This document shows positions 1 through 64,000 of a stretch of DNA of 64,000 bases, piece by piece. Below the pieces are notes generated by a model. The model searched no databases. It saw only the letters and a program-made list of their open reading frames with translations, and was not told where the DNA came from. A program made the position numbers and the translations under genes. Source of the stretch: Bacillus rhizoplanae (GTDB lineage: Bacteria; Bacillota; Bacilli; Bacillales; Bacillaceae_G); contig NZ_CAKJTI010000009.1 of NCBI RefSeq assembly GCF_917563915.1, positions 62,001 to 126,000 on the forward strand. Direction: 5' to 3'. The stretch's first letter is position 1; each line of letters starts with the position of its first letter.

Positions 1-302
1 ACCGCATTACAACACATGACAACCCAACTTATGAAAAACACGGCGTAGTTCACTATGCAGTTGCAAACATGCCTGGTGCGGTTCCACGTACATCTACACT
101 TGCATTAACAAACGTTACAGTACCATATGCAGTACAAATCGCAAACAAAGGCTACAAAAAAGCTTGTCTAGAAAACACTGCATTATTAAAAGGTATTAAC
201 GCATTAGAAGGCTATGTAACATTCGAAGCGGTTGCAGAAGCTCATGGTGTAGAATATAAAGCAGCAAAAGAATTATTAGAAGCAGAAGCAGTATCTTGCT
301 AA
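1..302 (+). CDS. ald: Alanine dehydrogenase, C-terminal part (5' end outside window)
   Basis: Reading from base 3, the frame runs straight into the window without a start and ends at TAA 300-302, giving about 99 C-terminal residues. The stretch [20 protein letters not shown] followed by ALTN is the characteristic end of the NAD-binding region of alanine dehydrogenase, which deaminates L-alanine to pyruvate and ammonia in the cytosol. In Bacillus it supports alanine use, also during sporulation. A strong terminator follows directly and an amino acid permease lies 89 bases downstream, suggesting a functional link in alanine or amino acid use. Family call is firm; nothing can be said about the missing N-terminal two thirds. 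Confidence 0.93.
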
Positions 303-337
303 TTTAAATATCGAACAATATTTTCATACATCAAGAT

Positions 338-370
338 AAGAGCTAAGAGAAGTACCTCTTAGCTCTTCTT
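338..370 (+). terminator. Rho-independent terminator after ald
   Basis: A perfect 12-bp stem (AAGAGCTAAGAG at 338-349 with CTCTTAGCTCTT at 356-367) has a 6-base loop. The T run after it is weak, so some read-through into the permease gene is possible. Confidence 0.75.
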
Positions 371-390
371 ACTAGAAGGGGGCAAGAATC

Positions 391-1806
391 GTGGCCAACT
401 TATTCAAAAAGAAATCTGTGGCAAAATTGTTAGATCAAAGTCAAAGTAAGACTTTGACAAAATCATTAGGGGCATTTGATTTAACAATGTTAGGAATTGG
501 AGCGATTATCGGTACAGGCGTTCTTGTATTAACTGGAATAGTAGCAGCAAGAGATGCTGGTCCAGCTGTTATTTTCTCATTTATGATTGCAGCAATTGTT
601 TGCGGCTTTGCAGCATTATGTTATGCAGAGGTTGCTACAGCATTACCTGTATCCGGGAGTGTATATACGTACGCATATGCAACAATTGGGGAATTTGTTG
701 CTCATTTAATGGGATGGACATTATTGTCAGTATATGTTCTAACAACAGCAGCGGTAGCTGGTGGCTGGACTGGTTACTTTAATAATTTAGTGAGTGGAAT
801 TGGAATAGAAATTCCGAAACAATTATTAACGATTCCAGCTCAGGGTGGAATTGTGAACCTTCCAGCGGTTGTAATTACGTTAGTATTAACATGGTTACTA
901 TCTCGTGGTACGAAAGAAAGTAAACGTGTAAATAATGCAATGGTATTAATTAAAATTAGTATTGTTGTATTGTTTATTGTGGTTGGTGTGTTCTATGTAA
1001 AACCAACAAACTGGGTGCCGTTTGCACCGTATGGTATAAGTGGGATTTTTGCTGGGGGAGCCGCAGTATTCTTTGCTTTCTTAGGATTTGATGCGTTAGC
1101 AACTTCAGCTGAAGAAGTAAAAAATCCACAGCGTGATTTACCGATTGGTATTATTACATCACTTGCTATTTGTACAGTGATTTATATTGCAGTTTGTCTT
1201 GTTATGACAGGAATGGTGTCATACAAAGAATTAAATGTACCAGAAGCGATGTCTTACGTATTAGAAGTTGTTGGACAGGATAAAGTAGCGGGTATTATTT
1301 CGATTGGTGCAGTAATTGGTATCATGGCCGTAATTTTTGCTTACATTTATGCAACAACACGTGTATTCTTTGCAATGAGCCGTGACGGTTTACTTCCGAA
1401 ATCATTTGCAAAAATTAACAAAAAAACAGAAGCGCCGGTATTTTCAACATGGTTAACAGGTATCGGAAGTGCTTTAATTGCCGGATTTGTCGATTTAAAA
1501 GAATTGTCAAACTTAGCGAATATTGGAGCATTATTAACATTTGCGATGGTAGGTGTTTCTGTACTGATCCTTCGTAAAACACATCCAAAGTTACAACGTG
1601 GCTTTATGGTGCCGCTTGTACCAGCACTACCAATCATTTCGATTGCATGTTGTTTATTCTTAATGGTTAACTTACCGCTGACAACATGGTTATACTTTGG
1701 TGCGTGGCTTGCGTTAGGGGTTATTGTATACTTCGTGTATTCTAAGAAACATAGCCATTTAAAAGAAGATGAAAGTTCGCAAGAGCATTTAAAACAAGCA
1801 AATTAA
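391..1806 (+). CDS. APC-family amino acid permease (YfnA/CAT-like)
   Basis: A 471-residue polytopic membrane protein of the amino acid-polyamine-organocation superfamily, cationic amino acid transporter (CAT) type, predicted to import amino acids with protons. The first helix holds the APC hallmark GIGAIIGTGVLVLTG (about residues 36-50); about twelve hydrophobic segments follow and the C-terminus is charged. The start is GTG at 391, preceded by a GAAGGGGG ribosome site at about 375-382. It sits just after ald, so alanine or another small amino acid is a reasonable guess for substrate, but substrate is not readable from sequence. A terminator follows at 1813. Confidence 0.85.
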   Translation: MANLFKKKSVAKLLDQSQSKTLTKSLGAFDLTMLGIGAIIGTGVLVLTGIVAARDAGPAVIFSFMIAAIVCGFAALCYAEVATALPVSGSVYTYAYATIGEFVAHLMGWTLLSVYVLTTAAVAGGWTGYFNNLVSGIGIEIPKQLLTIPAQGGIVNLPAVVITLVLTWLLSRGTKESKRVNNAMVLIKISIVVLFIVVGVFYVKPTNWVPFAPYGISGIFAGGAAVFFAFLGFDALATSAEEVKNPQRDLPIGIITSLAICTVIYIAVCLVMTGMVSYKELNVPEAMSYVLEVVGQDKVAGIISIGAVIGIMAVIFAYIYATTRVFFAMSRDGLLPKSFAKINKKTEAPVFSTWLTGIGSALIAGFVDLKELSNLANIGALLTFAMVGVSVLILRKTHPKLQRGFMVPLVPALPIISIACCLFLMVNLPLTTWLYFGAWLALGVIVYFVYSKKHSHLKEDESSQEHLKQAN

Positions 1807-1812
1807 AGGGAG

Positions 1813-1849
1813 AAAGCCTTGTGCGTTGGGGAGCGTGCAAGGCTTTTTT
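1813..1849 (+). terminator. Terminator after the amino acid permease
   Basis: Hairpin with GCCTTG (1816-1821) pairing with CAAGGC (1838-1843), followed by six T residues. Confidence 0.75.
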
Positions 1850-1919
1850 ATGTGCAAAAAGGGAATTGGAAAATCTTGTAGAAATTTGTATGTTGAAAGA
1901 TATAAAAGGGGGAGAAATA

Positions 1920-2480
1920 ATGGCTGTAAAAGAAGAATTAAAAGTTGTAGTTGGAGCAGAAGGATATAACAATAACCCAGGCTGGTTACATACACAAGAA
2001 GATGAACTGAATTTATTAAAAAGAGCAGATTGGACGGAAAAATTTGCTCCAAACTCGATAGCGGCAATCTTGGCAGAGCATGTGTGGGAGCATTTAACAT
2101 ATGAAGAAGGAATGAAAGCGGCAAAAATTTGTTATGAATTTTTACAGCCAGGTGGTTATATTCGTTGTGCAGTACCAGATGGGTTTTTTCCAGATGAAGA
2201 TTATCAAGAAGGAGTACAAGTCGGCGGACCAGGTCCGTTAGATCATCCAGCTGCAAGTCATAAAATTGTTCATAACTATAAAACGATGACTTCGATGTTT
2301 GAAGAAGCTGGTTTTGAGGTGAAACTACTAGAGTATTGTGATGAAAATGGAGAGTTTCATTATAGTGACTGGGATGGGAAAGAAGGCTTTATTTACCGAT
2401 CAAAACGCTTTGATCATCGCAACCAAGATGGGAACCTTGGTTTTGTCTCATTAATTGTAGATGCAGTTAAGTCTGAATAA
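1920..2480 (+). CDS. Predicted SAM-dependent methyltransferase (COG4627-like)
   Basis: A 186-residue soluble protein. ATG 1920 is chosen because AAAAGGGGGAG ends a few bases upstream; an in-frame extension to 1821 would start inside the preceding terminator. The sequence WEHLTYEEGMKAAKICYEFLQPGGYIRCAVPDGFF resembles the post-motif region of class I methyltransferases (a 'hub' helix followed by LxPGGxxR). The N-terminal SAM-binding glycine loop is not obvious, as in the short COG4627 group of predicted methyltransferases. Substrate unknown. It is a single gene between two terminators. Confidence 0.6.
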   Translation: MAVKEELKVVVGAEGYNNNPGWLHTQEDELNLLKRADWTEKFAPNSIAAILAEHVWEHLTYEEGMKAAKICYEFLQPGGYIRCAVPDGFFPDEDYQEGVQVGGPGPLDHPAASHKIVHNYKTMTSMFEEAGFEVKLLEYCDENGEFHYSDWDGKEGFIYRSKRFDHRNQDGNLGFVSLIVDAVKSE

Positions 2481-2485
2481 AAGAA

Positions 2486-2525
2486 AAAAGAACTGGTGAG
2501 CAAAGCTCACTAGTTCTTTTTTTTA
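2486..2525. terminator. Bidirectional terminator between convergent methyltransferase genes
   Basis: Stem AAAGAACTgGTGAGC pairs with GCTCACtAGTTCTTT around an AAA loop, with T runs on both strands. It serves the plus-strand gene ending at 2480 and the minus-strand gene ending at 2510. Confidence 0.85.
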
Positions 2526-3127
2526 TATTTTAAAAGCACAATGCGGTAATTACCATGAAAAAAAGATGGTTCTTCATATTGGATGATCAGCGGCAATGTT
2601 CCTAGAATATCGCTTAACTTGCGATTAATATTTGTTCCAATTCGTTCAGTCATAAAATTTACTACTTTCCTTGAGATGTGCAGCTGTTTTTCTTCAGGAA
2701 GAAATTTATCTAAGATTACAATACTCCCTCCTTCTTTCAGCACGCGCAGCGCCTCTGAAAGTGCAGTATTGGGGTGTTCTACTACGCTTAAAATGAGATT
2801 TAAAATAACAATGTCAAATGAATTGTCTGGAAATGTAAGGTGTTCAGCATTCATTTGTGTATATGTAACATGAGGATAAGGATGCTTTCTTTTTGCTTGC
2901 GTTAGCATATGTTCCGAGAGGTCGATTCCAGTGATGAGAGTATCTTTTGGAAGAAGAGGAATATCTTGTCCTGTACCAACACCAACTAGTAATATTTGCT
3001 GATTTTCTGTAAAAGGTACAAGAGAAAATGCTCGTTTTCTGGCTTTGATAAGGAAACGGTTTTGCATGAACAAATCATAAAATCCAGATAATATTTTGTA
3101 TATTTTTTGATTCTTCTTATTTTTCAT
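2510..3127 (-). CDS. Class I SAM-dependent methyltransferase (Methyltransf_11, UbiE-like)
   Basis: A 205-residue cytosolic enzyme. Motif I is ILLVGVGTGQD (about residues 45-55), the acidic SAM ribose-binding residue follows in LITGIDLSEHML, and motif III-like LRVLKEGGSIVILDKFLP is present, so the Rossmann methyltransferase fold is clear. The N-terminal YKILSGFYDLFM resembles phospholipid/quinone methyltransferases. Start ATG at 3127 has GGAGGGAG upstream. It is transcribed away from cadC. Substrate unknown. Confidence 0.8.
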   Translation of the reverse strand: MKNKKNQKIYKILSGFYDLFMQNRFLIKARKRAFSLVPFTENQQILLVGVGTGQDIPLLPKDTLITGIDLSEHMLTQAKRKHPYPHVTYTQMNAEHLTFPDNSFDIVILNLILSVVEHPNTALSEALRVLKEGGSIVILDKFLPEEKQLHISRKVVNFMTERIGTNINRKLSDILGTLPLIIQYEEPSFFHGNYRIVLLKYKKKN

Positions 3128-3187
3128 GATGCTCCCTCCAGTTTTTTACTTTTACACACAATGTTCAAAAAATAAAAACGGAAATTA

Positions 3188-3217
3188 TTGACACATATGA
3201 ACAATCGTTCATATAAT
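3188..3217 (+). promoter_or_regulatory. SigA promoter of the cadCA operon
   Basis: Consensus TTGACA (3188-3193) and TATAAT (3212-3217) are separated by 18 bases. The first CadC-like operator fills the spacer and overlaps the -10. Confidence 0.85.
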
Positions 3218-3250
3218 AAAAGCATAACATATATGAATGATTGTTCATAT
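3195..3250 (+). promoter_or_regulatory. Tandem CadC/ArsR operators
   Basis: Two 20-bp dyads, ATATGAAC-AATC-GTTCATAT at 3195-3214 and ATATGAAT-GATT-GTTCATAT at 3231-3250, are 36 bp apart centre to centre. One covers the spacer and -10, the other covers the start of transcription. This is the placement expected for autorepression by an ArsR-family metal sensor released by Cd, Zn or Pb. Function is inferred from position and symmetry. Confidence 0.75.
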
Positions 3251-3274
3251 GTTCAAATAAAGAGGTGAGCTATT

Positions 3275-3655
3275 GTGACTGAACAAAAAGTAGAAACAAA
3301 CGAAGAAACGTGTTTACAAAATGTGATTCATCAAGAAATTGTAGAACAAGTACAACAAACGATTCCAAAAGATGATAGCTTAAGTCAAGTAGCAGAGTTA
3401 TTTAAAGTATTAGGAGATCGTACACGCACACGTATTTTACATGCTTTATTTGAAGCAGAACTGTGCGTATGTGATTTAGCATATTTACTCGGAATGACGC
3501 AATCTTCTATTTCTCATCAATTACGTGTATTAAAGCAAGCAAAGCTTGTGAAAAATCGTAAAGAAGGAAAAGTAGTGTACTATTCACTTGCTGACGATCA
3601 TGTCATTCGCATTTTCGAACAGGCATTTGAGCATGTAAACGAAGAAGAGCAATAG
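3275..3655 (+). CDS. cadC: CadC-type ArsR-family metal-responsive repressor
   Basis: A 126-residue winged-helix repressor starting at GTG 3275 (AGAGGTGAG upstream). The alpha3 metal signature ELCVCDL places Cys64 and Cys66 in the recognition helix region, and Cys13 lies in the N-terminal arm, giving a CadC-like site. The C-terminal helix carries D-x-H (in ADDHV) and HVNE eleven residues after that His, the classic alpha5 zinc site. Both metal sites of the family therefore look intact. It is 20 bases upstream of cadA, in one operon that it presumably represses through the tandem dyads at 3195-3250. Inducers expected from the family are Cd(II), Pb(II) and Zn(II). Confidence 0.9.
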   Translation: MTEQKVETNEETCLQNVIHQEIVEQVQQTIPKDDSLSQVAELFKVLGDRTRTRILHALFEAELCVCDLAYLLGMTQSSISHQLRVLKQAKLVKNRKEGKVVYYSLADDHVIRIFEQAFEHVNEEEQ

Positions 3656-3675
3656 AGACACAAGGAGGGAGACAT

Positions 3676-6036
3676 ATGGGGGAAGCATTGGTAAAACGAA
3701 AACTTGTGTTAGAAGGCTTGGATTGTGCGAATTGCGCGATGAAAATTGAAAAAGGTGTTGGAGATTTAGAAGGGGTATCTTCTTGTTCTGTTAACTTTGT
3801 AACGAAAACAATGACGGTAGAAACGGCGAAACAAAAAGAAGAACATGTTGTAATGGAAGCAAAGCAACTTGTAAATAAATTAGAACCGCATATTCATGTG
3901 AAAGAAGAACAAAAAACGAAAGCAACAAAAGAAACATTTGTGTTAGAAGGCTTGGATTGTGCAAACTGTGCGATGAAAATAGAAACAAAAATAAACGAAA
4001 TGCCTGCAGTTGCATCTGCATCTGTTGATTTTGTTTCTAAAAAATTAAGAGTAGAAGTAGCAAATAAAAAAGAATTAGAGACTACCATTGAAAACATAAA
4101 AGAAATCGTACAGCGACTAGAGCCAGAAGTGAAAGTAGTGCGAGAGAAAGAGCAAACAGAGCATAATCATAGTCATGACCACGGGGAAGCTGGCACGAAA
4201 AAAATGATCTGGCGTTTATCGATTGGGGCAATTTTCACTGCTGTTGCTGCACTAGCTTCATTACCTCAAATGGTTACAATCCCACTTTTTGTTATTGCCT
4301 ACATTATTATAGGCGGAGATATTGTTTTACGTGCGGTAAAGAATATGAAACGCGGGCAAGTGTTTGATGAAAACTTTTTAATGGCAATTGCAACGCTTGG
4401 TGCTTTTGGGACTCAAAACTATTCAGAAGCAGTCGCGGTTATGCTTTTTTACCAAGTCGGCGAATTGTTCCAAAGTATTGCGGTGAATCGCTCGCGTAAG
4501 TCGATTAGTTCGTTAATGGATATTAGACCTGATTATGCAAATTTAAAGCTAGGAAATGAAACGAAACAAGTATCGCCAGAAGATGTGCAAATTGGTGATT
4601 TCATTATCGTCAAACCGGGTGAAAAAGTGCCATTAGACGGTAAAGTAATAGAAGGAACATCGATGGTAGATACATCGGCATTAACAGGAGAATCTGTACC
4701 GCGCGAAGTAGAAGTTGGCAGTGACGTATTAAGTGGTTTCGTTAACCAAAATGGTGTATTAACAATTGAAGTGATGAAAGAATACGGTGAATCTACTGTT
4801 TCAAAAATTCTTGATTTGGTGCAAAATGCAAGTAGTCGTAAGGCGCCAACAGAAAACTTTATTACGAAGTTTGCTCGTTACTATACACCAGCTGTCGTAA
4901 TTACAGCTGCAGTACTAGCCTTTGTTCCACCACTTATTATAGAGGGGGCAACATTCTCAGATTGGATTTATAGAGCATTAGTCTTTCTTGTTATTTCTTG
5001 TCCTTGTGCATTAGTTGTCTCTATTCCACTTAGTTTCTTCGGTGGTATTGGCGCAGCATCTAAGAACGGAATTTTAATAAAGGGCAGTAACTATTTAGAA
5101 GCATTAAATGATGTAAAACATATCGTATTTGATAAAACAGGTACGTTAACAAAAGGTGTATTTAAAGTAACAAATATGCAGCCAAGCGAATTTGTGACGA
5201 AAGAAGAATTGTTAGAGTATGCAGCATTTGCAGAAGTATATTCAAATCACCCAATCGCACAGTCAATTCGAGCTGCATATGGAAAAGTAATCAATGAACA
5301 TATTATTGAAGATTATAATGAAATTTCTGGTCATGGCACAGTTGTGAAAGTTAGCGGAAAAGAAATTTTTGCTGGAAACGCAAAGTTAATGAGCAAAGAA
5401 AATATCACATTCCAGCAACCGCAAACAGTTGGAACACTTGTACACGTGGCTGTAGATGGTGTGTATGCTGGATATATTGTCATTTCTGATGAAGTGAAAG
5501 AGGATGCTAAGCAAGCAATTCAATTATTAAAACAACTTGGTGTGAAGAGAACAGTAATGTTAACTGGCGATGCGAAATTAGTCGGAGAAGCGGTTGGAAA
5601 ACAGCTTGGTGTTGACGAAGTACATGCAGAACTGTTACCGCAGCAAAAAGTAGAAGAAATCGAAAAAATTGATGCGACAAAACATCCGAAAGAAAAAATA
5701 GCATTCGTTGGGGATGGCATTAACGATACACCAGTATTAGCAAGAGCAGATGTTGGTATTGCAATGGGTGGTTTAGGATCAGATGCAGCAATTGAAGCAG
5801 CTGACATTGTAATTATGACAGATGAACCTTCAAAAATTGTAACAGCTATTCAAATTGCAAAGCGTACGCGGAGTATCGTATGGCAAAATATTATTTTTGC
5901 TTTAGGGATAAAGGGAGTTGTTCTTTTATTAGGGGCATTTGGCATTGCAACAATGTGGGAAGCAGTCTTCTCAGATGTTGGTGTAACTTTGCTAGCGGTA
6001 TTAAATGCGATGCGTGTATTACGCGTAAAAGCTTGA
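3676..6036 (+). CDS. cadA: P1B-type heavy-metal ATPase (Cd/Zn/Pb efflux)
   Basis: A 786-residue metal-exporting P-type ATPase of the plasma membrane. Two N-terminal HMA domains each carry GLDCANC (Cys17/Cys20 and Cys95/Cys98), followed by a His-rich linker (HNHSHDHG, about residues 162-169). The transmembrane metal site is Cys442-Pro443-Cys444, the phosphorylation motif DKTGT starts at Asp486, and TGES and GDGINDTP are present. CPC with these HMA domains fits Cd/Zn/Pb rather than Cu. It is co-transcribed with cadC. Oddly, the last codons and the stop read through a sequence closely matching the inside of bcr1 (from about 6020), so the C-terminal few residues may derive from a repeat insertion. 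Confidence 0.94.
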   Translation: MGEALVKRKLVLEGLDCANCAMKIEKGVGDLEGVSSCSVNFVTKTMTVETAKQKEEHVVMEAKQLVNKLEPHIHVKEEQKTKATKETFVLEGLDCANCAMKIETKINEMPAVASASVDFVSKKLRVEVANKKELETTIENIKEIVQRLEPEVKVVREKEQTEHNHSHDHGEAGTKKMIWRLSIGAIFTAVAALASLPQMVTIPLFVIAYIIIGGDIVLRAVKNMKRGQVFDENFLMAIATLGAFGTQNYSEAVAVMLFYQVGELFQSIAVNRSRKSISSLMDIRPDYANLKLGNETKQVSPEDVQIGDFIIVKPGEKVPLDGKVIEGTSMVDTSALTGESVPREVEVGSDVLSGFVNQNGVLTIEVMKEYGESTVSKILDLVQNASSRKAPTENFITKFARYYTPAVVITAAVLAFVPPLIIEGATFSDWIYRALVFLVISCPCALVVSIPLSFFGGIGAASKNGILIKGSNYLEALNDVKHIVFDKTGTLTKGVFKVTNMQPSEFVTKEELLEYAAFAEVYSNHPIAQSIRAAYGKVINEHIIEDYNEISGHGTVVKVSGKEIFAGNAKLMSKENITFQQPQTVGTLVHVAVDGVYAGYIVISDEVKEDAKQAIQLLKQLGVKRTVMLTGDAKLVGEAVGKQLGVDEVHAELLPQQKVEEIEKIDATKHPKEKIAFVGDGINDTPVLARADVGIAMGGLGSDAAIEAADIVIMTDEPSKIVTAIQIAKRTRSIVWQNIIFALGIKGVVLLLGAFGIATMWEAVFSDVGVTLLAVLNAMRVLRVKA

Positions 6037-6094
6037 TTGGTTCAATTAACTATCAATATGGAGGCACTACATATTGATGGAAGTTTCACTTTAT
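6022..6094 (+). repeat. bcr1 relic (right half), overlapping the 3' end of cadA
   Basis: The segment reads cgtaaaagcttgattggttc, then aattaactatcaat, ending atggaagtttcactttata. It aligns base for base with the right half of the full bcr1 copies in this window (cgtaaaagcccgattggttc, ending atggaagtttcactttat). The central inverted arms have decayed and the left half is absent. It includes the cadA stop codon TGA. Confidence 0.75.
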
Positions 6095-6101
6095 ACAAGC
6101 A

Positions 6102-6134
6102 AAAGGAGAGAAGCGAGATGCTTCTCTCCTTTAT
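6102..6134. terminator. Bidirectional terminator between cadA and pncB
   Basis: A perfect 13-bp stem (AAAGGAGAGAAGC at 6102-6114, GCTTCTCTCCTTT at 6120-6132) has a 5-base loop and A/T runs on both sides. Confidence 0.85.
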
Positions 6135-7594
6135 TTTTTGGTAGAATTTGCGATTTGTTCTCGGACTGTTTGGATATAGTTCATTTTATGATCCCAGCAG
6201 GTTTGGCTTAAATCGACTGGATATTCTTCTGGATTCAGTGTCCGTTTATATTCTTCCCACAAGGATGCTAAACTGTGTTGTGTGTGGCGTTGAATATCAA
6301 GTATGTCTGGTAATTCGTATGTGCGCTGTCCGTTTACGAAAATATCATGATGCAGTTCTTTTGCTTCAAAGTTCGTGACAAACTTACTAATATACGTATG
6401 AACAGGGTGGAACATTTTTAAGCGCTCTTCTTGCTGCGGTTCTTCTGCCTCTAATGCAATATAATCACCTTCTGCATGCTGATTGATGCGATTGATAATA
6501 CGATAGAGACGCTTTAATCCTGGTGTTGTAATTTTTTCGGGATTGGAAGAAATTTTAATCGTGTCGTTCAGTACACCATTTTCATCTTCAATACAAACTA
6601 ATTTATAAACAGCACCTAATGCTGGTTGTTCAAATGATGTGATCAGTTTTGTTCCAACACCCCATACGTCAATTTTTGCTCCTTGCGATTTTAAATGTAA
6701 GATGGTGTATTCATCTAAGTCACTTGAAGCGATAATTTTTGTATTCGTAAAACCGGCATTATCTAGCATTTTACGTGCTTCTTTTGATAAGTATGCCATA
6801 TCACCGCTATCGAGACGAATGCCATAAAAATCAATGCGGTCTCCGAATTCCTTTGCTACGCGGATGGCATTTGGCACACCGGATTTTAATGTGTCATACG
6901 TATCAACGAGAAAAACGCATTTTTTATGTGTTTCTGCATATTTCTTGAATGCTACATATTCATCACGATACGCTTGTACAAAAGAATGAGCATGTGTGCC
7001 GGCAACAGGGATGCCAAAACGTTTTCCAGCTCGAACATTACTTGTTGAAGAAAAACCACCGATGAATGCTGCGCGTGTTCCCCAAAGTGCCGCATCAAAC
7101 TCATGAGCGCGGCGTGTTCCGAATTCAAGGAGCTCATCATCACCAGCTGCATGCTTCATCCGTGCAGCTTTTGTTGCGATTAATGTTTGGTAGTTCACAA
7201 TATTTAAGAGAGCTGTTTCAATAATTTGTGCTTCTCCAAGTGGTGCTTCTATACGTAAAAGTGGTTCATTATGAAAGACAACTTCGCCTTCCTGCATGCT
7301 GCGAATGGATCCGCTAAACTTCATATTTTGTAAGTAGTGTAAAAAATCTTCCTCAAATTGAAGCTCCTTTAGATAGGCAATATCACTATCTGTAAACTCA
7401 AAGCTCTCCACATACTCTATAATCTTTTCAAGCCCTGCAAAAATAGCATAACCGTTCTCAAAAGGCAGCTTGCGAAAGTATAAATCAAATACTGCACGGC
7501 GGTTATGGATATTATCTTTCCAATATGTATAAGTCATATTAATTTGATATAAGTCTGTGTGTAAGGCGTAGCTATCGTCTTTATAATGAGTCAT
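6131..7594 (-). CDS. pncB: Nicotinate phosphoribosyltransferase
   Basis: A 487-residue cytosolic enzyme that converts nicotinate and PRPP to nicotinate mononucleotide in the Preiss-Handler route to NAD. Family features seen are TDLYQINMTYTYW at the N-terminus (about 14-26), the segment EFGTRRAHEFDAALWGTRAA with the phosphorylated-His region typical of PncB, and DSGDMAYLSKEARKMLD for PRPP/nucleotide binding. Length agrees with Gram-positive PncB. Start ATG at 7594 follows GGAGGTG. It is a single gene; the 180 bases upstream to nprR carry no operator I can name. Confidence 0.93.
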   Translation of the reverse strand: MTHYKDDSYALHTDLYQINMTYTYWKDNIHNRRAVFDLYFRKLPFENGYAIFAGLEKIIEYVESFEFTDSDIAYLKELQFEEDFLHYLQNMKFSGSIRSMQEGEVVFHNEPLLRIEAPLGEAQIIETALLNIVNYQTLIATKAARMKHAAGDDELLEFGTRRAHEFDAALWGTRAAFIGGFSSTSNVRAGKRFGIPVAGTHAHSFVQAYRDEYVAFKKYAETHKKCVFLVDTYDTLKSGVPNAIRVAKEFGDRIDFYGIRLDSGDMAYLSKEARKMLDNAGFTNTKIIASSDLDEYTILHLKSQGAKIDVWGVGTKLITSFEQPALGAVYKLVCIEDENGVLNDTIKISSNPEKITTPGLKRLYRIINRINQHAEGDYIALEAEEPQQEERLKMFHPVHTYISKFVTNFEAKELHHDIFVNGQRTYELPDILDIQRHTQHSLASLWEEYKRTLNPEEYPVDLSQTCWDHKMNYIQTVREQIANSTKK

Positions 7595-7791
7595 AACGTA
7601 AACACCTCCATATTTTGGTTATAGTATACCTCTTTTTTTATTTTTTTGCTAAAAATGATACATACCATAAGTGTTATAAGGTAAAAATAAATAAAAATCA
7701 TTCAGAATATTTTTATTTATCAATTTATCTTTCGTTTAATTTTATGTATTATTAATGTAATAGGGTATAAAGTAGAATGGAGGAGGGACGT

Positions 7792-9063
7792 ATGCGGCAA
7801 AATTTAGAAAAAATGGGTAAGCAAATTTTTTACAAGCGACTCCAACAAAAAATGACACAAGAAGAGCTTTGTCAAGGCATTTGTTCCGTCTCATATTTAA
7901 GTAAAATTGAAAATGGGCGAATTGAAGCTTCTGAGGAAATATTGCAGTTGTTATGCGCAAGATTAGAGATTGCGGTTTCGGATTTAAGAGATATTGAAGC
8001 GGAAGTGAAAGAGAAGTTAGAGGAGTGGCTAAGGGCGCTAGTTCACTTAGATAAGCATAGAGTTGAAAATTTATATAGAGAACTAGAAAGTGAAATAAAG
8101 CAAATTGTAGATTTTGAAATTGTGAATTACTATAAATTGTTATATACACGGTATTTAATTATGAAGAGAAATATACCAGCCCTTAAAGAAGAATTGGAGA
8201 GACTTAAGAAAGTTTATAAAAAATACTCCCCATTTCAGCAACTGTTATATAAGTATAGTCAAGCTTTATGCTATTGCCTACAACATAAGTGGCAAGAGGG
8301 ATTACAGTTTTTAGTTCAGACAGAACTAATGGCAAAAGAGCAAAATTATTATGAAACCGGAATTTATTATAATTTAGCACTTGCATATAGTCATTTAGAA
8401 ATTCCGCATATGGCACTTCATTTTGCTAATATTGCTATGGAAGGATTTCGAAATGAATATAAGTTCCGAAATGTGATTAATTGTCAAATCATCGTTGCGA
8501 TAAGCTATGTTGAAAAAGGACAGTATGATGAAGCATTAAAAATTTTTAAAAGTATACTGCGTGAAGCGGATTCTTTTTCAGAAAAAGATGTATTGATGTC
8601 AATCGTATTAGGTAATATTGGCAATATATATTATAGAAGAAAAAAGTATGAAGAAGCCAAAAAATATTATGTAGAAAGTTTACAATATCAAAAAGAAGAA
8701 GATGCGAACTACGTCGATACGTTATATGAAATGGCTCTTCAATGTATTTACCTTGAACAACTAGAAGAAGCAAAAGAGTGGATTGATAAGGGGATCATTT
8801 TTGCTAAGAAAGATGAAAGGTACAATACGAAATTGTACTTACTCCTTATGCTTCGTTATAAATATTTTGCAGAACCAAGTGCGTATAAACTATTTTTAGA
8901 AACAGAGGCAATTCCTTTTTTTAAAAGTGCAGGAAATATAAAAGAATTGAAGAAAGTATATGTAGAGATTGCGGAATATTTCGCTAATTGTTTGGGATTT
9001 AAAGAAAGTAATAAGTATTATAAACTAGCCATTGAGGCTCTAGAAACAATCCGGGAGGGATAA
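7792..9063 (+). CDS. nprR: NprR, RNPP-family peptide-responsive transcription factor
   Basis: A 423-residue cytosolic quorum sensor. An N-terminal HTH (about residues 5-62, QKMTQEELCQGICSVSYLSKIENGRIEAS) is followed by TPR-type helices to the end (for example YYNLALAYSHLEIPHMALHFANIAMEGF). ATG 7792 is preferred over ATG 7777 because the GGAGGAGGG ribosome site lies between them; this gives MRQNLEKMGKQIFYK and the usual NprR length. NprR activates the neutral protease gene and necrotrophic functions when bound to the re-imported peptide from NprX, encoded directly downstream. Recognition rests on sequence plus the nprX-nprA context. Confidence 0.93.
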   Translation: MRQNLEKMGKQIFYKRLQQKMTQEELCQGICSVSYLSKIENGRIEASEEILQLLCARLEIAVSDLRDIEAEVKEKLEEWLRALVHLDKHRVENLYRELESEIKQIVDFEIVNYYKLLYTRYLIMKRNIPALKEELERLKKVYKKYSPFQQLLYKYSQALCYCLQHKWQEGLQFLVQTELMAKEQNYYETGIYYNLALAYSHLEIPHMALHFANIAMEGFRNEYKFRNVINCQIIVAISYVEKGQYDEALKIFKSILREADSFSEKDVLMSIVLGNIGNIYYRRKKYEEAKKYYVESLQYQKEEDANYVDTLYEMALQCIYLEQLEEAKEWIDKGIIFAKKDERYNTKLYLLLMLRYKYFAEPSAYKLFLETEAIPFFKSAGNIKELKKVYVEIAEYFANCLGFKESNKYYKLAIEALETIREG

Positions 9064-9065
9064 GG

Positions 9066-9194
9066 ATGAAAAAAGTAGTAATCGGTATCATTGTAACAGT
9101 AGTTTCAATAGTTGTATTAGCTGATACACAATATATTAAACAACCAGATATTTTTGGACAAGAAGCAAATGAAATTGAAGTTGTAAATATATAA
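9066..9194 (+). CDS. nprX: NprX, precursor of the NprR signalling peptide (variant pherotype)
   Basis: A 42-residue ORF two bases after the nprR stop, starting with ATG 9066; the end of nprR (CGGGAGGGATAAGG) supplies the ribosome site. The N-terminus MKKVVIGIIVTVVSIVVLAD is a secretion signal. The C-terminal half holds KQPDIFG (about residues 25-31), where the best-known NprX peptide is SKPDIVG. The precursor is secreted, trimmed, re-imported by oligopeptide permease and bound by NprR. The conserved PDI-x-G core makes the assignment safe; the Lys-Gln start and Phe replace known residues and suggest a different pherotype. Confidence 0.88.
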   Translation: MKKVVIGIIVTVVSIVVLADTQYIKQPDIFGQEANEIEVVNI

Positions 9195-9298
9195 TTCAAT
9201 AGAAAAAGTTCCTATCTGTTTGAACTGCCCCCTATATAATGGTAATCGGGCTCTTACTGTCCAAAAATAGCGGGGGATCTTTAGAAACGCAAGAACTT

Positions 9299-9337
9299 AA
9301 AAGATGGTTTCGGTATTGTACCGAGGCCATCTTTTTT
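9299..9337 (+). terminator. Terminator after nprR-nprX
   Basis: AAAAGATGG...CCATCTTTTTT outer stem with an inner CGGTA/TACCG stem, followed by T residues. Confidence 0.8.
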
Positions 9338-9402
9338 AGTGTTCACTAGTAGCGAGGATGATTGTAACTTACATATAATTATCTATCTGTTCAGGAGACG
9401 CT

Positions 9403-9420
9403 TTCTCCAAAACTTGAGAA
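9403..9420 (+). promoter_or_regulatory. Candidate NprR box 1
   Basis: TTCTCCAA-AAC-TTGAGAA, an imperfect dyad, is repeated with one mismatch 154 bases further on. It lies upstream of the terminator at 9506, so it may control a short transcript rather than nprA. NprR binding is inferred from location only. Confidence 0.45.
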
Positions 9421-9505
9421 ATAAAATATAAAAATATTTTAATTTTAATATATTTATAATTAGAAGCAACCCTACATGAGTATTTAAATAGCATAGCGTA
9501 GAAGA

Positions 9506-9537
9506 AAAAACCTCTTTCCTGATGAAAAGGGGTTTTT
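9506..9537 (+). terminator. Terminator-like hairpin inside the nprX-nprA gap
   Basis: AAAAACCTCTTT (9506-9517) pairs with AAAGGGGTTTTT (9526-9537), allowing a G-T pair. It ends no visible gene. Confidence 0.65.
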
Positions 9538-9556
9538 CAAGAAATGTTCGGCAAAA

Positions 9557-9574
9557 TTCTACAAAACTTGAGAA
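9557..9574 (+). promoter_or_regulatory. Candidate NprR box 2, upstream of nprA
   Basis: TTCTACAA-AAC-TTGAGAA is a dyad 17/18 identical to 9403-9420 and lies about 95 bases before the nprA start, a fitting place for an activator site. Assignment to NprR is inference. Confidence 0.5.
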
Positions 9575-9657
9575 AGAAATTATTTTAATTTTCAGTATTT
9601 TAATAGTGAAAACTTAATGCTACTATAAAGCTACTCTTTTAAAAAAACTTTTGCTAG

Positions 9658-11355
<1,698 letters not shown>

Positions 11356-11377
11356 GTTTCACTCCCCTTTATATAAT

Positions 11378-11404
11378 GAAAAAGGAGCATATGCTCCTTT
11401 TTTC
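11378..11404. terminator. Bidirectional terminator between nprA and VTT gene
   Basis: A perfect palindrome (GAAAAAGGAGCAT at 11378-11390, ATGCTCCTTTTTTC after it) with T/A runs on both strands; it overlaps the stop region of the convergent gene. Confidence 0.85.
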
Positions 11405-11951
11405 ATTTTTTCTTCCATGTTTTCCATACATAAAATAAGCCGATACAACCAGCAATGGCAATAATCCACTTTGCTTCATTTGTTCCGTTCATAACGTGAT
11501 AGGTGGAATACACTTCAATAAGTAATGCTGGTATTTTACCAAGTGTACTAGCGACGCTAAAAGTTAAAATGGACATCGTTCCAAAAGACGCAAATAAAGT
11601 AACGATGCCAGAAGGGATAAAGGGGAAGAGGCGAAATGATAAAACGAGAAAGAAAGCTTCCTTTCCTTGTACATAAAGAAGTCTTTGTACTTTTGGATAT
11701 TTATCTATATTTTTTTGAGCAGTTTTTTGAAAACCAAGACGATATAAATAAAAAGAGATGATAGCTCCTAATGCTTCCCCGGTAATTGATATGAGTGTTC
11801 CTTCTGTTACTCCAAATAGTGTGATATTAATAGCGGTTAAAAAAATACTAGGAATAAAGGCTGCTAAGCTAATAAGAATATTGAGTAAGATGCTAAGTGG
11901 GATTGCAACTGTTTGATGCGCTGTGAGAAAAGAATGAATCGTTTCTTCCAT
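11403..11951 (-). CDS. TVP38/TMEM64 (VTT, DedA-like) membrane protein
   Basis: A 182-residue protein with about five hydrophobic segments and the VTT-domain signature: FIPSIFLTAINITLFGVTEGTLISITGEALGAIISFYLYRLGFQ, then LSFRLFPFIPSGIVTLFASFG. Such proteins are lipid scramblase/undecaprenyl-phosphate flippase-like membrane proteins; the exact cargo here is not known. Start ATG at 11951 has GGAAATT upstream. It is a single gene, divergent from the toxin lipoprotein gene at 12181. Confidence 0.78.
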   Translation of the reverse strand: MEETIHSFLTAHQTVAIPLSILLNILISLAAFIPSIFLTAINITLFGVTEGTLISITGEALGAIISFYLYRLGFQKTAQKNIDKYPKVQRLLYVQGKEAFFLVLSFRLFPFIPSGIVTLFASFGTMSILTFSVASTLGKIPALLIEVYSTYHVMNGTNEAKWIIAIAGCIGLFYVWKTWKKK

Positions 11952-12133
11952 ATGAATTAAATTTCCTTTGCCTTTTTATGCATTACATCACATTTTTCAT
12001 ATGGAGACAATAGAATTGTTTAACAAAATCATACATTTCTTTAAATGAAAAATCTTATTTATATACTCTATATTGGTATTGTTAGGGTGAAAGGTGGATC
12101 TGTTGTATGTGATAGCTCCTCTTAGAGATAAAA

Positions 12134-12162
12134 TTGACTTTTTCTAAAGATAATACAATAAT
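12134..12162 (+). promoter_or_regulatory. SigA-type promoter of the RNase-toxin lipoprotein gene
   Basis: TTGACT (12134-12139) and AATAAT (12157-12162) have 17-base spacing and lie 19 bases before the start codon. Confidence 0.55.
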
Positions 12163-12180
12163 CATGGAAGAGGTGATACG

Positions 12181-12696
12181 ATGAAACGATTATGGAATGT
12201 TGTTATAAGTGTAATGCTTATGATGATACTTGTATTAAGTGGATGTTCAGGACAGCAACAAAAACAAACCACATCGAAAGAAAATAGTGCAGCAGTTGAA
12301 AAAGTTAGTGACAACATTTTAGATGAAATGGAAGGACCACCGAAAAATGGTCATACGTTAGAGCGTCACGTTGGCAAAACAGAAGAGCAATTAAAAGAAC
12401 GATTGCGTACAGATAAAGTATCCGCTGCAAGTACATATTACGATAAAGAAACGGCAACAAAGGCGGTAAAAGATAGTTTAAAGCAGCATGAAAAAGAAAT
12501 TAATACATGGCTGAAAGAATCGAAGGAAAACCGCCTTGTATTGAATACAAAGCATGCATTTCCAGTTGGAAAAACAGTATTAAAAAAAGATATGCGTGTA
12601 AAAGATGGACTTCGTAATACAGTGACTGTGTTGCAGAAAGATAAGGGGAGTGAGCTCGGCTTTAAAATTATTACTTCTTATCCTTCTGATAAATAA
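12181..12696 (+). CDS. Lipoprotein with CdiA-CT-type RNase A-like toxin domain
   Basis: A 171-residue lipoprotein. The signal MKRLWNVVISVMLMMILVLS leads to a lipobox LSGC with Cys22 for lipidation. After a polar linker (23-55), residues about 58-171 match the bacterial RNase A-like domain (CdiA-CT RNase A family): LERHVG, KERL, ASTYYDKETATKAV, INTWL and the C-terminal IITSYP. The residues needed by this fold are present: His63, Arg74 eleven residues on, and Thr165/Tyr167 in the TSY motif. The domain is predicted to cleave RNA. A 90-residue gene starts 16 bases downstream and is a candidate immunity protein. Unlike CDI toxins, the domain is borne on a short lipoprotein with no delivery domain. 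Confidence 0.75.
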   Translation: MKRLWNVVISVMLMMILVLSGCSGQQQKQTTSKENSAAVEKVSDNILDEMEGPPKNGHTLERHVGKTEEQLKERLRTDKVSAASTYYDKETATKAVKDSLKQHEKEINTWLKESKENRLVLNTKHAFPVGKTVLKKDMRVKDGLRNTVTVLQKDKGSELGFKIITSYPSDK

Positions 12697-12712
12697 GAAA
12701 GGAGAGAGATTT

Positions 12713-12985
12713 ATGTATTCGACATTTCAATATTTCCTTAAGGCATATTGTACACTAAGTATATATGAAGAAGAAATGATTGATCTTATGCAGCAATTTA
12801 AAGAACAGGAAGAACAAGAAACGAAGAAGAAATTATTACATGAATTTGTTCAAATGCAAAAAATAGAAGATTGGAAGAAAGCGTGTCAAGAAGCTGAGCG
12901 GTATGGGAATCGTACATGGACAATAGAAGAAACAAAAGCACATATTAGTAATTTTGTTTCTATATTACAAAATAAAAAGGCGTGA
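12713..12985 (+). CDS. Small protein, candidate immunity partner of the RNase A-like lipoprotein
   Basis: A 90-residue soluble, mostly helical, acidic protein (MYSTFQYFLKAYCTLSIYEEEMIDLM...). ATG 12713 follows AAGGAGAGAG closely; an in-frame extension to 12650 would overlap the toxin gene and lacks its own ribosome site. It has no signal peptide, so it stays in the cytosol. Order (toxin then immunity), 16-base spacing and size fit the immunity gene of CDI-type RNase A-like toxins. Its stop codon lies inside the downstream terminator stem. The immunity role is inferred from context; I do not recognise a named family with certainty. Confidence 0.6.
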   Translation: MYSTFQYFLKAYCTLSIYEEEMIDLMQQFKEQEEQETKKKLLHEFVQMQKIEDWKKACQEAERYGNRTWTIEETKAHISNFVSILQNKKA

Positions 12986-13001
12986 ATCATCACGCCTTTT
13001 T
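12974..13001. terminator. Bidirectional terminator between the toxin pair and vanW-like gene
   Basis: AAAAAGGCGTGA (12974-12985) pairs perfectly with TCACGCCTTTTT (12990-13001) around a 4-base loop. It overlaps both stop codons. Confidence 0.9.
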
Positions 13002-14243
13002 GTATGTGCTTTTTGAAATTTGCCCGTTGGAGAGCACTTGCCCGTTTTGTGTTACCTTTTTATATGTTACAGCCACAATGTTTTTATCGGTTTCACTTAT
13101 AACTTTCGAAGAAACTTCTACATTTTTTCCTGTATCTGTACCGAAAATACGAGCAGTTACACTACTGCCATCCGTGAATGATTGAATGTAAATATACTTA
13201 CCAGTATTATTTGTAAATTTCAAATCAGGACCATAGTCAGCAACAGCTGCATCTTGACCAAGTGGTAAGTAATGGACTGGTAAAGAATGATTACTCCGGG
13301 CTACAACTCCTAAATCAGCACGCAATACAGCACCATATAATGTGCTGCTTACTTGGCAAACACCACCGCCGGCACTTTGTTCTACTTTTCCATTTACATA
13401 TACAGCCGCTGATTTATAGCCATGTGCTGCATCTGTAATACCAACGCGGTTGTTAAAGCTAAATGTTTCACCTGGTGCAATAAGTACTCCTGTTAATGTG
13501 TTAGTAGCACGTTGTACGTTAAATGTTTGATTTGCATTTCGGCCAGCCAACGGAGTAGAATATTCAGCGATTACTTCTTGAATCCCCATGTTTTTCACAT
13601 CTTCTGTTGAGCGTTCCGGTTTCACTGCTGTAATTGGAACTTGGATATCCTGTTTATTTGTAGCAATTGCTTCTGTTGTTAAGGATTTTAGTTTTTCTTT
13701 ATCAACTTTTTCGCCATCTTTACTTTCGCTAATATTAACCGTTGTTCCAGAAACAGATAACTCTGCATTGACAGGCTCTACTAAGAGGTCATTGTATTTC
13801 TCTTTTATAAATGCATCGTATTTTGCTGTGTTTATAGAAGGATCTAGCTTATAGTCACGCTTTAGTTCACCTTTTTCAGCTTGTTTACGCATTTTATAAC
13901 GATTAGAAATATTGCCCTGTTGTTCTTTGAAAATTTCATCCGCAACATTTGTACCCTTATATTCAACGCCTAGTTCTTGCCAAGTATATGTCTGTGTGTT
14001 GTCTTGGAAGGTGTAGTTCACGGATTTTTTATTTAATTCATCAACTTTTTGTTGAATAATTTGTTGAACGTCTGCTTTCGTTTTGCCATCTAAGGAAATA
14101 CCTTCAAATGTTGTGTGGGGTAAAACGTATGTATCTAACTGATTATTCAATTTGGATACATATTGATAAGCGCTAACACCGCCAGCACAAAGAACGATTC
14201 CACCGGCAATCACAGAACCAATAATCCAATTACGTAATTTCAT
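12990..14243 (-). CDS. VanW family protein with peptidoglycan-binding-4 and C-terminal G5-like region
   Basis: A 417-residue, membrane-anchored extracellular protein. One N-terminal helix (residues 7-27) acts as anchor or signal. Residues about 40-200 resemble the PG_binding_4 fold (FEGISLDGKTKADVQQIIQQKVDEL). The VanW domain follows (AEYSTPLAGR, APGETFSFNNRVG, SAGGGVCQVSSTLYGAVLRADLGV, RSNHS), and the last ~50 residues look like a G5 domain. Similar to YoaR of B. subtilis. Role in the cell wall is likely but the biochemical activity of VanW is unknown. Start ATG at 14243 has a G-rich ribosome site (GGGGGGGAAA). Confidence 0.85.
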   Translation of the reverse strand: MKLRNWIIGSVIAGGIVLCAGGVSAYQYVSKLNNQLDTYVLPHTTFEGISLDGKTKADVQQIIQQKVDELNKKSVNYTFQDNTQTYTWQELGVEYKGTNVADEIFKEQQGNISNRYKMRKQAEKGELKRDYKLDPSINTAKYDAFIKEKYNDLLVEPVNAELSVSGTTVNISESKDGEKVDKEKLKSLTTEAIATNKQDIQVPITAVKPERSTEDVKNMGIQEVIAEYSTPLAGRNANQTFNVQRATNTLTGVLIAPGETFSFNNRVGITDAAHGYKSAAVYVNGKVEQSAGGGVCQVSSTLYGAVLRADLGVVARSNHSLPVHYLPLGQDAAVADYGPDLKFTNNTGKYIYIQSFTDGSSVTARIFGTDTGKNVEVSSKVISETDKNIVAVTYKKVTQNGQVLSNGQISKSTYKKA

Positions 14244-14546
14244 TTATTTCCCCCCCAGAAATAAAATTTTTAGTTTATGTATGATATGTATTATTTCTAA
14301 CGTAAAAAATGATAAAAAGAGTATTAATTACACACTAGTATACTATTAATTTTATTGTCTGTGTAATGTTTTTGTAAAAAAACGTTACATTTTTGTAATA
14401 TAATTACCTTTAATTAGAATTTTCATGTGGGGAATCAAAGAAATTCTTTCTTGTATTGCAGTATGAAATGTACGTTTCTATGTGTAATGGAAAGATAAGC
14501 GGATATAAGAAAAAAACCAGCCGTTGTATACAACAGCTGGTTTTTC
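14244..14546. other. Gap between vanW-like and LCP genes
   Basis: About 300 AT-rich bases carrying the minus-strand promoter region of the VanW gene (a TATACT -10-like hexamer near 14335-14342) and, at the far end, the LCP terminator. I see no further gene. Confidence 0.5.
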
Positions 14547-14547
14547 T
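14508..14547 (-). terminator. Terminator after the LCP gene
   Basis: AAAAACCAGC (14512-14521) and GCTGGTTTTT (14536-14545) enclose a second palindrome GTTGTATACAAC; read on the minus strand it ends in a T run. Confidence 0.8.
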
Positions 14548-15560
14548 TATAGTTTCTTATGATCTGACTTACCAGTAACACCAAGGTGGTTTTGCAGCTC
14601 TTCAGAAATAGATTGAACACTTTCTTCTTCAGGGACGTAATAATATACACCATCGATATATTCGTCTTTTCCTTTTATTTGCAATTTATCCATTTTTAGG
14701 TCGGAACTCATCATATTTTTGGTAATTGCCATCATATCATCGAAAGTTAAGTTTGTTTTGATATCGTTGTCTACCGCATCCAGTAAATCACCAAGTTTGT
14801 CAATTGAATTTATAGATAATGCTTTTTCAGCGATTGCTTCTAAAACAAGTTGTTGACGTTGACCGCGCATATAGTCAGTATCAATATGACGTGTTCTTGC
14901 TAGCGCAAGTGCTTCTTCGCCATTTAAGTGCTGATGACCTTTTTCAAGGTGAATAGCATCAGCATTGTCTTTACTATCTTGTTCAGTAAATGTAACTGGT
15001 ACATCTACATCAATGCCGCCAAGAGAATCAACAATTTTTATAAATGATTTAAAGTTAAATTTTACGTAATAATCAACAGGAACATCTAAAAAACGTTCTA
15101 CTGTATCAATTGTACTATCAACACCACCGAATACATGGGCATGTGTGATTTTATCTTCTTTTTTTCGTGATGGAATATATACTCGAGAATCACGAGGTAT
15201 GCTTAATAGTTTTACAGATTTATCGTTTTTATTAATAGTTGCAAGCATCAATGCATCTGTACGGGTTGCGGATCCGTATTCTTTTGTTCGTGTATCACTT
15301 TCATCTACACCCATGATTAAGATGGAAACATTATCTGTCATCGGTTTCACTGCTTTTTCGCGTTTTGCCGATTTATCTCCTCGTCCTAATTCTGAGTATG
15401 CACCATTTGCAACAGCTTGTGCTTTGTTATATATGTGGAAGAAATAGCTGCCTCCTCCAATAATCACAAGGAATAAGGGAATGAGAACAAACCATAGTAT
15501 ACGCTTTTTCTTAGAACGTTTTTTTAACGCTCTATTTGTCGTTTCTAAATCAGGCTTCAT
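14547..15560 (-). CDS. LytR-CpsA-Psr (LCP) family cell-wall polymer transferase
   Basis: A 337-residue type II membrane protein. One N-terminal helix (about 21-43) is followed by an extracellular LCP domain with NVSILIMGVDESDTRT, RTDALMLATIN, LLSIPRDSRVYI, ITHAHVFGG and ALARTRHIDTDYMRGQRQQ. The arginines and aspartates that bind the polyprenyl-pyrophosphate substrate are in place. LCP enzymes attach wall teichoic acid or other anionic glycans to peptidoglycan. Start ATG at 15560 follows AAAAGGAGAAAG. It lies upstream of the VanW gene on the same strand but is separated from it by a terminator, so the two are probably separate units. Confidence 0.9.
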   Translation of the reverse strand: MKPDLETTNRALKKRSKKKRILWFVLIPLFLVIIGGGSYFFHIYNKAQAVANGAYSELGRGDKSAKREKAVKPMTDNVSILIMGVDESDTRTKEYGSATRTDALMLATINKNDKSVKLLSIPRDSRVYIPSRKKEDKITHAHVFGGVDSTIDTVERFLDVPVDYYVKFNFKSFIKIVDSLGGIDVDVPVTFTEQDSKDNADAIHLEKGHQHLNGEEALALARTRHIDTDYMRGQRQQLVLEAIAEKALSINSIDKLGDLLDAVDNDIKTNLTFDDMMAITKNMMSSDLKMDKLQIKGKDEYIDGVYYYVPEEESVQSISEELQNHLGVTGKSDHKKL

Positions 15561-15708
15561 TAATCTTTCTCCTTTTAAACAATCAATTAAGATATTTTCT
15601 TATAATTTTTAAAAAAGGCACACTTTCTATTGTACATAAATATAAGGAGTTTTCATTATTAATTTTTAATTGACATGAAAATGAAATATATGAAATATAT
15701 AATTTTAT

Positions 15709-15861
15709 ATAAAGTGAAACTTCCATCAGTGGGGGCTTCATCCCCCACTGATGGTTAGTTGAACCAATCGGGCTTTTAGGGGCAGTTATCCCCACCTATC
15801 TTCTTCGCTTTTATCTGAATTTTGAGGTGGGGATTTTACTGCCCGCGAATAGCGGGATAAA
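15709..15861 (-). repeat. bcr1 element, full length, reverse orientation
   Basis: 153 bp bounded by ATAAA direct repeats (15709-15713 and 15857-15861), the reverse of TTTAT. Inside are the two inverted-repeat pairs typical of the family: ATCAGTGGGGG/CCCCCACTGAT and CCCCACCT/AGGTGGGG, plus GGGCAGT/ACTGCCC. Sequence agrees along its length with the other copies in this window. Confidence 0.85.
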
Positions 15862-15901
15862 TGTTTCATAAGTCACGCTGTATGAAAAGTTTCCATACAA
15901 A

Positions 15902-15937
15902 AAACAGATGCCTTACACATAATTAAGGCATCTGTTT
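15902..15937 (-). terminator. Terminator after nupC-like gene
   Basis: A perfect 14-bp stem, AAACAGATGCCTTA with TAAGGCATCTGTTT, around an 8-base loop; T-rich tail on the minus strand. Confidence 0.8.
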
Positions 15938-15991
15938 AAGAATTATTGTATACAAAAAATAAAGGAAAAAAAGATTAAAATTTTATCTATT

Positions 15992-17170
15992 TTAAATCAT
16001 AATACTGACAATAATTGCAGATAGAATACTTACTAAGGTTGCTCCGTATAGGAGCTTTAAGCCAAATCTGGCAACGACATTTCCTTGTTCTTCATGTAAG
16101 CTTTTTACTGCTCCTGAAATAATTCCAATAGAAGAGAAATTTGCAAAAGACACTAGAAAAACGGAAATAATACCTACAGTACGAGGAGAGAGTGTATTTG
16201 CAAGTTTATTTAAATCCATCATGGCTACAAATTCATTTGTAATAAGCTTTGTTGCCATAATACTACCTGCTTGTATAATTTCTGCAGCAGGTACGCCAAT
16301 AATGAAAGCAATTGGAGAAAATGCATACCCAAGTAATTGTTGAAATGTAATACCAAAAATGATTGCAAATAAACCGTTTATAGCGCTTATAAGAGCAACG
16401 AAACCAATCAACATTGCTCCAACAACAACTGCGACACGAAATCCATCTAAAATGTACTCTCCTAGCATTTCAAAGAAAGTTTGTTTTTCTTCCTTGATTT
16501 CTAAAATATCTTCTTCGTCTTTCACATCGTATGGATTAATAATTAAGACGATAATAAATCCACTAAATAAGTTTAAGACGAGAGCAGTTACAACATACTT
16601 TGGTTCAATCATCGTCATATAGGCACCAACGATGGACATGGATACTGTGGACATTGCCGAAGCACATAGTGTATATAGACGATGTTTTGGAATTTGTCCG
16701 AGTTGTTTTTTTACAGTAATAAATACTTCTGATTGTCCGACAATAGCAGACGCAACTGCGTTGTAGGACTCTAGTTTACCGAGTCCATTTATTTTACTAA
16801 GTAAAAAGCCGACCCAACGAATAATAAATGGTAAAATTTTAAAGTGTTGTAAGATTCCAATTAACACAGAGATAAATACAATTGGAAGCAGAACATTTAA
16901 AAAGAAGGACATTTCTCCTTTGTTTAAAAGACCGCCAAATACAAAATTTATACCTGCAGCAGCGTATTCTAATAATTTACTGAATAAGTTGGAAACTGCC
17001 GTTACAAGGATAAGTCCCATTTGTGTATTTAATAATAGGAACGTTAAGATTAATTGTATAATAAGCATAATAAGAATCGGCTTGAACTTAATATGTTTTC
17101 TATTGTTACTTGCAATAAAGGCAAGAAAAAAAACAACAATGAGTCCGAGAACAAATGTGAAAAATTTCAT
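15992..17170 (-). CDS. nupC: Concentrative nucleoside transporter (NupC/CNT family)
   Basis: A 392-residue integral membrane protein that imports nucleosides with sodium or protons. The start is ATG 17170 ([15 protein letters not shown]) with GGAGAGG just upstream; a longer frame to 17302 exists but its first 44 residues would be translated bcr1 repeat and should not be annotated. CNT features include [56 protein letters not shown] (core substrate-binding repeat) and EFVAMMDL...[24 protein letters not shown] bcr1 copy begins 23 bases upstream of the start, so its promoter lies in or beyond the repeat. Confidence 0.9.
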
Positions 17171-17192
17171 AATACCTCTCCTTATGAACAGT

Positions 17193-17348
17193 TTTATCCC
17201 ACTATTCGCGGGCAGTAAGACCCCCACCTCAAGATTGAGAGAAGTGAAGAAGATAGGTGGGGGATAACTGCCCGTTAATGCCCGATTGGGTGGGCTTTCC
17301 ATCAGTGGGGGATGAAGAAAACCCCCACTGATGGAAGTTTCACTTTAT
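17193..17348 (+). repeat. bcr1 element, full length, forward orientation
   Basis: 156 bp bounded by TTTAT (17193-17197 and 17344-17348) with all three inverted-arm pairs intact. It fills most of the divergent gap between nupC and the VOC gene, and a translated stretch of it produces a false N-terminal extension of nupC. Confidence 0.88.
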
Positions 17349-17398
17349 ATATAGGTTTTTCATTTCATAGAAGAATATGCAAGAAAGGAAAAGATACG

Positions 17399-17785
17399 AT
17401 GAATATTACTCATGTTCACCACATCGCAATTATTTGTTCAAATTATGGAGTATCAAAAAAATTCTATACAGAAGTACTCGGTTTTCAAGTTCTACGTGAA
17501 GTATATCGAGAAGAAAGAGAGTCATATAAGCTTGATTTATGTGTTGGAGATACATATCAAATTGAATTGTTTTCATTTCCTAATCCTCCAATGCGAAAAA
17601 GTTTTCCGGAGGCAACGGGATTGAGACACTTAGCGTTTGCTGTTGAATGTATAGAAGGAGCTGTTTCATATTTACAGCAGCATGGTATACAAACTGAAGC
17701 AATTCGAATCGATGAAATTACTGGAAAACGTTTTGTATTTTTCCAAGATCCAGATGGTTTACCGCTTGAATTATATGAGAATTGA
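17399..17785 (+). CDS. VOC superfamily (glyoxalase I-like) protein
   Basis: A 128-residue cytosolic protein with the two betaalphabetabetabeta modules of the vicinal oxygen chelate fold. The four metal ligands expected of glyoxalase I are visible: His in HHIAII, Glu in YQIELFSFP, His in GLRHLAFAV and Glu in GLPLELYE. Length and sequence fit the YaeR/GloA-like group, possibly acting on methylglyoxal hemithioacetal or another thiol adduct. ATG 17399 follows AGAAAGGAAAAG; an in-frame extension to 17312 begins inside bcr1 and is rejected. Confidence 0.82.
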   Translation: MNITHVHHIAIICSNYGVSKKFYTEVLGFQVLREVYREERESYKLDLCVGDTYQIELFSFPNPPMRKSFPEATGLRHLAFAVECIEGAVSYLQQHGIQTEAIRIDEITGKRFVFFQDPDGLPLELYEN

Positions 17786-17788
17786 ACT

Positions 17789-17823
17789 ACCCCCACCTAC
17801 CGCTTCGCGCTTTAGGTGGGGGT
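17789..17823 (+). terminator. Terminator after VOC gene, resembling a bcr1 arm
   Basis: ACCCCCACCTA pairs perfectly with TAGGTGGGGGT around a 13-base loop, followed by CTTCT. Stem sequence matches the inner CCCCCACCT/AGGTGGGGG hairpin of bcr1, so it may be a repeat fragment recruited as terminator. Confidence 0.6.
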
Positions 17824-17933
17824 CTTCTCGCTAGATATGATAAAAATTGGTGAAATTTATACAGTTTTTCTTATGAGGGAAAGAGAGAAAATAAAGAAAG
17901 TTAAACTTATCTTTGCAGGAGGTGTAACCTTAG

Positions 17934-17966
17934 TTGTCTGCAGCTAAGGGAGATACTTGGAAATAG
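17934..17966 (+). CDS. Possible 10-codon upstream ORF overlapping the CNNM gene start
   Basis: The strongest ribosome site in this leader, AGGAGGTG at 17917-17924, points at TTG 17934 rather than at the CNNM gene. That TTG opens a 10-residue frame (MSAAKGDTWK) whose stop (17964-17966) overlaps the TTG start at 17957 in another frame. CCTTAG/CTAAGG can also pair across it and mask the second ribosome site. It could be a translational-coupling leader; evidence is positional only. Confidence 0.35.
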   Translation: MSAAKGDTWK

Positions 17967-19276
17967 GGAATTTAATACTGGTTGCAGTTTTAATTGCGTT
18001 AACGGGTTTTTTTGTTGCAATTGAATTTGCGATTGTCAAAGTACGCAGTAGTCGCATTGATCAACTCGTTGGAGAAAAAAGGCGAGGAGCAATAGCAGCA
18101 AAAAAAGTTATCTCTAATTTAGATGAATATTTGTCAGCCTGTCAGTTCGGAATTACAATTACAGCACTTGGACTTGGATGGTTAGGTGAACCAACTGTAA
18201 AACATGTATTAGAACCTATATTGATTACATTTCGAATCTCTCCTTCAATTGCTAGTACTGTATCTTTTATTATTGCATTTGCTGTTATTACTTTTTTACA
18301 TGTTGTAATTGGAGAATTAGCACCAAAAACATTTGCAATTCAAAAGGCAGAACAAGTTAGTCTGATGTTTTCAAAGCCATTAATTTATTTTTATCGCATT
18401 ATGTATCCATTTATTTGGACATTAAATCATGCCGCTCGTTTTGTGACAAGTTTATTTGGACTAAAACCAGCTTCTGAACATGAAGTTGCACACTCAGAAG
18501 AAGAGCTCCGTCTCATCTTATCAGAGAGTTATGAAAGCGGGGAAATTAATCAAGCGGAATTTAAATATGTAAATAATATTTTTGAATTTGATAATCGTCT
18601 TGCGAAAGAGATTATGGTACCACGGACGGAAATTGTCGGATTATATGCGGAAGATTTATTTGAAACACATATTGAAATTATTCGGCAAGAAAAATATACA
18701 AGATATCCAGTATTCGGTGAAGACAAAGATGAAGTTATGGGAATGGTGAATGTGAAAGATTTCTTCATCCGTTATATAGATGGAGAAAAACGAGAAGCAA
18801 AATCAATCACGACATATACAAGACCAGTTATTGAAGTAATGGAAAACATTCCAATACATGATTTATTGTTGAATATGCAAAAAAAACGTATTCCACTCGC
18901 TATTTTATATGACGAATACGGTGGAACCGCAGGGCTTGTTACACTTGAGGATATTTTAGAAGAGATTGTGGGAGAAATTCAAGATGAATATGATGAGGAT
19001 GAACATCCACCTATTCAACATGTTAGTGACAATTGTAAAGTTGTGGATGGGAAAGTGTTAGTAAGTGAAATTAATGACTTATTTGGCTTGCATCTGGACG
19101 AACATGACGTTGATACAATTGGTGGTTGGTTGATGATGCAAGGACAACCGATTGCAGAAGGAGATGCTATTGTTGTTGGTGAGTGGACATTTACTATTCT
19201 TGAAAAAGATATTCATCAAATTAAGCGAATAGAGATAAAAAAATTGGAAACGAAAGAAAAAACAGCAGCGTTATAA
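17957..19276 (+). CDS. CNNM/CorC-type (UPF0053) membrane protein with CBS pair; YhdP/MpfA-like
   Basis: A 439-residue membrane protein. The DUF21/CNNM transmembrane domain spans about 1-190 ([37 protein letters not shown]), then two CBS domains (about 205-335, [11 protein letters not shown] and [22 protein letters not shown]) and a CorC_HlyC domain to the end. The N-terminus is very close to what I recall of B. subtilis YhdP (MpfA), a magnesium efflux protein, so Mg export is the leading guess; older names call it haemolysin. The start is TTG 17957 with AAGGGAG upstream, preceded by a possible small leader ORF. Confidence 0.85.
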   Translation: [439 protein letters not shown]

Positions 19277-19290
19277 ATAGCTGTTTTTTC
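19257..19290 (+). terminator. Terminator at the end of the CNNM gene
   Basis: AAAAAACAGC (19257-19266) with GCTGTTTTTT (19280-19289); the stop codon lies in the loop. Confidence 0.7.
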
Positions 19291-19311
19291 TTATTAATAA
19301 GGCATTATAGT

Positions 19312-19630
19312 AAATTGAAGAAAGACGATGTGCGTTTTTTGTATTGGAATAATAAAGGGATTTCAGGGTTATGGGAAATTTCAGCAGGAGAAGAAATTAA
19401 GAAAAATCATTTTGCATTTGGAGTAACGTTAGAAAGTTTAATACAGACTAATGAATGGCTACAGGAAAGGGGACGAAAATAAGAAGTAGTTTCGGCAAAG
19501 AAACGTTAGAACCAATTGTCCATGTTTGGATGCCAGATGCTTGTAATAGCTTAGAGTTCATTACAAGGCTAGGGGAGGATCCATTAGGGGGGATGAAGTA
19601 GTGCATTTAAGTGAATGGTTAGAAAGATGA
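19312..19630 (+). pseudogene. Broken VOC/glyoxalase-family gene
   Basis: Coding similarity is recognisable in pieces: DDVRFLYWNNKGISGLWEI then HFAFGVTLESLIQTNEWLQERGRK in one frame, then after a frame change SSFGKETLEPIVHVWMPDA and NSLEFITRLGEDP, and after another HLSEWLER with stop at 19628. The order matches the C-terminal two thirds of a VOC protein (EPIV..WMP, LEFI, LSEW). The first module's start and the segment between MPDA and SLEFI (normally YFHDPDG-like) are missing. A deleted bcr1 copy abuts its end. Confidence 0.7.
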
Positions 19631-19631
19631 A

Positions 19632-19686
19632 ATAAAGTGAAACTTCCATCAGTGGGGGTCCTACTGCCCGCGAATAGTGGGATAAA
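19632..19686 (-). repeat. Mini-bcr1: 55-bp deletion derivative with both ends
   Basis: ATAAAGTGAAACTTCCATC at the left and GCCCGCGAATAGTGGGATAAA at the right are joined through GTGGGGGTCCTACT, so about 100 internal bases of a full bcr1 are gone. Both ATAAA flanks are kept. Confidence 0.8.
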
Positions 19687-19688
19687 GC

Positions 19689-19719
19689 AAAAGGCTGATG
19701 AACGGGTCATCAGCCTTTT
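19689..19719 (-). terminator. Terminator after lactate permease
   Basis: GGCTGATGA (19693-19701) pairs with TCATCAGCC (19707-19715), with A and T runs outside. Confidence 0.85.
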
Positions 19720-19722
19720 ATT

Positions 19723-21351
19723 TTATAAAATATGAAACACAGCGTTAAGTTGAAGTAAGCTAATAATTAATAAGAAGATTAAGCTGTATTTCATTGTTAT
19801 TTTAAATAGCTCTGATTCTTTACCAACTATTCCAACTGCCGCGCAAGCTACAGCAACTGATTGTGGTGATACCATTTTTGCCATTGTACCGCCCACTACG
19901 TTTAAGGCAACAAGAGTAGAAGGGTTGATATCTAATTGAGCGGCTGTAACAGCTTGAAGAGGTGCAAATAGAGAGCCGCTGGATACTACAGAACCAGTTA
20001 TGAATACGCCGATCCAACCTAAGATTGGAGATAAGATTGGAAATACACTTCCAGTAGATGAAAAGGCTAATCCAAGAGTTGAAGACATACCAGAATAGTT
20101 TGTTACATATGCTAATGCAATTACACTACAGATTGTATAAATTGGTGCTTTTAACTCTTTTAATGTTTCAACAGTTAATTCTTTTACTAACTTACCGCTT
20201 ACACGGAATACAAGTAAAGATACAATAATTGCAAGTACAATCGCAGTAGTTGTTGATGAGAATACATCTAATTTAAAGATTGCTGGAAATGGTGTATCTG
20301 CTTTAACAATTGGCGCTGTTTTAATCACGTGATTGTGCAGGCCAGGTACTTGAATATTCCATACTAAGTTACTTAATACACCATTTGGAGCGAATAAGGC
20401 TTTTACTGCTTTTAAGTTGAAAATTGTTACAAATGCAGTTAAGAATACAAATGGTGACCAAGCATACAAAATTTGTTTCATAGTATAACTATGTTTTTCT
20501 GTCTGTTTTTGTTTTGTTTTACTTTTTTCTGAAGATTTTGGCTGCCATACACGTAAGAATAATGCTAATGCAATCATGCTGACAACAGCTGCGAAAATAT
20601 CAGTAAGTTCTGCACCAAGGAAATACGTTACAACGAATTGAGTAAGAGCGAAAGAACCGCCGCTTACAAGAATACCTTGCCAAGTTTCTTTAATTCCTTT
20701 AAAACCATCGACGATTGCAACAAGTAAGAATGGTAATACAAAGCTAATGAAAGGTAATAATGTTACAACTTGACGACCAACAATTAATGGATCTAGTTGT
20801 GTTAATTGAGCAGGTACTGTAACTGGAATACCCATTGCTCCCATCGCACCACCAGCAATATTGGCAACTAAACAAATACCAGCTGCTTTTAATGGGTTAA
20901 AGCCCATACCTACAAGTAATGCTGCTGTAATAGCGACTGGTACACCGAAACCTGCTGCACCTTCTAAGAAAGCACCGAAAGAATAAGCGATTAATAATAC
21001 TTGAAGACGAGGATCGCTTGTAATGCTAGAAATGCTATCACGAATGACGTTAAATTGCTCAGTTTTTACAGTTAATTTGTAAAGGAAAATTGCTGCGATA
21101 ACAATTGTACAAATTGGATAAAACCCGGCTGCTACACCAAAGGCAGCGGATGATACAGCCATAGTTGCTGGCATCTTATAGACAAATATAGAAAGAATAA
21201 TAGCTAAAATAACACTATAGAGTCCAGATAAGTATCCTTTAATTTTAAACACTGTTAAACATAGTATAAAAAATAAAATTGGTAGAGCGGCTACAAGTGC
21301 TGATAGCCAAATGTTGTGTAACGGGTCATAAACCTGTGTCCATGTACTCAT
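19723..21351 (-). CDS. lctP: L-lactate permease (LctP/LldP family)
   Basis: A 542-residue, about 13-helix membrane protein that exchanges L-lactate (and glycolate) with protons. Family landmarks are TWTQVYDPLHNIWLSALVAALPI at the N-terminus, FGAFLEGAAGFGVPVAITAALLVGMGF, and GSVVSSGSLFAPLQAVTAAQL near the C-terminus. Start ATG at 21351 follows ATAGGAGAT. Upstream on the minus strand is a consensus promoter with two Rex-like operators just after it, so transcription is expected when NADH/NAD rises, as for fermentative lactate export in Bacillus. Confidence 0.93.
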   Translation of the reverse strand: MSTWTQVYDPLHNIWLSALVAALPILFFILCLTVFKIKGYLSGLYSVILAIILSIFVYKMPATMAVSSAAFGVAAGFYPICTIVIAAIFLYKLTVKTEQFNVIRDSISSITSDPRLQVLLIAYSFGAFLEGAAGFGVPVAITAALLVGMGFNPLKAAGICLVANIAGGAMGAMGIPVTVPAQLTQLDPLIVGRQVVTLLPFISFVLPFLLVAIVDGFKGIKETWQGILVSGGSFALTQFVVTYFLGAELTDIFAAVVSMIALALFLRVWQPKSSEKSKTKQKQTEKHSYTMKQILYAWSPFVFLTAFVTIFNLKAVKALFAPNGVLSNLVWNIQVPGLHNHVIKTAPIVKADTPFPAIFKLDVFSSTTTAIVLAIIVSLLVFRVSGKLVKELTVETLKELKAPIYTICSVIALAYVTNYSGMSSTLGLAFSSTGSVFPILSPILGWIGVFITGSVVSSGSLFAPLQAVTAAQLDINPSTLVALNVVGGTMAKMVSPQSVAVACAAVGIVGKESELFKITMKYSLIFLLIISLLQLNAVFHIL

Positions 21352-21376
21352 AATTGCGACATCTCCTATATATAAT

Positions 21377-21416
21377 TTGTGAAGTTATTCACATTTATTT
21401 GTGAAATTATTCACAA
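21377..21416 (-). promoter_or_regulatory. Two tandem Rex operators upstream of lctP
   Basis: TTGTGAA-GTTA-TTCACAT (21377-21394) and TTGTGAA-ATTA-TTCACAA (21399-21416) both fit the Rex consensus TTGTGAA-N4-TTCACAA; the second is a perfect match. They are 22 bp apart, downstream of the -10 hexamer, a repressing position. Confidence 0.8.
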
Positions 21417-21431
21417 TCAACTTACATTGTT

Positions 21432-21460
21432 AGTATAGTATTCCTCGGCACTATTGTCAA
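21432..21460 (-). promoter_or_regulatory. SigA promoter of lctP
   Basis: On the minus strand TTGACA (21460-21455) and TATACT (21437-21432) are 17 bases apart. Confidence 0.82.
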
Positions 21461-21630
21461 CGTGGAAAAGTATAATTATTCCATAGAACATTTAACTGTA
21501 AAAATTCTGCTACATTTTATGAATAAATTGGAAAGAAATAAAAGAATTTGTATACAGGAAAGAGTGTACATAGATAGGATACGTTATATGTTGTTTATCT
21601 ATTCTTTCATAAATTTTTATTATTATTGAT

Positions 21631-21787
21631 TTTATCCCGCATTAACGGGCAGTAATATTCCCACCTCAAAAGTCGGTGAAAGCAAAGAAGTTAGGTGGGA
21701 GATAAACTGCCCGTAAAAGCCCGATTGGTTCAACTAATAATCAGTGGGGGATGAAGAAAACCCCCACTGATTAAAGTTTCACTTTAT
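21631..21787 (+). repeat. bcr1 element, full length, forward orientation
   Basis: 157 bp bounded by TTTAT (21631-21635, 21783-21787). Arms are intact except that ATGGAAG at the right end has become ATTAAAG, matched by a compensating change in the opposite arm (AATAATCAGT). It is followed after 4 bases by a second, truncated copy. Confidence 0.87.
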
Positions 21788-21791
21788 ATGT

Positions 21792-21858
21792 TTTATCCTG
21801 TACAAACGGGCAGTAAGACCTCTACCTTAGGAACAAAGAAAATCGATAGGGGATATGA
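21792..21858 (+). repeat. bcr1 relic (left half), tandem to a full copy
   Basis: TTTATCCTGTACAAACGGGC then AGTAAGACCTCTACCTTAGG, ending at GATAGGGGATATGATA, follows the left half of bcr1 with decayed pairing. The right half is missing. Confidence 0.65.
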
Positions 21859-22110
21859 TATGTAAAAAATATAACAAAAATGTTGAGAAAATTATTTTGC
21901 AAGGCAATGAACAACAATAGAGATATTTTGCTTTTTTTCTGAGCCATATAGTATAATATTCAAACATCAAAAGAGAGTTTCTCTTTAATATAAAGGGGGA
22001 AGGTAATTTTTATTGTTGTAAATTATTCAGTATAAAATGTAATAATAGGAAGAAATATAAAAATAAACATGTACAAATATAAAAATAAAAAGAAAAAATG
22101 AGGGGAAAGT
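21859..22110. other. AT-rich gap before the ArsR-family gene
   Basis: About 250 bases without an ORF. It contains AAGAGAGTTTCTCTT, a short hairpin near 21970-21984, and a GGGGGAAGG stretch near 22003 with no start codon behind it. I see no gene. Confidence 0.4.
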
Positions 22111-22398
22111 ATGTATCAAAATCAATTTGAGTGTCGTATTTCAGAAGAGGATGTACAAATGTTGCGAGCGCTAGCTCATCCGCTTCGTCTGCGTCTTGTA
22201 ATGGAGCTTATGCAGCGTGGAACTTGTAACGTAACACAGCTACAGGAAGTATTAGAAATTCCGCAATCTACAGTATCACAACATTTAACGAAGTTAAAGC
22301 AAAATAAAGTCGTACGTTTTGAAAGACGTGGTTTGGAAGTATATTATCAAGTGTACAATGATAAAGTAAGTGAAGTTGTAAAAACAATATTTTCTTAA
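22111..22398 (+). CDS. ArsR-family winged-helix repressor, PagR-like
   Basis: A 95-residue DNA-binding protein (HTH: TCNVTQLQEVLEIPQSTVSQHLTKLKQNKVV, about 39-69). It lacks the CxC metal motif of CadC and the usual metal ligands. AHPLRLRLVMEL and PQSTVSQHL...GLEVYYQV are close to PagR of B. anthracis, a non-metal member that controls virulence and S-layer genes. Targets are unknown. ATG 22111 follows GAGGGGAAAG. It is a single gene with its own terminator. Confidence 0.8.
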   Translation: MYQNQFECRISEEDVQMLRALAHPLRLRLVMELMQRGTCNVTQLQEVLEIPQSTVSQHLTKLKQNKVVRFERRGLEVYYQVYNDKVSEVVKTIFS

Positions 22399-22414
22399 AA
22401 TTTTAATATTATGG

Positions 22415-22449
22415 AAAAATAGGTATGTATTTGTACATACCTATTTTTT
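22415..22449 (+). terminator. Terminator after the PagR-like gene
   Basis: AAAAATAGGTATGTA pairs with TACATACCTATTTTTT around TTTG. Confidence 0.85.
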
Positions 22450-22517
22450 GTAAATTGAAAAAAACTTCAAAGTGAAACTGTGACTTTAGGTTATAGAAGT
22501 GAAGGGAGTTAAACGGG

Positions 22518-22625
22518 ATAAAGTGAAACTTCCATCAGTGTGGGGGGCTTCATCCCTCACTTATCTTCTTCGCTTTTCTCTGAATCTTGAGGTGGTGGTT
22601 TTACTGTCTGTTAATGCGGGATAAA
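22518..22625 (-). repeat. bcr1 deletion derivative (108 bp), reverse orientation
   Basis: Both ATAAA-flanked ends are present, but about 45 internal bases are missing between the two CCCCCAC-type repeats: TCCCTCAC is joined directly to TTATCTTCTTCGC. The same junction occurs in the copy at 52364-52470. The right end stops 60 bases before sspH. Confidence 0.8.
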
Positions 22626-22684
22626 ATTCAAACAGACGCGGCAATATAAAAAAGAATGCAATGAATAATAAGGAGGAAATGATT

Positions 22685-22864
22685 ATGGATATAAATCGAG
22701 TAAAACAAATTTTATCATCATCAAGTAGAATCGATGTTACATACCATGGTGTGCCAGTTTGGATTGAAAATTGTGATGAATCGAGTGGAATTGCGAGTGT
22801 ACATGATCTGAAAACACCGCATGAAACAGTGCAAGTAGAGATTACAGCATTAGAAGAGCATTAA
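22685..22864 (+). CDS. sspH: Small acid-soluble spore protein H type
   Basis: A 59-residue protein, [22 protein letters not shown] then [20 protein letters not shown], matching SspH (B. subtilis: MNIQRAKEIVESPDMKKVTY...) in length and pattern. SspH is a minor SASP made in the forespore and stored in the spore core. ATG 22685 follows AAGGAGGAAATG; an in-frame ATG at 22661 precedes the ribosome site and is rejected. A forespore sigma-factor promoter is expected upstream, where the deleted bcr1 ends; no clean match is visible. Confidence 0.85.
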
Positions 22865-22865
22865 A

Positions 22866-22893
22866 AAAAAGCGGAGAAGTTTCTCCGCTTTTT
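22866..22893. terminator. Bidirectional terminator between sspH and dtpT
   Basis: AAAAAGCGGAGAA (22866-22878) and TTCTCCGCTTTTT (22881-22893), nearly loopless perfect palindrome. Confidence 0.85.
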
Positions 22894-22897
22894 ACAT

Positions 22898-24289
22898 TTA
22901 TTCCATCATATGTGCAATTTTTTTAGAGAACATAAGAAGTACTAAGCCTAATACAATAACGATAACACCGATGCTTGCGAATACTTCTAAATATCCTAAA
23001 GATTGCGTGTAAGCAGCTAATTTACCAGCTAGCCAGTTTGCACAACCAGTACCAGCCATCCATACACCCATTAATAAAGAAGCTAACTTTACAGGAGCGA
23101 TTGCACTTACCATAGATAAACCGATTGGTGATAGGAATAGCTCACCAATTGTATGGAATACATACGTAATAACAATAAACATTAAGTTTGCTTGTACAGC
23201 AATATTAGCTTCATCACTACCTGTTTTTAGAACTGCTAATGTTAACACAAGATAACCGATTCCTAATAAAATCATACCAAATGCCATTTTTGTCGGAATT
23301 TTTAAATCGCCATTTTTTGTTTTAGAAAGTTTCACCCATAATGCAGAAACAAGTGGTGCTAATAAAACGATAAACAATGGGTTAACAGATTGGAACCAAG
23401 AAGTTGGAATTTCCCATCCGAAAAGAGAACGATCAACGAATTTATCTGTATAAAGAGTTAAAGAACTACCTGCTTGTTCGAAGCCTGCCCAGAAGAAGAC
23501 AACGAAGCAAGTTAAAATGATAATTGCCCAAGTACGGTTTTTCTCTTGTTTTGTTAAAGGTTTTTTCTCGATTACTTTTGCAGTGCCATCTTTTGATTTT
23601 TTACCAACGACTGTTGTTCCAATGTCACCAAGATAACGTTTAGCTAGTAAATTAAAGAGAATTTGACCAACAATCATACCAATACAAGCAGCTAAGAAGC
23701 CGTATTTGTATCCCTTTACCATAACACCGTCAACAGTTGTTTTAAAGAAATCTTCTGCTAAGAAACCACAGATCAATGGTGCTACTAAAGCGCCTAAGTT
23801 AATACCCATATAGAAAATTGTGAAAGCAGAGTCACGGCGTTTATCGTTTTCACCGTAAAGTGAACCTACAAGAGTTGAAATGTTTGGTTTGAAGAATCCA
23901 TTACCGATAATTAATAATCCTAATCCTAAAAAGAGTCCAGTTTTTGTATTCATTGAGAAAAGAACAAAGTTACCAAGTGCCATAATGATACCGCCAACAG
24001 TAATAGCGTGACGTTTTGTTATAAAGTGGTCAGTTAACCAACCGCCAATAATTGGTGTGAAATATACGAGCATTGTAAATGTACCATAAAGTTGTACAGC
24101 GGCTGCTTTGTCAAACCCTAGCCCCCCGCTAACAACTGCAGTTGTTAAATAAAGAACTAAAAGACTACGCATTCCGTAGTAGCTAAATCTTTCCCACATT
24201 TCTGTAAAGAACAACAAATATAATCCCGGAGGGTGTTTCTTTGGTGATTGTTGTTCTTCAGCTTTTTGTAACTTTAAAGCTGCATCCAT
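22898..24289 (-). CDS. dtpT: POT-family di-/tripeptide:H+ symporter
   Basis: A 463-residue, 14-helix proton-coupled peptide importer. PTR2 signatures are visible: FTEMWERFSYYGMRSLLVLYL (ExxERFxYYG, residues about 29-49), GGWLTDHFITKRHAI, and FTIFYMGINLGALVAPLICGFLAE. Start ATG at 24289 has GGAGGAAGA upstream. The large gap upstream holds a CodY-like box, consistent with nitrogen/amino acid control of peptide uptake. Confidence 0.93.
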   Translation of the reverse strand: MDAALKLQKAEEQQSPKKHPPGLYLLFFTEMWERFSYYGMRSLLVLYLTTAVVSGGLGFDKAAAVQLYGTFTMLVYFTPIIGGWLTDHFITKRHAITVGGIIMALGNFVLFSMNTKTGLFLGLGLLIIGNGFFKPNISTLVGSLYGENDKRRDSAFTIFYMGINLGALVAPLICGFLAEDFFKTTVDGVMVKGYKYGFLAACIGMIVGQILFNLLAKRYLGDIGTTVVGKKSKDGTAKVIEKKPLTKQEKNRTWAIIILTCFVVFFWAGFEQAGSSLTLYTDKFVDRSLFGWEIPTSWFQSVNPLFIVLLAPLVSALWVKLSKTKNGDLKIPTKMAFGMILLGIGYLVLTLAVLKTGSDEANIAVQANLMFIVITYVFHTIGELFLSPIGLSMVSAIAPVKLASLLMGVWMAGTGCANWLAGKLAAYTQSLGYLEVFASIGVIVIVLGLVLLMFSKKIAHMME

Positions 24290-24605
24290 TTTTCTTCCTC
24301 CTAATCCTGTCCTGTATAACGGATATTTATGTAATCATTTTAATTTACAAAATATTTAGAAGTCAATAGAATTATATGGAAATATAATAAAAAAATTTCG
24401 TAAATTCTATAAAAACGTCTTTATTTTTTGTATTTTCCCCTGAAAATCTTAAAATAAGCGTTTTCAAGTGCATTCTTTCTCGTCTAAAAGAATGAAAAAA
24501 GAAACACTAATCAGAAAATTTCAATTAAAATAATTTTTCTGATATACAGAATATTTTTTTGGTATACTTTTGAAATATAACATATTTTGAATAAGAATAC
24601 AAAAT
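24290..24605 (-). other. dtpT upstream region
   Basis: About 315 AT-rich bases without an ORF, upstream of dtpT and ending in the terminator of the siderophore-binding gene. It carries one CodY-like site (24506-24520) and a weaker one at 24533-24547. Confidence 0.5.
24506..24520 (-). promoter_or_regulatory. Candidate CodY box upstream of dtpT
   Basis: ACTAATCAGAAAATT matches the CodY motif AATTTTCWGAAAATT at 12 of 15 positions. It is over 200 bases from the start codon, so its relevance is uncertain. Confidence 0.35.
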
Positions 24606-24639
24606 AAAAAATAACTCCTGTGTATAGGAGTTATTTTTT
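24606..24639 (-). terminator. Terminator after the siderophore-binding protein gene
   Basis: AAAAAATAACTCCT and AGGAGTTATTTTTT form a 14-bp stem with a 6-base loop. Confidence 0.85.
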
Positions 24640-24649
24640 ACGAGATATT

Positions 24650-25615
24650 TTACTTTACAAAGCGTTTTTCAATGTCATCTAGCATTAAATTAGCAGCTAT
24701 TACACCGCCAGCTGTATTCCAAATCACATCATCAACTTTGTATGCTTTGCCGTTTTTCACAGCATTTAAGTTTTGGAATAGAGGATCGCTCGTATATTCT
24801 TTTTCTAATTCAGAACCTTTGTTTTCGTTTCCTTTATTGTATGTGAAGTAGAATAGTATATCGCCATCCATTGCAGGGATTCGCTCTTTTGATACGTTAC
24901 GCTCTGCAAAATCATTCTTATTTTGATCACCAGGACGTTTGAAACCAAGTTCTTTTAAGATAACCCCAGAGAATGTATCTTGATGATAAATACGAACATC
25001 ACCAGGCATAAAGCGTACCATAGAAATTTCTTGATTTACTTGATCACCAAGTTTTCCTTGTAGGTCTTTTATGCGCTTGTCATAATCAGCTAGGACTTTT
25101 TGACCTTCTTTTTCTTTATTCACTGCTTTTGCATAAAATTTAAAGTTATCTTTCCACTCACCGCGCAGTGTTTCTGAGAAAACAGTAGGAGCAATGCTAT
25201 TTAGCTGCTCGTACACTTTCTCCTGACGCATCTTGTTGCCGATAATTAAGTCGGGTTTTAAAGCAGCAATTGCTTCGAGATTGACTTGGAGCTCGTCACC
25301 GACAGGTTTTGTATTTTTCATTTTATCTTTCGTATGTGGATACCATGGGTCACCGGTTGGTGGTTGTGCAGCTCCAACTGGTGTTACACCAAGAGAAAGT
25401 AAAGCTTCCGCTCCCTCGTTTGTTAAAACAACAACACGCTTTGGATTTGCAGGAACTTCAGTTTTTCCCATTGCGTGTTCAATTGTAATCGTCTTTTGCT
25501 TTTCTTCTTTTTTAGCTTCAGCTTTGTCATTGGTTTTACCACATGCCCCTAAAAGAAGTGCAAATGATAGTATAAGTGCAAATAATGCAAATGATTTTTG
25601 TTTGATGAAACTCAT
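24650..25615 (-). CDS. Ferric-siderophore binding lipoprotein (YfiY-like, class III SBP)
   Basis: A 321-residue lipoprotein; signal MSFIKQKSFALFALILSFAL with lipobox LLGAC (Cys25). The Fe/B12 periplasmic-binding fold is shown by NPKRVVVLTNEGAEALLSLGVTPVGAA, LEAIAALKPDLIIG and the C-terminal NLNAVKNGKAYKVDDVIWNTAGGVIAANLMLDDIE. It captures an iron chelate at the cell surface and hands it to the permease pair encoded divergently at 25787-27846. Resemblance to B. subtilis YfiY suggests a hydroxamate/citrate-hydroxamate ligand such as schizokinen, but ligand is not proven by sequence. A Fur-like box lies just upstream. Confidence 0.87.
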   Translation of the reverse strand: MSFIKQKSFALFALILSFALLLGACGKTNDKAEAKKEEKQKTITIEHAMGKTEVPANPKRVVVLTNEGAEALLSLGVTPVGAAQPPTGDPWYPHTKDKMKNTKPVGDELQVNLEAIAALKPDLIIGNKMRQEKVYEQLNSIAPTVFSETLRGEWKDNFKFYAKAVNKEKEGQKVLADYDKRIKDLQGKLGDQVNQEISMVRFMPGDVRIYHQDTFSGVILKELGFKRPGDQNKNDFAERNVSKERIPAMDGDILFYFTYNKGNENKGSELEKEYTSDPLFQNLNAVKNGKAYKVDDVIWNTAGGVIAANLMLDDIEKRFVK

Positions 25616-25635
25616 TATGTATCCCCCTTATATAT

Positions 25636-25650
25636 TGAGAATCTTTTTCA
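25636..25650 (-). promoter_or_regulatory. Fur-like box before the binding-protein gene
   Basis: TGAGAAT-C-TTTTTCA fits the 7-1-7 inverted Fur motif (TGATAAT-N-ATTATCA) with a few mismatches, 20 bases before the ATG. Confidence 0.6.
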
Positions 25651-25699
25651 ATTACAAGGTTGATATTAAGGTGTAATAAATAGATTGTCAATAGTAATT

Positions 25700-25718
25700 G
25701 AAAATAATTATTATTATC
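25700..25718 (+). promoter_or_regulatory. Fur-like box before the permease genes
   Basis: The 19-mer from 25700 (GAAAATAATTATTATTATC) matches the 19-bp Fur consensus at 15 positions. It lies about 70 bases before ATG 25787, so both divergent units look iron-repressed. Confidence 0.7.
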
Positions 25719-25786
25719 ATTGACAGGGGGAATTCAGCTACAATACACTAAAAATGTATTAGTATGCATTAAAGGAGAAACGCTGC

Positions 25787-26791
25787 ATGTTATTAAAAAC
25801 AAATCAAGCAAAATGGATTGGGTTATTTGTTGGCATCATTGCAGTTATTACTTGTATTTGGGGGAGTATTATTTTGGGATATACAAATACAAGTTCGAAA
25901 CTAGCACTGGATGCTTTTTTCCATTTTAATGGCTCAAATGAACATATTATTATTCAAAACGTACGTCTTCCTCGTGCGCTTATCGCAGCTAGTGTTGGTG
26001 CTAGTTTAGCCATCGCCGGTTGCCTTATGCAAACTTTAACCAAAAATCCGCTTGCTGCTCCAGACTTTATCGGATTAAACTCAGGTGCTTCTTTTTTTAT
26101 TGTCGTAGCGACCGTTGTTTTTTCCGTGACATCTTTATCAGCGTTTACGTGGATTGCCTTTTTAGGAGCGGCAGTTGCCGCGGCATTCGTATTTGCTTCT
26201 AGTTCTTTAGGAAAAGAAGGAGCAACTCCGCTTAAGTTAACATTAGCTGGGGTAGCAATCAGTGCTTTATTTTCTTCTTTAACACAAGGATTACTTGTGT
26301 TAAATGAAAGTGCATTAGAAGAAGTTTTATTTTGGCTTGCTGGTTCTGTACAAGGTAGGAAGTTAGAAGTATTGCAATCTGTATTTCCATATTTATTAGT
26401 TGGATGGATTGCTGCTCTTCTAATGGCTGGGAAAGTGAATACACTCATGATGGGAGAAGATGTAGCGAAAGGATTGGGACAACGAACGGTACTCATGAAA
26501 TCGTTAGTATTCTTGATTATTGTACTACTATCAGGTGGCTCTGTTGCAGTTGCAGGTCCAATTGGATTTGTTGGAATTATTATACCTCATTTCGCAAGGG
26601 CACTTGTTGGTGTAGACCATCGTTGGATTGTGCCGTATAGCGGGCTATTAGGCGCAATATTATTGTTACTTGCAGATATTGCTGCAAGATATATTATTAT
26701 GCCACAAGAAGTTCCAGTTGGAGTCATGACAGCATTTATTGGGGCACCATTCTTTATTTATATTGCACGTAAGAGAGGGCTTAGCAAATGA
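25787..26791 (+). CDS. Iron-siderophore ABC permease, FecCD family (YfiZ-like)
   Basis: A 334-residue protein with 9-10 membrane helices. FecCD/BtuC features: VRLPRALIAASVGASLAIAGCLMQTLTKNPLAAPDFIGLNSGA, GVAISALFSSLTQ, GPIGFVGIIIPHFAR (coupling region) and the end LPQEVPVGVMTAFIGAPFFIYIARKR-like PQEVPVGV. ATG 25787 follows AAAGGAGAAAC. It overlaps the next permease by ATGA, so the two form a heterodimeric channel translated together. Confidence 0.92.
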   Translation: MLLKTNQAKWIGLFVGIIAVITCIWGSIILGYTNTSSKLALDAFFHFNGSNEHIIIQNVRLPRALIAASVGASLAIAGCLMQTLTKNPLAAPDFIGLNSGASFFIVVATVVFSVTSLSAFTWIAFLGAAVAAAFVFASSSLGKEGATPLKLTLAGVAISALFSSLTQGLLVLNESALEEVLFWLAGSVQGRKLEVLQSVFPYLLVGWIAALLMAGKVNTLMMGEDVAKGLGQRTVLMKSLVFLIIVLLSGGSVAVAGPIGFVGIIIPHFARALVGVDHRWIVPYSGLLGAILLLLADIAARYIIMPQEVPVGVMTAFIGAPFFIYIARKRGLSK

Positions 26792-27846
26792 AGAAGTATA
26801 TTCCGTTTCGTGTAGGAAAAGACGGCCTCTCGTTTTTAATGTATAAACGAGCTTGTCTCGTCTTATTGGGTTTACTAGTTGTTTTAATTGGGTTATTCTT
26901 TGCAAGCGCTGGTATGGGAGAGATGAAAATAGCTCCATATGATGTATGGCAAGCAATTACCGGGAATGGCGATGCGATGTCAAATATGGTTGTAAACCAA
27001 TTTCGGATGCCACGTATTTTAATTGCAATTCTCGTAGGGATAGCTCTTGCTGTAGCGGGCTGTATTCTACAGGGCCTCGTTCGAAATCCGCTTGCTTCTC
27101 CTGATATTATTGGAATTACAGGTGGTGCAAGTGTAGCGGTTGTACTATTCCTTGCTTTATTTAGTGATAAAAATAATGCATTAACAGTAAGTATTCAGTA
27201 TATGCCACTGGCAGCCTTTATTGGAGCGACCGTTGTTGCGTTTTTTGTATATTTATTTGCATGGAGAAATAATGGATTATCAGCGATTAGCCTTGTTTTA
27301 ATTGGCGTTGGATTTTGGGCGTTAACGAAAGCAGCGACAACTTTATTTATGCTGTTAGCCCCTATATATCAAACGAGTCAAGCAAATATTTGGATTACTG
27401 GTACTGTTTACGGATCTTCATGGGAAAATGTGGTGATATTAGCACCTTGGGTTCTTATTTTAACAGCGGTAGCATTTGTAGCTGCCAGACATTTAAATGC
27501 ACAAGAACTTGGTGATGATATTGCTACCGGACTTGGAATCCCCTTAACCAAATCACGTTTTTTCCTACTACTCCTTAGTACGGCATTAATTGGAGGAGCA
27601 GTTGCTTTTGCAGGGGGAATTGGATTTGTTGGTTTAATGGCGCCGCATATTTCAAGAAGATTAGTTGGTTCTTTATACGGTGCATTACTTCCAGTAGCAG
27701 CTGTTGTCGGTGCGATTTTAGTACTTGCTGCAGATTTAATTGGACGCACAGTCTTTGCTCCGCTTGAAATTCCAGCAGGTGTATTTACATCAGCAATCGG
27801 TGCTCCGTATTTTATTTATTTACTTTATAAAAGTCGAAATTCATAA
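26788..27846 (+). CDS. Iron-siderophore ABC permease, FecCD family (YfhA-like)
   Basis: A 352-residue second channel subunit whose ATG overlaps the stop of the first (ATGA at 26788-26791). It repeats the family pattern: FRMPRILIAILVGIALAVAGCILQGLVRNPLASPDIIG, GGIGFVGLMAPHISRRLVG, EIPAGVFTSAIGAPYFIYLL. It pairs with the 25787 product in the membrane. The ATPase gene follows after 64 bases. Confidence 0.92.
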   Translation: MKKYIPFRVGKDGLSFLMYKRACLVLLGLLVVLIGLFFASAGMGEMKIAPYDVWQAITGNGDAMSNMVVNQFRMPRILIAILVGIALAVAGCILQGLVRNPLASPDIIGITGGASVAVVLFLALFSDKNNALTVSIQYMPLAAFIGATVVAFFVYLFAWRNNGLSAISLVLIGVGFWALTKAATTLFMLLAPIYQTSQANIWITGTVYGSSWENVVILAPWVLILTAVAFVAARHLNAQELGDDIATGLGIPLTKSRFFLLLLSTALIGGAVAFAGGIGFVGLMAPHISRRLVGSLYGALLPVAAVVGAILVLAADLIGRTVFAPLEIPAGVFTSAIGAPYFIYLLYKSRNS

Positions 27847-27910
27847 AGGTAAAGAAAAAATACATAGATGATTTACTATCTATTAAAAAACGGAGTAAAG
27901 GAAGAGAAAC

Positions 27911-28723
27911 ATGGAAAAAGCATTAGAGACTAAATCGTTAACATTGTCTTATGGTGAAACAATTATTATTGATGAATTAGATTTAGAAATTCCAAAAGGA
28001 AAAATTTCGATTTTTATAGGTTCAAATGGCTGTGGGAAATCTACTTTATTACGTTCACTTGCCCGTTTATTAAAACCTACATCTGGGGATATTTTATTAG
28101 GAGATCAAGTTATTCAACATATGCAAACGAAGCAAATTGCCCGCCAGCTTGCGATTTTACCACAAGGTCCACAAGCACCAGAAGGGGTAACTGTTCTTCA
28201 GCTTGTTAAACAAGGTCGTTATCCATATCAAACATGGCTAAAGCAATGGTCGAAGCAGGATGAAGAAATGGTGTGGAAAGCACTAGCTGCAACGGGAATG
28301 ACCGAATTTGCAGAACGAGATGTTTACGCCCTTTCAGGTGGACAACGCCAGCGTGCATGGATTGCAATGACGCTTGCACAGGATACAGATATCATTTTAT
28401 TAGATGAGCCAACAACATATTTAGATATGACACATCAAATTGAAGTGCTTGATTTATTATTTGAGTTAAATGAGAATGAGCAACGGACAATCGTAATGGT
28501 GCTGCATGATTTAAATTTAGCTTGTCGATATGCGGATCATATTGTAGCAATTCGTGATAAACAAATTTATGCACAAGGCAAACCAGAAGATATTATTAAT
28601 GATAAGCTTGTACGTGATGTTTTTCGTATGAATTGTGAAATTATAAGAGATCCGTTATTTGGTACACCGCTTTGTATCCCGCAAGGAAAGGGAAGACGTA
28701 TACTCCCGCAAGCGGTTAATTAA
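27911..28723 (+). CDS. Iron-siderophore ABC ATPase (FepC/YusV-like)
   Basis: A 270-residue cytosolic ATPase. Walker [10 protein letters not shown] (about 38-46), signature LSGGQRQR, Walker [14 protein letters not shown] and the switch His in VLHDLNLA are intact. [15 protein letters not shown]-like [10 protein letters not shown] is typical of Fe-siderophore ATPases. ATG 27911 follows AAAGGAAGAG. It completes a full importer with the lipoprotein encoded divergently, whereas the YfiY system of B. subtilis relies on the shared ATPase YusV. Confidence 0.92.
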
Positions 28724-28734
28724 AAGACAAAAAA

Positions 28735-28776
28735 CAAAGTAAAAGGGCGATGAATCACCATCGCCCTTTTACTTTG
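28735..28776. terminator. Bidirectional terminator between the ABC ATPase and methyltransferase genes
   Basis: A perfect 18-bp stem (CAAAGTAAAAGGGCGATG, 28735-28752, with its complement at 28759-28776) and a 6-base loop. It contains the stop codon of the convergent gene. Confidence 0.9.
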
Positions 28777-29500
28777 TACATGAAAATAATAGAAACAAAG
28801 GGATACGCAGTCTACGTTCATATTCTTCTTCACTTTGAAAATGCTGAGGTTCTGGTGTTGCTTCGCGTAAACTATTAATTGTAAAACCAGCTTTTTGTAA
28901 GGAGAGGAAGTATTGTTCAATTGTACGATGATATTTAACAACTTGCTCATTAATCCATGGCTCGACGCGTCTGCCAGTTTTAAAATAATCATCAACAAGC
29001 CAGCTAGTTCGTTTTCCACTTGCTTGCAAGCTTTCAAAGGCAGAAGTAATAACCGGGTGTTGAACACTAAAGGCGAAAGTGCCTCCAGTTTTTAACGTTT
29101 GAAAAATCTGTCTGAAAGTATCATCAATATGTTCAATATAGTGAAGGACAAGTCTAGATGTAACGATATCAAAAGTAGAATTGGAGTATGTATAGTCTTT
29201 GAGGTTTAGATGATGAACAATTCCATTTGTATTCTTTAATTGTTTTTGAGCTTCTTCATACATACGGTGAGAGTCTTCGATTCCGGTATAAGATTGGCAG
29301 CCTTTTTGTAGTAACTCTACTCCAAATTGTGCATCACCACAGCCAAGATCAAGTATATTTTTATCTTTCATATGACCAAGTAGCTGTAAGAGAACAGGTT
29401 TTTCAATTGTGTCGTTTGGGTTATCGGTTCGATATCTACGTTTCATGTATTGTTCGAAAAATAAATTCTCATTGTAAACGTCAGATTCTGTATATGACAT
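28769..29500 (-). CDS. Class I SAM-dependent methyltransferase
   Basis: A 243-residue cytosolic enzyme with motif I NILDLGCGDAQFG (about 48-60), the acidic ribose contact in YTGIEDSHRMYEEA, motif II-like FDIVTSRLVLHYIEHID and LKTGGTFAFSVQHPV. The latter HYIEHIDDTFRQIFQTLKTGGTFAFSVQHPV pattern is shared with the YrrT/UbiE-like group. Substrate unknown. Start ATG at 29500 follows AAGGAGATG. A cre-like sequence lies directly upstream. Confidence 0.8.
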   Translation of the reverse strand: MSYTESDVYNENLFFEQYMKRRYRTDNPNDTIEKPVLLQLLGHMKDKNILDLGCGDAQFGVELLQKGCQSYTGIEDSHRMYEEAQKQLKNTNGIVHHLNLKDYTYSNSTFDIVTSRLVLHYIEHIDDTFRQIFQTLKTGGTFAFSVQHPVITSAFESLQASGKRTSWLVDDYFKTGRRVEPWINEQVVKYHRTIEQYFLSLQKAGFTINSLREATPEPQHFQSEEEYERRLRIPLFLLFSCTK

Positions 29501-29513
29501 TCAATCATCTCCT

Positions 29514-29527
29514 TGAAAACGTTTTTT
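29514..29527 (-). promoter_or_regulatory. Possible cre (CcpA) site upstream of the methyltransferase
   Basis: TGAAAACGTTTTTT fits the cre core (TGNAANCGNNNNNC/W) and sits 14 bases before the start codon, within the likely leader. Confidence 0.35.
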
Positions 29528-29591
29528 CTATTATAAAAAAATCCAAATAATAATAATAGATTTCTGTAATTATATAAGATATAATCATTAG

Positions 29592-29607
29592 TTGTAAGCG
29601 TTTACTT
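29592..29607 (+). promoter_or_regulatory. cre (CcpA) site upstream of kbl
   Basis: TTGTAAGCGTTTACTT agrees with the cre consensus WTGNAANCGNWWNCW. It lies about 110 bases before kbl, suggesting carbon-catabolite control of threonine breakdown. Confidence 0.6.
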
Positions 29608-29715
29608 TTAGCTATTTTCCTATAATAATTTTTCGAAACGTGTTAAGCTATTAAAGGGAGTATTGTCTATATTATGATAATGCTTTCTTTATATGAATGA
29701 TAGGGAGGTTTCGCG

Positions 29716-30906
29716 ATGTCTAGCAAAACACTTGACAAATTTTTAGTAGAAAACCTGGATGATTTGAAATCAAAGGGGCTTTATAACGTTATTGATCCGC
29801 TTGAAAGTTCTAATGGACCGATCATTACAATTGGCGGAAAAGAATATATTAATTTATCTTCAAACAACTACCTTGGTTTAGCAACAGACGAACGTTTAAA
29901 AGAAGCAGCAATCGGTGCAATTCATAAATATGGCGTTGGTGCAGGTGCTGTTCGCACAATTAACGGTACGCTTGATTTACATGTGAAATTAGAAGAAACA
30001 ATTGCAAAGTTTAAACATACAGAAGCTGCAATCGCATATCAATCTGGTTTCAACTGTAATATGGCAGCGATTTCAGCTGTTATGGATAAAAATGATGCGA
30101 TTCTTTCTGACGAATTAAACCACGCATCAATCATTGATGGTTCCCGTTTATCAAGAGCAAAAATTATTGTTTATAAACATTCTGATATGGAAGATTTACG
30201 TAAAAAAGCAATCGAAGCAAAAGAATCTGGCTTATACAATAAATTAATGGTTATTACAGACGGTGTATTCTCAATGGATGGCGATGTAGCAAAACTGCCA
30301 GAAATCGTTGAAATTGCAGAAGAACTAGACTTAATGACTTATGTTGACGATGCACACGGTTCTGGCGTACTTGGAAAAGGTGCTGGTACGGTCAAACATT
30401 TTGGACTATCTGATAAAGTAGATTTCCAAATCGGTACATTATCTAAAGCAATTGGTGTAATTGGTGGATATGTTGCTGGTAAGAAAAACTTAATCGATTG
30501 GTTAAAAGTTCGTTCACGTCCGTTCTTATTCTCAACAGCGTTAACACCAGCTGATGCAGCAGCATGCATGAGATCAATTGAAATTTTAATGGAAAGCACA
30601 GAGCTGCATGACCGTTTATGGGAAAATGGTCGTTACTTGAAACAAGGCTTAAAAGAGCTTGGTTTTAATATTGGGGAAAGTGAAACACCAATTACACCTT
30701 GTATTATTGGTGATGAAGTATTAACACAACAATTTAGTAAACGTCTAAATGAAGAGGGCGTATATGCAAAATCAATTGTGTTCCCAACTGTATCAAAAGG
30801 CACAGGCCGTGTTCGTAATATGCCAACAGCAGCACATACGAAAGAAATGCTTGATGAAGCAATTCGCACGTATGAAAAAGTTGGGAAAGAAATGGGAATT
30901 ATTTAA
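29716..30906 (+). CDS. kbl: Glycine C-acetyltransferase (2-amino-3-ketobutyrate CoA ligase)
   Basis: A 396-residue PLP enzyme of the alpha-oxoamine synthase family. It cleaves 2-amino-3-oxobutyrate with CoA to glycine and acetyl-CoA, the second step of threonine catabolism. The PLP lysine is Lys244 in [33 protein letters not shown] and [15 protein letters not shown] are family marks. ATG 29716 follows AGGGAGG. The dehydrogenase for the first step is 43 bases downstream, one operon. Confidence 0.94.
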
Positions 30907-30949
30907 CACATTCGCATCTATGAAAGCTTGCAAATGAGGAGTGGGGAAA

Positions 30950-31915
30950 ATGAAAAAAATTCTAGTAACCGGTTCTTTAGGTCAAATTGGTTCTGAACTT
31001 GTAACGAAACTTCGCGATGTATATGGTGCATCAAACGTTATCGCAACAGATATTCGTGAAACAGATAGTGAAGTTGTAAAGTCTGGTCCATTTGAAATAC
31101 TAGATGTAACAGATGGTCAAAAATTACATGAGATTGCAAAGCGTAATGAAGTTGATACAATTATTCATTTAGCAGCACTGCTTTCAGCAACAGCAGAAAA
31201 AAATCCATTATTTGCTTGGAATTTAAATATGGGCGGTCTTGTAAATGCGTTAGAAGCAGCTCGTGAATTAAACTGTAAGTTCTTCACACCAAGCTCAATC
31301 GGCGCATTTGGTCCGACAACACCGAAAGATAATACACCACAAGACACTATCCAGCGTCCAACTACGATGTATGGAGTAAACAAAGTGGCTGGAGAGCTTT
31401 TATGTGATTATTACTATCAAAAGTTTGGTGTAGATACGCGCGGCGTACGCTTCCCAGGTTTAATTTCTTACGTTGCTCCTCCTGGAGGAGGAACAACTGA
31501 TTATGCAGTTGAAATTTATTATGAAGCAATTAAAAAGGGTACGTACACTTCTTACATTGCAGAAGGAACATACATGGATATGATGTATATGCCAGATGCA
31601 TTGCAAGCGATTATTTCTTTAATGGAAGCAGATCCAAGCAAGCTAAAACATCGCAATGCATTTAACATTACAGCAATGAGCTTCGAGCCAGAACAAATTG
31701 CAGCATCTATTCGTAAGCACATCCCAACATTCACGATGGATTACGCAGTTGATCCAGCTCGTCAAAAGATTGCAGATAGCTGGCCAAACTCAATTGATGC
31801 AACAGCAGCGAAAGAAGAGTGGGGCTTTAAAGCAGACTATGATTTAGACAAAATGACAGCTGATATGCTTGCGAAATTAAAAAAAAAATTAGAAGCTGAG
31901 TTAGTACTTGGCTAA
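30950..31915 (+). CDS. tdh: L-threonine 3-dehydrogenase, short-chain (epimerase-like) type
   Basis: A 321-residue extended-SDR protein. Rossmann motif [10 protein letters not shown] is at the N-terminus, the catalytic Tyr-x3-Lys is in [10 protein letters not shown], and [23 protein letters not shown] is characteristic of the NAD-dependent threonine dehydrogenases of this fold. It oxidises threonine to 2-amino-3-oxobutyrate, the Kbl substrate. ATG 30950 is chosen because AGGAG (30937-30941) is 8 bases away; the in-frame GTG at 30941 overlaps that ribosome site. It ends at a strong terminator. Confidence 0.92.
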
Positions 31916-31922
31916 TTGAAAG

Positions 31923-31956
31923 AAAGCCGATTCAATTGATTGAATCGGCTTTTTTG
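31923..31956 (+). terminator. Terminator after kbl-tdh
   Basis: AAAGCCGATTCA (31923-31934) pairs with TGAATCGGCTTT (31941-31952), followed by a T run. Confidence 0.88.
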
Positions 31957-31965
31957 TTAGCGTGT

Positions 31966-32036
31966 CCAGTTAAGCTGCGGGCTACTTGCGAGTGAAAGTT
32001 CAGCCTAGGTAAGAAACCTTAGTAGATGATAACTGG
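31966..32036. ncRNA. Compact three-helix structured element of unknown type
   Basis: A 71-base segment closed by CCAGTTA (31966-31972) and TAACTGG (32030-32036). Inside are GCTG/CAGC (31974-31977, 32001-32004) and CTAGGT/ACCTTAG around AAGAA, giving a multi-branch fold. It is less AT-rich than the surrounding gap, lies after the tdh terminator and before the end of a convergent gene, and encodes nothing. It could be a small RNA or a group-specific repeat; I do not recognise it. Confidence 0.35.
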
Positions 32037-32061
32037 TGGAGAAATTATAAGGTTAAAGACG

Positions 32062-32328
32062 TTATATAGATTTCACTTCATGCGCGTCTAGATTTTCAGC
32101 TTCGGGGTATTGTTGTTCCGTTTCTTCAAATTGTTTTTCGTATTCGTAGCTAAAGGCTTTATGGGTTTTTTGATCTTCATCCCAGGGGTTCGATTTTCCT
32201 AACTTTTTATTAGTGGAAGAACCGTAAGGCCCTTCAGGAAACTCCTCAGGAATGACATATTGATGTCTAGCTTCAGCAGTTGTAACATCCGTATATTGCT
32301 CATCTTTTTTGGGGGACAAATGAAACAC
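32062..32328 (-). CDS. Small hydrophilic protein of unknown function
   Basis: An 88-residue charged protein (MFHLSPKKDEQYTDVTTAEA..., EEFPEGPYGSSTNKKLGKSNPWDEDQ, EYEKQFEETEQQYPEAENLD). It has no signal peptide, membrane helix or cysteine. The start appears to be GTG 32328 with a weak AAAGG site. The regular composition and single long frame argue it is real; it looks like the small cytosolic proteins common in Bacillus, and I cannot name a family. Confidence 0.6.
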   Translation of the reverse strand: MFHLSPKKDEQYTDVTTAEARHQYVIPEEFPEGPYGSSTNKKLGKSNPWDEDQKTHKAFSYEYEKQFEETEQQYPEAENLDAHEVKSI

Positions 32329-32474
32329 CCTTTCAAATATATTTGATAGTAGACTTCTTCCTTAATATACCCAAAAAGATTTCTATGGATTTTGAATTTC
32401 CTTTTATCGGCGCTTTTTCAAATATATCGACGCTTCGACAAGAAATAAAGACCTCTCGACAAAAAACGACTAAA

Positions 32475-32504
32475 AAAACAGGAGCTGCCTCCAGCTCCTG
32501 TTTT
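32475..32504 (-). terminator. Terminator after the VWA gene
   Basis: AAAACAGGAGCTG (32475-32487) and CAGCTCCTGTTTT (32492-32504) around CCTC, T-rich on the minus strand. Confidence 0.85.
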
Positions 32505-34388
32505 CTATTCAATCGTCTTCAATAGTAACTTCTTTAATAACGGCTTAATCTTTAAGCGTAAATCTTCAGCATGATTCGCCACTAAGAAGTGGTGGTTATA
32601 AATATTTTTCATTAGCTGATAAGTCGCTTCTTTTGCTTCGCCTTCTTCGATAAAGATTCCGATGACTTCTGTGCCGCTTTTACGAGCAAGTTTTACAGCT
32701 TCGTGTGTATCTAAAATACCATCTTGTTGATAGTCTAATGCAGACGGTTCGCCGTCTGTAAAGACGAGTAGGAATTTATGTTTTTCCGGACGTTTTGCAA
32801 GTTTTTCCGACACGATACGAATAATGTATCCATCACGGTTATCTTCTTCTTCACGAAGTTGCATCACTTCCGGACCAATGCTTGGAAGCGTTGAGTTTTG
32901 ATATGTTACGACTTCATGAATGACGTTTGGTTTGTTTTCGGGTGTAGCGCTAGAAGCATCTTCCCAAAATCCGCTAATGGCGTGTGGAATTTTTAACGAT
33001 TTTAAAGCCTCATGGAAAAGAACAACGCTTTTTTTCGTTTCTTCCATTTTGTTATACATCGACCCAGAGCAGTCAACTAACAGGTGAAAAACAACGTCAA
33101 GCTCTTGTGATTCTTGTCCTTTTTTATAAAACATACGTGGTTGTTTTTCTGTATAAATACGTAAGAACTTTTTACGAAGTCTTCCGTAGTATTTATCAGC
33201 ATTTGCGTTTGTCTTATTTTCAATTGTTTTTTCAATGATTTTCTTTAGTTCTTTTACATCTTTATTTACGACAGATTTTATAGCTTGATAGTCTTTCTTT
33301 TCATCATGGTTTGGTTTGCGAGCTTCTTTAAATGTATGTGATGCGCCGGCGTTATACTTACCGTATACACCTTCATTTTGGCTAGAAGCATGAGATGCTC
33401 TCGTATCTTCAGTATCTGCTCCGTCGAAATTCGACTGTGTACTTTTTTGTGAAGTACCTTGCACAGAAGCGAGCGCTTGATCACTATTATCAGATTCACG
33501 GGCGGTATCACCCATCATATTTGTTTTTGTACCGCTCTCTAATTCAAAGCGTAAGAAGTTTTCGTTTTCATTGTTTTTATTTTCACGATGCCATGTTGAA
33601 AAGCTTTCGTTTATTTTACTTTTATTATCGTCATCGTCAACAATTTGAACATCATCATTTGCTAGTTCATCTACTCGTTCCTCTATCTTTTCAAAAACGA
33701 CAGAAGTATTGAGCGGTGCAAGTCCAAAGTAGTTATTAATCATATCATTTTCTAATAGTTCTTCTAAACGATAGCGAATTTTTTCTACAACATACATCGT
33801 ATCCTCTGTAGTACGCGTTTGGAACGTTTCGTGTAAGATTGCTTCAATGTGCTCAAAGTAGTCGTTGTTAAACATTTCGTATTTATCGCTTGTTAATGTT
33901 AAGTAACATAAACAAATGAGCATATCAGCATGATAGTTACGAATACGGTTAATTTCGTATTGTGAGCTGAAATAGCTCCGATACATTTCTTTTCGGCGTG
34001 CAAAAATTGGTTTTGTACCAGGACGCTCTCGTTTAACAATTTCTTCAACTCGTAAATCTTCTAATAGAACAAATAATTGCGTTAAAAAATTTTTAAGTGG
34101 TGATTGCTGCAATTCTTTTGCATAGTTACGAATAAGCTGCATATCGGAATGATGTTTGTAGCCGAGAGCTTTTAAATATACTTCACTTTTTAAACCGACG
34201 ACTTTATCAGTTTCACTTCGATCATCCCAAAAATGACTGATGACAATTTTATTTTCGATTTCGTCATAATATGCTTTATATCCATATTCTAAATATGCAT
34301 TTTCTTCTTTTAGAAGGGCATACATTAAATTTTCCATTTGCAGAAACAGAGACGCATCGATTTTTTTGTCGCTAAAAATTTGTCTCAT
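32505..34388 (-). CDS. yojO: VWA-domain protein partner of a MoxR ATPase (YojO/NorD-like)
   Basis: A 627-residue cytosolic protein. The C-terminal von Willebrand A domain carries the MIDAS motif DCSGSM starting near residue 439, with FTDGEPS as a second metal-site strand. A long acidic, low-complexity middle (about 255-360, NDDVQIVDDDDNKSK..., SNDQAL-type repeats) links it to a helical N-terminal domain. The MoxR ATPase gene lies 3 bases upstream; its last codons (GAGGGATAA) supply the ribosome site. Such AAA+/VWA pairs act as metal-insertion or protein-remodelling chaperones; NorD/CobT/CoxE are relatives. Client unknown. Confidence 0.82.
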   Translation of the reverse strand: MRQIFSDKKIDASLFLQMENLMYALLKEENAYLEYGYKAYYDEIENKIVISHFWDDRSETDKVVGLKSEVYLKALGYKHHSDMQLIRNYAKELQQSPLKNFLTQLFVLLEDLRVEEIVKRERPGTKPIFARRKEMYRSYFSSQYEINRIRNYHADMLICLCYLTLTSDKYEMFNNDYFEHIEAILHETFQTRTTEDTMYVVEKIRYRLEELLENDMINNYFGLAPLNTSVVFEKIEERVDELANDDVQIVDDDDNKSKINESFSTWHRENKNNENENFLRFELESGTKTNMMGDTARESDNSDQALASVQGTSQKSTQSNFDGADTEDTRASHASSQNEGVYGKYNAGASHTFKEARKPNHDEKKDYQAIKSVVNKDVKELKKIIEKTIENKTNANADKYYGRLRKKFLRIYTEKQPRMFYKKGQESQELDVVFHLLVDCSGSMYNKMEETKKSVVLFHEALKSLKIPHAISGFWEDASSATPENKPNVIHEVVTYQNSTLPSIGPEVMQLREEEDNRDGYIIRIVSEKLAKRPEKHKFLLVFTDGEPSALDYQQDGILDTHEAVKLARKSGTEVIGIFIEEGEAKEATYQLMKNIYNHHFLVANHAEDLRLKIKPLLKKLLLKTIE

Positions 34389-34391
34389 GAA

Positions 34392-35285
34392 TTATCCCTC
34401 AAAGAAATAACTTTCTGCTAATTCACGCACCGTCATTTGTTCCGTTTCATCACTTAATTTTGCGATAATGCTTCGTTCAATTGCGCGCATCACTGGAATA
34501 TACACACTTAAATCACATGCATCGATAATCCCGCGAATACTTGCTGCTTCTTCGCTTACACGGCCATCGCGAGCAAGTGGCATCAGGTCACTTGCGAATG
34601 CCACAAACTTTTCGATTGTTGCTGTTTCCTTTAATTTCGATTCCGCTAATAAGAGTTCTTTTAATGTTTCACCTTGAATATAAGGAACTTCGATAATAAC
34701 AAAGCGATTTTTTAATGCTTCATTTAGTTCGCTCGTTCCTACATATCCTTCATTGATTGCTGCAATTACACGATATTCATCACTACCGTACACAACTTCT
34801 TGTGTGAATGGATTTGTAATCATTTTACGATAGTCTAGTGCACCGTGAAGAAGAGGAAGTGTTTCTGGTTTTGCCATGTTAATTTCGTCGATATAAAGGA
34901 AATGACCGTTTTTCATTGCTTTCATTAATGGACCATCAACGAAAGTAACTTCAGATGCACCGTCTATTGTTTTTAATGTGTTGTATCCTAAAATACCTTC
35001 TACATCTAAATCAACAGAACAGTTAATGCTATGCATTGGCTTTTGGAATAGATAAGACAGCGTTTCAGCAAGAACGGTTTTCCCGCTTCCAGTAGGGCCT
35101 TTTAATAGAACGTTTTTCCCAAGAAGTAATGCAGTAATTGCATCTTCAATAATACTGTTATCCGATGCTTTATACATTTTCGTTCCAATTAAAGTAGCGG
35201 CATTGCCAGCTGCATGTTTATTTGTTTCGTGAATATTTACAAGTTGTTGCTTTAATCCCTCATGTATATGAAATTGCTCTAACAT
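34392..35285 (-). CDS. yojN: MoxR-type AAA+ ATPase (YojN/NorQ-like)
   Basis: A 297-residue ATPase. Walker A is LLKGPTGSGKTVLAETL (about 57-73), Walker B LYIDEINMAKPETL, sensor-1 region RVIAAINEGYVGTSELNEALKNRF. The order MoxR then VWA protein in a tight operon is the hallmark of this class. In its B. subtilis counterpart (yojN-yojO) the function is also not firmly known; similarity to NorQ is misleading because no nitric-oxide reductase is nearby. Start ATG at 35285 follows GGTGGG. Confidence 0.87.
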   Translation of the reverse strand: MLEQFHIHEGLKQQLVNIHETNKHAAGNAATLIGTKMYKASDNSIIEDAITALLLGKNVLLKGPTGSGKTVLAETLSYLFQKPMHSINCSVDLDVEGILGYNTLKTIDGASEVTFVDGPLMKAMKNGHFLYIDEINMAKPETLPLLHGALDYRKMITNPFTQEVVYGSDEYRVIAAINEGYVGTSELNEALKNRFVIIEVPYIQGETLKELLLAESKLKETATIEKFVAFASDLMPLARDGRVSEEAASIRGIIDACDLSVYIPVMRAIERSIIAKLSDETEQMTVRELAESYFFEG

Positions 35286-35361
35286 TTATTTCCCACCTAA
35301 CATTATTTTCATAAAGTAAACAATCCTTCTTATGATAACGCGTTTTTATAGGTGAAGCAAA

Positions 35362-35392
35362 GAAAAAACATCTTCCAATTTGGAAGATGTTC
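35362..35392 (-). terminator. Terminator after cls
   Basis: AACATCTTCCAA pairs with TTGGAAGATGTT; the minus strand continues with a T6 run. Confidence 0.85.
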
Positions 35393-35394
35393 CC

Positions 35395-36921
35395 TTATAA
35401 AAGTGGCGAAATAAGTCGCATCAGTGATTCAAGCGTTCTTTTTCGAATACTTCTCTTTTTAAAGACTTCCCAGCGAAGTTCTGTAGAATCCTTAAAATCT
35501 TGTTCGAAATCATGTTTAATATCAAGGACAGTCGGAGAGTCATATAAGATAGCGATTAATTCATAATTCAGTTCAAAGCTACGAATGTCCATGTTCGCTG
35601 TTCCAATTGTTGCAATTTCATCATCAATTAATACAATTTTCGCATGCATAAATCCATCTTTATAACGATAAATAGAAACACCTGCTTCTAATAATGGAGC
35701 AAAGTAAGATTGGGAAGCTTGATCACTTATAACGCTATCACTTATGCCAGGATATAAAATACGTACATCAATTCCAGCAAGTGCACTTAAACGTAGTAAT
35801 GTTAATGTTTCTGGATCTGGAATGAAGTATGGCGTCGCAATCCAAATGGAGCGCTTTGCTGATGTCATAGCCGCTAATAAGGCATTTCGAATCGTTTTGT
35901 CATTTGCACTCGGGCCACTTGCGACAATTTGGACAGCGCCGCCTGTATCAACTGTCCATCTCGGAAAATACTCTTTATTCATGAAAGGTTCCCAAGAATA
36001 GTTATTTAATCCACTACATGCGTATAACCAATCTTCTAGAAAGATAGCTTGTAGTTTGTATAATGCTTTCCCTTCAAGTTTTAAATGACTATCTCGCCAA
36101 ATTGGAAATTTCTTAGAACGACCAAGATATTCATCTCCAACATTCAATCCGCCTGTAAATCCAATTTTTCCGTCAATAATAATGATTTTACGATGATTAC
36201 GATAGTTAACGGTTTCTATTAGCCATGGAGAAAGAGCAGGATCAAATTCTACTACTTCAATTCCTACGTCCTTCATCGGTTGCAAAAAGGTGCTTCGCAA
36301 CGTATAACTTCCAAGTCCATCAAATAAAAAGCGGACAGTTACACCAGCTTTTGCTTTTTCAATTAAAGCATCACGGAGCTTTGTTCCAATTTCATCAGGT
36401 CGATAAATGTAATATTGAATATGAATGTGATGTTTTGCCTCTTGAATAGAGGAGAAAATTTCTGTAAAAGTTTCCTCTCCGTTTGTTAGTAATTTCGTTG
36501 CAGTTTCATTAGCAATAGGCCCTCCGCCAAACTTGTGAACGACAGTAGCCAAATGGGCAGAGCGTTCATCTAGAGATGGTGGTATTTCTTGTTCCAATCG
36601 TCTTCCTTCTAAAATTTCACGGAACAACTTTCTTTGCTCTTCAGCACGGTGTAAATGTTTATTTCGGCGCCATCTGCTGCGGCCAAATAGTACATAAAAG
36701 AATACGCCAATAACAGGAAGAACTGCTAATACCCAAAACCAAGCTAGCGTACTTTGGGGGGAGCGATTTTCAATAAAGATGATGAAAGCAATGCCAATAG
36801 CTGTAATAAGAAATAGCGATCCAACAAAGGTATTCAATGTAATGGGAGAATTGTTTAGCACTTTTAGTACAAGGACTGTAATTGCACTAACGAATAATAA
36901 TTGCAGAACACGATTTTTCAT
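35395..36921 (-). CDS. cls: Cardiolipin synthase (PLD superfamily)
   Basis: A 508-residue membrane enzyme that condenses two phosphatidylglycerols into cardiolipin. Two N-terminal helices (about 8-55) are followed by two phospholipase D domains with HKD motifs: NYRNHRKIIIIDGKIGFTGG (His243, Lys245, Asp250) and FMHAKIVLIDDEIATIGTANMD near residues 420-440. ATG 36921 is preferred: AAAGGTG precedes it by ten bases, while the alternative GTG at 36936 overlaps that ribosome site and would add MTFIP. Single gene. Confidence 0.92.
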   Translation of the reverse strand: MKNRVLQLLFVSAITVLVLKVLNNSPITLNTFVGSLFLITAIGIAFIIFIENRSPQSTLAWFWVLAVLPVIGVFFYVLFGRSRWRRNKHLHRAEEQRKLFREILEGRRLEQEIPPSLDERSAHLATVVHKFGGGPIANETATKLLTNGEETFTEIFSSIQEAKHHIHIQYYIYRPDEIGTKLRDALIEKAKAGVTVRFLFDGLGSYTLRSTFLQPMKDVGIEVVEFDPALSPWLIETVNYRNHRKIIIIDGKIGFTGGLNVGDEYLGRSKKFPIWRDSHLKLEGKALYKLQAIFLEDWLYACSGLNNYSWEPFMNKEYFPRWTVDTGGAVQIVASGPSANDKTIRNALLAAMTSAKRSIWIATPYFIPDPETLTLLRLSALAGIDVRILYPGISDSVISDQASQSYFAPLLEAGVSIYRYKDGFMHAKIVLIDDEIATIGTANMDIRSFELNYELIAILYDSPTVLDIKHDFEQDFKDSTELRWEVFKKRSIRKRTLESLMRLISPLL

Positions 36922-37079
36922 TGGTATGAATGTCACCTTTTTCCGATTAATTATATCCTTATTATAAGATATTTTATATTTACTAAACTAACATGAAATA
37001 TTATAGCTCACGCTTCTTAAGTTTGTCCTGCATATATTTTAATTATCGGAACTTTTTACTTTAAAAAGGAGGGAATTTG

Positions 37080-37285
37080 ATGAATGATGTAAGTCTTCCG
37101 CATGGTGGTGGCTTTGGGCATGGAGATTTTGTCATAAGAAATCTAGTAAACTTGGACATATTGATACTATCAGTTAAAAAAAGAACGTGTATCAATATGG
37201 AAAAAACCACAGAATTCAAGTAGAAGCATTAATAAGCCATATTTCAGTCAACAACTCCTCAATTAAGCCTGTGATTCCTGAATAA
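37080..37285 (+). pseudogene. Small degenerate gene of unknown function
   Basis: ATG 37080 after AAAAGGAGGG opens MNDVSLPHGGGFGHGDF and runs to TAG 37221 (47 residues), a possible short protein. A shifted frame continues more convincingly from about 37121: HKKSSKLGHIDTIS, one in-frame stop, then NVYQYGKNHRIQVEALISHI, ending PVIPE and TAA 37283. The likeliest reading is a ~67-residue gene broken by one frameshift and one stop. The strong ribosome site and a following terminator support former coding. Confidence 0.5.
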
Positions 37286-37302
37286 GGACATTCATCGTCC
37301 AA

Positions 37303-37347
37303 TAAAAAAGAGATGGTCTCATAAAAACAAATGAGACCGTTTCTTTT
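37303..37347 (+). terminator. Terminator after the degenerate small gene
   Basis: AAAAAGAgatGGTCTCAT pairs with ATGAGACCgTTTCTTTTT. The minus-strand EEP gene ends nearby and may share it. Confidence 0.75.
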
Positions 37348-37381
37348 TCACATCAGGATCTGCAGCTTAAATTGATAAAAA

Positions 37382-38245
37382 TCAGTCTTTCTTAATGAAG
37401 ATATCCGATATAATCGGTCTATGATCTGACGCTAAAGTGTCGAGTGTGCGGGAAGATTGAATTTTAACGCCAGAAGTTGTTAATATATAGTCGATTTTTC
37501 TGTCAGGCTGTTTTGCTGGGAAGGTATAACCAATGCCATCACGCTCTTCTTTCCAAGAATCCTGATATGCTTCAAGTAAAGGTTGTAACTCTGGAGCTGT
37601 TGGTACTGCATTCATATCACCAAATAAGATTTTTTCCCTATGGCTTTCGGACATAACATTTAACATATCGTGAACTTGCATGTTCCGTACGGTTGGATCT
37701 GTCCGGTAATCCAAGTGAGTAGCGTATACATTCAATTTTATTCCTTTTACATTAATCAGCGTTTCTGCAAATCCAGGAGATAATTCGGGTTTTGGGTTTG
37801 GCACTTGTGTAGAAAGTCTAGTTATTTCACGATTTTCAGCTTTAAGAATGGGATATTTACTTAAAATCGCCACACCAAACTGACGGTTAGGCTGTCCTGC
37901 TTGTAATGGTGAAAGATTATAAATAGGGGCAAAGAAATAGTACATATTAAGTGATTGTGCAATCTTTGCTATTTCATTGTCAAAATTGCTGCGATCTCCC
38001 CAATGTACATCCACTTCCTGCAGACCAATAATATCTGCTCCTGAATCCTTTATAACATTGGTAATAGATTCAATGTCATATTGATTGTAGAAGTTGTTAC
38101 CATAATGGATGTTGTAACTCATGACACGTAAGTGCACGCCTTTTTCCTGTTGTTCATTGCGGTCTTGGGCGAATGAGGGCGACTGGAAGTATGAAAAAAC
38201 TAACAAAAATACAGCAATCATCATACAGACTTTTTTCAACATCAT
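37382..38245 (-). CDS. Secreted endonuclease/exonuclease/phosphatase-family enzyme
   Basis: A 287-residue protein with signal peptide MMLKKVCMMIAVFLLVFSYF... cut near SPSFAQ (about 26). The EEP (DNase I-like) fold is complete: MSYNIHYG, IIGLQEVD (metal Glu), NVYATHLDY, LFGDMNAVP (Asp and Asn), GIGYTFPAKQPDRKIDYIL and TLASDHRPII (catalytic Asp-His). Members cleave phosphodiesters of DNA, sphingomyelin or phosphoinositides. Length and sequence differ from B. cereus sphingomyelinase, so nuclease or another phosphodiesterase is possible. Start ATG 38245 follows AGGGGG. Confidence 0.82.
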   Translation of the reverse strand: MMLKKVCMMIAVFLLVFSYFQSPSFAQDRNEQQEKGVHLRVMSYNIHYGNNFYNQYDIESITNVIKDSGADIIGLQEVDVHWGDRSNFDNEIAKIAQSLNMYYFFAPIYNLSPLQAGQPNRQFGVAILSKYPILKAENREITRLSTQVPNPKPELSPGFAETLINVKGIKLNVYATHLDYRTDPTVRNMQVHDMLNVMSESHREKILFGDMNAVPTAPELQPLLEAYQDSWKEERDGIGYTFPAKQPDRKIDYILTTSGVKIQSSRTLDTLASDHRPIISDIFIKKD

Positions 38246-38403
38246 TTTTTCCCCCTATAGTTAAATCTTCTCTATCATTTCACTTATGAATTTTAAGAGA
38301 AAATACAATATTCCGTCTATATTTTTTTTATAACTTAATAAAACATTTACATTTCATCATTTTAGGGGTTCTGGTGCGAAAATAACCTGAAGCTGAAAAA
38401 GAC

Positions 38404-38430
38404 AAAAGGATTCTCCAGCGGAATCCTTTT
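38404..38430 (-). terminator. Terminator after the YukJ-like gene
   Basis: AAAAGGATTC (38404-38413) pairs with GAATCCTTTT (38421-38430). Confidence 0.7.
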
Positions 38431-38471
38431 TATGTTAAAGTTTTTTTGTACGACATCCTGAGACAGATAAT

Positions 38472-39230
38472 TTAATTACAATTTCCTTCTTGATTGATCT
38501 CCCAACATTGAGTTTGAAATCGAGTAAAAACAGCTACCCAACGATTATCTTCTTTAAAATACGCGAGAAGTGCACCATCTTGAAAAATGCCATTATCGTC
38601 AATCCATTTTTGTTTCCCTGTATTCCCTTGATTCATATGAATATCATGAAATCCCTCTAATCCGTTGCTTTCCATTAGTTTCAATTTTTTATCCCTGCTA
38701 GCTCCTCTTGGTGATTGTCGTGGGTATGCATCACCGAATATATAAATGTCCGCATTCTTTTCTTTGATTCCCATAAGAAATTCGTATATATCATCATTTA
38801 AATTCTCCCTGGCTGAGGTTGTAGGAATCTCTTTAAATAAACTTTTTATATTGTTTAAATCAAATAGCCCCATTCTATAATAATCTAAGGCAATACCGGA
38901 TTGTTTTCGTTGGTCAGCATCAAAATCAAATTGATGATAACTATAATTTAATTTATTAAGCTTATTTGTTATTTCGTGTTTAAAGTCCTTATTAATATAA
39001 CAAAGTAAATTAGGATTTGTGTTTTTAGCCTCCGAACGGACATTAACTACTATTCGTACTTCTTGATTAGATACATTATTTAGAACAGAAAAATGAAAGT
39101 GCGGAGTTTTATCAAATTCGCATACTGTTCCGTCTTCTAAGGTTTGTCCACCGGGTTCGGCAGTTTCACACATGATTTCTTTTATAGTATTTCCATGTGC
39201 TTTCAACAAAGCATAGATATCAATTGGCAT
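38472..39230 (-). CDS. YukJ-like DUF2278 family protein
   Basis: A 252-residue soluble protein. DUF2278 hallmarks are visible: VRIVVNVRSEA, LDYYRMGLFD, NDDIYEFL, ADIYIFGDAYPRQ, and GFHDIHMNQGN followed by DNGIFQDGALLAYF and WVAVFTRFQTQCW. The family is widespread in Bacillus (YukJ) but has no established activity; conserved His/Asp/Gln residues hint at an enzyme. It differs from typical members by an N-terminal insert (MCETAEPGGQTLEDGTVCEFDKTPHFHFSV) with two cysteines. Start ATG at 39230 follows AAAAGGAGGA. Confidence 0.72.
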   Translation of the reverse strand: MPIDIYALLKAHGNTIKEIMCETAEPGGQTLEDGTVCEFDKTPHFHFSVLNNVSNQEVRIVVNVRSEAKNTNPNLLCYINKDFKHEITNKLNKLNYSYHQFDFDADQRKQSGIALDYYRMGLFDLNNIKSLFKEIPTTSARENLNDDIYEFLMGIKEKNADIYIFGDAYPRQSPRGASRDKKLKLMESNGLEGFHDIHMNQGNTGKQKWIDDNGIFQDGALLAYFKEDNRWVAVFTRFQTQCWEINQEGNCN

Positions 39231-39588
39231 ACGACTGTCCTCCTTTTAAAGTCTGCAGTGTCATTATGCGATAACTGTAAAAACTTTATACAAATAGAAA
39301 ACAGTGACAAGGGTTCTGGCGCAAACCTTGCATACTGTCAAAAAATATACAAAAATACGAATGCAGTTAAAAAAGTTTAGTTTATTATGACGGAGGCGTA
39401 TCCCGCATCTCCGCTTCGTAGCTTGGATTTGAAAAAATTCACAATTGTACTTAATACGAGTTGGAGTATGCTTGTTGTATTCAGGCAGTATGAATTTTAT
39501 GATAAGATATCTATACAAAATTTCATTAATTTAATATTTTTATAATGAGATTTTGGATATTAAATATGATAGGAAAAGGGGGAAGTGA
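39231..39588. other. Gap between the YukJ-like gene and the XrtG cluster
   Basis: About 350 bases with no ORF I can support. The last 60 bases are very AT-rich, with TATAAT near 39540 and AAAAGGGGGAAG at 39574, suggesting the original promoter and ribosome site of the broken GtrA-like gene. Confidence 0.45.
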
Positions 39589-40095
39589 CTGTTAAATAGG
39601 CTGTATAATCGCAAAATCGCTAAGTATTTATTGGTAATTGATTTTTCAGTATCAATGCTGTGTTATTATATATTTCGTCATTCCTCTCTTGTTTCCTCAA
39701 ATATTGGTGTTATGAGTAGTGCTGTGCTTCATTATGTATTATGTACTCGTTATGTGTTTTCAATTAAGACAAATTCATATATCGTTTTTGTGTACCTATT
39801 AACTTTTATCCCGCATTAACGGGCAGTAAGACCCCCACCTCAAGATTTAGAGAGAAGCGAGGAAGATAGGTGGGGGACAACTGCCCGTAAAAGCCCGATT
39901 GGTTCAACTAACCATCAGTGAGGGATGAAAAAACCCCCACTGATGGAAGTTTCACTTTATGGATTTTATATGATATTTTAAATATTTCGTTTCAGTATTT
40001 TAAAGTAATTTCAGTAGGAGAAATTTTTTTCTTAATTATGCAGTTCGTAATGTATTATTTACGAATGCTGAAAAATGGTTAGAGGAGAAATTGCA
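39589..40095 (+). pseudogene. GtrA-family membrane protein gene interrupted by bcr1
   Basis: Reading from 39589, LLNRLYNRKIAKYLLVIDFS then VSMLCYYIFRHSS, SSAVLHYVLCTRYVFSIK and VYLLTF fit the first half of a GtrA-like protein (K-x-x-KYLLVG.FS, ...HY.LCT.YVF). No ATG is found, only CTG after GGGGGAAG. A full bcr1 (39805-39960) enters at TTTAT. Beyond it KVISVGEIFF in one frame and FFLNYAVRNVLFTNAEK in the next resemble the C-terminal GtrA helix, so there is also a frameshift. GtrA-like proteins flip or handle polyprenyl-linked sugars, which suits the glycosyltransferases downstream. Confidence 0.6.
39805..39960 (+). repeat. bcr1 element, full length, inserted in a GtrA-like gene
   Basis: 156 bp with TTTAT at both ends (39805-39809, 39956-39960) and well-kept arms. 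Position within a broken coding frame shows it was a genuine insertion. Confidence 0.88.
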
Positions 40096-40455
40096 ATGAT
40101 TACAAAATATCGTTTACATTTTTATTTGAATGCAAGACATTATGTATCTATCAATGGAAATAAGTCTAATGTACATCCACATACGTGGGAAATTACATTG
40201 CTTATTTCACACGATAGAGCTGAAGAGTTAAATTTTACTCATATTGAAGATGTCATTGGAGGATATTTAAATGAATACCAGGGAACATGCTTAAATGATT
40301 CTCCTAGATTTTCAGGGAAAAATTGTACGATGGAGCAAATTGGGAAAATCTTTTTTACAGATTTAACAGAGAATTTAAGGAAAGAGCACGTGCCATTAGA
40401 AGAATTAACAATTAGTGAAAATCCAATGCGACAATATGTTATTCAAAGAGGATAG
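40096..40455 (+). CDS. 6-pyruvoyl-tetrahydropterin synthase-like protein of the XrtG cluster
   Basis: A 119-residue T-fold protein. ATG 40096 is chosen because AGAGGAG lies 10 bases upstream; an ATG at 40075 precedes that site. The three zinc-binding histidines of the PTPS/QueD family are present: His15 in NARHYV and His27/His29 in VHPHTWEI. The catalytic Cys normally just before the HxH segment is absent (NGNKSN), so the usual dihydroneopterin triphosphate or QueD reaction is doubtful. It heads the XrtG operon, matching the PTPS-related proteins known to travel with XrtG in Gram-positives. Confidence 0.8.
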   Translation: MITKYRLHFYLNARHYVSINGNKSNVHPHTWEITLLISHDRAEELNFTHIEDVIGGYLNEYQGTCLNDSPRFSGKNCTMEQIGKIFFTDLTENLRKEHVPLEELTISENPMRQYVIQRG

Positions 40456-40470
40456 AGAGAGGAAAGTAGT

Positions 40471-42882
40471 ATGACAATTGAACGACGAAAACGAGTTTGG
40501 CTGTTTCTTTTCCAATTTTTTTTATTAGTAGCATGCGCTTTACTTATGTCATGGTATGTGAATCGTTTCGGGCGTTATCCGTGGGGTTCGGACACTTATG
40601 GACACTTATATAAAGCAAATTTACTATATGAAGAATTTCAAAAAGGAAACTGGTATGTTAATTACAGTGCTGAATGGTATAACGGATTTCAACCATTTCG
40701 ATTTTGGGCACCTTTATCTTATTATATCTTAGCTGTATTACGAATGTTTACAACGGATATGATTGGAGCTTATCAATTATTTTTTATTTTTCTTTTTATT
40801 GTAGGGGGCCTGGGCTGGTTATTGTGGGGAGTGTATACAAAACGGCAATGGCTAGCATTTTTTATTGGTATACTATGGTTCTTTGTTCCAGAAAATCTTC
40901 GCATTTTATTTGCAGAAGGAAATGTTCCCTTTTGTACTATAACATCGATATTACCATTTTTATTTTTAATATTTTACCGTGCAGTACGTGAAAAAAGAAT
41001 TCACTTATATATAATTCTTTCTATATTAATGGCAATTATAACACTAATTCATCCGATGTTAACAGCTATGGTTGGTATTTCATTCTTTTTATTTTGTCTT
41101 ATCGATTCAATTGTAAACAAAGAGATGATTCATAAGTTTATTGTTCTAATCTATGCTGCATTAGGGATTTGTTTATCTGGATTTTGGCTATTTCCAGCAC
41201 TAAATGGCGGTATTATTGGAATGGACCGAGATGCTAATTTAGAAGTAATGGCACTACACTCTTATCCATTAACTGTTTCGTTACATCCATTTTTACGTTT
41301 TAATGATATCGAAATCTATTATTTTGGATGTTCATTTGCTTTGCTTGCTTTATTTGGTTTACTCTTTGGATCCAAAAAACAGGTGACAGGATTTTCGGTT
41401 GCATTATTAATTATGATAGGCACAACAAAACTAGCTCTACCACTCTTACAGAATATGCCTCTTGTTCAAGTGTTATGGATGCGCCGCTTTACTGCAATGG
41501 CCATGGTGATGATCTTATTTTCTTTTTTATTATGGAAAAATCTTCGTAAGTCTCTTATGTGGATGTTTATTTTGTTGTTAGCTGTTGATTCAGGTGCTTC
41601 TTTTTATACAGTTGGATTTAACCGAGAGTTTCCGAAAGGACAAGCTGAAGATTTAGATGTGGCGATTTCGGCAGCATCTCAGCGTATAGCGATGTTAGAT
41701 AACTCCGAATATGGTTCTTTTCCAAGTTACTATTTATCCTATCATGGAAAACAAAATAAGGTAAAAGATCAAGTGTATGGATGGGCATGGCAAGGCGCAA
41801 CAACGGCACAAAATTTAGTACAAATTAATACAGCATTAGAACATGAATATTATGATATTTTATTTGATCGTACTCTAGAAACAGGAGCGGATACATTCGT
41901 ATTGAAGAAGAATTTTGTTAAGCACCCAGAGGAAATGAAGGAATCGGCCAAACAAGTAGGATATGAATTAATAAAGGAGACCCCTAGTAACTATATTTAT
42001 AAATATCCTATTGAGGGGAACTTTGGAACGAAAGTGCAATATGATGGGATTGCAATTGGAAAATATGCGCCCAATATTACTTATATGTTCCCGCAATTGT
42101 TAATAGGGGACAAAATGAAAATCGATGACTACACTTTTAGCGAGTTGAAAAATTATAAAGTTGTTTACATTTCAGGATTAGCTTATAAAGATAAAAAAGT
42201 AGCGGAACAGTTAGTAAAAAAATTAGCTGATTATAATATTAGAGTGGTAATTGACACAGCTGGAATGACAGAGTCATTTCTGAATGTAAATGTGCAACCA
42301 ATTTCGCTGCAAGGTGAGTATGGTGAATTATATTATAAAGATAAAAAAATAGAAACAAAACCGTTTCCTAAAAAATCAAGTGATTGGAGAACGAATGTTA
42401 TTAGTAATACAAATCATTCAGAGTCAGAGTTATATGTTAATAAACAGATTTTGAATTATATTTCTACAAGCAAGAATGACAATTTAATTTTTATGTCATT
42501 AAATATTCCTTATTATACGTTTTTAACGAAAAATGAAGATACATTGAAAGTTCTTGAGGATATTTTGCAATTAAAGGCTTACACATTACCAAAAAGAGAA
42601 GTTGTACCAGTAAGTTTAAAACGGAATCATAATGAAGTAATTGTTGATAGTGAACAAGTAAATGTACTTGTACCTGTTGCAGCAATTGATGCTTTCCAAA
42701 CAATAGAAGGTAAATATGAAAAAATGAATCAATTTATGAACGTGAAGACGAAACATGTGGAAGTACATGTTGGGTACCCATATATGATACAAGGTGTTGT
42801 TTTATCAGTGAGTGCTTTATGTATAATTTGTAGTTTATCGTATGGAATTTATAGAAGACAAAGAAGGGAGGGAGAAGCATGA
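40471..42882 (+). CDS. Large polytopic membrane protein, PTPS-related/GT-C-like
   Basis: An 803-residue protein with about 11 N-terminal membrane helices, a large extracellular region (about 390-770) and one C-terminal helix (HVGYPYMIQGVVLSVSALCIICSLSYGIY). Residues 36-46 (PWGSDTYGHLY) form an acidic loop after the first helix, as in GT-C glycosyltransferases that use polyprenyl-phosphate sugars. The family is annotated as '6-pyruvoyl-tetrahydropterin synthase related' because of its gene neighbour, not its chemistry. Its ATG 40471 follows AGAGGAAAG; the stop overlaps the xrtG start (ATGA). Confidence 0.78.
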   Translation: MTIERRKRVWLFLFQFFLLVACALLMSWYVNRFGRYPWGSDTYGHLYKANLLYEEFQKGNWYVNYSAEWYNGFQPFRFWAPLSYYILAVLRMFTTDMIGAYQLFFIFLFIVGGLGWLLWGVYTKRQWLAFFIGILWFFVPENLRILFAEGNVPFCTITSILPFLFLIFYRAVREKRIHLYIILSILMAIITLIHPMLTAMVGISFFLFCLIDSIVNKEMIHKFIVLIYAALGICLSGFWLFPALNGGIIGMDRDANLEVMALHSYPLTVSLHPFLRFNDIEIYYFGCSFALLALFGLLFGSKKQVTGFSVALLIMIGTTKLALPLLQNMPLVQVLWMRRFTAMAMVMILFSFLLWKNLRKSLMWMFILLLAVDSGASFYTVGFNREFPKGQAEDLDVAISAASQRIAMLDNSEYGSFPSYYLSYHGKQNKVKDQVYGWAWQGATTAQNLVQINTALEHEYYDILFDRTLETGADTFVLKKNFVKHPEEMKESAKQVGYELIKETPSNYIYKYPIEGNFGTKVQYDGIAIGKYAPNITYMFPQLLIGDKMKIDDYTFSELKNYKVVYISGLAYKDKKVAEQLVKKLADYNIRVVIDTAGMTESFLNVNVQPISLQGEYGELYYKDKKIETKPFPKKSSDWRTNVISNTNHSESELYVNKQILNYISTSKNDNLIFMSLNIPYYTFLTKNEDTLKVLEDILQLKAYTLPKREVVPVSLKRNHNEVIVDSEQVNVLVPVAAIDAFQTIEGKYEKMNQFMNVKTKHVEVHVGYPYMIQGVVLSVSALCIICSLSYGIYRRQRREGEA

Positions 42883-43463
42883 GTTCTATTATAACTGGTA
42901 TTTTATTAATTGCACTTTGTACTTTCGGTTATATGATGATGCAACGTATTGGATTACGTTTTTTTGCTTTTGTAGTAGGAAGCGTAGGTTTTTTTACAAT
43001 TTGTATGATGTACTTTCTACCTTATATTGAGAAATACGCAAACTTTATGAATTCTTATGTGTTAGAGTGGATTTCGAATGTATTTCCAGTATTTGATGTG
43101 CATAGTGAACTTGCATTAATAACAATTGAAACAGGAAAAGATATTGTAACCATGGTATTGAATTATGAATGCTCTGGTGGTATTGAGTTACTTGTGTTTC
43201 TTTCTCTAGTGCTTTTCTTCCCGTTTGGAAATATAAAAACAAAGGTATTATCAACTCTTTTTGGTTTATCATTTCTATTTGTAGCAAATATTTTGCGGTT
43301 GTTATTCATTATTGTTATGACAAAGATATTTGGAGCAGAAGCATACAAGCTTGTTCATATGGTATTTGCTCGTATTCTTTTTTTTGGTTTAACAGTATAT
43401 CTTTATTATGTATTATTTACACTTGTTCAAATCAGATATCAGAAAGTGGGTGAATTAAAGTGA
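42879..43463 (+). CDS. xrtG: Exosortase family protein XrtG
   Basis: A 194-residue membrane peptidase/transpeptidase with about six helices. The exosortase catalytic residues are in order: Cys98 in NYECSGGIELLVF, Arg140 in ANILRLLFI, His160 in KLVHMVFARILFFG. Exosortases cut C-terminal sorting signals and transfer the protein, usually to a lipid or glycan. ATG 42879 overlaps the previous stop, and its own stop overlaps the next start, so the three proteins are translationally coupled. The likely substrate is the product of the 44855 gene, which ends in a short TM-plus-basic tail. Confidence 0.88.
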   Translation: MSSIITGILLIALCTFGYMMMQRIGLRFFAFVVGSVGFFTICMMYFLPYIEKYANFMNSYVLEWISNVFPVFDVHSELALITIETGKDIVTMVLNYECSGGIELLVFLSLVLFFPFGNIKTKVLSTLFGLSFLFVANILRLLFIIVMTKIFGAEAYKLVHMVFARILFFGLTVYLYYVLFTLVQIRYQKVGELK

Positions 43464-44815
43464 CGATGGATGCTTTTTTACAGGAAGTCTTTTTTTGGAC
43501 TGTGTGGCTTATTATTCCGTTACTTGTTGATTTTCTCACTGGCTTTGGAAGTGCTATTGTTGTATTGCATGCTTACTTAAAAAAGAAAGAGATAGAATTA
43601 ACCTTTTTTCCTTATGTAACCATTCTTGTTCCTGTATATAATTCTGAGAAAACATTGGGAGATTGTTTGAATTCAATTGTAGCTCAACAATATCCATTGC
43701 AAAATATACAAGTTATTTTAATTGATAATGGTTCGGAAGATAGATCTTTTGAGGTATTTCAACAATTTCAAATAGAGCATCCTGTTTTAAATATTAGATA
43801 TATAAAATCAAAGCAAGGAAAAGCACAAGCTTTGAATCAAGGAATATATCTTTCACGAGGAAGATACATTTTAAATGTGGATTCAGACGGTATGCTTGAT
43901 TCAAGAGCTGTTTATAATACAGTAAGAAAATTTGAACAAGATATGAGTATTTCAGCAATGACCGGTGTTGTTATGATTAATCCTGAGTTAATTCAAGAAA
44001 ATAATAAACCCTTATTAAAATTATTACAGCGTTGTGAGTTGTTTGAGTATGTAGAAGCATTTTTAGTAGGGCGAGGCTACCAATCAAAACGTAATTCTAT
44101 TTTTACGTTATCAGGAGCGTTTTCAGCATTTCGAAAAGAGGTATTAACAAAAACACAAATGTATAATATTGAAACGCTTGGCGAAGACACGCATATGACA
44201 ACACAAATTCGTCTTATGTACAATGGAAAAGTAGCATTATGCGAAGACGCTTTTTTCTATGTAGATCCAATTGAATCTGCAGACCGTTTGTACATACAAA
44301 GGCAACGCTGGCAACGTGGCGGTATAGAAGTTACTGCTTTATTTAATAAATTCTTAAGTGAAAAAATACGAGGTAGTTTAGATGTAATTCGCTATACAAT
44401 GATTAAAGATCATACATTAATTTTTTCAAGAATGATTTGGATTTTTGCGCTAGTATACTTAATGTTTTTAGATTATCCATTATATTTAATTGTAACTGCA
44501 AATATTATTCTTTATTTTTCTTATGTAGCAAATTCGTTGTTGTTTTATGTCGTTTCAAAATTGTATTTGAAGCCACAACCACATGTAAAGAAATATATGC
44601 GTAAGCATATATATACAATATTTTTACTTCCATTTTATCGTATGTTTATCTTTTTTTGCCGCCTTGCTGGAACGATTAATGCAAAAGAAAAGAAAGCAAG
44701 CTGGGATGTGCGTGCATTAAGTGAAGAAATGCAGATGATTCGTGAGAAAATGAAGAAACAGTTTTCCTTCTATTTTAAATTGAAGAAATGGATTAATGGC
44801 AGCAGTAATAAATGA
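43460..44815 (+). CDS. XrtG-associated family 2 glycosyltransferase
   Basis: A 451-residue membrane glycosyltransferase. The GT2 core is complete: PVYNSEKTLGDCL, Asp89 in LIDNGS, DSD (141-143), GED (241-243) and QRQRW (280-284), the Q-x-x-RW motif of processive, cellulose-synthase-like enzymes. One N-terminal helix (about 12-37) and two or three C-terminal helices anchor it. The start GTG 43460 overlaps the xrtG stop (GTGA); ATG 43466 is an alternative. It presumably builds a glycan linked to the XrtG target. Confidence 0.85.
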   Translation: MTMDAFLQEVFFWTVWLIIPLLVDFLTGFGSAIVVLHAYLKKKEIELTFFPYVTILVPVYNSEKTLGDCLNSIVAQQYPLQNIQVILIDNGSEDRSFEVFQQFQIEHPVLNIRYIKSKQGKAQALNQGIYLSRGRYILNVDSDGMLDSRAVYNTVRKFEQDMSISAMTGVVMINPELIQENNKPLLKLLQRCELFEYVEAFLVGRGYQSKRNSIFTLSGAFSAFRKEVLTKTQMYNIETLGEDTHMTTQIRLMYNGKVALCEDAFFYVDPIESADRLYIQRQRWQRGGIEVTALFNKFLSEKIRGSLDVIRYTMIKDHTLIFSRMIWIFALVYLMFLDYPLYLIVTANIILYFSYVANSLLFYVVSKLYLKPQPHVKKYMRKHIYTIFLLPFYRMFIFFCRLAGTINAKEKKASWDVRALSEEMQMIREKMKKQFSFYFKLKKWINGSSNK

Positions 44816-44854
44816 TTTTATATGAGCATTATTCATTAATGGAGGAGATCTACT

Positions 44855-45589
44855 ATGAAATCTAGAAAACTACTTGCGTCACTTTTTGTCGGTATAAGTT
44901 TATTAAATATCGCACAACTACAAGTATTCGCAGAAACTAAGAAACCTCCTATTACAATTGACGGGAATTTTTCTGATTGGAATAATATGCCGTATGTTTC
45001 GGATACAAAAGGTGATGTGCCAAATGGAATGAATAATGAAGATATTACGGGTGTTAAATATTATTCTGATGGTGAATATTTATATTTGTATGTAGAAAGA
45101 CAATCGGCAGGACATTCTAACCAAGATGGCTGGACATTTCACGTGATTTTTCCAGATGCGAAACAAGGCGGGAGAAGTAACTCGGAATCCATTGAGGTAA
45201 ATGGTAAATGTCAAATGATTCAATATCATCATTCAATTGTAAATCTTATTAGTGGAAAAGGAAATCAATATTCTATAAGTGTAGACTCAGGAAAATACCA
45301 AGAACAAACCTTTTCTGTAAGTAGTGATAAGAAGGAACTAGAATTCCGAGTTCCCTTAAAAGAATTTGGATTAGATAAGCAGAAGGAGATCCGTTTTGCA
45401 TTAAAGTCAAATATTAGTGGAGAAGTGTGTCCTGCTAAAAATACAATTGACTGGGTTCCAGACAGAGATGGCTGGATTACCATTGACAATGGTCCAACAT
45501 TATGGCAATTCTCTGCAATCGTAGGATTTGGAATTGTAGGATTTGCAGCATATCGCATTCTTCGTTTTCAAAAGCGAAATAAAAACTAG
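44855..45589 (+). CDS. Firmicu-CTERM-type secreted protein, probable XrtG substrate
   Basis: A 244-residue secreted protein. The signal peptide ends near QVFA (26). The body reads ITIDGNFSDWNNMPYVSDTKGD and YYSDGEYLYLYVERQ, like beta-sandwich domains (CBM9/DOMON-like) that bind sugar or redox cofactors. The end GPTLWQFSAIVGFGIVGFAAYRILRF then QKRNKN is a short conserved motif, one membrane helix and a basic tail, the layout of the Firmicu-CTERM exosortase sorting signal. It is the only gene in the cluster with such a tail. ATG follows ATGGAGGAG. Confidence 0.78.
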   Translation: MKSRKLLASLFVGISLLNIAQLQVFAETKKPPITIDGNFSDWNNMPYVSDTKGDVPNGMNNEDITGVKYYSDGEYLYLYVERQSAGHSNQDGWTFHVIFPDAKQGGRSNSESIEVNGKCQMIQYHHSIVNLISGKGNQYSISVDSGKYQEQTFSVSSDKKELEFRVPLKEFGLDKQKEIRFALKSNISGEVCPAKNTIDWVPDRDGWITIDNGPTLWQFSAIVGFGIVGFAAYRILRFQKRNKN

Positions 45590-45616
45590 TCTAATAAACG
45601 ACTAGTTTTTATTTTA
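45584..45616 (+). terminator. Terminator of the XrtG operon
   Basis: AAAAACTAGT pairs with ACTAGTTTTTA around a 10-base loop; the gene's stop codon is in the stem. Confidence 0.78.
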
Positions 45617-45792
45617 TACATCAGATGAATAGATTACCAGATTTTAAAAAATAATTTCCAATTTTCCGGTGGGAAAATGTAAATATTTTGGTATTATTAT
45701 TTTATAACGTTATATTTGATTATCTCGTTAATTGTAAGTAAGAATAAAACGTGTTATGATATTTGTATTTAAAAGTGGTAATTAGAGGTATT

Positions 45793-45840
45793 TATAAAGT
45801 GAAATTCTTGTCAGTGAGTTCTCCATTAAATGTTAGCTGA
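45793..45840 (-). repeat. Degenerate bcr1 relic, reverse orientation
   Basis: TATAAAGTGAAATTCTTGTC then AGTGAG and, after a gap, GTTAGCTGAA follow ATAAAGTGAAACTTCCATC, AGTGGG and GTTAGTTGAA of bcr1. Arms and far end are lost. Confidence 0.45.
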
Positions 45841-45861
45841 ATGACTGGAATTTTTGCAAAC

Positions 45862-45913
45862 GCAATCATTATCTCTATATCCTTTAAAATATAGAAATGA
45901 TGATTGCTTTTCG
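45862..45913 (+). terminator. Long imperfect hairpin upstream of the GGDEF-EAL gene
   Basis: GCAATCATTATCTCTATAT (45862-45880) pairs with ATATAGAAATGATGATTGC, followed by TTTTCGTT. It ends no visible gene; it could be a terminator left from a lost gene or a leader attenuator for the gene at 45979. I see no cyclic-di-GMP riboswitch. Confidence 0.5.
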
Positions 45914-45978
45914 TTAATTATAAAAAAGGAAAACGTATTGTCTTGTTATTGAAAGAGAGAAACAAGGAGAGGTAGGAC

Positions 45979-47691
45979 ATGATAGAGCAGCAAGGTCTAG
46001 TGTTACATGATTCATCACTCCAAGGAGCTATGAAAGCATTGCAAGATATAAAATTTGCTCTAGATGAATCATCAATTGTTGCTATTACTGACCGGGATGG
46101 TTATATTACATATGTAAATAATAAGTTTTGTAAAATTTCGAAATATACAAGAGAAGAACTAATTGGACAGAGTCATCGCATTTTAAATTCTGGATATCAT
46201 CCAAAGCCTTTTTTTAAGCAACTATGGAAACGTATTTTAAGTGGGAAAGTTTGGCGTGGAGAAATTTGTAATAAGGCAAAAGATGGGTCCTATTATTGGG
46301 TAAACACTACCATTGTTCCTTTTCTAGATGATAGCGGGGAACCATATCAATTTGTTTCCATTCGAAACGAGGTAACAGGACGCAAAGAGATAGAGCAACG
46401 GTTAAGGGTGAGTGAAAAACGTTATCGTAAATTAGCATATCATGATGTGTTAACAGGTTTGCCAAATCGTTTACAATTAATGGCATTAGCAAATAAGCGC
46501 GTAGAAGAAAAAACACCATTTAGTCTCATTTATTTTGATTTAGATCGTTTTAAATTGGTAAATGATACATTAGGACACGCGATAGGGGATTTATTACTAG
46601 AAGAAGTGGCATCACGCCTCTACTATGTATTAAGTGATATGGAAGTGCTTTCAAGGTTTGGCGGGGATGAATTTGTCTTATTAACGGAGAAGAATACATT
46701 AAAAGATTTACAACAGTTAGCAGGTTCGATTCTTTCTCGTTTTCAGGAACCGTTCATATTAGATGGAAATGAAGCGTATGTTTCTGCTAGCTTGGGAGTA
46801 TGTTCATATCCAAAAGATGGTGAAGATATAGAGTCTTTATTAAAAAATGCAGATTTATCTATGTATAGTGCGAAAGAGCAAGGGAGAAACTCCGTTTGTT
46901 ATTTTACAAATGATTTACGAGCAAAAACGCATCGAAAAATGGAAGTCGAACTTGTATTGCAAAAGGCCATTCATGACGAAGAATTAAAAGTAGTGATGCA
47001 GCCAATTATTGATTTACAAACAAAGCAATACTCGGGGGTAGAGGCATTGCTGCGTTGTTATACGGAAGAAGGTCCGATTTCTCCTTCTGAATTTATTCCA
47101 ATTGCAGAAGAATGTGGATTGATTTCACAATTAGGAGATTGGGTGTTAGAACGATCATGTAGAATATTTAAAACATTACCGGAATATACAGAAGGTTTGC
47201 GATTATCTGTAAATATATCTATTCAACAAATTATGCAAAATCGTTTTATACCTGTTTTGCGTAGTATATTAGCACGTACTTCATTTTCACCAAATCGATT
47301 AATTTTAGAGATTACTGAGAGTGTTGCGGTAAGGCACTTTGAGTATATTATTGCTGCCCTTCAAGAATTAAGAAATATGGGAATTTTAATTGCACTAGAT
47401 GATTTTGGAACAGGGTATTCATCGTTATATTATTTAAAACAGTTACCACTTGATATTGTAAAGATTGATCGCAATTTTATTCAAGAATTTCATCATATTC
47501 AGGCACAACCTGAAAGAACAATTGTAAAATCGGTTATTGACATTGCACATAGTTTAAATATGAAGGTTGTTGCAGAAGGGGTAGAAACTGTTGAACAAGA
47601 AACGTTACTACAATCAATGGGATGTGACTATGTACAAGGATTTTATTATGCGAAACCGTTAACAGTATCAGAATTAAAAAATAAATTTTAA
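45979..47691 (+). CDS. PAS-GGDEF-EAL cyclic-di-GMP signalling protein
   Basis: A 570-residue protein without clear membrane helices. A PAS domain (about 25-140; ITDRDGYITYVNNKFCKISKY, with PAC end YQFVSIRNEVTGRKE) is followed by GGDEF (site 228-232 intact, in RFGGDEFVLL) and EAL (Glu355-Ala356-Leu357, with DDFGTGYSSLYYLKQLP). Both catalytic motifs look functional, so it may make and degrade c-di-GMP with PAS input, though one activity often dominates. ATG 45979 follows AAGGAGAGG. It is a single gene. Confidence 0.92.
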   Translation: MIEQQGLVLHDSSLQGAMKALQDIKFALDESSIVAITDRDGYITYVNNKFCKISKYTREELIGQSHRILNSGYHPKPFFKQLWKRILSGKVWRGEICNKAKDGSYYWVNTTIVPFLDDSGEPYQFVSIRNEVTGRKEIEQRLRVSEKRYRKLAYHDVLTGLPNRLQLMALANKRVEEKTPFSLIYFDLDRFKLVNDTLGHAIGDLLLEEVASRLYYVLSDMEVLSRFGGDEFVLLTEKNTLKDLQQLAGSILSRFQEPFILDGNEAYVSASLGVCSYPKDGEDIESLLKNADLSMYSAKEQGRNSVCYFTNDLRAKTHRKMEVELVLQKAIHDEELKVVMQPIIDLQTKQYSGVEALLRCYTEEGPISPSEFIPIAEECGLISQLGDWVLERSCRIFKTLPEYTEGLRLSVNISIQQIMQNRFIPVLRSILARTSFSPNRLILEITESVAVRHFEYIIAALQELRNMGILIALDDFGTGYSSLYYLKQLPLDIVKIDRNFIQEFHHIQAQPERTIVKSVIDIAHSLNMKVVAEGVETVEQETLLQSMGCDYVQGFYYAKPLTVSELKNKF

Positions 47692-47693
47692 TC

Positions 47694-47729
47694 GAAAAAC
47701 ACTAGCTCTTTAGGGAGCTAGTGTTTTTG
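47694..47729. terminator. Bidirectional terminator between GGDEF-EAL and APC antiporter genes
   Basis: AAAAACACTAGCTC (47695-47708) with GAGCTAGTGTTTTT (47715-47728), perfect 14-bp stem. Confidence 0.88.
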
Positions 47730-47732
47730 AGT

Positions 47733-49157
47733 TTAACTAATTTTTGTATCAAGTGTTTCTATGTTCTTTTCAGTAGTATTTTTCATGATAAATGGATAAA
47801 GAACTAATCCAATTACGAATAATCCTATTCCTAGTAAGAACGTTTTTATATCAGCTGTCCCTGTTTTGATAACCCAAATTGAATATATAAGAGCAAGTAC
47901 TGTAATTACTCCGTCAACTTTGCGAGAGCCTTGCATGACGTTGTATGTTTCACCAGTAATAATGAGTTTTAATTGATACAATGTTGAAACAAGGTACGGA
48001 ATTAAATAGGCAAGTGTAGCGACAACAATTGCAAAGTTATACGCCTCTGATACTGACCCTGAAATAGTAGAGAATAAGAATATTTGTGTCATGATATTTG
48101 TTAATAATAATGAGTTCGTTGGGCTTCCTTTTTTATTTGTTTTTCCAAAGAATGCTGGGAATAATCCGCTTTTTGCTGCTTGATATGGAACTTCTGCACT
48201 TACAACGATCCAACCGACTGTAGAGCCGAATAGAGAAACAAGTGCTAGAAATGCCATAATGTATGCACCTTTATTACCAATAGCCATGTTTAATGCATCA
48301 ACCAATGGTTTTTGTGATTCTTTTAGCACATCTTGTGGAAGAGCACCCATTGTTAATAATGTAATTGCTACGTAAATAAGAAGAGCAATTACTAATCCGA
48401 AAATCGTTGCTTTTTTTACATCGCGTTGTGATTTCGCACGGTTTGAAAGCATAACGGCTGACTCAATACCAATAAACGCCCAAAGTGTTGAGATGGCAGC
48501 AGCATTGACTTGTCCGCCTAATGGGATAGACTTTCCAGCTTCATTCATAAAAGTTTGACTATCGCCGAAATTAGCTGCATTAAAAATGAATAATGTAATG
48601 ATAATAAACATTGTAAACCCAATAATTTTTGCGACAGTTGCCAGTAAATTCATATTACCAGCATGGTCAATATTTTGGGAAAGAATATATTGAATGCCCC
48701 ATAGCATAATACTACATACAGCAAATGTTAAGGCTTTTCCAAGTTCTAATGAAAAACCATTTGTTGTGAATAAAACTTGTTTACTTTGCATAACTGGGAA
48801 AAACGTAGATAAATATCCTGCAAATGAAATGATGACAGAAGCTGTTGCAGCCCAGTTTGCAGCCCAGTAACCCCAAGCCATACTATAACCAGCAACTTGC
48901 CCAGCTTTTGGCGACTTAAACATTGCTTGGGCATAGCTTTGCGGACCAGCTTTTAAATTTGGTTTGCGCATTGCTAAGTTTCCAAATACTAGTGCAATCA
49001 TAAATACCCCAAGCCCGGTAATTGCCCATGCGAGCGTCGAACCCATTGATCCTGATACTTGAGCTAAATTTGCTGGAAGCATAAACACGCCGCCCCCAAC
49101 CATATTTCCAACAACGAACGCTGTTAAAATCCATAAACCCCATTTTTTTGTTTCCAT
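47733..49157 (-). CDS. APC basic amino acid/polyamine antiporter-type permease
   Basis: A 474-residue, about 12-helix transporter. WGLWILTAFVVGNMVGGGVFMLPANLAQ at the N-terminus and WAFIGIESAVMLSNRAKSQRDV are typical of the APA group (arginine/ornithine, lysine/cadaverine, histidine/histamine antiporters). No decarboxylase or deiminase gene is adjacent. Its leader encodes a peptide ending in three His codons and folds into alternative hairpins plus a terminator, so histidine is the most likely regulatory signal and possibly the substrate. Start ATG 49157 follows AAAAAGGAG. Confidence 0.85.
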   Translation of the reverse strand: METKKWGLWILTAFVVGNMVGGGVFMLPANLAQVSGSMGSTLAWAITGLGVFMIALVFGNLAMRKPNLKAGPQSYAQAMFKSPKAGQVAGYSMAWGYWAANWAATASVIISFAGYLSTFFPVMQSKQVLFTTNGFSLELGKALTFAVCSIMLWGIQYILSQNIDHAGNMNLLATVAKIIGFTMFIIITLFIFNAANFGDSQTFMNEAGKSIPLGGQVNAAAISTLWAFIGIESAVMLSNRAKSQRDVKKATIFGLVIALLIYVAITLLTMGALPQDVLKESQKPLVDALNMAIGNKGAYIMAFLALVSLFGSTVGWIVVSAEVPYQAAKSGLFPAFFGKTNKKGSPTNSLLLTNIMTQIFLFSTISGSVSEAYNFAIVVATLAYLIPYLVSTLYQLKLIITGETYNVMQGSRKVDGVITVLALIYSIWVIKTGTADIKTFLLGIGLFVIGLVLYPFIMKNTTEKNIETLDTKIS

Positions 49158-49231
49158 GATTGTGTAACTCCTTTTTGTAGTAGTTTTTTTGTTTTATTAT
49201 TTTTTGTACCTAGTGTTTTTTGGAAATAAAA

Positions 49232-49268
49232 AAGAGCCATGTAGATGAAAAATACCTACATGGCTCTT
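49232..49268 (-). terminator. Attenuator terminator in the antiporter leader
   Basis: On the minus strand AAGAGCCATGTAG...CTACATGGCTCTT (13-bp stem, 11-base loop) is followed by T6ATTT, 75 bases before the start codon. The 5' arm also holds GTAGGTA, which can pair with the preceding segment instead. Confidence 0.8.
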
Positions 49269-49275
49269 GATCCAA

Positions 49276-49336
49276 CGTAGGTACAACGGGAATAACCCTT
49301 GTACCTACGCGTTTTTTTTCCGCTAGGTTCAAGGGT
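49276..49336 (-). promoter_or_regulatory. Alternative pairing segments of the His attenuator
   Basis: Read on the minus strand: segment A ACCCTTGAACCTA (just after the leader stop) can pair with B1 TAGGTACAAGGGT (one mismatch). B1 can instead pair with B2 through CGTAGGTACAA/TTGTACCTACG. B2 can also pair with GTAGGTA of the terminator arm. The three pairings exclude one another, as in leader-peptide attenuators. Confidence 0.65.
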
Positions 49337-49393
49337 TTACGTATGATGATGTTGTTTTTGTGCAAATGTAACTACAGTTGTATAAGTAAGCAT
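49337..49393 (-). CDS. 18-residue His-rich leader peptide
   Basis: On the minus strand ATG 49393 opens MLTYTTVVTFAQKQHHHT and stops at TAA 49339-49337. AAAGGGAG lies nine bases upstream of the start. Three tandem CAT codons lie two codons before the stop, and the stop is immediately followed by the first attenuator segment. This is the layout of classical amino acid attenuators such as the enterobacterial his leader. Confidence 0.65.
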   Translation of the reverse strand: MLTYTTVVTFAQKQHHHT

Positions 49394-49429
49394 AGTTCTT
49401 TGCTCCCTTTCTCCTCTGATTTTGAAGTA

Positions 49430-49458
49430 AGTATACTACATGTTTTTTAGGAATGGAA
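49430..49458 (-). promoter_or_regulatory. Probable promoter of the leader-antiporter transcript
   Basis: On the minus strand TATACT (49435-49430) with a weak TTCCAT (49458-49453) 17 bases upstream. Confidence 0.45.
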
Positions 49459-49680
49459 GAGAAATGTATATATTTTTTATAAAAATTCGTATTGATGATT
49501 AAATATTTATAGTGATTTTGCTTTTATTTTGAAAACAAACAGATTTAGGAACCGATTTTCAAGATACTGTAATACAAAGAAAACAAGAGGATGACAAGGT
49601 TTTATTCAAAATGATGAGCTAATATGAACAAATCTTAGTAATGTTTTCATAAATAGAATCGCTTCTTTTAATATTTTACA

Positions 49681-49835
49681 AACCTGATTTGAAGGAGCTT
49701 TTAAAAATAAGCTAAGATATCACAAAGTTGTATGCGCTAGATGTTCATAAAATGAACAAAGAAGATGGAAAGTATGCTTTTGCATTTATTTCTCTTTTTA
49801 CAGGGAATATTAAGGCTGTTACTGAGCGTTTGTAA
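49681..49835 (+). pseudogene. Possible degraded coding remnant
   Basis: One frame reads KPDLKELLKIS, a stop, then DITKLYALDVHKMNKEDGKY and AFAFISLFTGNIKAVTERL before TAA 49833. Amino acid pattern looks protein-like but there is no start, and stops also occur further upstream. I do not recognise a family. The rest of 49440-49864 is AT-rich and featureless. Confidence 0.3.
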
Positions 49836-49864
49836 TATTCTTTGATGAACATGGAGGAAAGTAA

Positions 49865-51823
49865 ATGGAAAATAGGAAGTCGGCTAGATCTCTTGTTGGG
49901 GGGATAATGTTTGTATGTGTTGTCCTTTTTAACTTTTCAAAATCAACATATGCTTATATTCCTTCTGAAAATCAAATTGTAAAGAGCAAACCAAATCATT
50001 ATGGAACTGAGGGAAATCAACCAGCATATGATATTTGGGGACAAACGATTTCGCAAAAAAAGGCGAATGAGTTGTTAAAAACGAAAGAAGGCAAAGCTTT
50101 ATTATCACCACAAAACGGAGCAGTGAAAATTGACAGAGAGTTATTAAAATTGGGGAGAGAGTCTTTTTATGAAGAAACATTTGGAAATGAAGTGTTTCTT
50201 ACAGACATAATGGGTATTTTAAACGGTGCGTTAACTTTGGAAAATATTAAAAAAGCAATTTACGACTTGCATGGAAAAGGGACAACAAATTTACGTGTCG
50301 AACTGGCGAAAACTGTGAAAATAGGAGATAAAACGTTTGAAAAAGGAACAAAGGTTGATACTGGTTTAGATGTTTCAAGAGGTTCTAATGAAGTGTTAGG
50401 GATGCCTATTATTAAGTCTGAAGGAAGAGAGAAGATAGGAGTAAGCTGTGCTGCATGCCACGCAACGGTAACAAGAGATACAAAAAAAGTTATTGAAGGT
50501 GCTGCAAATAATGATTTTAATGGCGGTCTCATTTTAGCACTAGGGACAAATTCAGCAGCTTATTTTTCTCGTGCAGAAATTAAGTCGTTACAAGACTATA
50601 TAAAAGATTTAGGGCGAACAGTAGTAACCTCTGATGGAAAAAAAGCTCCGCTTCCTGATCCAGGGATGATAGAGGAGACTGTAGATCGTACTTTATTAAA
50701 ATGGCCAAGAGGAAACTTTGATGCGAGTAGTGATTTGGTGAATAATCCAACACAAATTCCAGATTCTTTTACATTTGGAGATCATCCTTATGGGTGGAAT
50801 GGGTTTGCACAAGCTGGTCCGTTTAAAGGACTAAGTGTAATTAATAGTGCTGTAAATATTCAAGGATCAGATTTAACGACATTAGCACATGCTAGTCCAT
50901 TCCTTTTCAAAATCGACAAGGAAGTTTATTTAGGAACAATGTTACAAAATGCAGCGAATCTAAAATATCGATATGATCCTAAAAGTGGAAAGAAACCATC
51001 TGAGTTTTTTGCTTCAGTAGACCCTACTCCAGGAGTTCCAGGAGTAAATGAGTTAATTGCGCTTCCGACATTTCCAAGGCCTTCTTTAATCTCTCCTAAT
51101 GGTTTATTATCAAGTTCTCCTGGCTATCGAGTCATGGAGCAAAATAATGGAATGTCTGCATTACAAAATACATTTGTTTCCCCTAAACCACCATTATCTG
51201 TTGATGATAAGACGATGAAAAAAGGGAAGAACGTTTTTGCACGTGCAGGCTGTATTACTTGTCATGCGGGACAAACCTACACAAATAATCGAATTATTCC
51301 AGTTAACGAAATTAAGACAGAGCCATCAAGGGCAAAATCATTTGAAGCAATAGGTAAAAACTTAGCAGAGCCTATTATTTATTCACCGGATACATCTGTA
51401 CCTGTACCAAAAGGAGCAAAATTGTTAAAAGTTCCAGCCTATTCATTAGATAAAGAGAAGATTAACTTAGCATATATGTTAAATAGTTCACCTGGTGGTT
51501 ACAAAGTTCCAAGCTTGTTAGGGCTTTATTGGGGAGCGCCGTATTTACATGATGGAGGTGTTGCGGTTGGCCAAAACGTGGAGAGTGAACTAGGTATGAC
51601 AGGAACCGTATCAAAAGGAATTGAGCCTAATCCGTTTAACAGCTTACGAGCATTAATTGACCAAAACTTGAGAAGAAAAGTAATCGAGGCAAACAAAAAT
51701 TCAAAGGATTTACAAGACGCACATATTACGGGGGAAGGACATGAATATTGGGTAGATTCTTCTACAGGTTTTTCAAAGCAAGAGCAAGATGCGTTAATCA
51801 ACTATTTACTCACATTAGAATAA
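49865..51823 (+). CDS. Secreted di-heme c-type protein (RoxA/MauG-like)
   Basis: A 652-residue protein with an N-terminal signal (about 10-31, LVGGIMFVCVVLFNFSKSTYAY). Two c-heme sites are visible, CAACH at 195-199 and CITCH at 463-467, with the second in a typical cytochrome c domain (KGKNVFARAGCITCHAGQTYTNN). Size and two-heme layout resemble the cytochrome c peroxidase/MauG/RoxA superfamily, large oxidases working outside the membrane; YLHDGGVAVG near 560 is the conserved tail motif of this group. Substrate unknown. ATG 49865 follows ATGGAGGAAAG. It stands alone. Confidence 0.75.
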   Translation: MENRKSARSLVGGIMFVCVVLFNFSKSTYAYIPSENQIVKSKPNHYGTEGNQPAYDIWGQTISQKKANELLKTKEGKALLSPQNGAVKIDRELLKLGRESFYEETFGNEVFLTDIMGILNGALTLENIKKAIYDLHGKGTTNLRVELAKTVKIGDKTFEKGTKVDTGLDVSRGSNEVLGMPIIKSEGREKIGVSCAACHATVTRDTKKVIEGAANNDFNGGLILALGTNSAAYFSRAEIKSLQDYIKDLGRTVVTSDGKKAPLPDPGMIEETVDRTLLKWPRGNFDASSDLVNNPTQIPDSFTFGDHPYGWNGFAQAGPFKGLSVINSAVNIQGSDLTTLAHASPFLFKIDKEVYLGTMLQNAANLKYRYDPKSGKKPSEFFASVDPTPGVPGVNELIALPTFPRPSLISPNGLLSSSPGYRVMEQNNGMSALQNTFVSPKPPLSVDDKTMKKGKNVFARAGCITCHAGQTYTNNRIIPVNEIKTEPSRAKSFEAIGKNLAEPIIYSPDTSVPVPKGAKLLKVPAYSLDKEKINLAYMLNSSPGGYKVPSLLGLYWGAPYLHDGGVAVGQNVESELGMTGTVSKGIEPNPFNSLRALIDQNLRRKVIEANKNSKDLQDAHITGEGHEYWVDSSTGFSKQEQDALINYLLTLE

Positions 51824-51873
51824 CTTAGAAGTATACTGTAGCGAACAAGCACTGAAAGATAAACAATCTATTT

Positions 51874-52032
51874 TTTATTCCGCTATTCGCGGGCAGGAAG
51901 ATCCCCCACCTTAAGATTTAGAGAGAAGCGAAGAAGATAGGTGGAGGATAACTGTCCGTAAAAGCCCGATTGGTTCAACTAACCATCAGTGGGGGATGAA
52001 GAAAACCCCCACTGATGGAAGTTTCACTTTAT
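51874..52032 (+). repeat. bcr1 element, full length, forward orientation
   Basis: 159 bp bounded by TTTAT (51874-51878, 52028-52032), with arms intact and a few substitutions (GGCAGGAAGATCCCCC). Confidence 0.87.
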
Positions 52033-52076
52033 TGTAAACAAAAGGATGATATAAAAAGGAAAGATGTGGTAATCTT

Positions 52077-52310
52077 ATGGGGAGGATTTTTTTTAGGAGT
52101 GGGAGCTTGCCGTATGTCGTACATATTTTAAGTATTTTTATGATTTTTGTAGGAGGAATCAGTTTATATCGCTCTCTTAAATATAAAGGGTATGGAGCGT
52201 ATTTTAAAGTGAAAAAATTGAAAATTCCATTATGGATTATTACGTTAGGGGTTTCACTATTTGTTATGAGCATGGGTATTTATGCGCTAATATTAGAGGG
52301 AACATGGTAG
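52077..52310 (+). CDS. Small two-helix membrane protein of unknown function
   Basis: A 77-residue protein with two hydrophobic segments (about 13-30 and 51-72: VVHILSIFMIFVGGISL and LWIITLGVSLFVMSMGIYAL) joined by a basic loop (KYKGYGAYFKVKKLK). ATG 52077 has only a weak, distant AAAGGAAAG. It is flanked on both sides by bcr1 elements and followed by a perfect terminator, which supports it being a real transcript. Confidence 0.55.
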   Translation: MGRIFFRSGSLPYVVHILSIFMIFVGGISLYRSLKYKGYGAYFKVKKLKIPLWIITLGVSLFVMSMGIYALILEGTW

Positions 52311-52363
52311 TAATATAAAGATGGAATATACGATTGTATAAGCTTTAATCTAAGTGAATTATA

Positions 52364-52470
52364 ATAAAGTGAAACTTCCATCAGTTGGGGGACTTCATCC
52401 CCCAACTATCTTCTTTGCTTCCCCATGAATCTTGAGGTGAGAGTCTTACTGCCCGTTAATACAGGATAAA
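52364..52470 (-). repeat. bcr1 deletion derivative (107 bp), reverse orientation
   Basis: ATAAA ends at 52364 and 52466; TCCCCCAA is joined directly to CTATCTTCTTTGC, the same internal deletion seen at 22518-22625. Confidence 0.8.
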
Positions 52471-52515
52471 TTTGTTTACTTATATAGTCATATTTTCTCT
52501 ATTAATAGGATTGAA

Positions 52516-52548
52516 AAGGAGTAGAATATTCTACTCCTTATATTTTTA
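52516..52548 (+). terminator. Terminator after the small membrane protein gene
   Basis: AAGGAGTAGAAT followed immediately by its perfect complement ATTCTACTCCTT, then ATATTTTT. Confidence 0.75.
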
Positions 52549-52675
52549 CAGTTGTTCATGTATTGGTGTATAACATACATTCGAGCGAGGATTGCGAACA
52601 CTTTGTTACATTTCATAGCAGTGATTTTAAGATTCATAACGAATTAGTAGAGAGGATAGAACAAGGAGGGGTTAT

Positions 52676-53650
52676 ATGGAGTTAGCAGTTGAACAAGTAT
52701 TTACAAAGGAAATTTTACAAGAAGGGGCAAAACGGTTTGGTGTAACTGTTATGGAAGAACCACTAGGAGATTTTGAAAATTATATCTTTCGTGCAGAGGG
52801 AAAGGGAAGTACACCGTATGTTTTGCGTTTGACACACTCATCTCATCGTACATATAAGCAAATTGAAGCGGAATTAGACTTTCTAGCATACCTTGGGAAA
52901 AACGGTGCAAAAGTAGCGGCACCGCATTGGTCACAGAACAATATATTTGTAGAAAGCTTACAAGCGACAGATGGAACATTTTTTTATGTTTCTCTTTTTG
53001 ATTATGCAAAAGGAGAGAGGGCGAAAGATAACGATCCCGATATTTGGAATGATACGCTCTTTTATGCATGGGGGAAAGCAATTGGTCAGTTACATAGACT
53101 TACAATGCATTATCCAAAAACAGAGAATCGTGTTACGTGGATGGATGATGAAATTACAATTATTGATATGTTAAAGGAAAATCATGAACTGCAGCAAATC
53201 GCCTATGAAATTATAGAAGAAATTAAGAATTTACCTTCTACAAATTGTACATTTGGATTAATTCACGGAGATATTCATCATGGAAATTTCCACTATGAAA
53301 ATGAAGAGCTAACAATTTTTGATTTTGATGATGCAACGTATAATTATTTTGTACATGACCTTGCAATAGTTTTATATTACTCTGTCTTACAAAAAGATTG
53401 GCCGGAAGAGAAGAAAACGATTTTTGCACGTCATCAGTTGCAAGTATTACGAGAAGGATATGAGACAGAGCATCAGCTTGATGATTCCGCATATAGTGCC
53501 TTACCGCTTTTCATGCGTCTTCGAGATGTTGCTTTATATGGAACAATTATGAAAAAGTTTAACGGTAAGAAAATGCCAGAGCATTTTCAAACATTAACAA
53601 GAGCTATTCATCAGAGAGTTCTTGCAAGAAAAGCAATTATTGAATGTTAA
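52676..53650 (+). CDS. Aminoglycoside phosphotransferase-fold kinase
   Basis: A 324-residue cytosolic protein of the APH/choline kinase fold. The catalytic loop is LIHGDIHHGNFHYENEELTIFDFDDATY (HGD-x-H-x-x-N then DFD), about residues 196-224; the N-lobe has YVLRLTHSSHRTYKQIEAELDFLAYL. Members phosphorylate aminoglycosides, homoserine, choline, sugars or protein serine; this one most resembles the small chromosomal Ser/Thr-kinase-like (SrkA/YerI) group, so resistance should not be assumed. ATG 52676 follows AAGGAGGGG. Confidence 0.82.
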   Translation: MELAVEQVFTKEILQEGAKRFGVTVMEEPLGDFENYIFRAEGKGSTPYVLRLTHSSHRTYKQIEAELDFLAYLGKNGAKVAAPHWSQNNIFVESLQATDGTFFYVSLFDYAKGERAKDNDPDIWNDTLFYAWGKAIGQLHRLTMHYPKTENRVTWMDDEITIIDMLKENHELQQIAYEIIEEIKNLPSTNCTFGLIHGDIHHGNFHYENEELTIFDFDDATYNYFVHDLAIVLYYSVLQKDWPEEKKTIFARHQLQVLREGYETEHQLDDSAYSALPLFMRLRDVALYGTIMKKFNGKKMPEHFQTLTRAIHQRVLARKAIIEC

Positions 53651-53657
53651 GAAAAAG

Positions 53658-53712
53658 AAGAAACTGACCTAAAACACCCTCTAGTGGAGTCATGGTCAGT
53701 TTCTTCTTTTTT
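53658..53712 (+). terminator. Terminator after the APH-fold kinase gene
   Basis: AAGAAACTGACC pairs with GGTCAGTTTCTT around a 23-base loop, followed by CTTTTTT. Confidence 0.75.
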
Positions 53713-53856
53713 AGGCTAGTTTGAGTATGTAGATTATATTAGATGATTGATGCTCTGTTTTTTACTAATAAGTACTTTTTGTGTTTTTATACAAAAATGT
53801 GTTTATTTTCTCAAAATAATATTGAATTGCATAAGGTGTATATTTTATAATTTTTA

Positions 53857-53871
53857 TATATTCTGAAAATT
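53857..53871 (+). promoter_or_regulatory. CodY box upstream of the AlsT-type symporter
   Basis: TATATTCTGAAAATT matches AATTTTCWGAAAATT at 13 of 15 positions and lies 24 bases before the start codon. Confidence 0.5.
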
Positions 53872-53894
53872 CTAAACTAAAAGGAGGAGGATTT

Positions 53895-55355
53895 GTGGAA
53901 ACCTTTGTTAATTGGTTAAATGGTATTGTATGGAGTCCTGCACTTGTTTATTTATGCTTAGGAGTAGGTTTATATTTTTCAGTTCGAACGAGATTTCTAC
54001 AAGTTAGACATGTGGGTGAGATGATAAGACTTACATTTCAAGGAGAGAAATCCGAAGCTGGTGTTTCTTCGTTTCAGGCGCTAGCACTTTCTTTATCAGG
54101 CCGTGTTGGGACAGGAAATATTGCTGGAGTGGCCACAGCAATCGCTTTTGGAGGACCAGGAGCAGTCTTTTGGATGTGGCTTGTAGCCTTTTTGGGAGCT
54201 GGTTCTGCTTATGTAGAATCAACACTTGCACAAATTTACAAGACGAAGTACAAAGGGCAATTCCGAGGTGGTCCAGCATATTACATAGAAAAAGGATTAG
54301 GAATTAAATGGTATGCGATTGTTTTCGTCATGGCGACAATTCTTGCAACAGGGATGTTGCTTCCTGGTGTACAAGCGAACAGTATTGCGGTAAGTTTGGA
54401 AACAGCGTTTGGTATTAATACATCCGTATCAGGGGCAATATTAGTTGTTGTACTAGGTCTTATCATTTTTGGTGGTGTAAAACGTATTGTTAACGTAGCG
54501 CAAGTTGTTGTGCCGTTTATGGCAGCTGGTTATATTCTTGTTGCTTGTTTAATTGTTTTCATGAATATTGATAAGTTGCCAGATGCTTTCATGCTTATTC
54601 TGAAAAGTGCATTTGCGTTAGAATCTGCATTTGGAGGGATTATCGGTTTAGCAATTTCATGGGGCGTAAAACGCGGGATTTATTCAAATGAGGCTGGACA
54701 AGGAACAGGAGCGCATGCAGCTGCTGCAGCGGAAGTATCTCATCCGGCAAAACAAGGACTTGTACAAGCATTTTCTGTTTACATTGACACATTATTTGTG
54801 TGCTCTGCAACAGCATTCATGATGATTATTACAGGGATGTATAATGTGTTTGATGCAAGTGGAAAAGGGTTTCTTGTTAATAACTTGAACGGTGCGGAAC
54901 CGGGACCTGGTTATACGCAATCTGCTGTTGAATCTGTATTCCCTGGTTTTGGAAATGCTTTTGTTGCTATTTCTCTTTTTTTCTTTGCTTTCACAACCAT
55001 TATGGCATACTACTACATTGCAGAAACGAATATTGCCTATTTAAATCGCGAAAAAGATCGTCCTTGGATGACACTTGTGTTGAAGTTTATATTCTTAGCA
55101 ACTGTATTCTATGGCTGTGTGAAAACAGCGGCAACAGCGTGGGCGCTTGGGGATATCGGTGTTGGTATTATGGCCTGGGTAAATATTATCGCAATTCTAT
55201 TCTTGCAAAAACCGGCGCTTGTAGCATTGAAAGACTATGAGAAGCAGAAGAAGGAAGGGAAAGATCCTGTATTTGATCCTCAAGAACTTGGTATTAAAAA
55301 TGCTGATTTTTGGGAGCATGAATATGGAAAAGATAAACAAGAAGAGGTTTCGTAA
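53895..55355 (+). CDS. Sodium/alanine (AGCS family) symporter, AlsT-like
   Basis: A 486-residue symporter with about 11 helices that imports alanine, glycine or glutamine with sodium. AGCS signatures include QALALSLSGRVGTGNIAGVATAIAFGGPGAVFWMW and SWGVKRGIYSNEAGQGTGAHAAAAA. GTG 53895 is the start, directly after AAGGAGGAGG. The next genes form a glutamine-type ABC importer, so glutamine is a plausible substrate. A CodY-like box overlaps its leader. Confidence 0.9.
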   Translation: METFVNWLNGIVWSPALVYLCLGVGLYFSVRTRFLQVRHVGEMIRLTFQGEKSEAGVSSFQALALSLSGRVGTGNIAGVATAIAFGGPGAVFWMWLVAFLGAGSAYVESTLAQIYKTKYKGQFRGGPAYYIEKGLGIKWYAIVFVMATILATGMLLPGVQANSIAVSLETAFGINTSVSGAILVVVLGLIIFGGVKRIVNVAQVVVPFMAAGYILVACLIVFMNIDKLPDAFMLILKSAFALESAFGGIIGLAISWGVKRGIYSNEAGQGTGAHAAAAAEVSHPAKQGLVQAFSVYIDTLFVCSATAFMMIITGMYNVFDASGKGFLVNNLNGAEPGPGYTQSAVESVFPGFGNAFVAISLFFFAFTTIMAYYYIAETNIAYLNREKDRPWMTLVLKFIFLATVFYGCVKTAATAWALGDIGVGIMAWVNIIAILFLQKPALVALKDYEKQKKEGKDPVFDPQELGIKNADFWEHEYGKDKQEEVS

Positions 55356-55369
55356 AAAGATAAAAGTGA

Positions 55370-55406
55370 AAGAAGCAAAGAGAGCAATCTCTTTGCTTCT
55401 TTTTTA
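55370..55406 (+). terminator. Terminator after the AlsT-type gene
   Basis: AAGAAGCAAAGAGA with TCTCTTTGCTTCTT around GCAA, then T residues. Confidence 0.88.
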
Positions 55407-55495
55407 TATCTAAAAGATTACTAGTTATTTTTTTATGTGTCTTCGAATATAAAAAACTGTATAGGCTTTTTTGAGTTGTAAAGGAGGGGAGTAGA

Positions 55496-56224
55496 TTGAT
55501 TGTTTTTCGCGATGTTAACAAATATTACGACAGCTTTCAGGTTTTAAAAAATATTAATTTGCAAATTGAAAAAGGGGAAGTCGTCGTGGTCGTTGGTCCA
55601 TCGGGATCAGGAAAAAGCACGTTGCTGCGCTGCATGAATCAACTAGAGATGATTACGAATGGTGAATTGTTTGTGAATGGTGTAAACGTGCATGAGATAA
55701 AGAAAGATATAAATCAACTAAGACGAAGCATCGGCATGGTATTTCAACATTTTTATTTATATCCCCATAAAACGGTGCTTCAAAATATTACACTTGCCCC
55801 GATAAAAGTACTCAAAAAGCCGAAAGAAGAAGCAGAAAAAATTGCTATGTTTTACTTAGAAAAAGTGGGGATTACTGATAAAGTAAATGCCTATCCGCAC
55901 CAACTATCAGGCGGACAGCAACAGCGCGTTGCCATTGCAAGGGGGCTAGCAATGAGGCCGGAGATCATGCTGTTTGATGAACCAACTTCTGCACTTGATC
56001 CCGAAATGATTGGCGAGGTACTCGACGTTATGAAAACATTAGCAAAAGAAGGAATGACGATGGTTGTTGTTACACATGAGATGGGGTTTGCTCGTGAGGT
56101 AGCTGATCGTATTTTATTTATGGACAAGGGTCAAATTGTGGAAGAAGCAGCACCTGTTGATTTCTTTGCAAATCCAAAGCAAGAACGAGCACGATTATTT
56201 TTAAGTCGTGTGCTTAATCATTAA
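55496..56224 (+). CDS. glnQ: Glutamine-type ABC transporter ATPase
   Basis: A 242-residue ATPase of polar amino acid importers. Walker [10 protein letters not shown] (about 34-42), signature LSGGQQQR, Walker [16 protein letters not shown] and switch His ([16 protein letters not shown]) are intact. The start is TTG 55496 after AAAGGAGGGGAG. It is first in an operon glnQ-glnH-glnM-glnP as in B. subtilis. The family also includes Glu/Asp, Arg and cystine importers, so glutamine is likely but not certain. Confidence 0.88.
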
Positions 56225-56236
56225 GGGGGGAATTCG

Positions 56237-57067
56237 ATGATTAAAATGAAAAAGTGGTTTACACTTATCGCTTTTGTGTGTTTATTTACATTGATTGTAG
56301 GTGGGTGCGGAAATAAGAAAGAGGAAACGAAAGAAACTGTAAAAAATGAGAAAGAAACTGTTATTGATCAAATTAAAGAACGCGGAAAATTAGTTGTCGG
56401 TGTGAAGTATGATACGAATCTATTTGGATTAAAGAATCCGTCAACGGGCAAGGTAGAAGGATTTGATATTGATGTTGCGAAAGCACTTGCTAAAAAAATT
56501 CTAGGTGATGAGAATAAGTTAGAATTAAAAGAAGTTACTTCTAAAACGCGCATCCCGATGTTGAAAAACGGCGATATTGACGCAATTATTGCGACAATGA
56601 CAATTACCGAGGAACGCAAAAAAGAAGTTGATTTCTCAGATGTGTATTTTAAAGCAGGACAATCTTTACTTGTGAAAAAGGGAAGTAAAATTAAGGATAT
56701 AGCTGACGTGAAAAAAGGTGTAAAAGTGTTAGCTGTAAAGGGCTCTACTTCCACGAACAATATTCGTGCAAAAGCACCGGAAGCGACTGTACTTGAATTT
56801 GAAAACTATAGTGAAGCGTTTACGGCATTAAAGGCAGGACAAGGCGATGTTTTAACAACAGATAATGCCATTTTATATGGTATGGAAAAGCAAGATGCAA
56901 ACTATGAAGTTGTTGGAAAAATCTTCACTGACGAACCGTATGGCATTGCGGTGAGAAAAGGAGAAACGGAGCTTACGAAAGTAATTAATGAGCTATTAAA
57001 AGAGATGAAAGCAAATGGAGAGTACGATAAGTTGTATGAAAAGTGGATTGGGAAGAAGCCTGAGTAA
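56237..57067 (+). CDS. glnH: Glutamine-type ABC transporter substrate-binding lipoprotein
   Basis: A 276-residue lipoprotein with lipobox IVGGC (Cys24) and the SBP_bac_3 fold: IKERGKLVVGVKYDTNLFGLKNPSTGKVEGFDIDVAKALAKKI, ATMTITEERKKEVDFSDVYF. The GFDIDVAKA and R-x3-VDFS residues contact the amino acid backbone. ATG 56237 follows AAGGGGGG. It is 12 bases after glnQ. A strong hairpin separates it from the permease genes, which may allow extra SBP over membrane subunits. Confidence 0.88.
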   Translation: MIKMKKWFTLIAFVCLFTLIVGGCGNKKEETKETVKNEKETVIDQIKERGKLVVGVKYDTNLFGLKNPSTGKVEGFDIDVAKALAKKILGDENKLELKEVTSKTRIPMLKNGDIDAIIATMTITEERKKEVDFSDVYFKAGQSLLVKKGSKIKDIADVKKGVKVLAVKGSTSTNNIRAKAPEATVLEFENYSEAFTALKAGQGDVLTTDNAILYGMEKQDANYEVVGKIFTDEPYGIAVRKGETELTKVINELLKEMKANGEYDKLYEKWIGKKPE

Positions 57068-57083
57068 AACTACAAAATATATG

Positions 57084-57120
57084 ATAACAAGAGGATGAGA
57101 AATAATCATCCTCTTGTTAT
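57084..57120 (+). terminator. Intra-operon hairpin between glnH and glnM
   Basis: ATAACAAGAGGATGA (57084-57098) pairs perfectly with TCATCCTCTTGTTAT (57106-57120) around a 7-base loop. No T run follows (GAAGAAAG), so it is more likely a 3' stabilising or partial-attenuation structure than a full terminator. Confidence 0.6.
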
Positions 57121-57140
57121 GAAGAAAGAGGGGAGAGCTT

Positions 57141-57797
57141 GTGCCCGATTTTTCTATTCTCTCAAATAATCTAGATTTGTATTTAGAGGGATTCCGATAT
57201 ACATTGATGTCTAGTATTGTTGCATTAATTGGTAGTTTTATTCTTGGTATCATAATCGCAGTGATGCGAATTGCGCCAATTCGGGTTCTAAATTGGGTGG
57301 GTACAGCATATGTAGAGTTTATTCGGAATATCCCTTTAGTTCTAATTGCATTTGCTTTTTATTTTGCTTTTCCGGTAATTGGCGTTACAGTAAGTGGCTT
57401 TGTTGCTGGTACAACTGCACTTACTATATATACAGCGGCTTTCATTACAGAGGCAATTCGTGCAGGAATTTTATCAGTTCCGAAAGGGCAGATGGAAGCA
57501 GCCCGTTCTTCTGGTTTAACGTACGGGCAAGCGATGTATCATATCATTTTACCGCAAGCGATAAAAATTGTGATTCCGCCGCTAGGTAATCAATTCCTAA
57601 ATTTAGTGAAAAACTCTTCTATACTAGGCATTATCGCTGGGGCGGATTTAATGTACCAAGGTGATTTAATCTCTACAAGAACATTTGTCACATTTGATGT
57701 ATATATATTTGTTGGTATGTTTTATTTACTTTTAACTGTTCCGCTTAGCATGGGTGTTCGATATTTGGAGAAACACTTGGCGAAAGGAGCTGTGTAA
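57141..57797 (+). CDS. glnM: Glutamine-type ABC transporter permease
   Basis: A 218-residue HisM-type permease with about five helices; the coupling motif EAARSSGLTYGQAMYHIILPQAIKIVIPPLGNQF is complete. The start is GTG 57141 after AGAGGGGAG. It stops one base before the start of glnP and forms the heterodimeric channel with it. Confidence 0.88.
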   Translation: MPDFSILSNNLDLYLEGFRYTLMSSIVALIGSFILGIIIAVMRIAPIRVLNWVGTAYVEFIRNIPLVLIAFAFYFAFPVIGVTVSGFVAGTTALTIYTAAFITEAIRAGILSVPKGQMEAARSSGLTYGQAMYHIILPQAIKIVIPPLGNQFLNLVKNSSILGIIAGADLMYQGDLISTRTFVTFDVYIFVGMFYLLLTVPLSMGVRYLEKHLAKGAV

Positions 57798-58442
57798 ATG
57801 GATTTTCGGGGTGCCTATATAGGAGATCATGTTATTTTTTTACTAAAAGGACTACTTGTTACGTTAGAAATCGCTCTTATAGCAATCTTCCTTAGTTTTA
57901 TAATTGGTAGTGTAATTGGTACGTTACGATATGCGAAAATACCGGTTGTCTCAGCAATACTTGCTTGTATTGTTGAAATCATTCGTAATTTACCGCTGTT
58001 ATTAATTATTTTCTTTACATATTTTGCGCTCCCAGAAGCTGGCTTGAAATTAGAGATTACAACAGCGGCCATTGTGGCTTTGACGATATTTGAAGCAGCG
58101 ATGATATCAGAGATTGTTCGCAGTGGTTTATTATCAATTGAGAAAGGACAAATTGAAGCAGCGCGCGCTTCTGGACTATCGTATGTACAAACGCTTCAGC
58201 ATATTATTTTACCGCAAGCACTGCGACGTATGGTGCCGCCGATTGTCAGTCAATTTATATCCCTTTTAAAAGATACATCGTTGGCGGTCGTAATTTCATT
58301 GCCAGAATTAATGCATAATGCTCAAATTATTAATGGTCAAAATGTAAACTATATGATTCCAATTTTTATTCTCGTCGCATGTATGTATTTCATTGTAAAT
58401 TATAGCTTGTCTCTTTTTTCAAGACGTTTAGAGAGCAGATAA
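57798..58442 (+). CDS. glnP: Glutamine-type ABC transporter permease
   Basis: A 214-residue second HisM-type permease with coupling motif EAARASGLSYVQTLQHIILPQALRRMVPPIVSQF. Its ATG follows the glnM stop directly, so translation is coupled; CGAAAGGAG within the end of glnM is the ribosome site. A strong terminator begins at its stop codon. Confidence 0.88.
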   Translation: MDFRGAYIGDHVIFLLKGLLVTLEIALIAIFLSFIIGSVIGTLRYAKIPVVSAILACIVEIIRNLPLLLIIFFTYFALPEAGLKLEITTAAIVALTIFEAAMISEIVRSGLLSIEKGQIEAARASGLSYVQTLQHIILPQALRRMVPPIVSQFISLLKDTSLAVVISLPELMHNAQIINGQNVNYMIPIFILVACMYFIVNYSLSLFSRRLESR

Positions 58443-58478
58443 CTCTTGCATATTATTTTATGCAAGAGTTATTTTTTT
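58439..58478 (+). terminator. Terminator of the glnQHMP operon
   Basis: ATAACTCTTGCATA with TATGCAAGAGTTAT followed by T7; the glnP stop is in the stem. Confidence 0.88.
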
Positions 58479-58504
58479 AGAAAAGTTTTAATTTTATATA
58501 GAAA

Positions 58505-58520
58505 TTGTAAACGCTTTATT
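58505..58520 (+). promoter_or_regulatory. cre (CcpA) site upstream of an amino acid permease
   Basis: TTGTAAACGCTTTATT fits the cre consensus and lies about 60 bases before the start codon, over the presumed promoter. Confidence 0.55.
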
Positions 58521-58530
58521 GTATATTTTA

Positions 58531-58545
58531 TATTATCAGAAATTT
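58531..58545 (+). promoter_or_regulatory. Candidate CodY box upstream of an amino acid permease
   Basis: TATTATCAGAAATTT matches the CodY motif at 12 of 15 positions. Confidence 0.35.
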
Positions 58546-58578
58546 TAAAATACAGAGGGCGTTTAGGGGAGGAAGAAG

Positions 58579-60006
58579 ATGAATCAAACAACGAATGAGC
58601 AATTACAGCGTACAATGAAAAGTAGACATTTATTTATGATTGCACTCGGAGGAGTAATCGGGACAGGTTTCTTTCTCGGATCAGGATATACAATTAATCA
58701 AGCAGGACCAGGAGGAGCAATTCTTTCTTACCTAGTCGGTGGGCTTATTATGTATTTAACGATGCTTTGCCTTGGTGAACTAACAGTTGCAATGCCTGTT
58801 TCTGGATCATTCCAAAAGTATGCAACGAAATTTATCGGACCTGGAACAGGATTTATGATTGGCTGGTTGTATTGGCTTGGCTGGGCTGTGACGGTTGGTT
58901 TAGAGTTAACGTCAATTGGTTTAATGATGAAAAGATGGTTTCCAGATGTTAATACTTGGGTATGGTGCCTTGTGTTCGGTAGTCTTTTATTCATAACAAA
59001 TGCAGTATCAGCAAAAAGTTATGCAGAATTAGAATTTTGGTTTTCAAGTATTAAAGTAGTTACCATTATTGCATTTATTCTTCTTGGGGGAAGTGCAATA
59101 CTTGGATTTTTACCATACGATGGAAAAGAAGCAGCGCCGCTTTTTTCTAATTTTGTACATGATGGTGGGTTATTTCCAAATGGACTTGGAGCTGTGTTAC
59201 TGACAATGATTACTGTAAACTTCTCTTTCCAAGGAACAGAGTTAATTGGGATTGCAGCAGGTGAAAGTAAGGAACCGGAAAAAACAATCCCGCGTGCAAT
59301 TCGTAATACAGTATGGCGTATTATGTTATTCTTTATTTTAACAATGACGATTTTAGTAGGATTGATTCCTTGGAAAGAAGCAGGAGTTATTGAAAGCCCG
59401 TTTGTTGTTGTATTTGATAAAATCGGTATTCCATATGCAGCGGATATTATGAACTTTGTTATTATTACTGCTCTATTATCTGTAGCAAACTCTGGGTTAT
59501 ATGCAGCAACACGTATTTTATGGTCGCTATCAAATGAAGGTATGGCACCAACTTCTTTTAAGAAGTTAAATAAAAGAGGTGTTCCTATTACTGCATTAGT
59601 TGTGACGATAGCTGTTGCGGCACTATCCTTATTAACAAGTGTATTCGCAGAGAGTACAGTATACATGTATTTACTATCTGTTGCAGGTTTATCAGCGGTA
59701 GCGAGTTGGATTATTATCGCATTTTCACAAATTCGATTTAGACAACAATATTTGAAGAATGGTGGCAAGCTGGAAGAATTAAAATATAAGACACCATTAT
59801 ATCCGATTGTTCCAATTGCAGCGCTTATTTTAAATAGCATTGTTGTTATTAGTTTAGCTTTTATCCCAGAACAGCGCATGGCATTATATTGCGGCATCCC
59901 ATTTATCATTTTTTGCTACGTGTATTATTATCTAAATAAGAAACGAAAGCAAACGGTGCAAGTAGAAATGGGGAATACATATGAAACTAACAGTCAAGCG
60001 CAATGA
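58579..60006 (+). CDS. APC-family amino acid permease (AAT type)
   Basis: A 475-residue 12-helix transporter of the amino acid transporter (AAT) branch. [63 protein letters not shown] and [22 protein letters not shown]-like [25 protein letters not shown] are diagnostic. Relatives transport proline, GABA, arginine, asparagine or aromatic amino acids; the substrate here is open. ATG 58579 follows GGGGAGGAAG. Its end overlaps the OsmC gene start by 26 bases. Likely under CcpA, perhaps CodY. Confidence 0.88.
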
Positions 60007-60358
60007 AATAACAACTGATCTTCCATATGGTGAATTGCAAATTGGAAAAGAAAATGGGTATACACCATTAGAACTTCTTATTGCTTCGATTGCAGGATGC
60101 AGTTCGATTGTGTTTCGAACGATTTTAGAAAAAAAGCGTATTACGTATAATGAGTTTACAATTGAAGCTGAAATTGTAAGAAGTGAAGTTTTGTCAAAAC
60201 CAGTGGAGAGTATTCATTTGCACTATAAAATAAAGGCGGAGGGAATCACGCAAGAGCAGTTAGAAAAGGCGTTAGAGCTTGCTGTGAAGAATTGTACGAT
60301 CGTTCAATCCGTGAAGGATAGTATCCAAGTTATTGAAACAATTGAATTGATTTTATAA
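59981..60358 (+). CDS. OsmC/Ohr family protein
   Basis: A 125-residue protein of the OsmC fold, which reduces organic or fatty-acid peroxides through two cysteines. Both are present: Cys40 in IAGCSS and Cys105 in [10 protein letters not shown]. It resembles the shorter YhfA-like OsmC group, whose role is less clear than Ohr. ATG 59981 lies inside the permease gene (GAAATGGGGAA upstream), so the two are co-transcribed and probably coupled. Confidence 0.85.
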
Positions 60359-60365
60359 AAAAGTG

Positions 60366-60412
60366 AAAACTACCATTGCTATGTTTGTGTAAATAGTAAT
60401 GGTAGTTTTTTT
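60366..60412 (+). terminator. Terminator after the OsmC gene
   Basis: AAAACTACCATT pairs with AATGGTAGTTTT, with inner CTAT/ATAG, followed by T residues. Confidence 0.82.
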
Positions 60413-60508
60413 GTGAGGAAATTATCCTTTATAGTTGTATAAATTTATATTGATTTTCCGCCTTTAAAGTCTTCATAAAGTTATGAACATTTTCAAGAAA
60501 CGAAATGA

Positions 60509-60537
60509 TTGACATTATTAATTGCGCAGTTTAATAT
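60509..60537 (+). promoter_or_regulatory. SigA promoter of the marR-MFS operon
   Basis: TTGACA (60509-60514) and TAATAT (60532-60537) with 17-base spacing. Confidence 0.8.
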
Positions 60538-60555
60538 TTAAAGATGTTAAATATT
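60533..60555 (+). promoter_or_regulatory. Probable MarR operator overlapping the -10
   Basis: AATATTTAA-AGATG-TTAAATATT is a perfect 9-bp dyad with a 5-base centre that covers the -10 and start point, as expected for autorepression. Confidence 0.65.
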
Positions 60556-60582
60556 TTAGGGGTTAAATAAGAGGTGGAACAT

Positions 60583-61041
60583 ATGCAAAATGATATAACT
60601 CATATTGATAAAATTCAGGCTCTTACATTTTCTATTGGAAAGAAAATGCAAACGGAGTTATTAGAGCAATTGCAATCATCTGGACTAACACCACCGCAAT
60701 TTTATATTTTAAAAATCTTAAATCATTACGGTACAGCAAGAGCGACAGAATTAGCGAAAAAAATGTATGTGAAACCAAGTGCAATCACAGTGATGATCGA
60801 TCGTTTAATCGATCACGAATTGGTTTTACGCTATCATGATAAAAATGATCGCCGCGTTGTCGTAATTGAGTTAACGGCGAAGGGGAAAGATGTATTAGAA
60901 GAGGCAATGACTGCTCGGAATCAACATATTGCAAAATACTTTTCACAATTAGAAGTACAAGAGAGAGAAGACTTACTTCGGTTGTTTGAAAAACTAGAAG
61001 CAATTATTTGCCAAACATCAGAGAAAAAAGAGAAAAAATAA
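60583..61041 (+). CDS. MarR-family transcriptional regulator
   Basis: A 152-residue winged-helix dimer. The recognition region is TARATELAKKMYVKPSAITVMIDRLIDHELVLRYHDKNDRRVVVIELTAKG with the conserved D-x-R-wing DKNDRR. ATG 60583 is chosen because GAGGTGG lies just before it; the in-frame GTG 60574 overlaps that site. It is 19 bases before an MFS exporter, which it very likely represses together with itself through the dyad at 60533-60555. No redox-sensing Cys near the N-terminus, so ligand-induced release is more likely than oxidation. Confidence 0.88.
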   Translation: MQNDITHIDKIQALTFSIGKKMQTELLEQLQSSGLTPPQFYILKILNHYGTARATELAKKMYVKPSAITVMIDRLIDHELVLRYHDKNDRRVVVIELTAKGKDVLEEAMTARNQHIAKYFSQLEVQEREDLLRLFEKLEAIICQTSEKKEKK

Positions 61042-61060
61042 AGAGAGTCGAGGAGATTAT

Positions 61061-62701
61061 ATGGAACAACAAGCAAATCAAAATAGAACATTGTTGTTAA
61101 TTGGTTTAGTTATCGCAATGTTATTTGCTGCATTAGACGGAACAATCGTCGGTACAGCAATGCCGCGTATTGTCGGTGAACTTGGCGGATTAAGTTTAAT
61201 GACATGGTTAACAACAGCATATATGTTAACATCAACAACGGTTGTACCGATCGCTGGTAAATTAGCAGATTTATTAGGTCGCCGCAATGTATATATGACA
61301 GGATTAATCATCTTCATGGTTGGTTCTGCACTTTGTGGTATGGCAAATGGTATGACAGAATTAATTATTTTCCGTGGTATTCAAGGGCTAGGCGGCGGTA
61401 TTATGATGCCGATGGCTATGATTATCATTGGGGATATGTTTACAGGGAAAGAACGTGCGAAATGGCAAGGGATTTTTGGAGCGCTTTATGGTCTTGCTTC
61501 TGTCATTGGTCCACAAATTGGTGGTTGGATTGTTGATTCAATGAGCTGGAGATGGGTGTTCTATATTAACTTACCAGTTGGGATTTTAGCGACAATCTTT
61601 ATTGCACTGGGCTTAAAAGGTAAGAAACAAACTGGTCCAATTCAAATTGACGTCGCGGGTATTTTTACTATGATTCTCGGTGTTGTAAGCTTATTATTAG
61701 CATTAACATTTGGCGGAAAAGACTACCCTTGGGGTTCTTGGCAAGTTATTGGGTTATTTGCGCTTGCAGTTATTGGTCTTGTAAGCTTTGTTATTGTTGA
61801 GACAAAAGCGAAAGAACCGATTTTACCTATCCATTTCTTTAAAAATCGTACATTTACACTATTAAATGCAATTGGTTTCTTTATGAGTGTTGGAATGTTT
61901 GGAGCCATTACGTTTGTACCATTCTTTATGCAAGGAATTGTAGGTGTAAGTGCTGCTGAATCGGGAACAATTATGACACCAATGATGATCACGATGATCG
62001 TTACGAGTATTATTGGTGGTCAGCTTGTATTAAAGGTGGGGGTAAAACCACAAATTATCACTGGAATGCTCATTATGGCCGGTGGATTCGGGCTTTTAAC
62101 TACAATGGATATGCATACAAGTAAGCTCGTCGCATCGTCATATATGATGGTTATTGGTTTAGGAATGGGTCTTGTAATGCCAACCTTAACATTAGCATTA
62201 CAAGAAAGCTTCCCGAAAAAAGATCTTGGAGTTGTGACTTCATCAAGTCAATTCTTCCGTCAAATCGGTGGTACATTTGGGATTACTATTCTAGGTTCTA
62301 TTATGAATAACACATCTGGTACAGTATTAACAGATAAGTTAGTGCCTGTGCTAAATACGTTCCCACCACAAGCAGGGGAAATAGCGGCGAAGTTTAAGGA
62401 CATGATTCACACAAATCCACAAGGGCTATATTCAATGTTATTTAGTCCAGAATCATTGAAACAAATGCCAGAAGCAATCGCAAATAGCATTGTACCTGTA
62501 TTGAAGACATCATTATTAGATTCTCTTCAACATGTATTTATGACTGGATTAGTGTTTATTGTAGTCGGTGCCGTATTTACACTTTTCTTGAAGAAAATTA
62601 AGCTTTCTGGTCGTAAAAAGGGAACAGAAGAACAAAATAGTGAAACAGAAGAACAAAAGAATGAAACAGAAGAGAAAGATGCAAGTGTATCTTATTCATA
62701 A
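61061..62701 (+). CDS. MFS drug exporter, DHA2 (EmrB/QacA) family
   Basis: A 546-residue, 14-helix proton antiporter. DHA2 marks: LDGTIVGTAMPRIVGELGG, motif A GKLADLLGRRNVYMTGL, RGIQGLGGGIMMPMAMIIIGDMF and motif C GLASVIGPQIGGWIVD. Members expel cationic dyes, antiseptics or other drugs. The C-terminal cytosolic tail has a short tandem repeat (TEEQNSE / TEEQKNE / TEEKD). ATG 61061 follows GTCGAGGAG. It is the effector gene of the marR operon. Confidence 0.9.
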   Translation: MEQQANQNRTLLLIGLVIAMLFAALDGTIVGTAMPRIVGELGGLSLMTWLTTAYMLTSTTVVPIAGKLADLLGRRNVYMTGLIIFMVGSALCGMANGMTELIIFRGIQGLGGGIMMPMAMIIIGDMFTGKERAKWQGIFGALYGLASVIGPQIGGWIVDSMSWRWVFYINLPVGILATIFIALGLKGKKQTGPIQIDVAGIFTMILGVVSLLLALTFGGKDYPWGSWQVIGLFALAVIGLVSFVIVETKAKEPILPIHFFKNRTFTLLNAIGFFMSVGMFGAITFVPFFMQGIVGVSAAESGTIMTPMMITMIVTSIIGGQLVLKVGVKPQIITGMLIMAGGFGLLTTMDMHTSKLVASSYMMVIGLGMGLVMPTLTLALQESFPKKDLGVVTSSSQFFRQIGGTFGITILGSIMNNTSGTVLTDKLVPVLNTFPPQAGEIAAKFKDMIHTNPQGLYSMLFSPESLKQMPEAIANSIVPVLKTSLLDSLQHVFMTGLVFIVVGAVFTLFLKKIKLSGRKKGTEEQNSETEEQKNETEEKDASVSYS

Positions 62702-62706
62702 TAAGG

Positions 62707-62740
62707 AAGAGCATCGCCTATAATGGCGATGCTCTTTGTA
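62707..62740 (+). terminator. Terminator of the marR-MFS operon
   Basis: AAGAGCATCGCC (62707-62718) with GGCGATGCTCTT (62725-62736) around TATAAT. Confidence 0.85.
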
Positions 62741-62781
62741 TTTTTACATAGATTTAATCGCGTTTTTTTACTTATAAACAA

Positions 62782-62810
62782 TTGACGGATTTTACTGAAT
62801 AAGTTATATT
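62782..62810 (+). promoter_or_regulatory. SigA promoter of the rbs operon
   Basis: TTGACG (62782-62787) and TATATT (62805-62810), 17-base spacing. Confidence 0.72.
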
Positions 62811-62815
62811 ATTTG

Positions 62816-62829
62816 TGTAAACGGTTACA
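62816..62829 (+). promoter_or_regulatory. cre/RbsR operator of the rbs operon
   Basis: TGTAAACGGTTACA is a near-perfect dyad with the central CG of LacI/GalR-type operators, just after the -10. Either CcpA or RbsR, or both, may bind it. Confidence 0.75.
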
Positions 62830-62849
62830 TATGATAGAGAGGGAAAAGA

Positions 62850-63821
62850 ATGAGTACGATAAAAGACGTCGCCAAATTAGCAGAGGTATCCGTTGCTACT
62901 GTTTCTAGAGTATTAAATAAGAATGGCTATGTGCATGAAGATACGCTCAAAAAAGTAAAGCGGGCAATTGAGTTATTAGATTATAAGCCAAGTACGGTGG
63001 CACGTTCTCTATATAATAAGAGTTCTCGTCTAATCGGATTAGTTGTCCCAAACATCGTAAATCCATTCTTTCCAGAGGTAGCCCGGGCAGTAGAAGACGT
63101 AGCTCATAAACAAGGATATACGGTTGTGCTATGTAATTCTGATGAAAGTTTAGAAAAAGAAAAACAATACATTGATGTGCTTATACAAAATAATGTCGAT
63201 GGCTTTATTGTCGCAACAAATCCGCAAAATAGTAGTAATTACATGAATTTACAAGTACCGGTTATAGCGATTGATCGTATGCTTCATGAACGTATTCCAA
63301 CAGTATATGCCGATAACTATGCTGGAAGTAAACAAGCGACAGAGCTTTTATTAGCAAAAGGATGTCAAGCGATTGCGCATATTCGTGGACCGCGAAATCT
63401 CAGTACTGCAAATGAGCGTTTTCAAGGATTTATCGATGCTGTCACGAAACAAAATGTTTCTTACGTTATTGCAGAAAGTGAATTTCATCCTATGAAAAGT
63501 GAACATGTTGCTTCTGAACTGCTCGAGAAGCATCCGCATATTGATGGTATTGTAGCAGGAAATGATTTGATTGCTCTAGGTACAGTAAAGGCAGCATTGC
63601 AAAAGGGAATATCTATTCCAAATGAATTACAAATTATCGGATTTGATGGAATTTCTTTAGCTGAAATGATGTATCCAGCTATCACAACCGTCGCACAGCC
63701 TATTTATGAGATGGGTAAAATTGCAACGCAGTTATTAATTGAGAAAATAGAAGGGCGTCAATTAAAGGAAGAGCATCATCGTTTAGCAATTACAATTATA
63801 GAGCGAAATACAACGAAGTAA
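62850..63821 (+). CDS. rbsR: Ribose operon repressor (LacI family)
   Basis: A 323-residue repressor. The HTH is [27 protein letters not shown] (residues 2-28), followed by the hinge [15 protein letters not shown] and a periplasmic-binding-like sugar domain ([64 protein letters not shown]). Ribokinase follows 13 bases on, which fixes the assignment to the rbs operon. ATG 62850 follows GAGAGGGAAAAG. Confidence 0.9.
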
Positions 63822-63834
63822 GGAGAGAAAAAGA

Positions 63835-64000
63835 TTGGCGAATATTGCGGTAATCGGCAGTATTTCCGTGGACTTAGTTGCCATTTCAAAAAAACGCCCC
63901 AAAGCTGGGGAAACAGTAATTGGGGAAGCATTTCATACTGTTCCAGGTGGAAAGGGTGCAAACCAAGCTGTAGCTGCAGCACGTTTAGGCGCAAATGTTG
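63835..64000 (+). CDS. rbsK: Ribokinase, N-terminal part (3' end outside window)
   Basis: Starts at TTG 63835 after AAGGAGAG and runs off the window (55 residues seen: [20 protein letters not shown]...). The PfkB N-terminal motif [17 protein letters not shown] is present, with GGKGANQA diagnostic of ribokinase, which phosphorylates D-ribose to ribose 5-phosphate. It is the second gene of the rbs operon. Confidence 0.93.

What the first reader, a model, noticed from the sequence alone, without database searches (positions are those of the whole stretch)
39589..45589. Complete exosortase (XrtG) gene set in a Gram-positive, with a single visible sorting substrate
Seen: an exosortase with Cys98/Arg140/His160, a coupled processive-type GT2 with D, DSD, ED and QxxRW motifs, an 803-residue GT-C-like membrane protein, a PTPS-like protein and one secreted protein ending in a short motif, membrane helix and basic tail (Firmicu-CTERM layout). 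Starts and stops overlap (ATGA, GTGA). Known: XrtG, its glycosyltransferase and PTPS-related partners co-occur in Firmicutes, but the product they make is, as far as I know, undescribed. Inference: the cluster builds a glycan on a lipid, and XrtG cleaves the 44855 product at its C-terminal tail and joins it to that glycan.
Basis: partly seen in the sequence, partly recalled or inferred. Interest (0 to 1): 0.9.

Follow-up and report, generated by a model that had tools for sequence, protein, structure and literature searches.

The report
XrtG exosortase and polysaccharide-synthase gene cluster
A Gram-positive bacterium carries a known but untested gene set that probably makes a surface polysaccharide and fixes one sugar-binding-like protein in the cell envelope; the set is already named in databases, but comparison with relatives gives new, testable clues to how it works.

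Summary
The genes are real and correctly described. XrtG, its glycosyltransferase, the PTPS-like protein and the tailed protein each pass the NCBIfam cut-off of an already named set, and a 2026 paper calls the L. [quoted passage not shown] So this is a new member of a known, functionally untested kind. New here: (1) the tailed protein is predicted to be a CBM9/CBM74-like, carbohydrate-binding-type sandwich; (2) one homologue (Sarcina ventriculi) has lost Cys, Arg and His and has no detected tailed protein, yet keeps an intact xrtG frame beside the glycosyltransferase, which ties catalysis to the tail and suggests a second, structural role; (3) 69 of 84 loci carry a Cache sensor with a degenerate GGDEF domain, in 6 fused to a cluster enzyme. 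The window and its nearest relatives lack that sensor; a PAS-GGDEF-EAL gene lies next door behind a terminator-like hairpin, so that link is adjacency only. The window's GtrA-like gene is truncated. Transfer of the protein to a glycan remains inference.

The parts
39631..39819 (+). truncated GtrA-like ORF (62 codons; N-terminal half of a GtrA-like membrane protein)
   Evidence: Pfam PF04138 E=1.5e-4, below gathering score; 34% identity over 58 aa to the intact L004 GtrA-like protein, E=2e-10 for that single comparison; the stretch after the repeat gave no significant match
39808..39946 (.). hairpin-rich intergenic repeat in which the GtrA-like frame ends (bcr1-like: name recalled, not tested)
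   Evidence: inverted repeats; similar DNA (82.6%) in a Pseudalkalibacillus plasmid with 3 places
40075..40455 (+). PTPS-like protein (probable start 40096); zinc-ligand-type His kept
   Evidence: TIGR03112 114.7 bits; H22, H36, E115, R119 invariant and H34 in 11 of 12 sequences
40471..42882 (+). 803-aa GT-C-like membrane protein, PTPS_related family
   Evidence: PF10131 E=2.7e-175
42879..43463 (+). exosortase XrtG, C98/R140/H160
   Evidence: TIGR03110 144.2 bits; conservation 95 of 96
43460..44815 (+). XrtG-associated processive-type family 2 glycosyltransferase
   Evidence: TIGR03111 560.9 bits; PgaC_IcaA 139.7 bits
44855..45589 (+). Firmicu-CTERM protein: signal helix 2-20, CBM9/CBM74-like sandwich about 30-212, tail
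   Evidence: TIGR04145 58.2 bits; model and fold comparison
45488..45583 (+). sorting tail: NGPT motif (212-215) and membrane helix 216-243, basic end
   Evidence: 92 distinct tails listed; T215 90% or more conserved in A5; model helix 216-243
45577..45614 (.). perfect 15-bp inverted repeat with T-rich 3' arm at the end of the CTERM gene (terminator-like)
   Evidence: not flagged by the terminator scan, probably because the T run lies inside the 3' arm
45979..47691 (+). PAS-GGDEF-EAL protein with intact GGDEF, EAL and DDFGTG motifs; neighbour, membership in the system doubtful
   Evidence: motifs

Best explanation
An XrtG-type exosortase locus. Shown: the gene set, its catalytic residues, and the tight pairing of XrtG with one tailed protein in relatives. 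Inferred: the GT2 polymerises and exports a polysaccharide at the membrane, with XrtG as a membrane partner beside it; the GT-C-like protein adds further sugars on the outer face from a lipid-linked donor. The 44855 protein is secreted, held by its C-terminal helix, cut by XrtG near the NGPT motif through the Cys/Arg/His site, and its new C-terminus is passed to an envelope acceptor (lipid or the nascent glycan). Its predicted carbohydrate-binding-type domain then holds or organises the polymer at the cell surface. The role of the PTPS-like protein is unknown; it is probably a zinc protein and not a pterin synthase.
Confidence: 0.5

Rival explanations
1. XrtG only cuts the tail and releases or retains the protein (a protease); nothing is joined to a glycan, and the polysaccharide and the protein meet only through sugar binding.
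For: The substrate looks like a carbohydrate-binding module, so it needs no covalent bond to hold the glycan; no call gives evidence of an acceptor.
Against: XrtG is beside GT2 in 84 of 84 loci (selected by GT2); exosortase relatives are thought to be transpeptidases (recalled).
Confidence: 0.25
2. The glycosyltransferases glycosylate the 44855 protein itself (a dedicated glycoprotein) instead of making a free polymer.
For: GT-C fold proteins often glycosylate surface polymers or proteins (recalled); one tail-bearing protein in each of 15 of 15 genomes.
Against: Sarcina ventriculi keeps GT2, PTPS-like and an inactive XrtG without a detected tailed protein; GT2 has processive-type motifs.
Confidence: 0.15
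3. In this window the system is a decaying remnant.
For: GtrA-like gene truncated beside a repeat; the DPM-like gene that L004 and L006 have between GT2 and the tailed gene is absent; among 84 loci GtrA occurs without a separate DPM only in the window.
Against: The five main genes are uninterrupted with conserved motifs and overlapping starts and stops; a separate GtrA or DPM is lacking in 74 and 70 of 84 loci anyway.
Confidence: 0.1
4. The PAS-GGDEF-EAL neighbour (45979) controls this cluster through c-di-GMP.
For: Relatives carry a degenerate-GGDEF sensor in 69 of 84 loci; GGDEF and EAL genes stand inside two Lactobacillales clusters (L002, L108).
Against: A perfect inverted repeat with a T-rich arm ends the CTERM gene and 389 bp separate the two genes; of the 13 sampled Lactobacillales loci, 11 show no GGDEF or EAL gene in the stretch fetched; no near relative of the window was found, so whether the neighbour occurs without xrtG is unknown.
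Confidence: 0.3

Closest known systems
XrtG / Firmicu-CTERM system (NCBIfam TIGR03110, TIGR03111, TIGR03112, TIGR04145; 'complete Exosortase G (XrtG) system' in L. plantarum, PMC12854382, passages seen)
   Same: XrtG, GT2, PTPS-like and tailed protein all above the curated cut-offs
   Different: The window has a PF10131 GT-C-like protein where the 13 Lactobacillales loci show TIGR03766-type proteins in 12; CTERM gene last; truncated GtrA; divergent tail
PgaC/IcaA-type and BcsA-type c-di-GMP-controlled polysaccharide synthases
   Same: GT2 with processive-type motifs; GGDEF-type partners in 69 of 84 loci
   Different: Far below the PgaC cut-off (139.7 against 422.3 bits); exosortase partner; PgaD and BcsB not looked for
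gts operon of Lactobacillus acidophilus (PMC6123363, passages seen)
   Same: GT2 next to c-di-GMP genes, exopolysaccharide and co-aggregation phenotype
   Different: The main text does not contain the word exosortase; relation of its GT2 to TIGR03111 not tested
CsbB/GtcA/YfhO three-part glycosylation (recalled)
   Same: DPM-like GT2, GtrA and GT-C occur together in some XrtG clusters
   Different: In the window GtrA is truncated and DPM absent

Membership tests
XrtG system | exosortase over TIGR03110 cut-off with Cys/Arg/His | tested here: met
   144.2 against 102.75 bits; C98, R140, H160
XrtG system | TIGR03111 glycosyltransferase next to it | tested here: met
   560.9 bits, 4-bp overlap
XrtG system | TIGR03112 PTPS-related protein in the cluster | tested here: met
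   114.7 bits
XrtG system | one Firmicu-CTERM protein per genome | tested here: inconclusive
   one in the cluster (58.2 against 50 bits); whole genome not held
XrtG system | removal of the tail by XrtG | not testable with these tools
   needs a mutant
6-pyruvoyl tetrahydropterin synthase / QueD | score over the QueD cut-off | tested here: not met
   26.8 against 89.25 bits; the wider Pfam PTPS family is met (55.3 against 22.4 bits)
6-pyruvoyl tetrahydropterin synthase / QueD | catalytic Cys (position recalled) | tested here: not met
   no Cys between H22 and H34 in any of 12 aligned sequences
PgaC/IcaA PNAG synthase | score over TIGR03937 cut-off | tested here: not met
   139.7 against 422.3 bits
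CBM9-type carbohydrate-binding module | fold | tested here: inconclusive
Diguanylate cyclase (conserved ORF after GT2 in relatives) | GGDEF signature | tested here: not met
   20 cluster proteins of this kind printed (and L052, an EAL protein of another kind), none with the signature; nearest variants by eye SDNKF, NDDEF, SGSEF, GSSEF

The most novel reading that the evidence does not exclude
The XrtG system is a signal-gated polysaccharide machine: XrtG is a structural subunit of the GT2 synthase that also carries a transpeptidase site for one carbohydrate-binding-type protein, and an outside-facing Cache sensor with a degenerate GGDEF domain (or a c-di-GMP enzyme nearby) switches the synthase. 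The exosortase would thus couple making a polymer to planting its own anchor protein.
Probability: 0.35. Interest if true: 0.78.

Novelty: new member of a known kind. Interest (0 to 1): 0.5.

Why it matters
XrtG is an exosortase of Gram-positive bacteria, including probiotic lactobacilli, and my searches listed no paper that visibly tests its function. The comparison turns an annotation into testable statements: the substrate is a sugar-binding-type protein, the catalytic residues serve that substrate, the protein scaffold serves the synthase, and in many relatives a sensor with a GGDEF-like domain belongs to the synthase.

Tried and rejected
Rfam over the window: no match at gathering threshold, so no c-di-GMP riboswitch was seen. 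Plasmids near-match of 36-60 kb: none. Viral contigs with the GT2 alignment: 15 loci, with weak or short GT2 similarity (E from 1e-17 to 3e-5); with the GGDEF-EAL protein: one locus at 31%: no phage link. Solved-structure search with XrtG profile A7: no match up to E=1. GtrA remnant after the repeat: considered by eye, rejected because E=2.4. Direct HHalign of the Cache-protein C-terminus to genuine GGDEF domains is weak (7% probability); the claim rests on full-length comparison (92.5%), the chain through intermediates (96.3% and 99.6%) and the model. The fused segments of L036 and L041 match the Cache-protein profile (98.1%) but not the GGDEF intermediates (12.7%) or GGDEF domains (0.3%). 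RxxD inhibitory site: not seen by eye in L028, L031, L034 and L051, so c-di-GMP binding by this protein is not claimed. The EAL proteins of L002 and L108 read EVLLR and ELLLR with altered DDFGTG, so they may be receptors and not enzymes. Idea that the Sarcina GT2 makes its cellulose: not pursued; PMC7710045 (passages) reports cellulose in that species and does not contain the word exosortase. The Sas6 and CBM9 rows come from a second look at Foldseek's own list, so other folds are not excluded.

Full report
What is there. Five genes on the + strand from 40075 to 45589 encode a PTPS-like protein, an 803-residue GT-C-like membrane protein, the exosortase XrtG, a family 2 glycosyltransferase and a secreted protein with a C-terminal sorting tail. 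Four score above the NCBIfam cut-offs for TIGR03112, TIGR03110, TIGR03111 and TIGR04145; the 803-residue protein is Pfam PF10131 with E=2.7e-175. No whole genome is held for the window. I recall features of the Bacillus cereus group (GC of roughly 30-41% per kb, and the repeat), but this was not tested: none of 299 sampled Bacilli genomes was close.

Known or not. The set is already named. [quoted passage not shown] plantarum, with a Firmicu-CTERM protein, Xrt and two associated glycosyltransferases. Searches for XrtG, Firmicu-CTERM, exosortase with Firmicutes and Bacillus, exosortase with plantarum, exosortase with c-di-GMP, and exosortase with 6-pyruvoyl and glycosyltransferase listed no paper whose title or abstract start shows a test of XrtG function.

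Substrate pairing. In 250 Lachnospiraceae genomes, XrtG passes the cut-off in 15 and the Firmicu-CTERM model matches at E up to 0.001 in 16, of which 14 pass its cut-off: the 15 xrtG genomes (G385 below cut-off) and one other (G438, E=3.7e-4, below cut-off). In each of the 15, one protein reaches the tail end of the profile and lies on the xrtG contig within 2.6 kb. Fisher p=3.4e-23, not corrected for kinship. In 299 Bacilli genomes XrtG passes in 2 (4 at E up to 0.001) and the CTERM model in 1, an xrtG genome; the matches in 25 other genomes are below cut-off and end at profile position 145 or earlier, that is, the sandwich domain without the tail. The second xrtG genome, G201, has a divergent tailed protein, the same as in L001, that the model misses (seen by eye). 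In 295 Lactobacillales genomes XrtG passes in 11 (12 at E up to 0.001); their 13 loci were fetched, and 13 of 13 carry a CTERM protein by my own profile, within about 6 kb of xrtG.

The tail. In 92 distinct tails the usual motif is G-x-[S/P]-[T/S]-[G/P], then a membrane helix and K/R (read by eye; L079 has no tail). The window has NGPT-L; T215 is nearly invariant in a 23-sequence alignment, though L005 has Ser and L128 has Ile there.

A natural dissection. L008 (Sarcina ventriculi) encodes a 194-residue XrtG that still passes TIGR03110 (111.2 bits) but has Ala, Lys and Phe at the three catalytic positions and has lost the ECSGxIE motif. Its genome has no TIGR04145 match, and tblastn with the tailed protein of a relative finds nothing in the 21-kb locus, while the GT2 and PTPS-like genes are intact. 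The relative G827 (L128) has PTPS, active-type XrtG, GT2 and a tailed protein in a row. The simplest reading is that the catalytic site serves the tailed protein and that XrtG has another, non-catalytic role next to GT2. Limits: it is one event, and the TIGR04145 model can miss divergent members (it misses L001's, and scores L128's at 42.1 bits).

Core and accessory parts. In 84 loci gathered by GT2 similarity (80 from genome contigs, 3 from plasmids, and the window), XrtG is present in 84 and the PTPS domain in 83; with more than 6 kb on both sides, 61 of 61 have both and 59 of 61 the tailed protein. PF10131-type proteins are in 73 of 84; in the 13 Lactobacillales loci a TIGR03766-type protein is found in 12 and PF10131-type in none. 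A separate GtrA-like ORF occurs in 10 and a DPM-like glycosyltransferase in 14; 9 of the 10 GtrA loci also have DPM (p=5.1e-8, kinship not corrected), and the exception is the window. Nine of ten further ORFs checked by Pfam (340-367 residues) hold both domains in one protein. Two of the nearest relatives, L004 and L006, read GtrA, PTPS, GT-C, XrtG, GT2, DPM, CTERM; in L004 the GT-C gene appears as two ORFs. In the window GtrA is cut to 62 codons beside a hairpin-rich repeat and DPM is absent.

c-di-GMP genes. GGDEF and EAL genes stand in the clusters of the Lactococcus plasmid L002 and of L108, where the GGDEF gene is the only match in a 3.8-Mb genome (G765); L102 has a GGDEF gene about 3 kb beyond its cluster, and the other 11 of 13 Lactobacillales loci show neither. 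In the Lactobacillales draw of 285, 129 genomes have a GGDEF match: 10 of 10 xrtG genomes that I find in its list against 119 of 275 others (p=3.0e-4). I assume from the handles that this draw is a subset of the 295 and that the eleventh xrtG genome, G822, was not drawn (its locus L102 does have a GGDEF gene); kinship is not corrected for. In the window the PAS-GGDEF-EAL gene is intact by motif but separated by 389 bp and a terminator-like inverted repeat, so the link there is adjacency only.

Verdict. A real, complete-looking member of a known system. The mechanism of cleavage and transfer is unproven. The new, bold reading is a sensor-gated synthase in which XrtG has two roles.

Noticed in passing
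L008:9393-9977: XrtG homologue without the catalytic residues still passes the TIGR03110 cut-off, so automatic annotation would call it an exosortase.
   Followed up: yes
L049:9986-12829, L062:2363-5272, L066:9965-12889, L069:9992-12907: The XrtG-associated GT2 is fused to a sulfatase-superfamily domain (perhaps phosphoglycerol-transferase-like, recalled), hinting at decoration of the polymer.
   Followed up: partly
L026:591-1811: Tailed protein and XrtG in one open reading frame in one metagenome-assembled genome; may be an assembly artefact.
   Followed up: no
L079:8686-9282: Oenococcus CTERM gene stops just before the tail and its TIGR03766-type gene is in two pieces, suggesting decay.
   Followed up: no
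L031:14749-16593 and L051:14782-16578: The cluster's degenerate GGDEF protein also carries an HD domain (L031 by Pfam HD_5; L051 by eye), HD-GYP-looking.
   Followed up: partly
window 49865-51823: Secreted-looking protein with two CxxCH haem-type motifs, visible in the translation.
   Followed up: no
window 7777-11355: HTH-TPR regulator gene followed on the same strand by a thermolysin-type metalloprotease gene (Pfam M4), resembling the NprR-NprA pair (recalled).
   Followed up: no
window 45858-45911: 23-nt inverted repeat (87%) upstream of the PAS-GGDEF-EAL gene, of unknown role.
   Followed up: no
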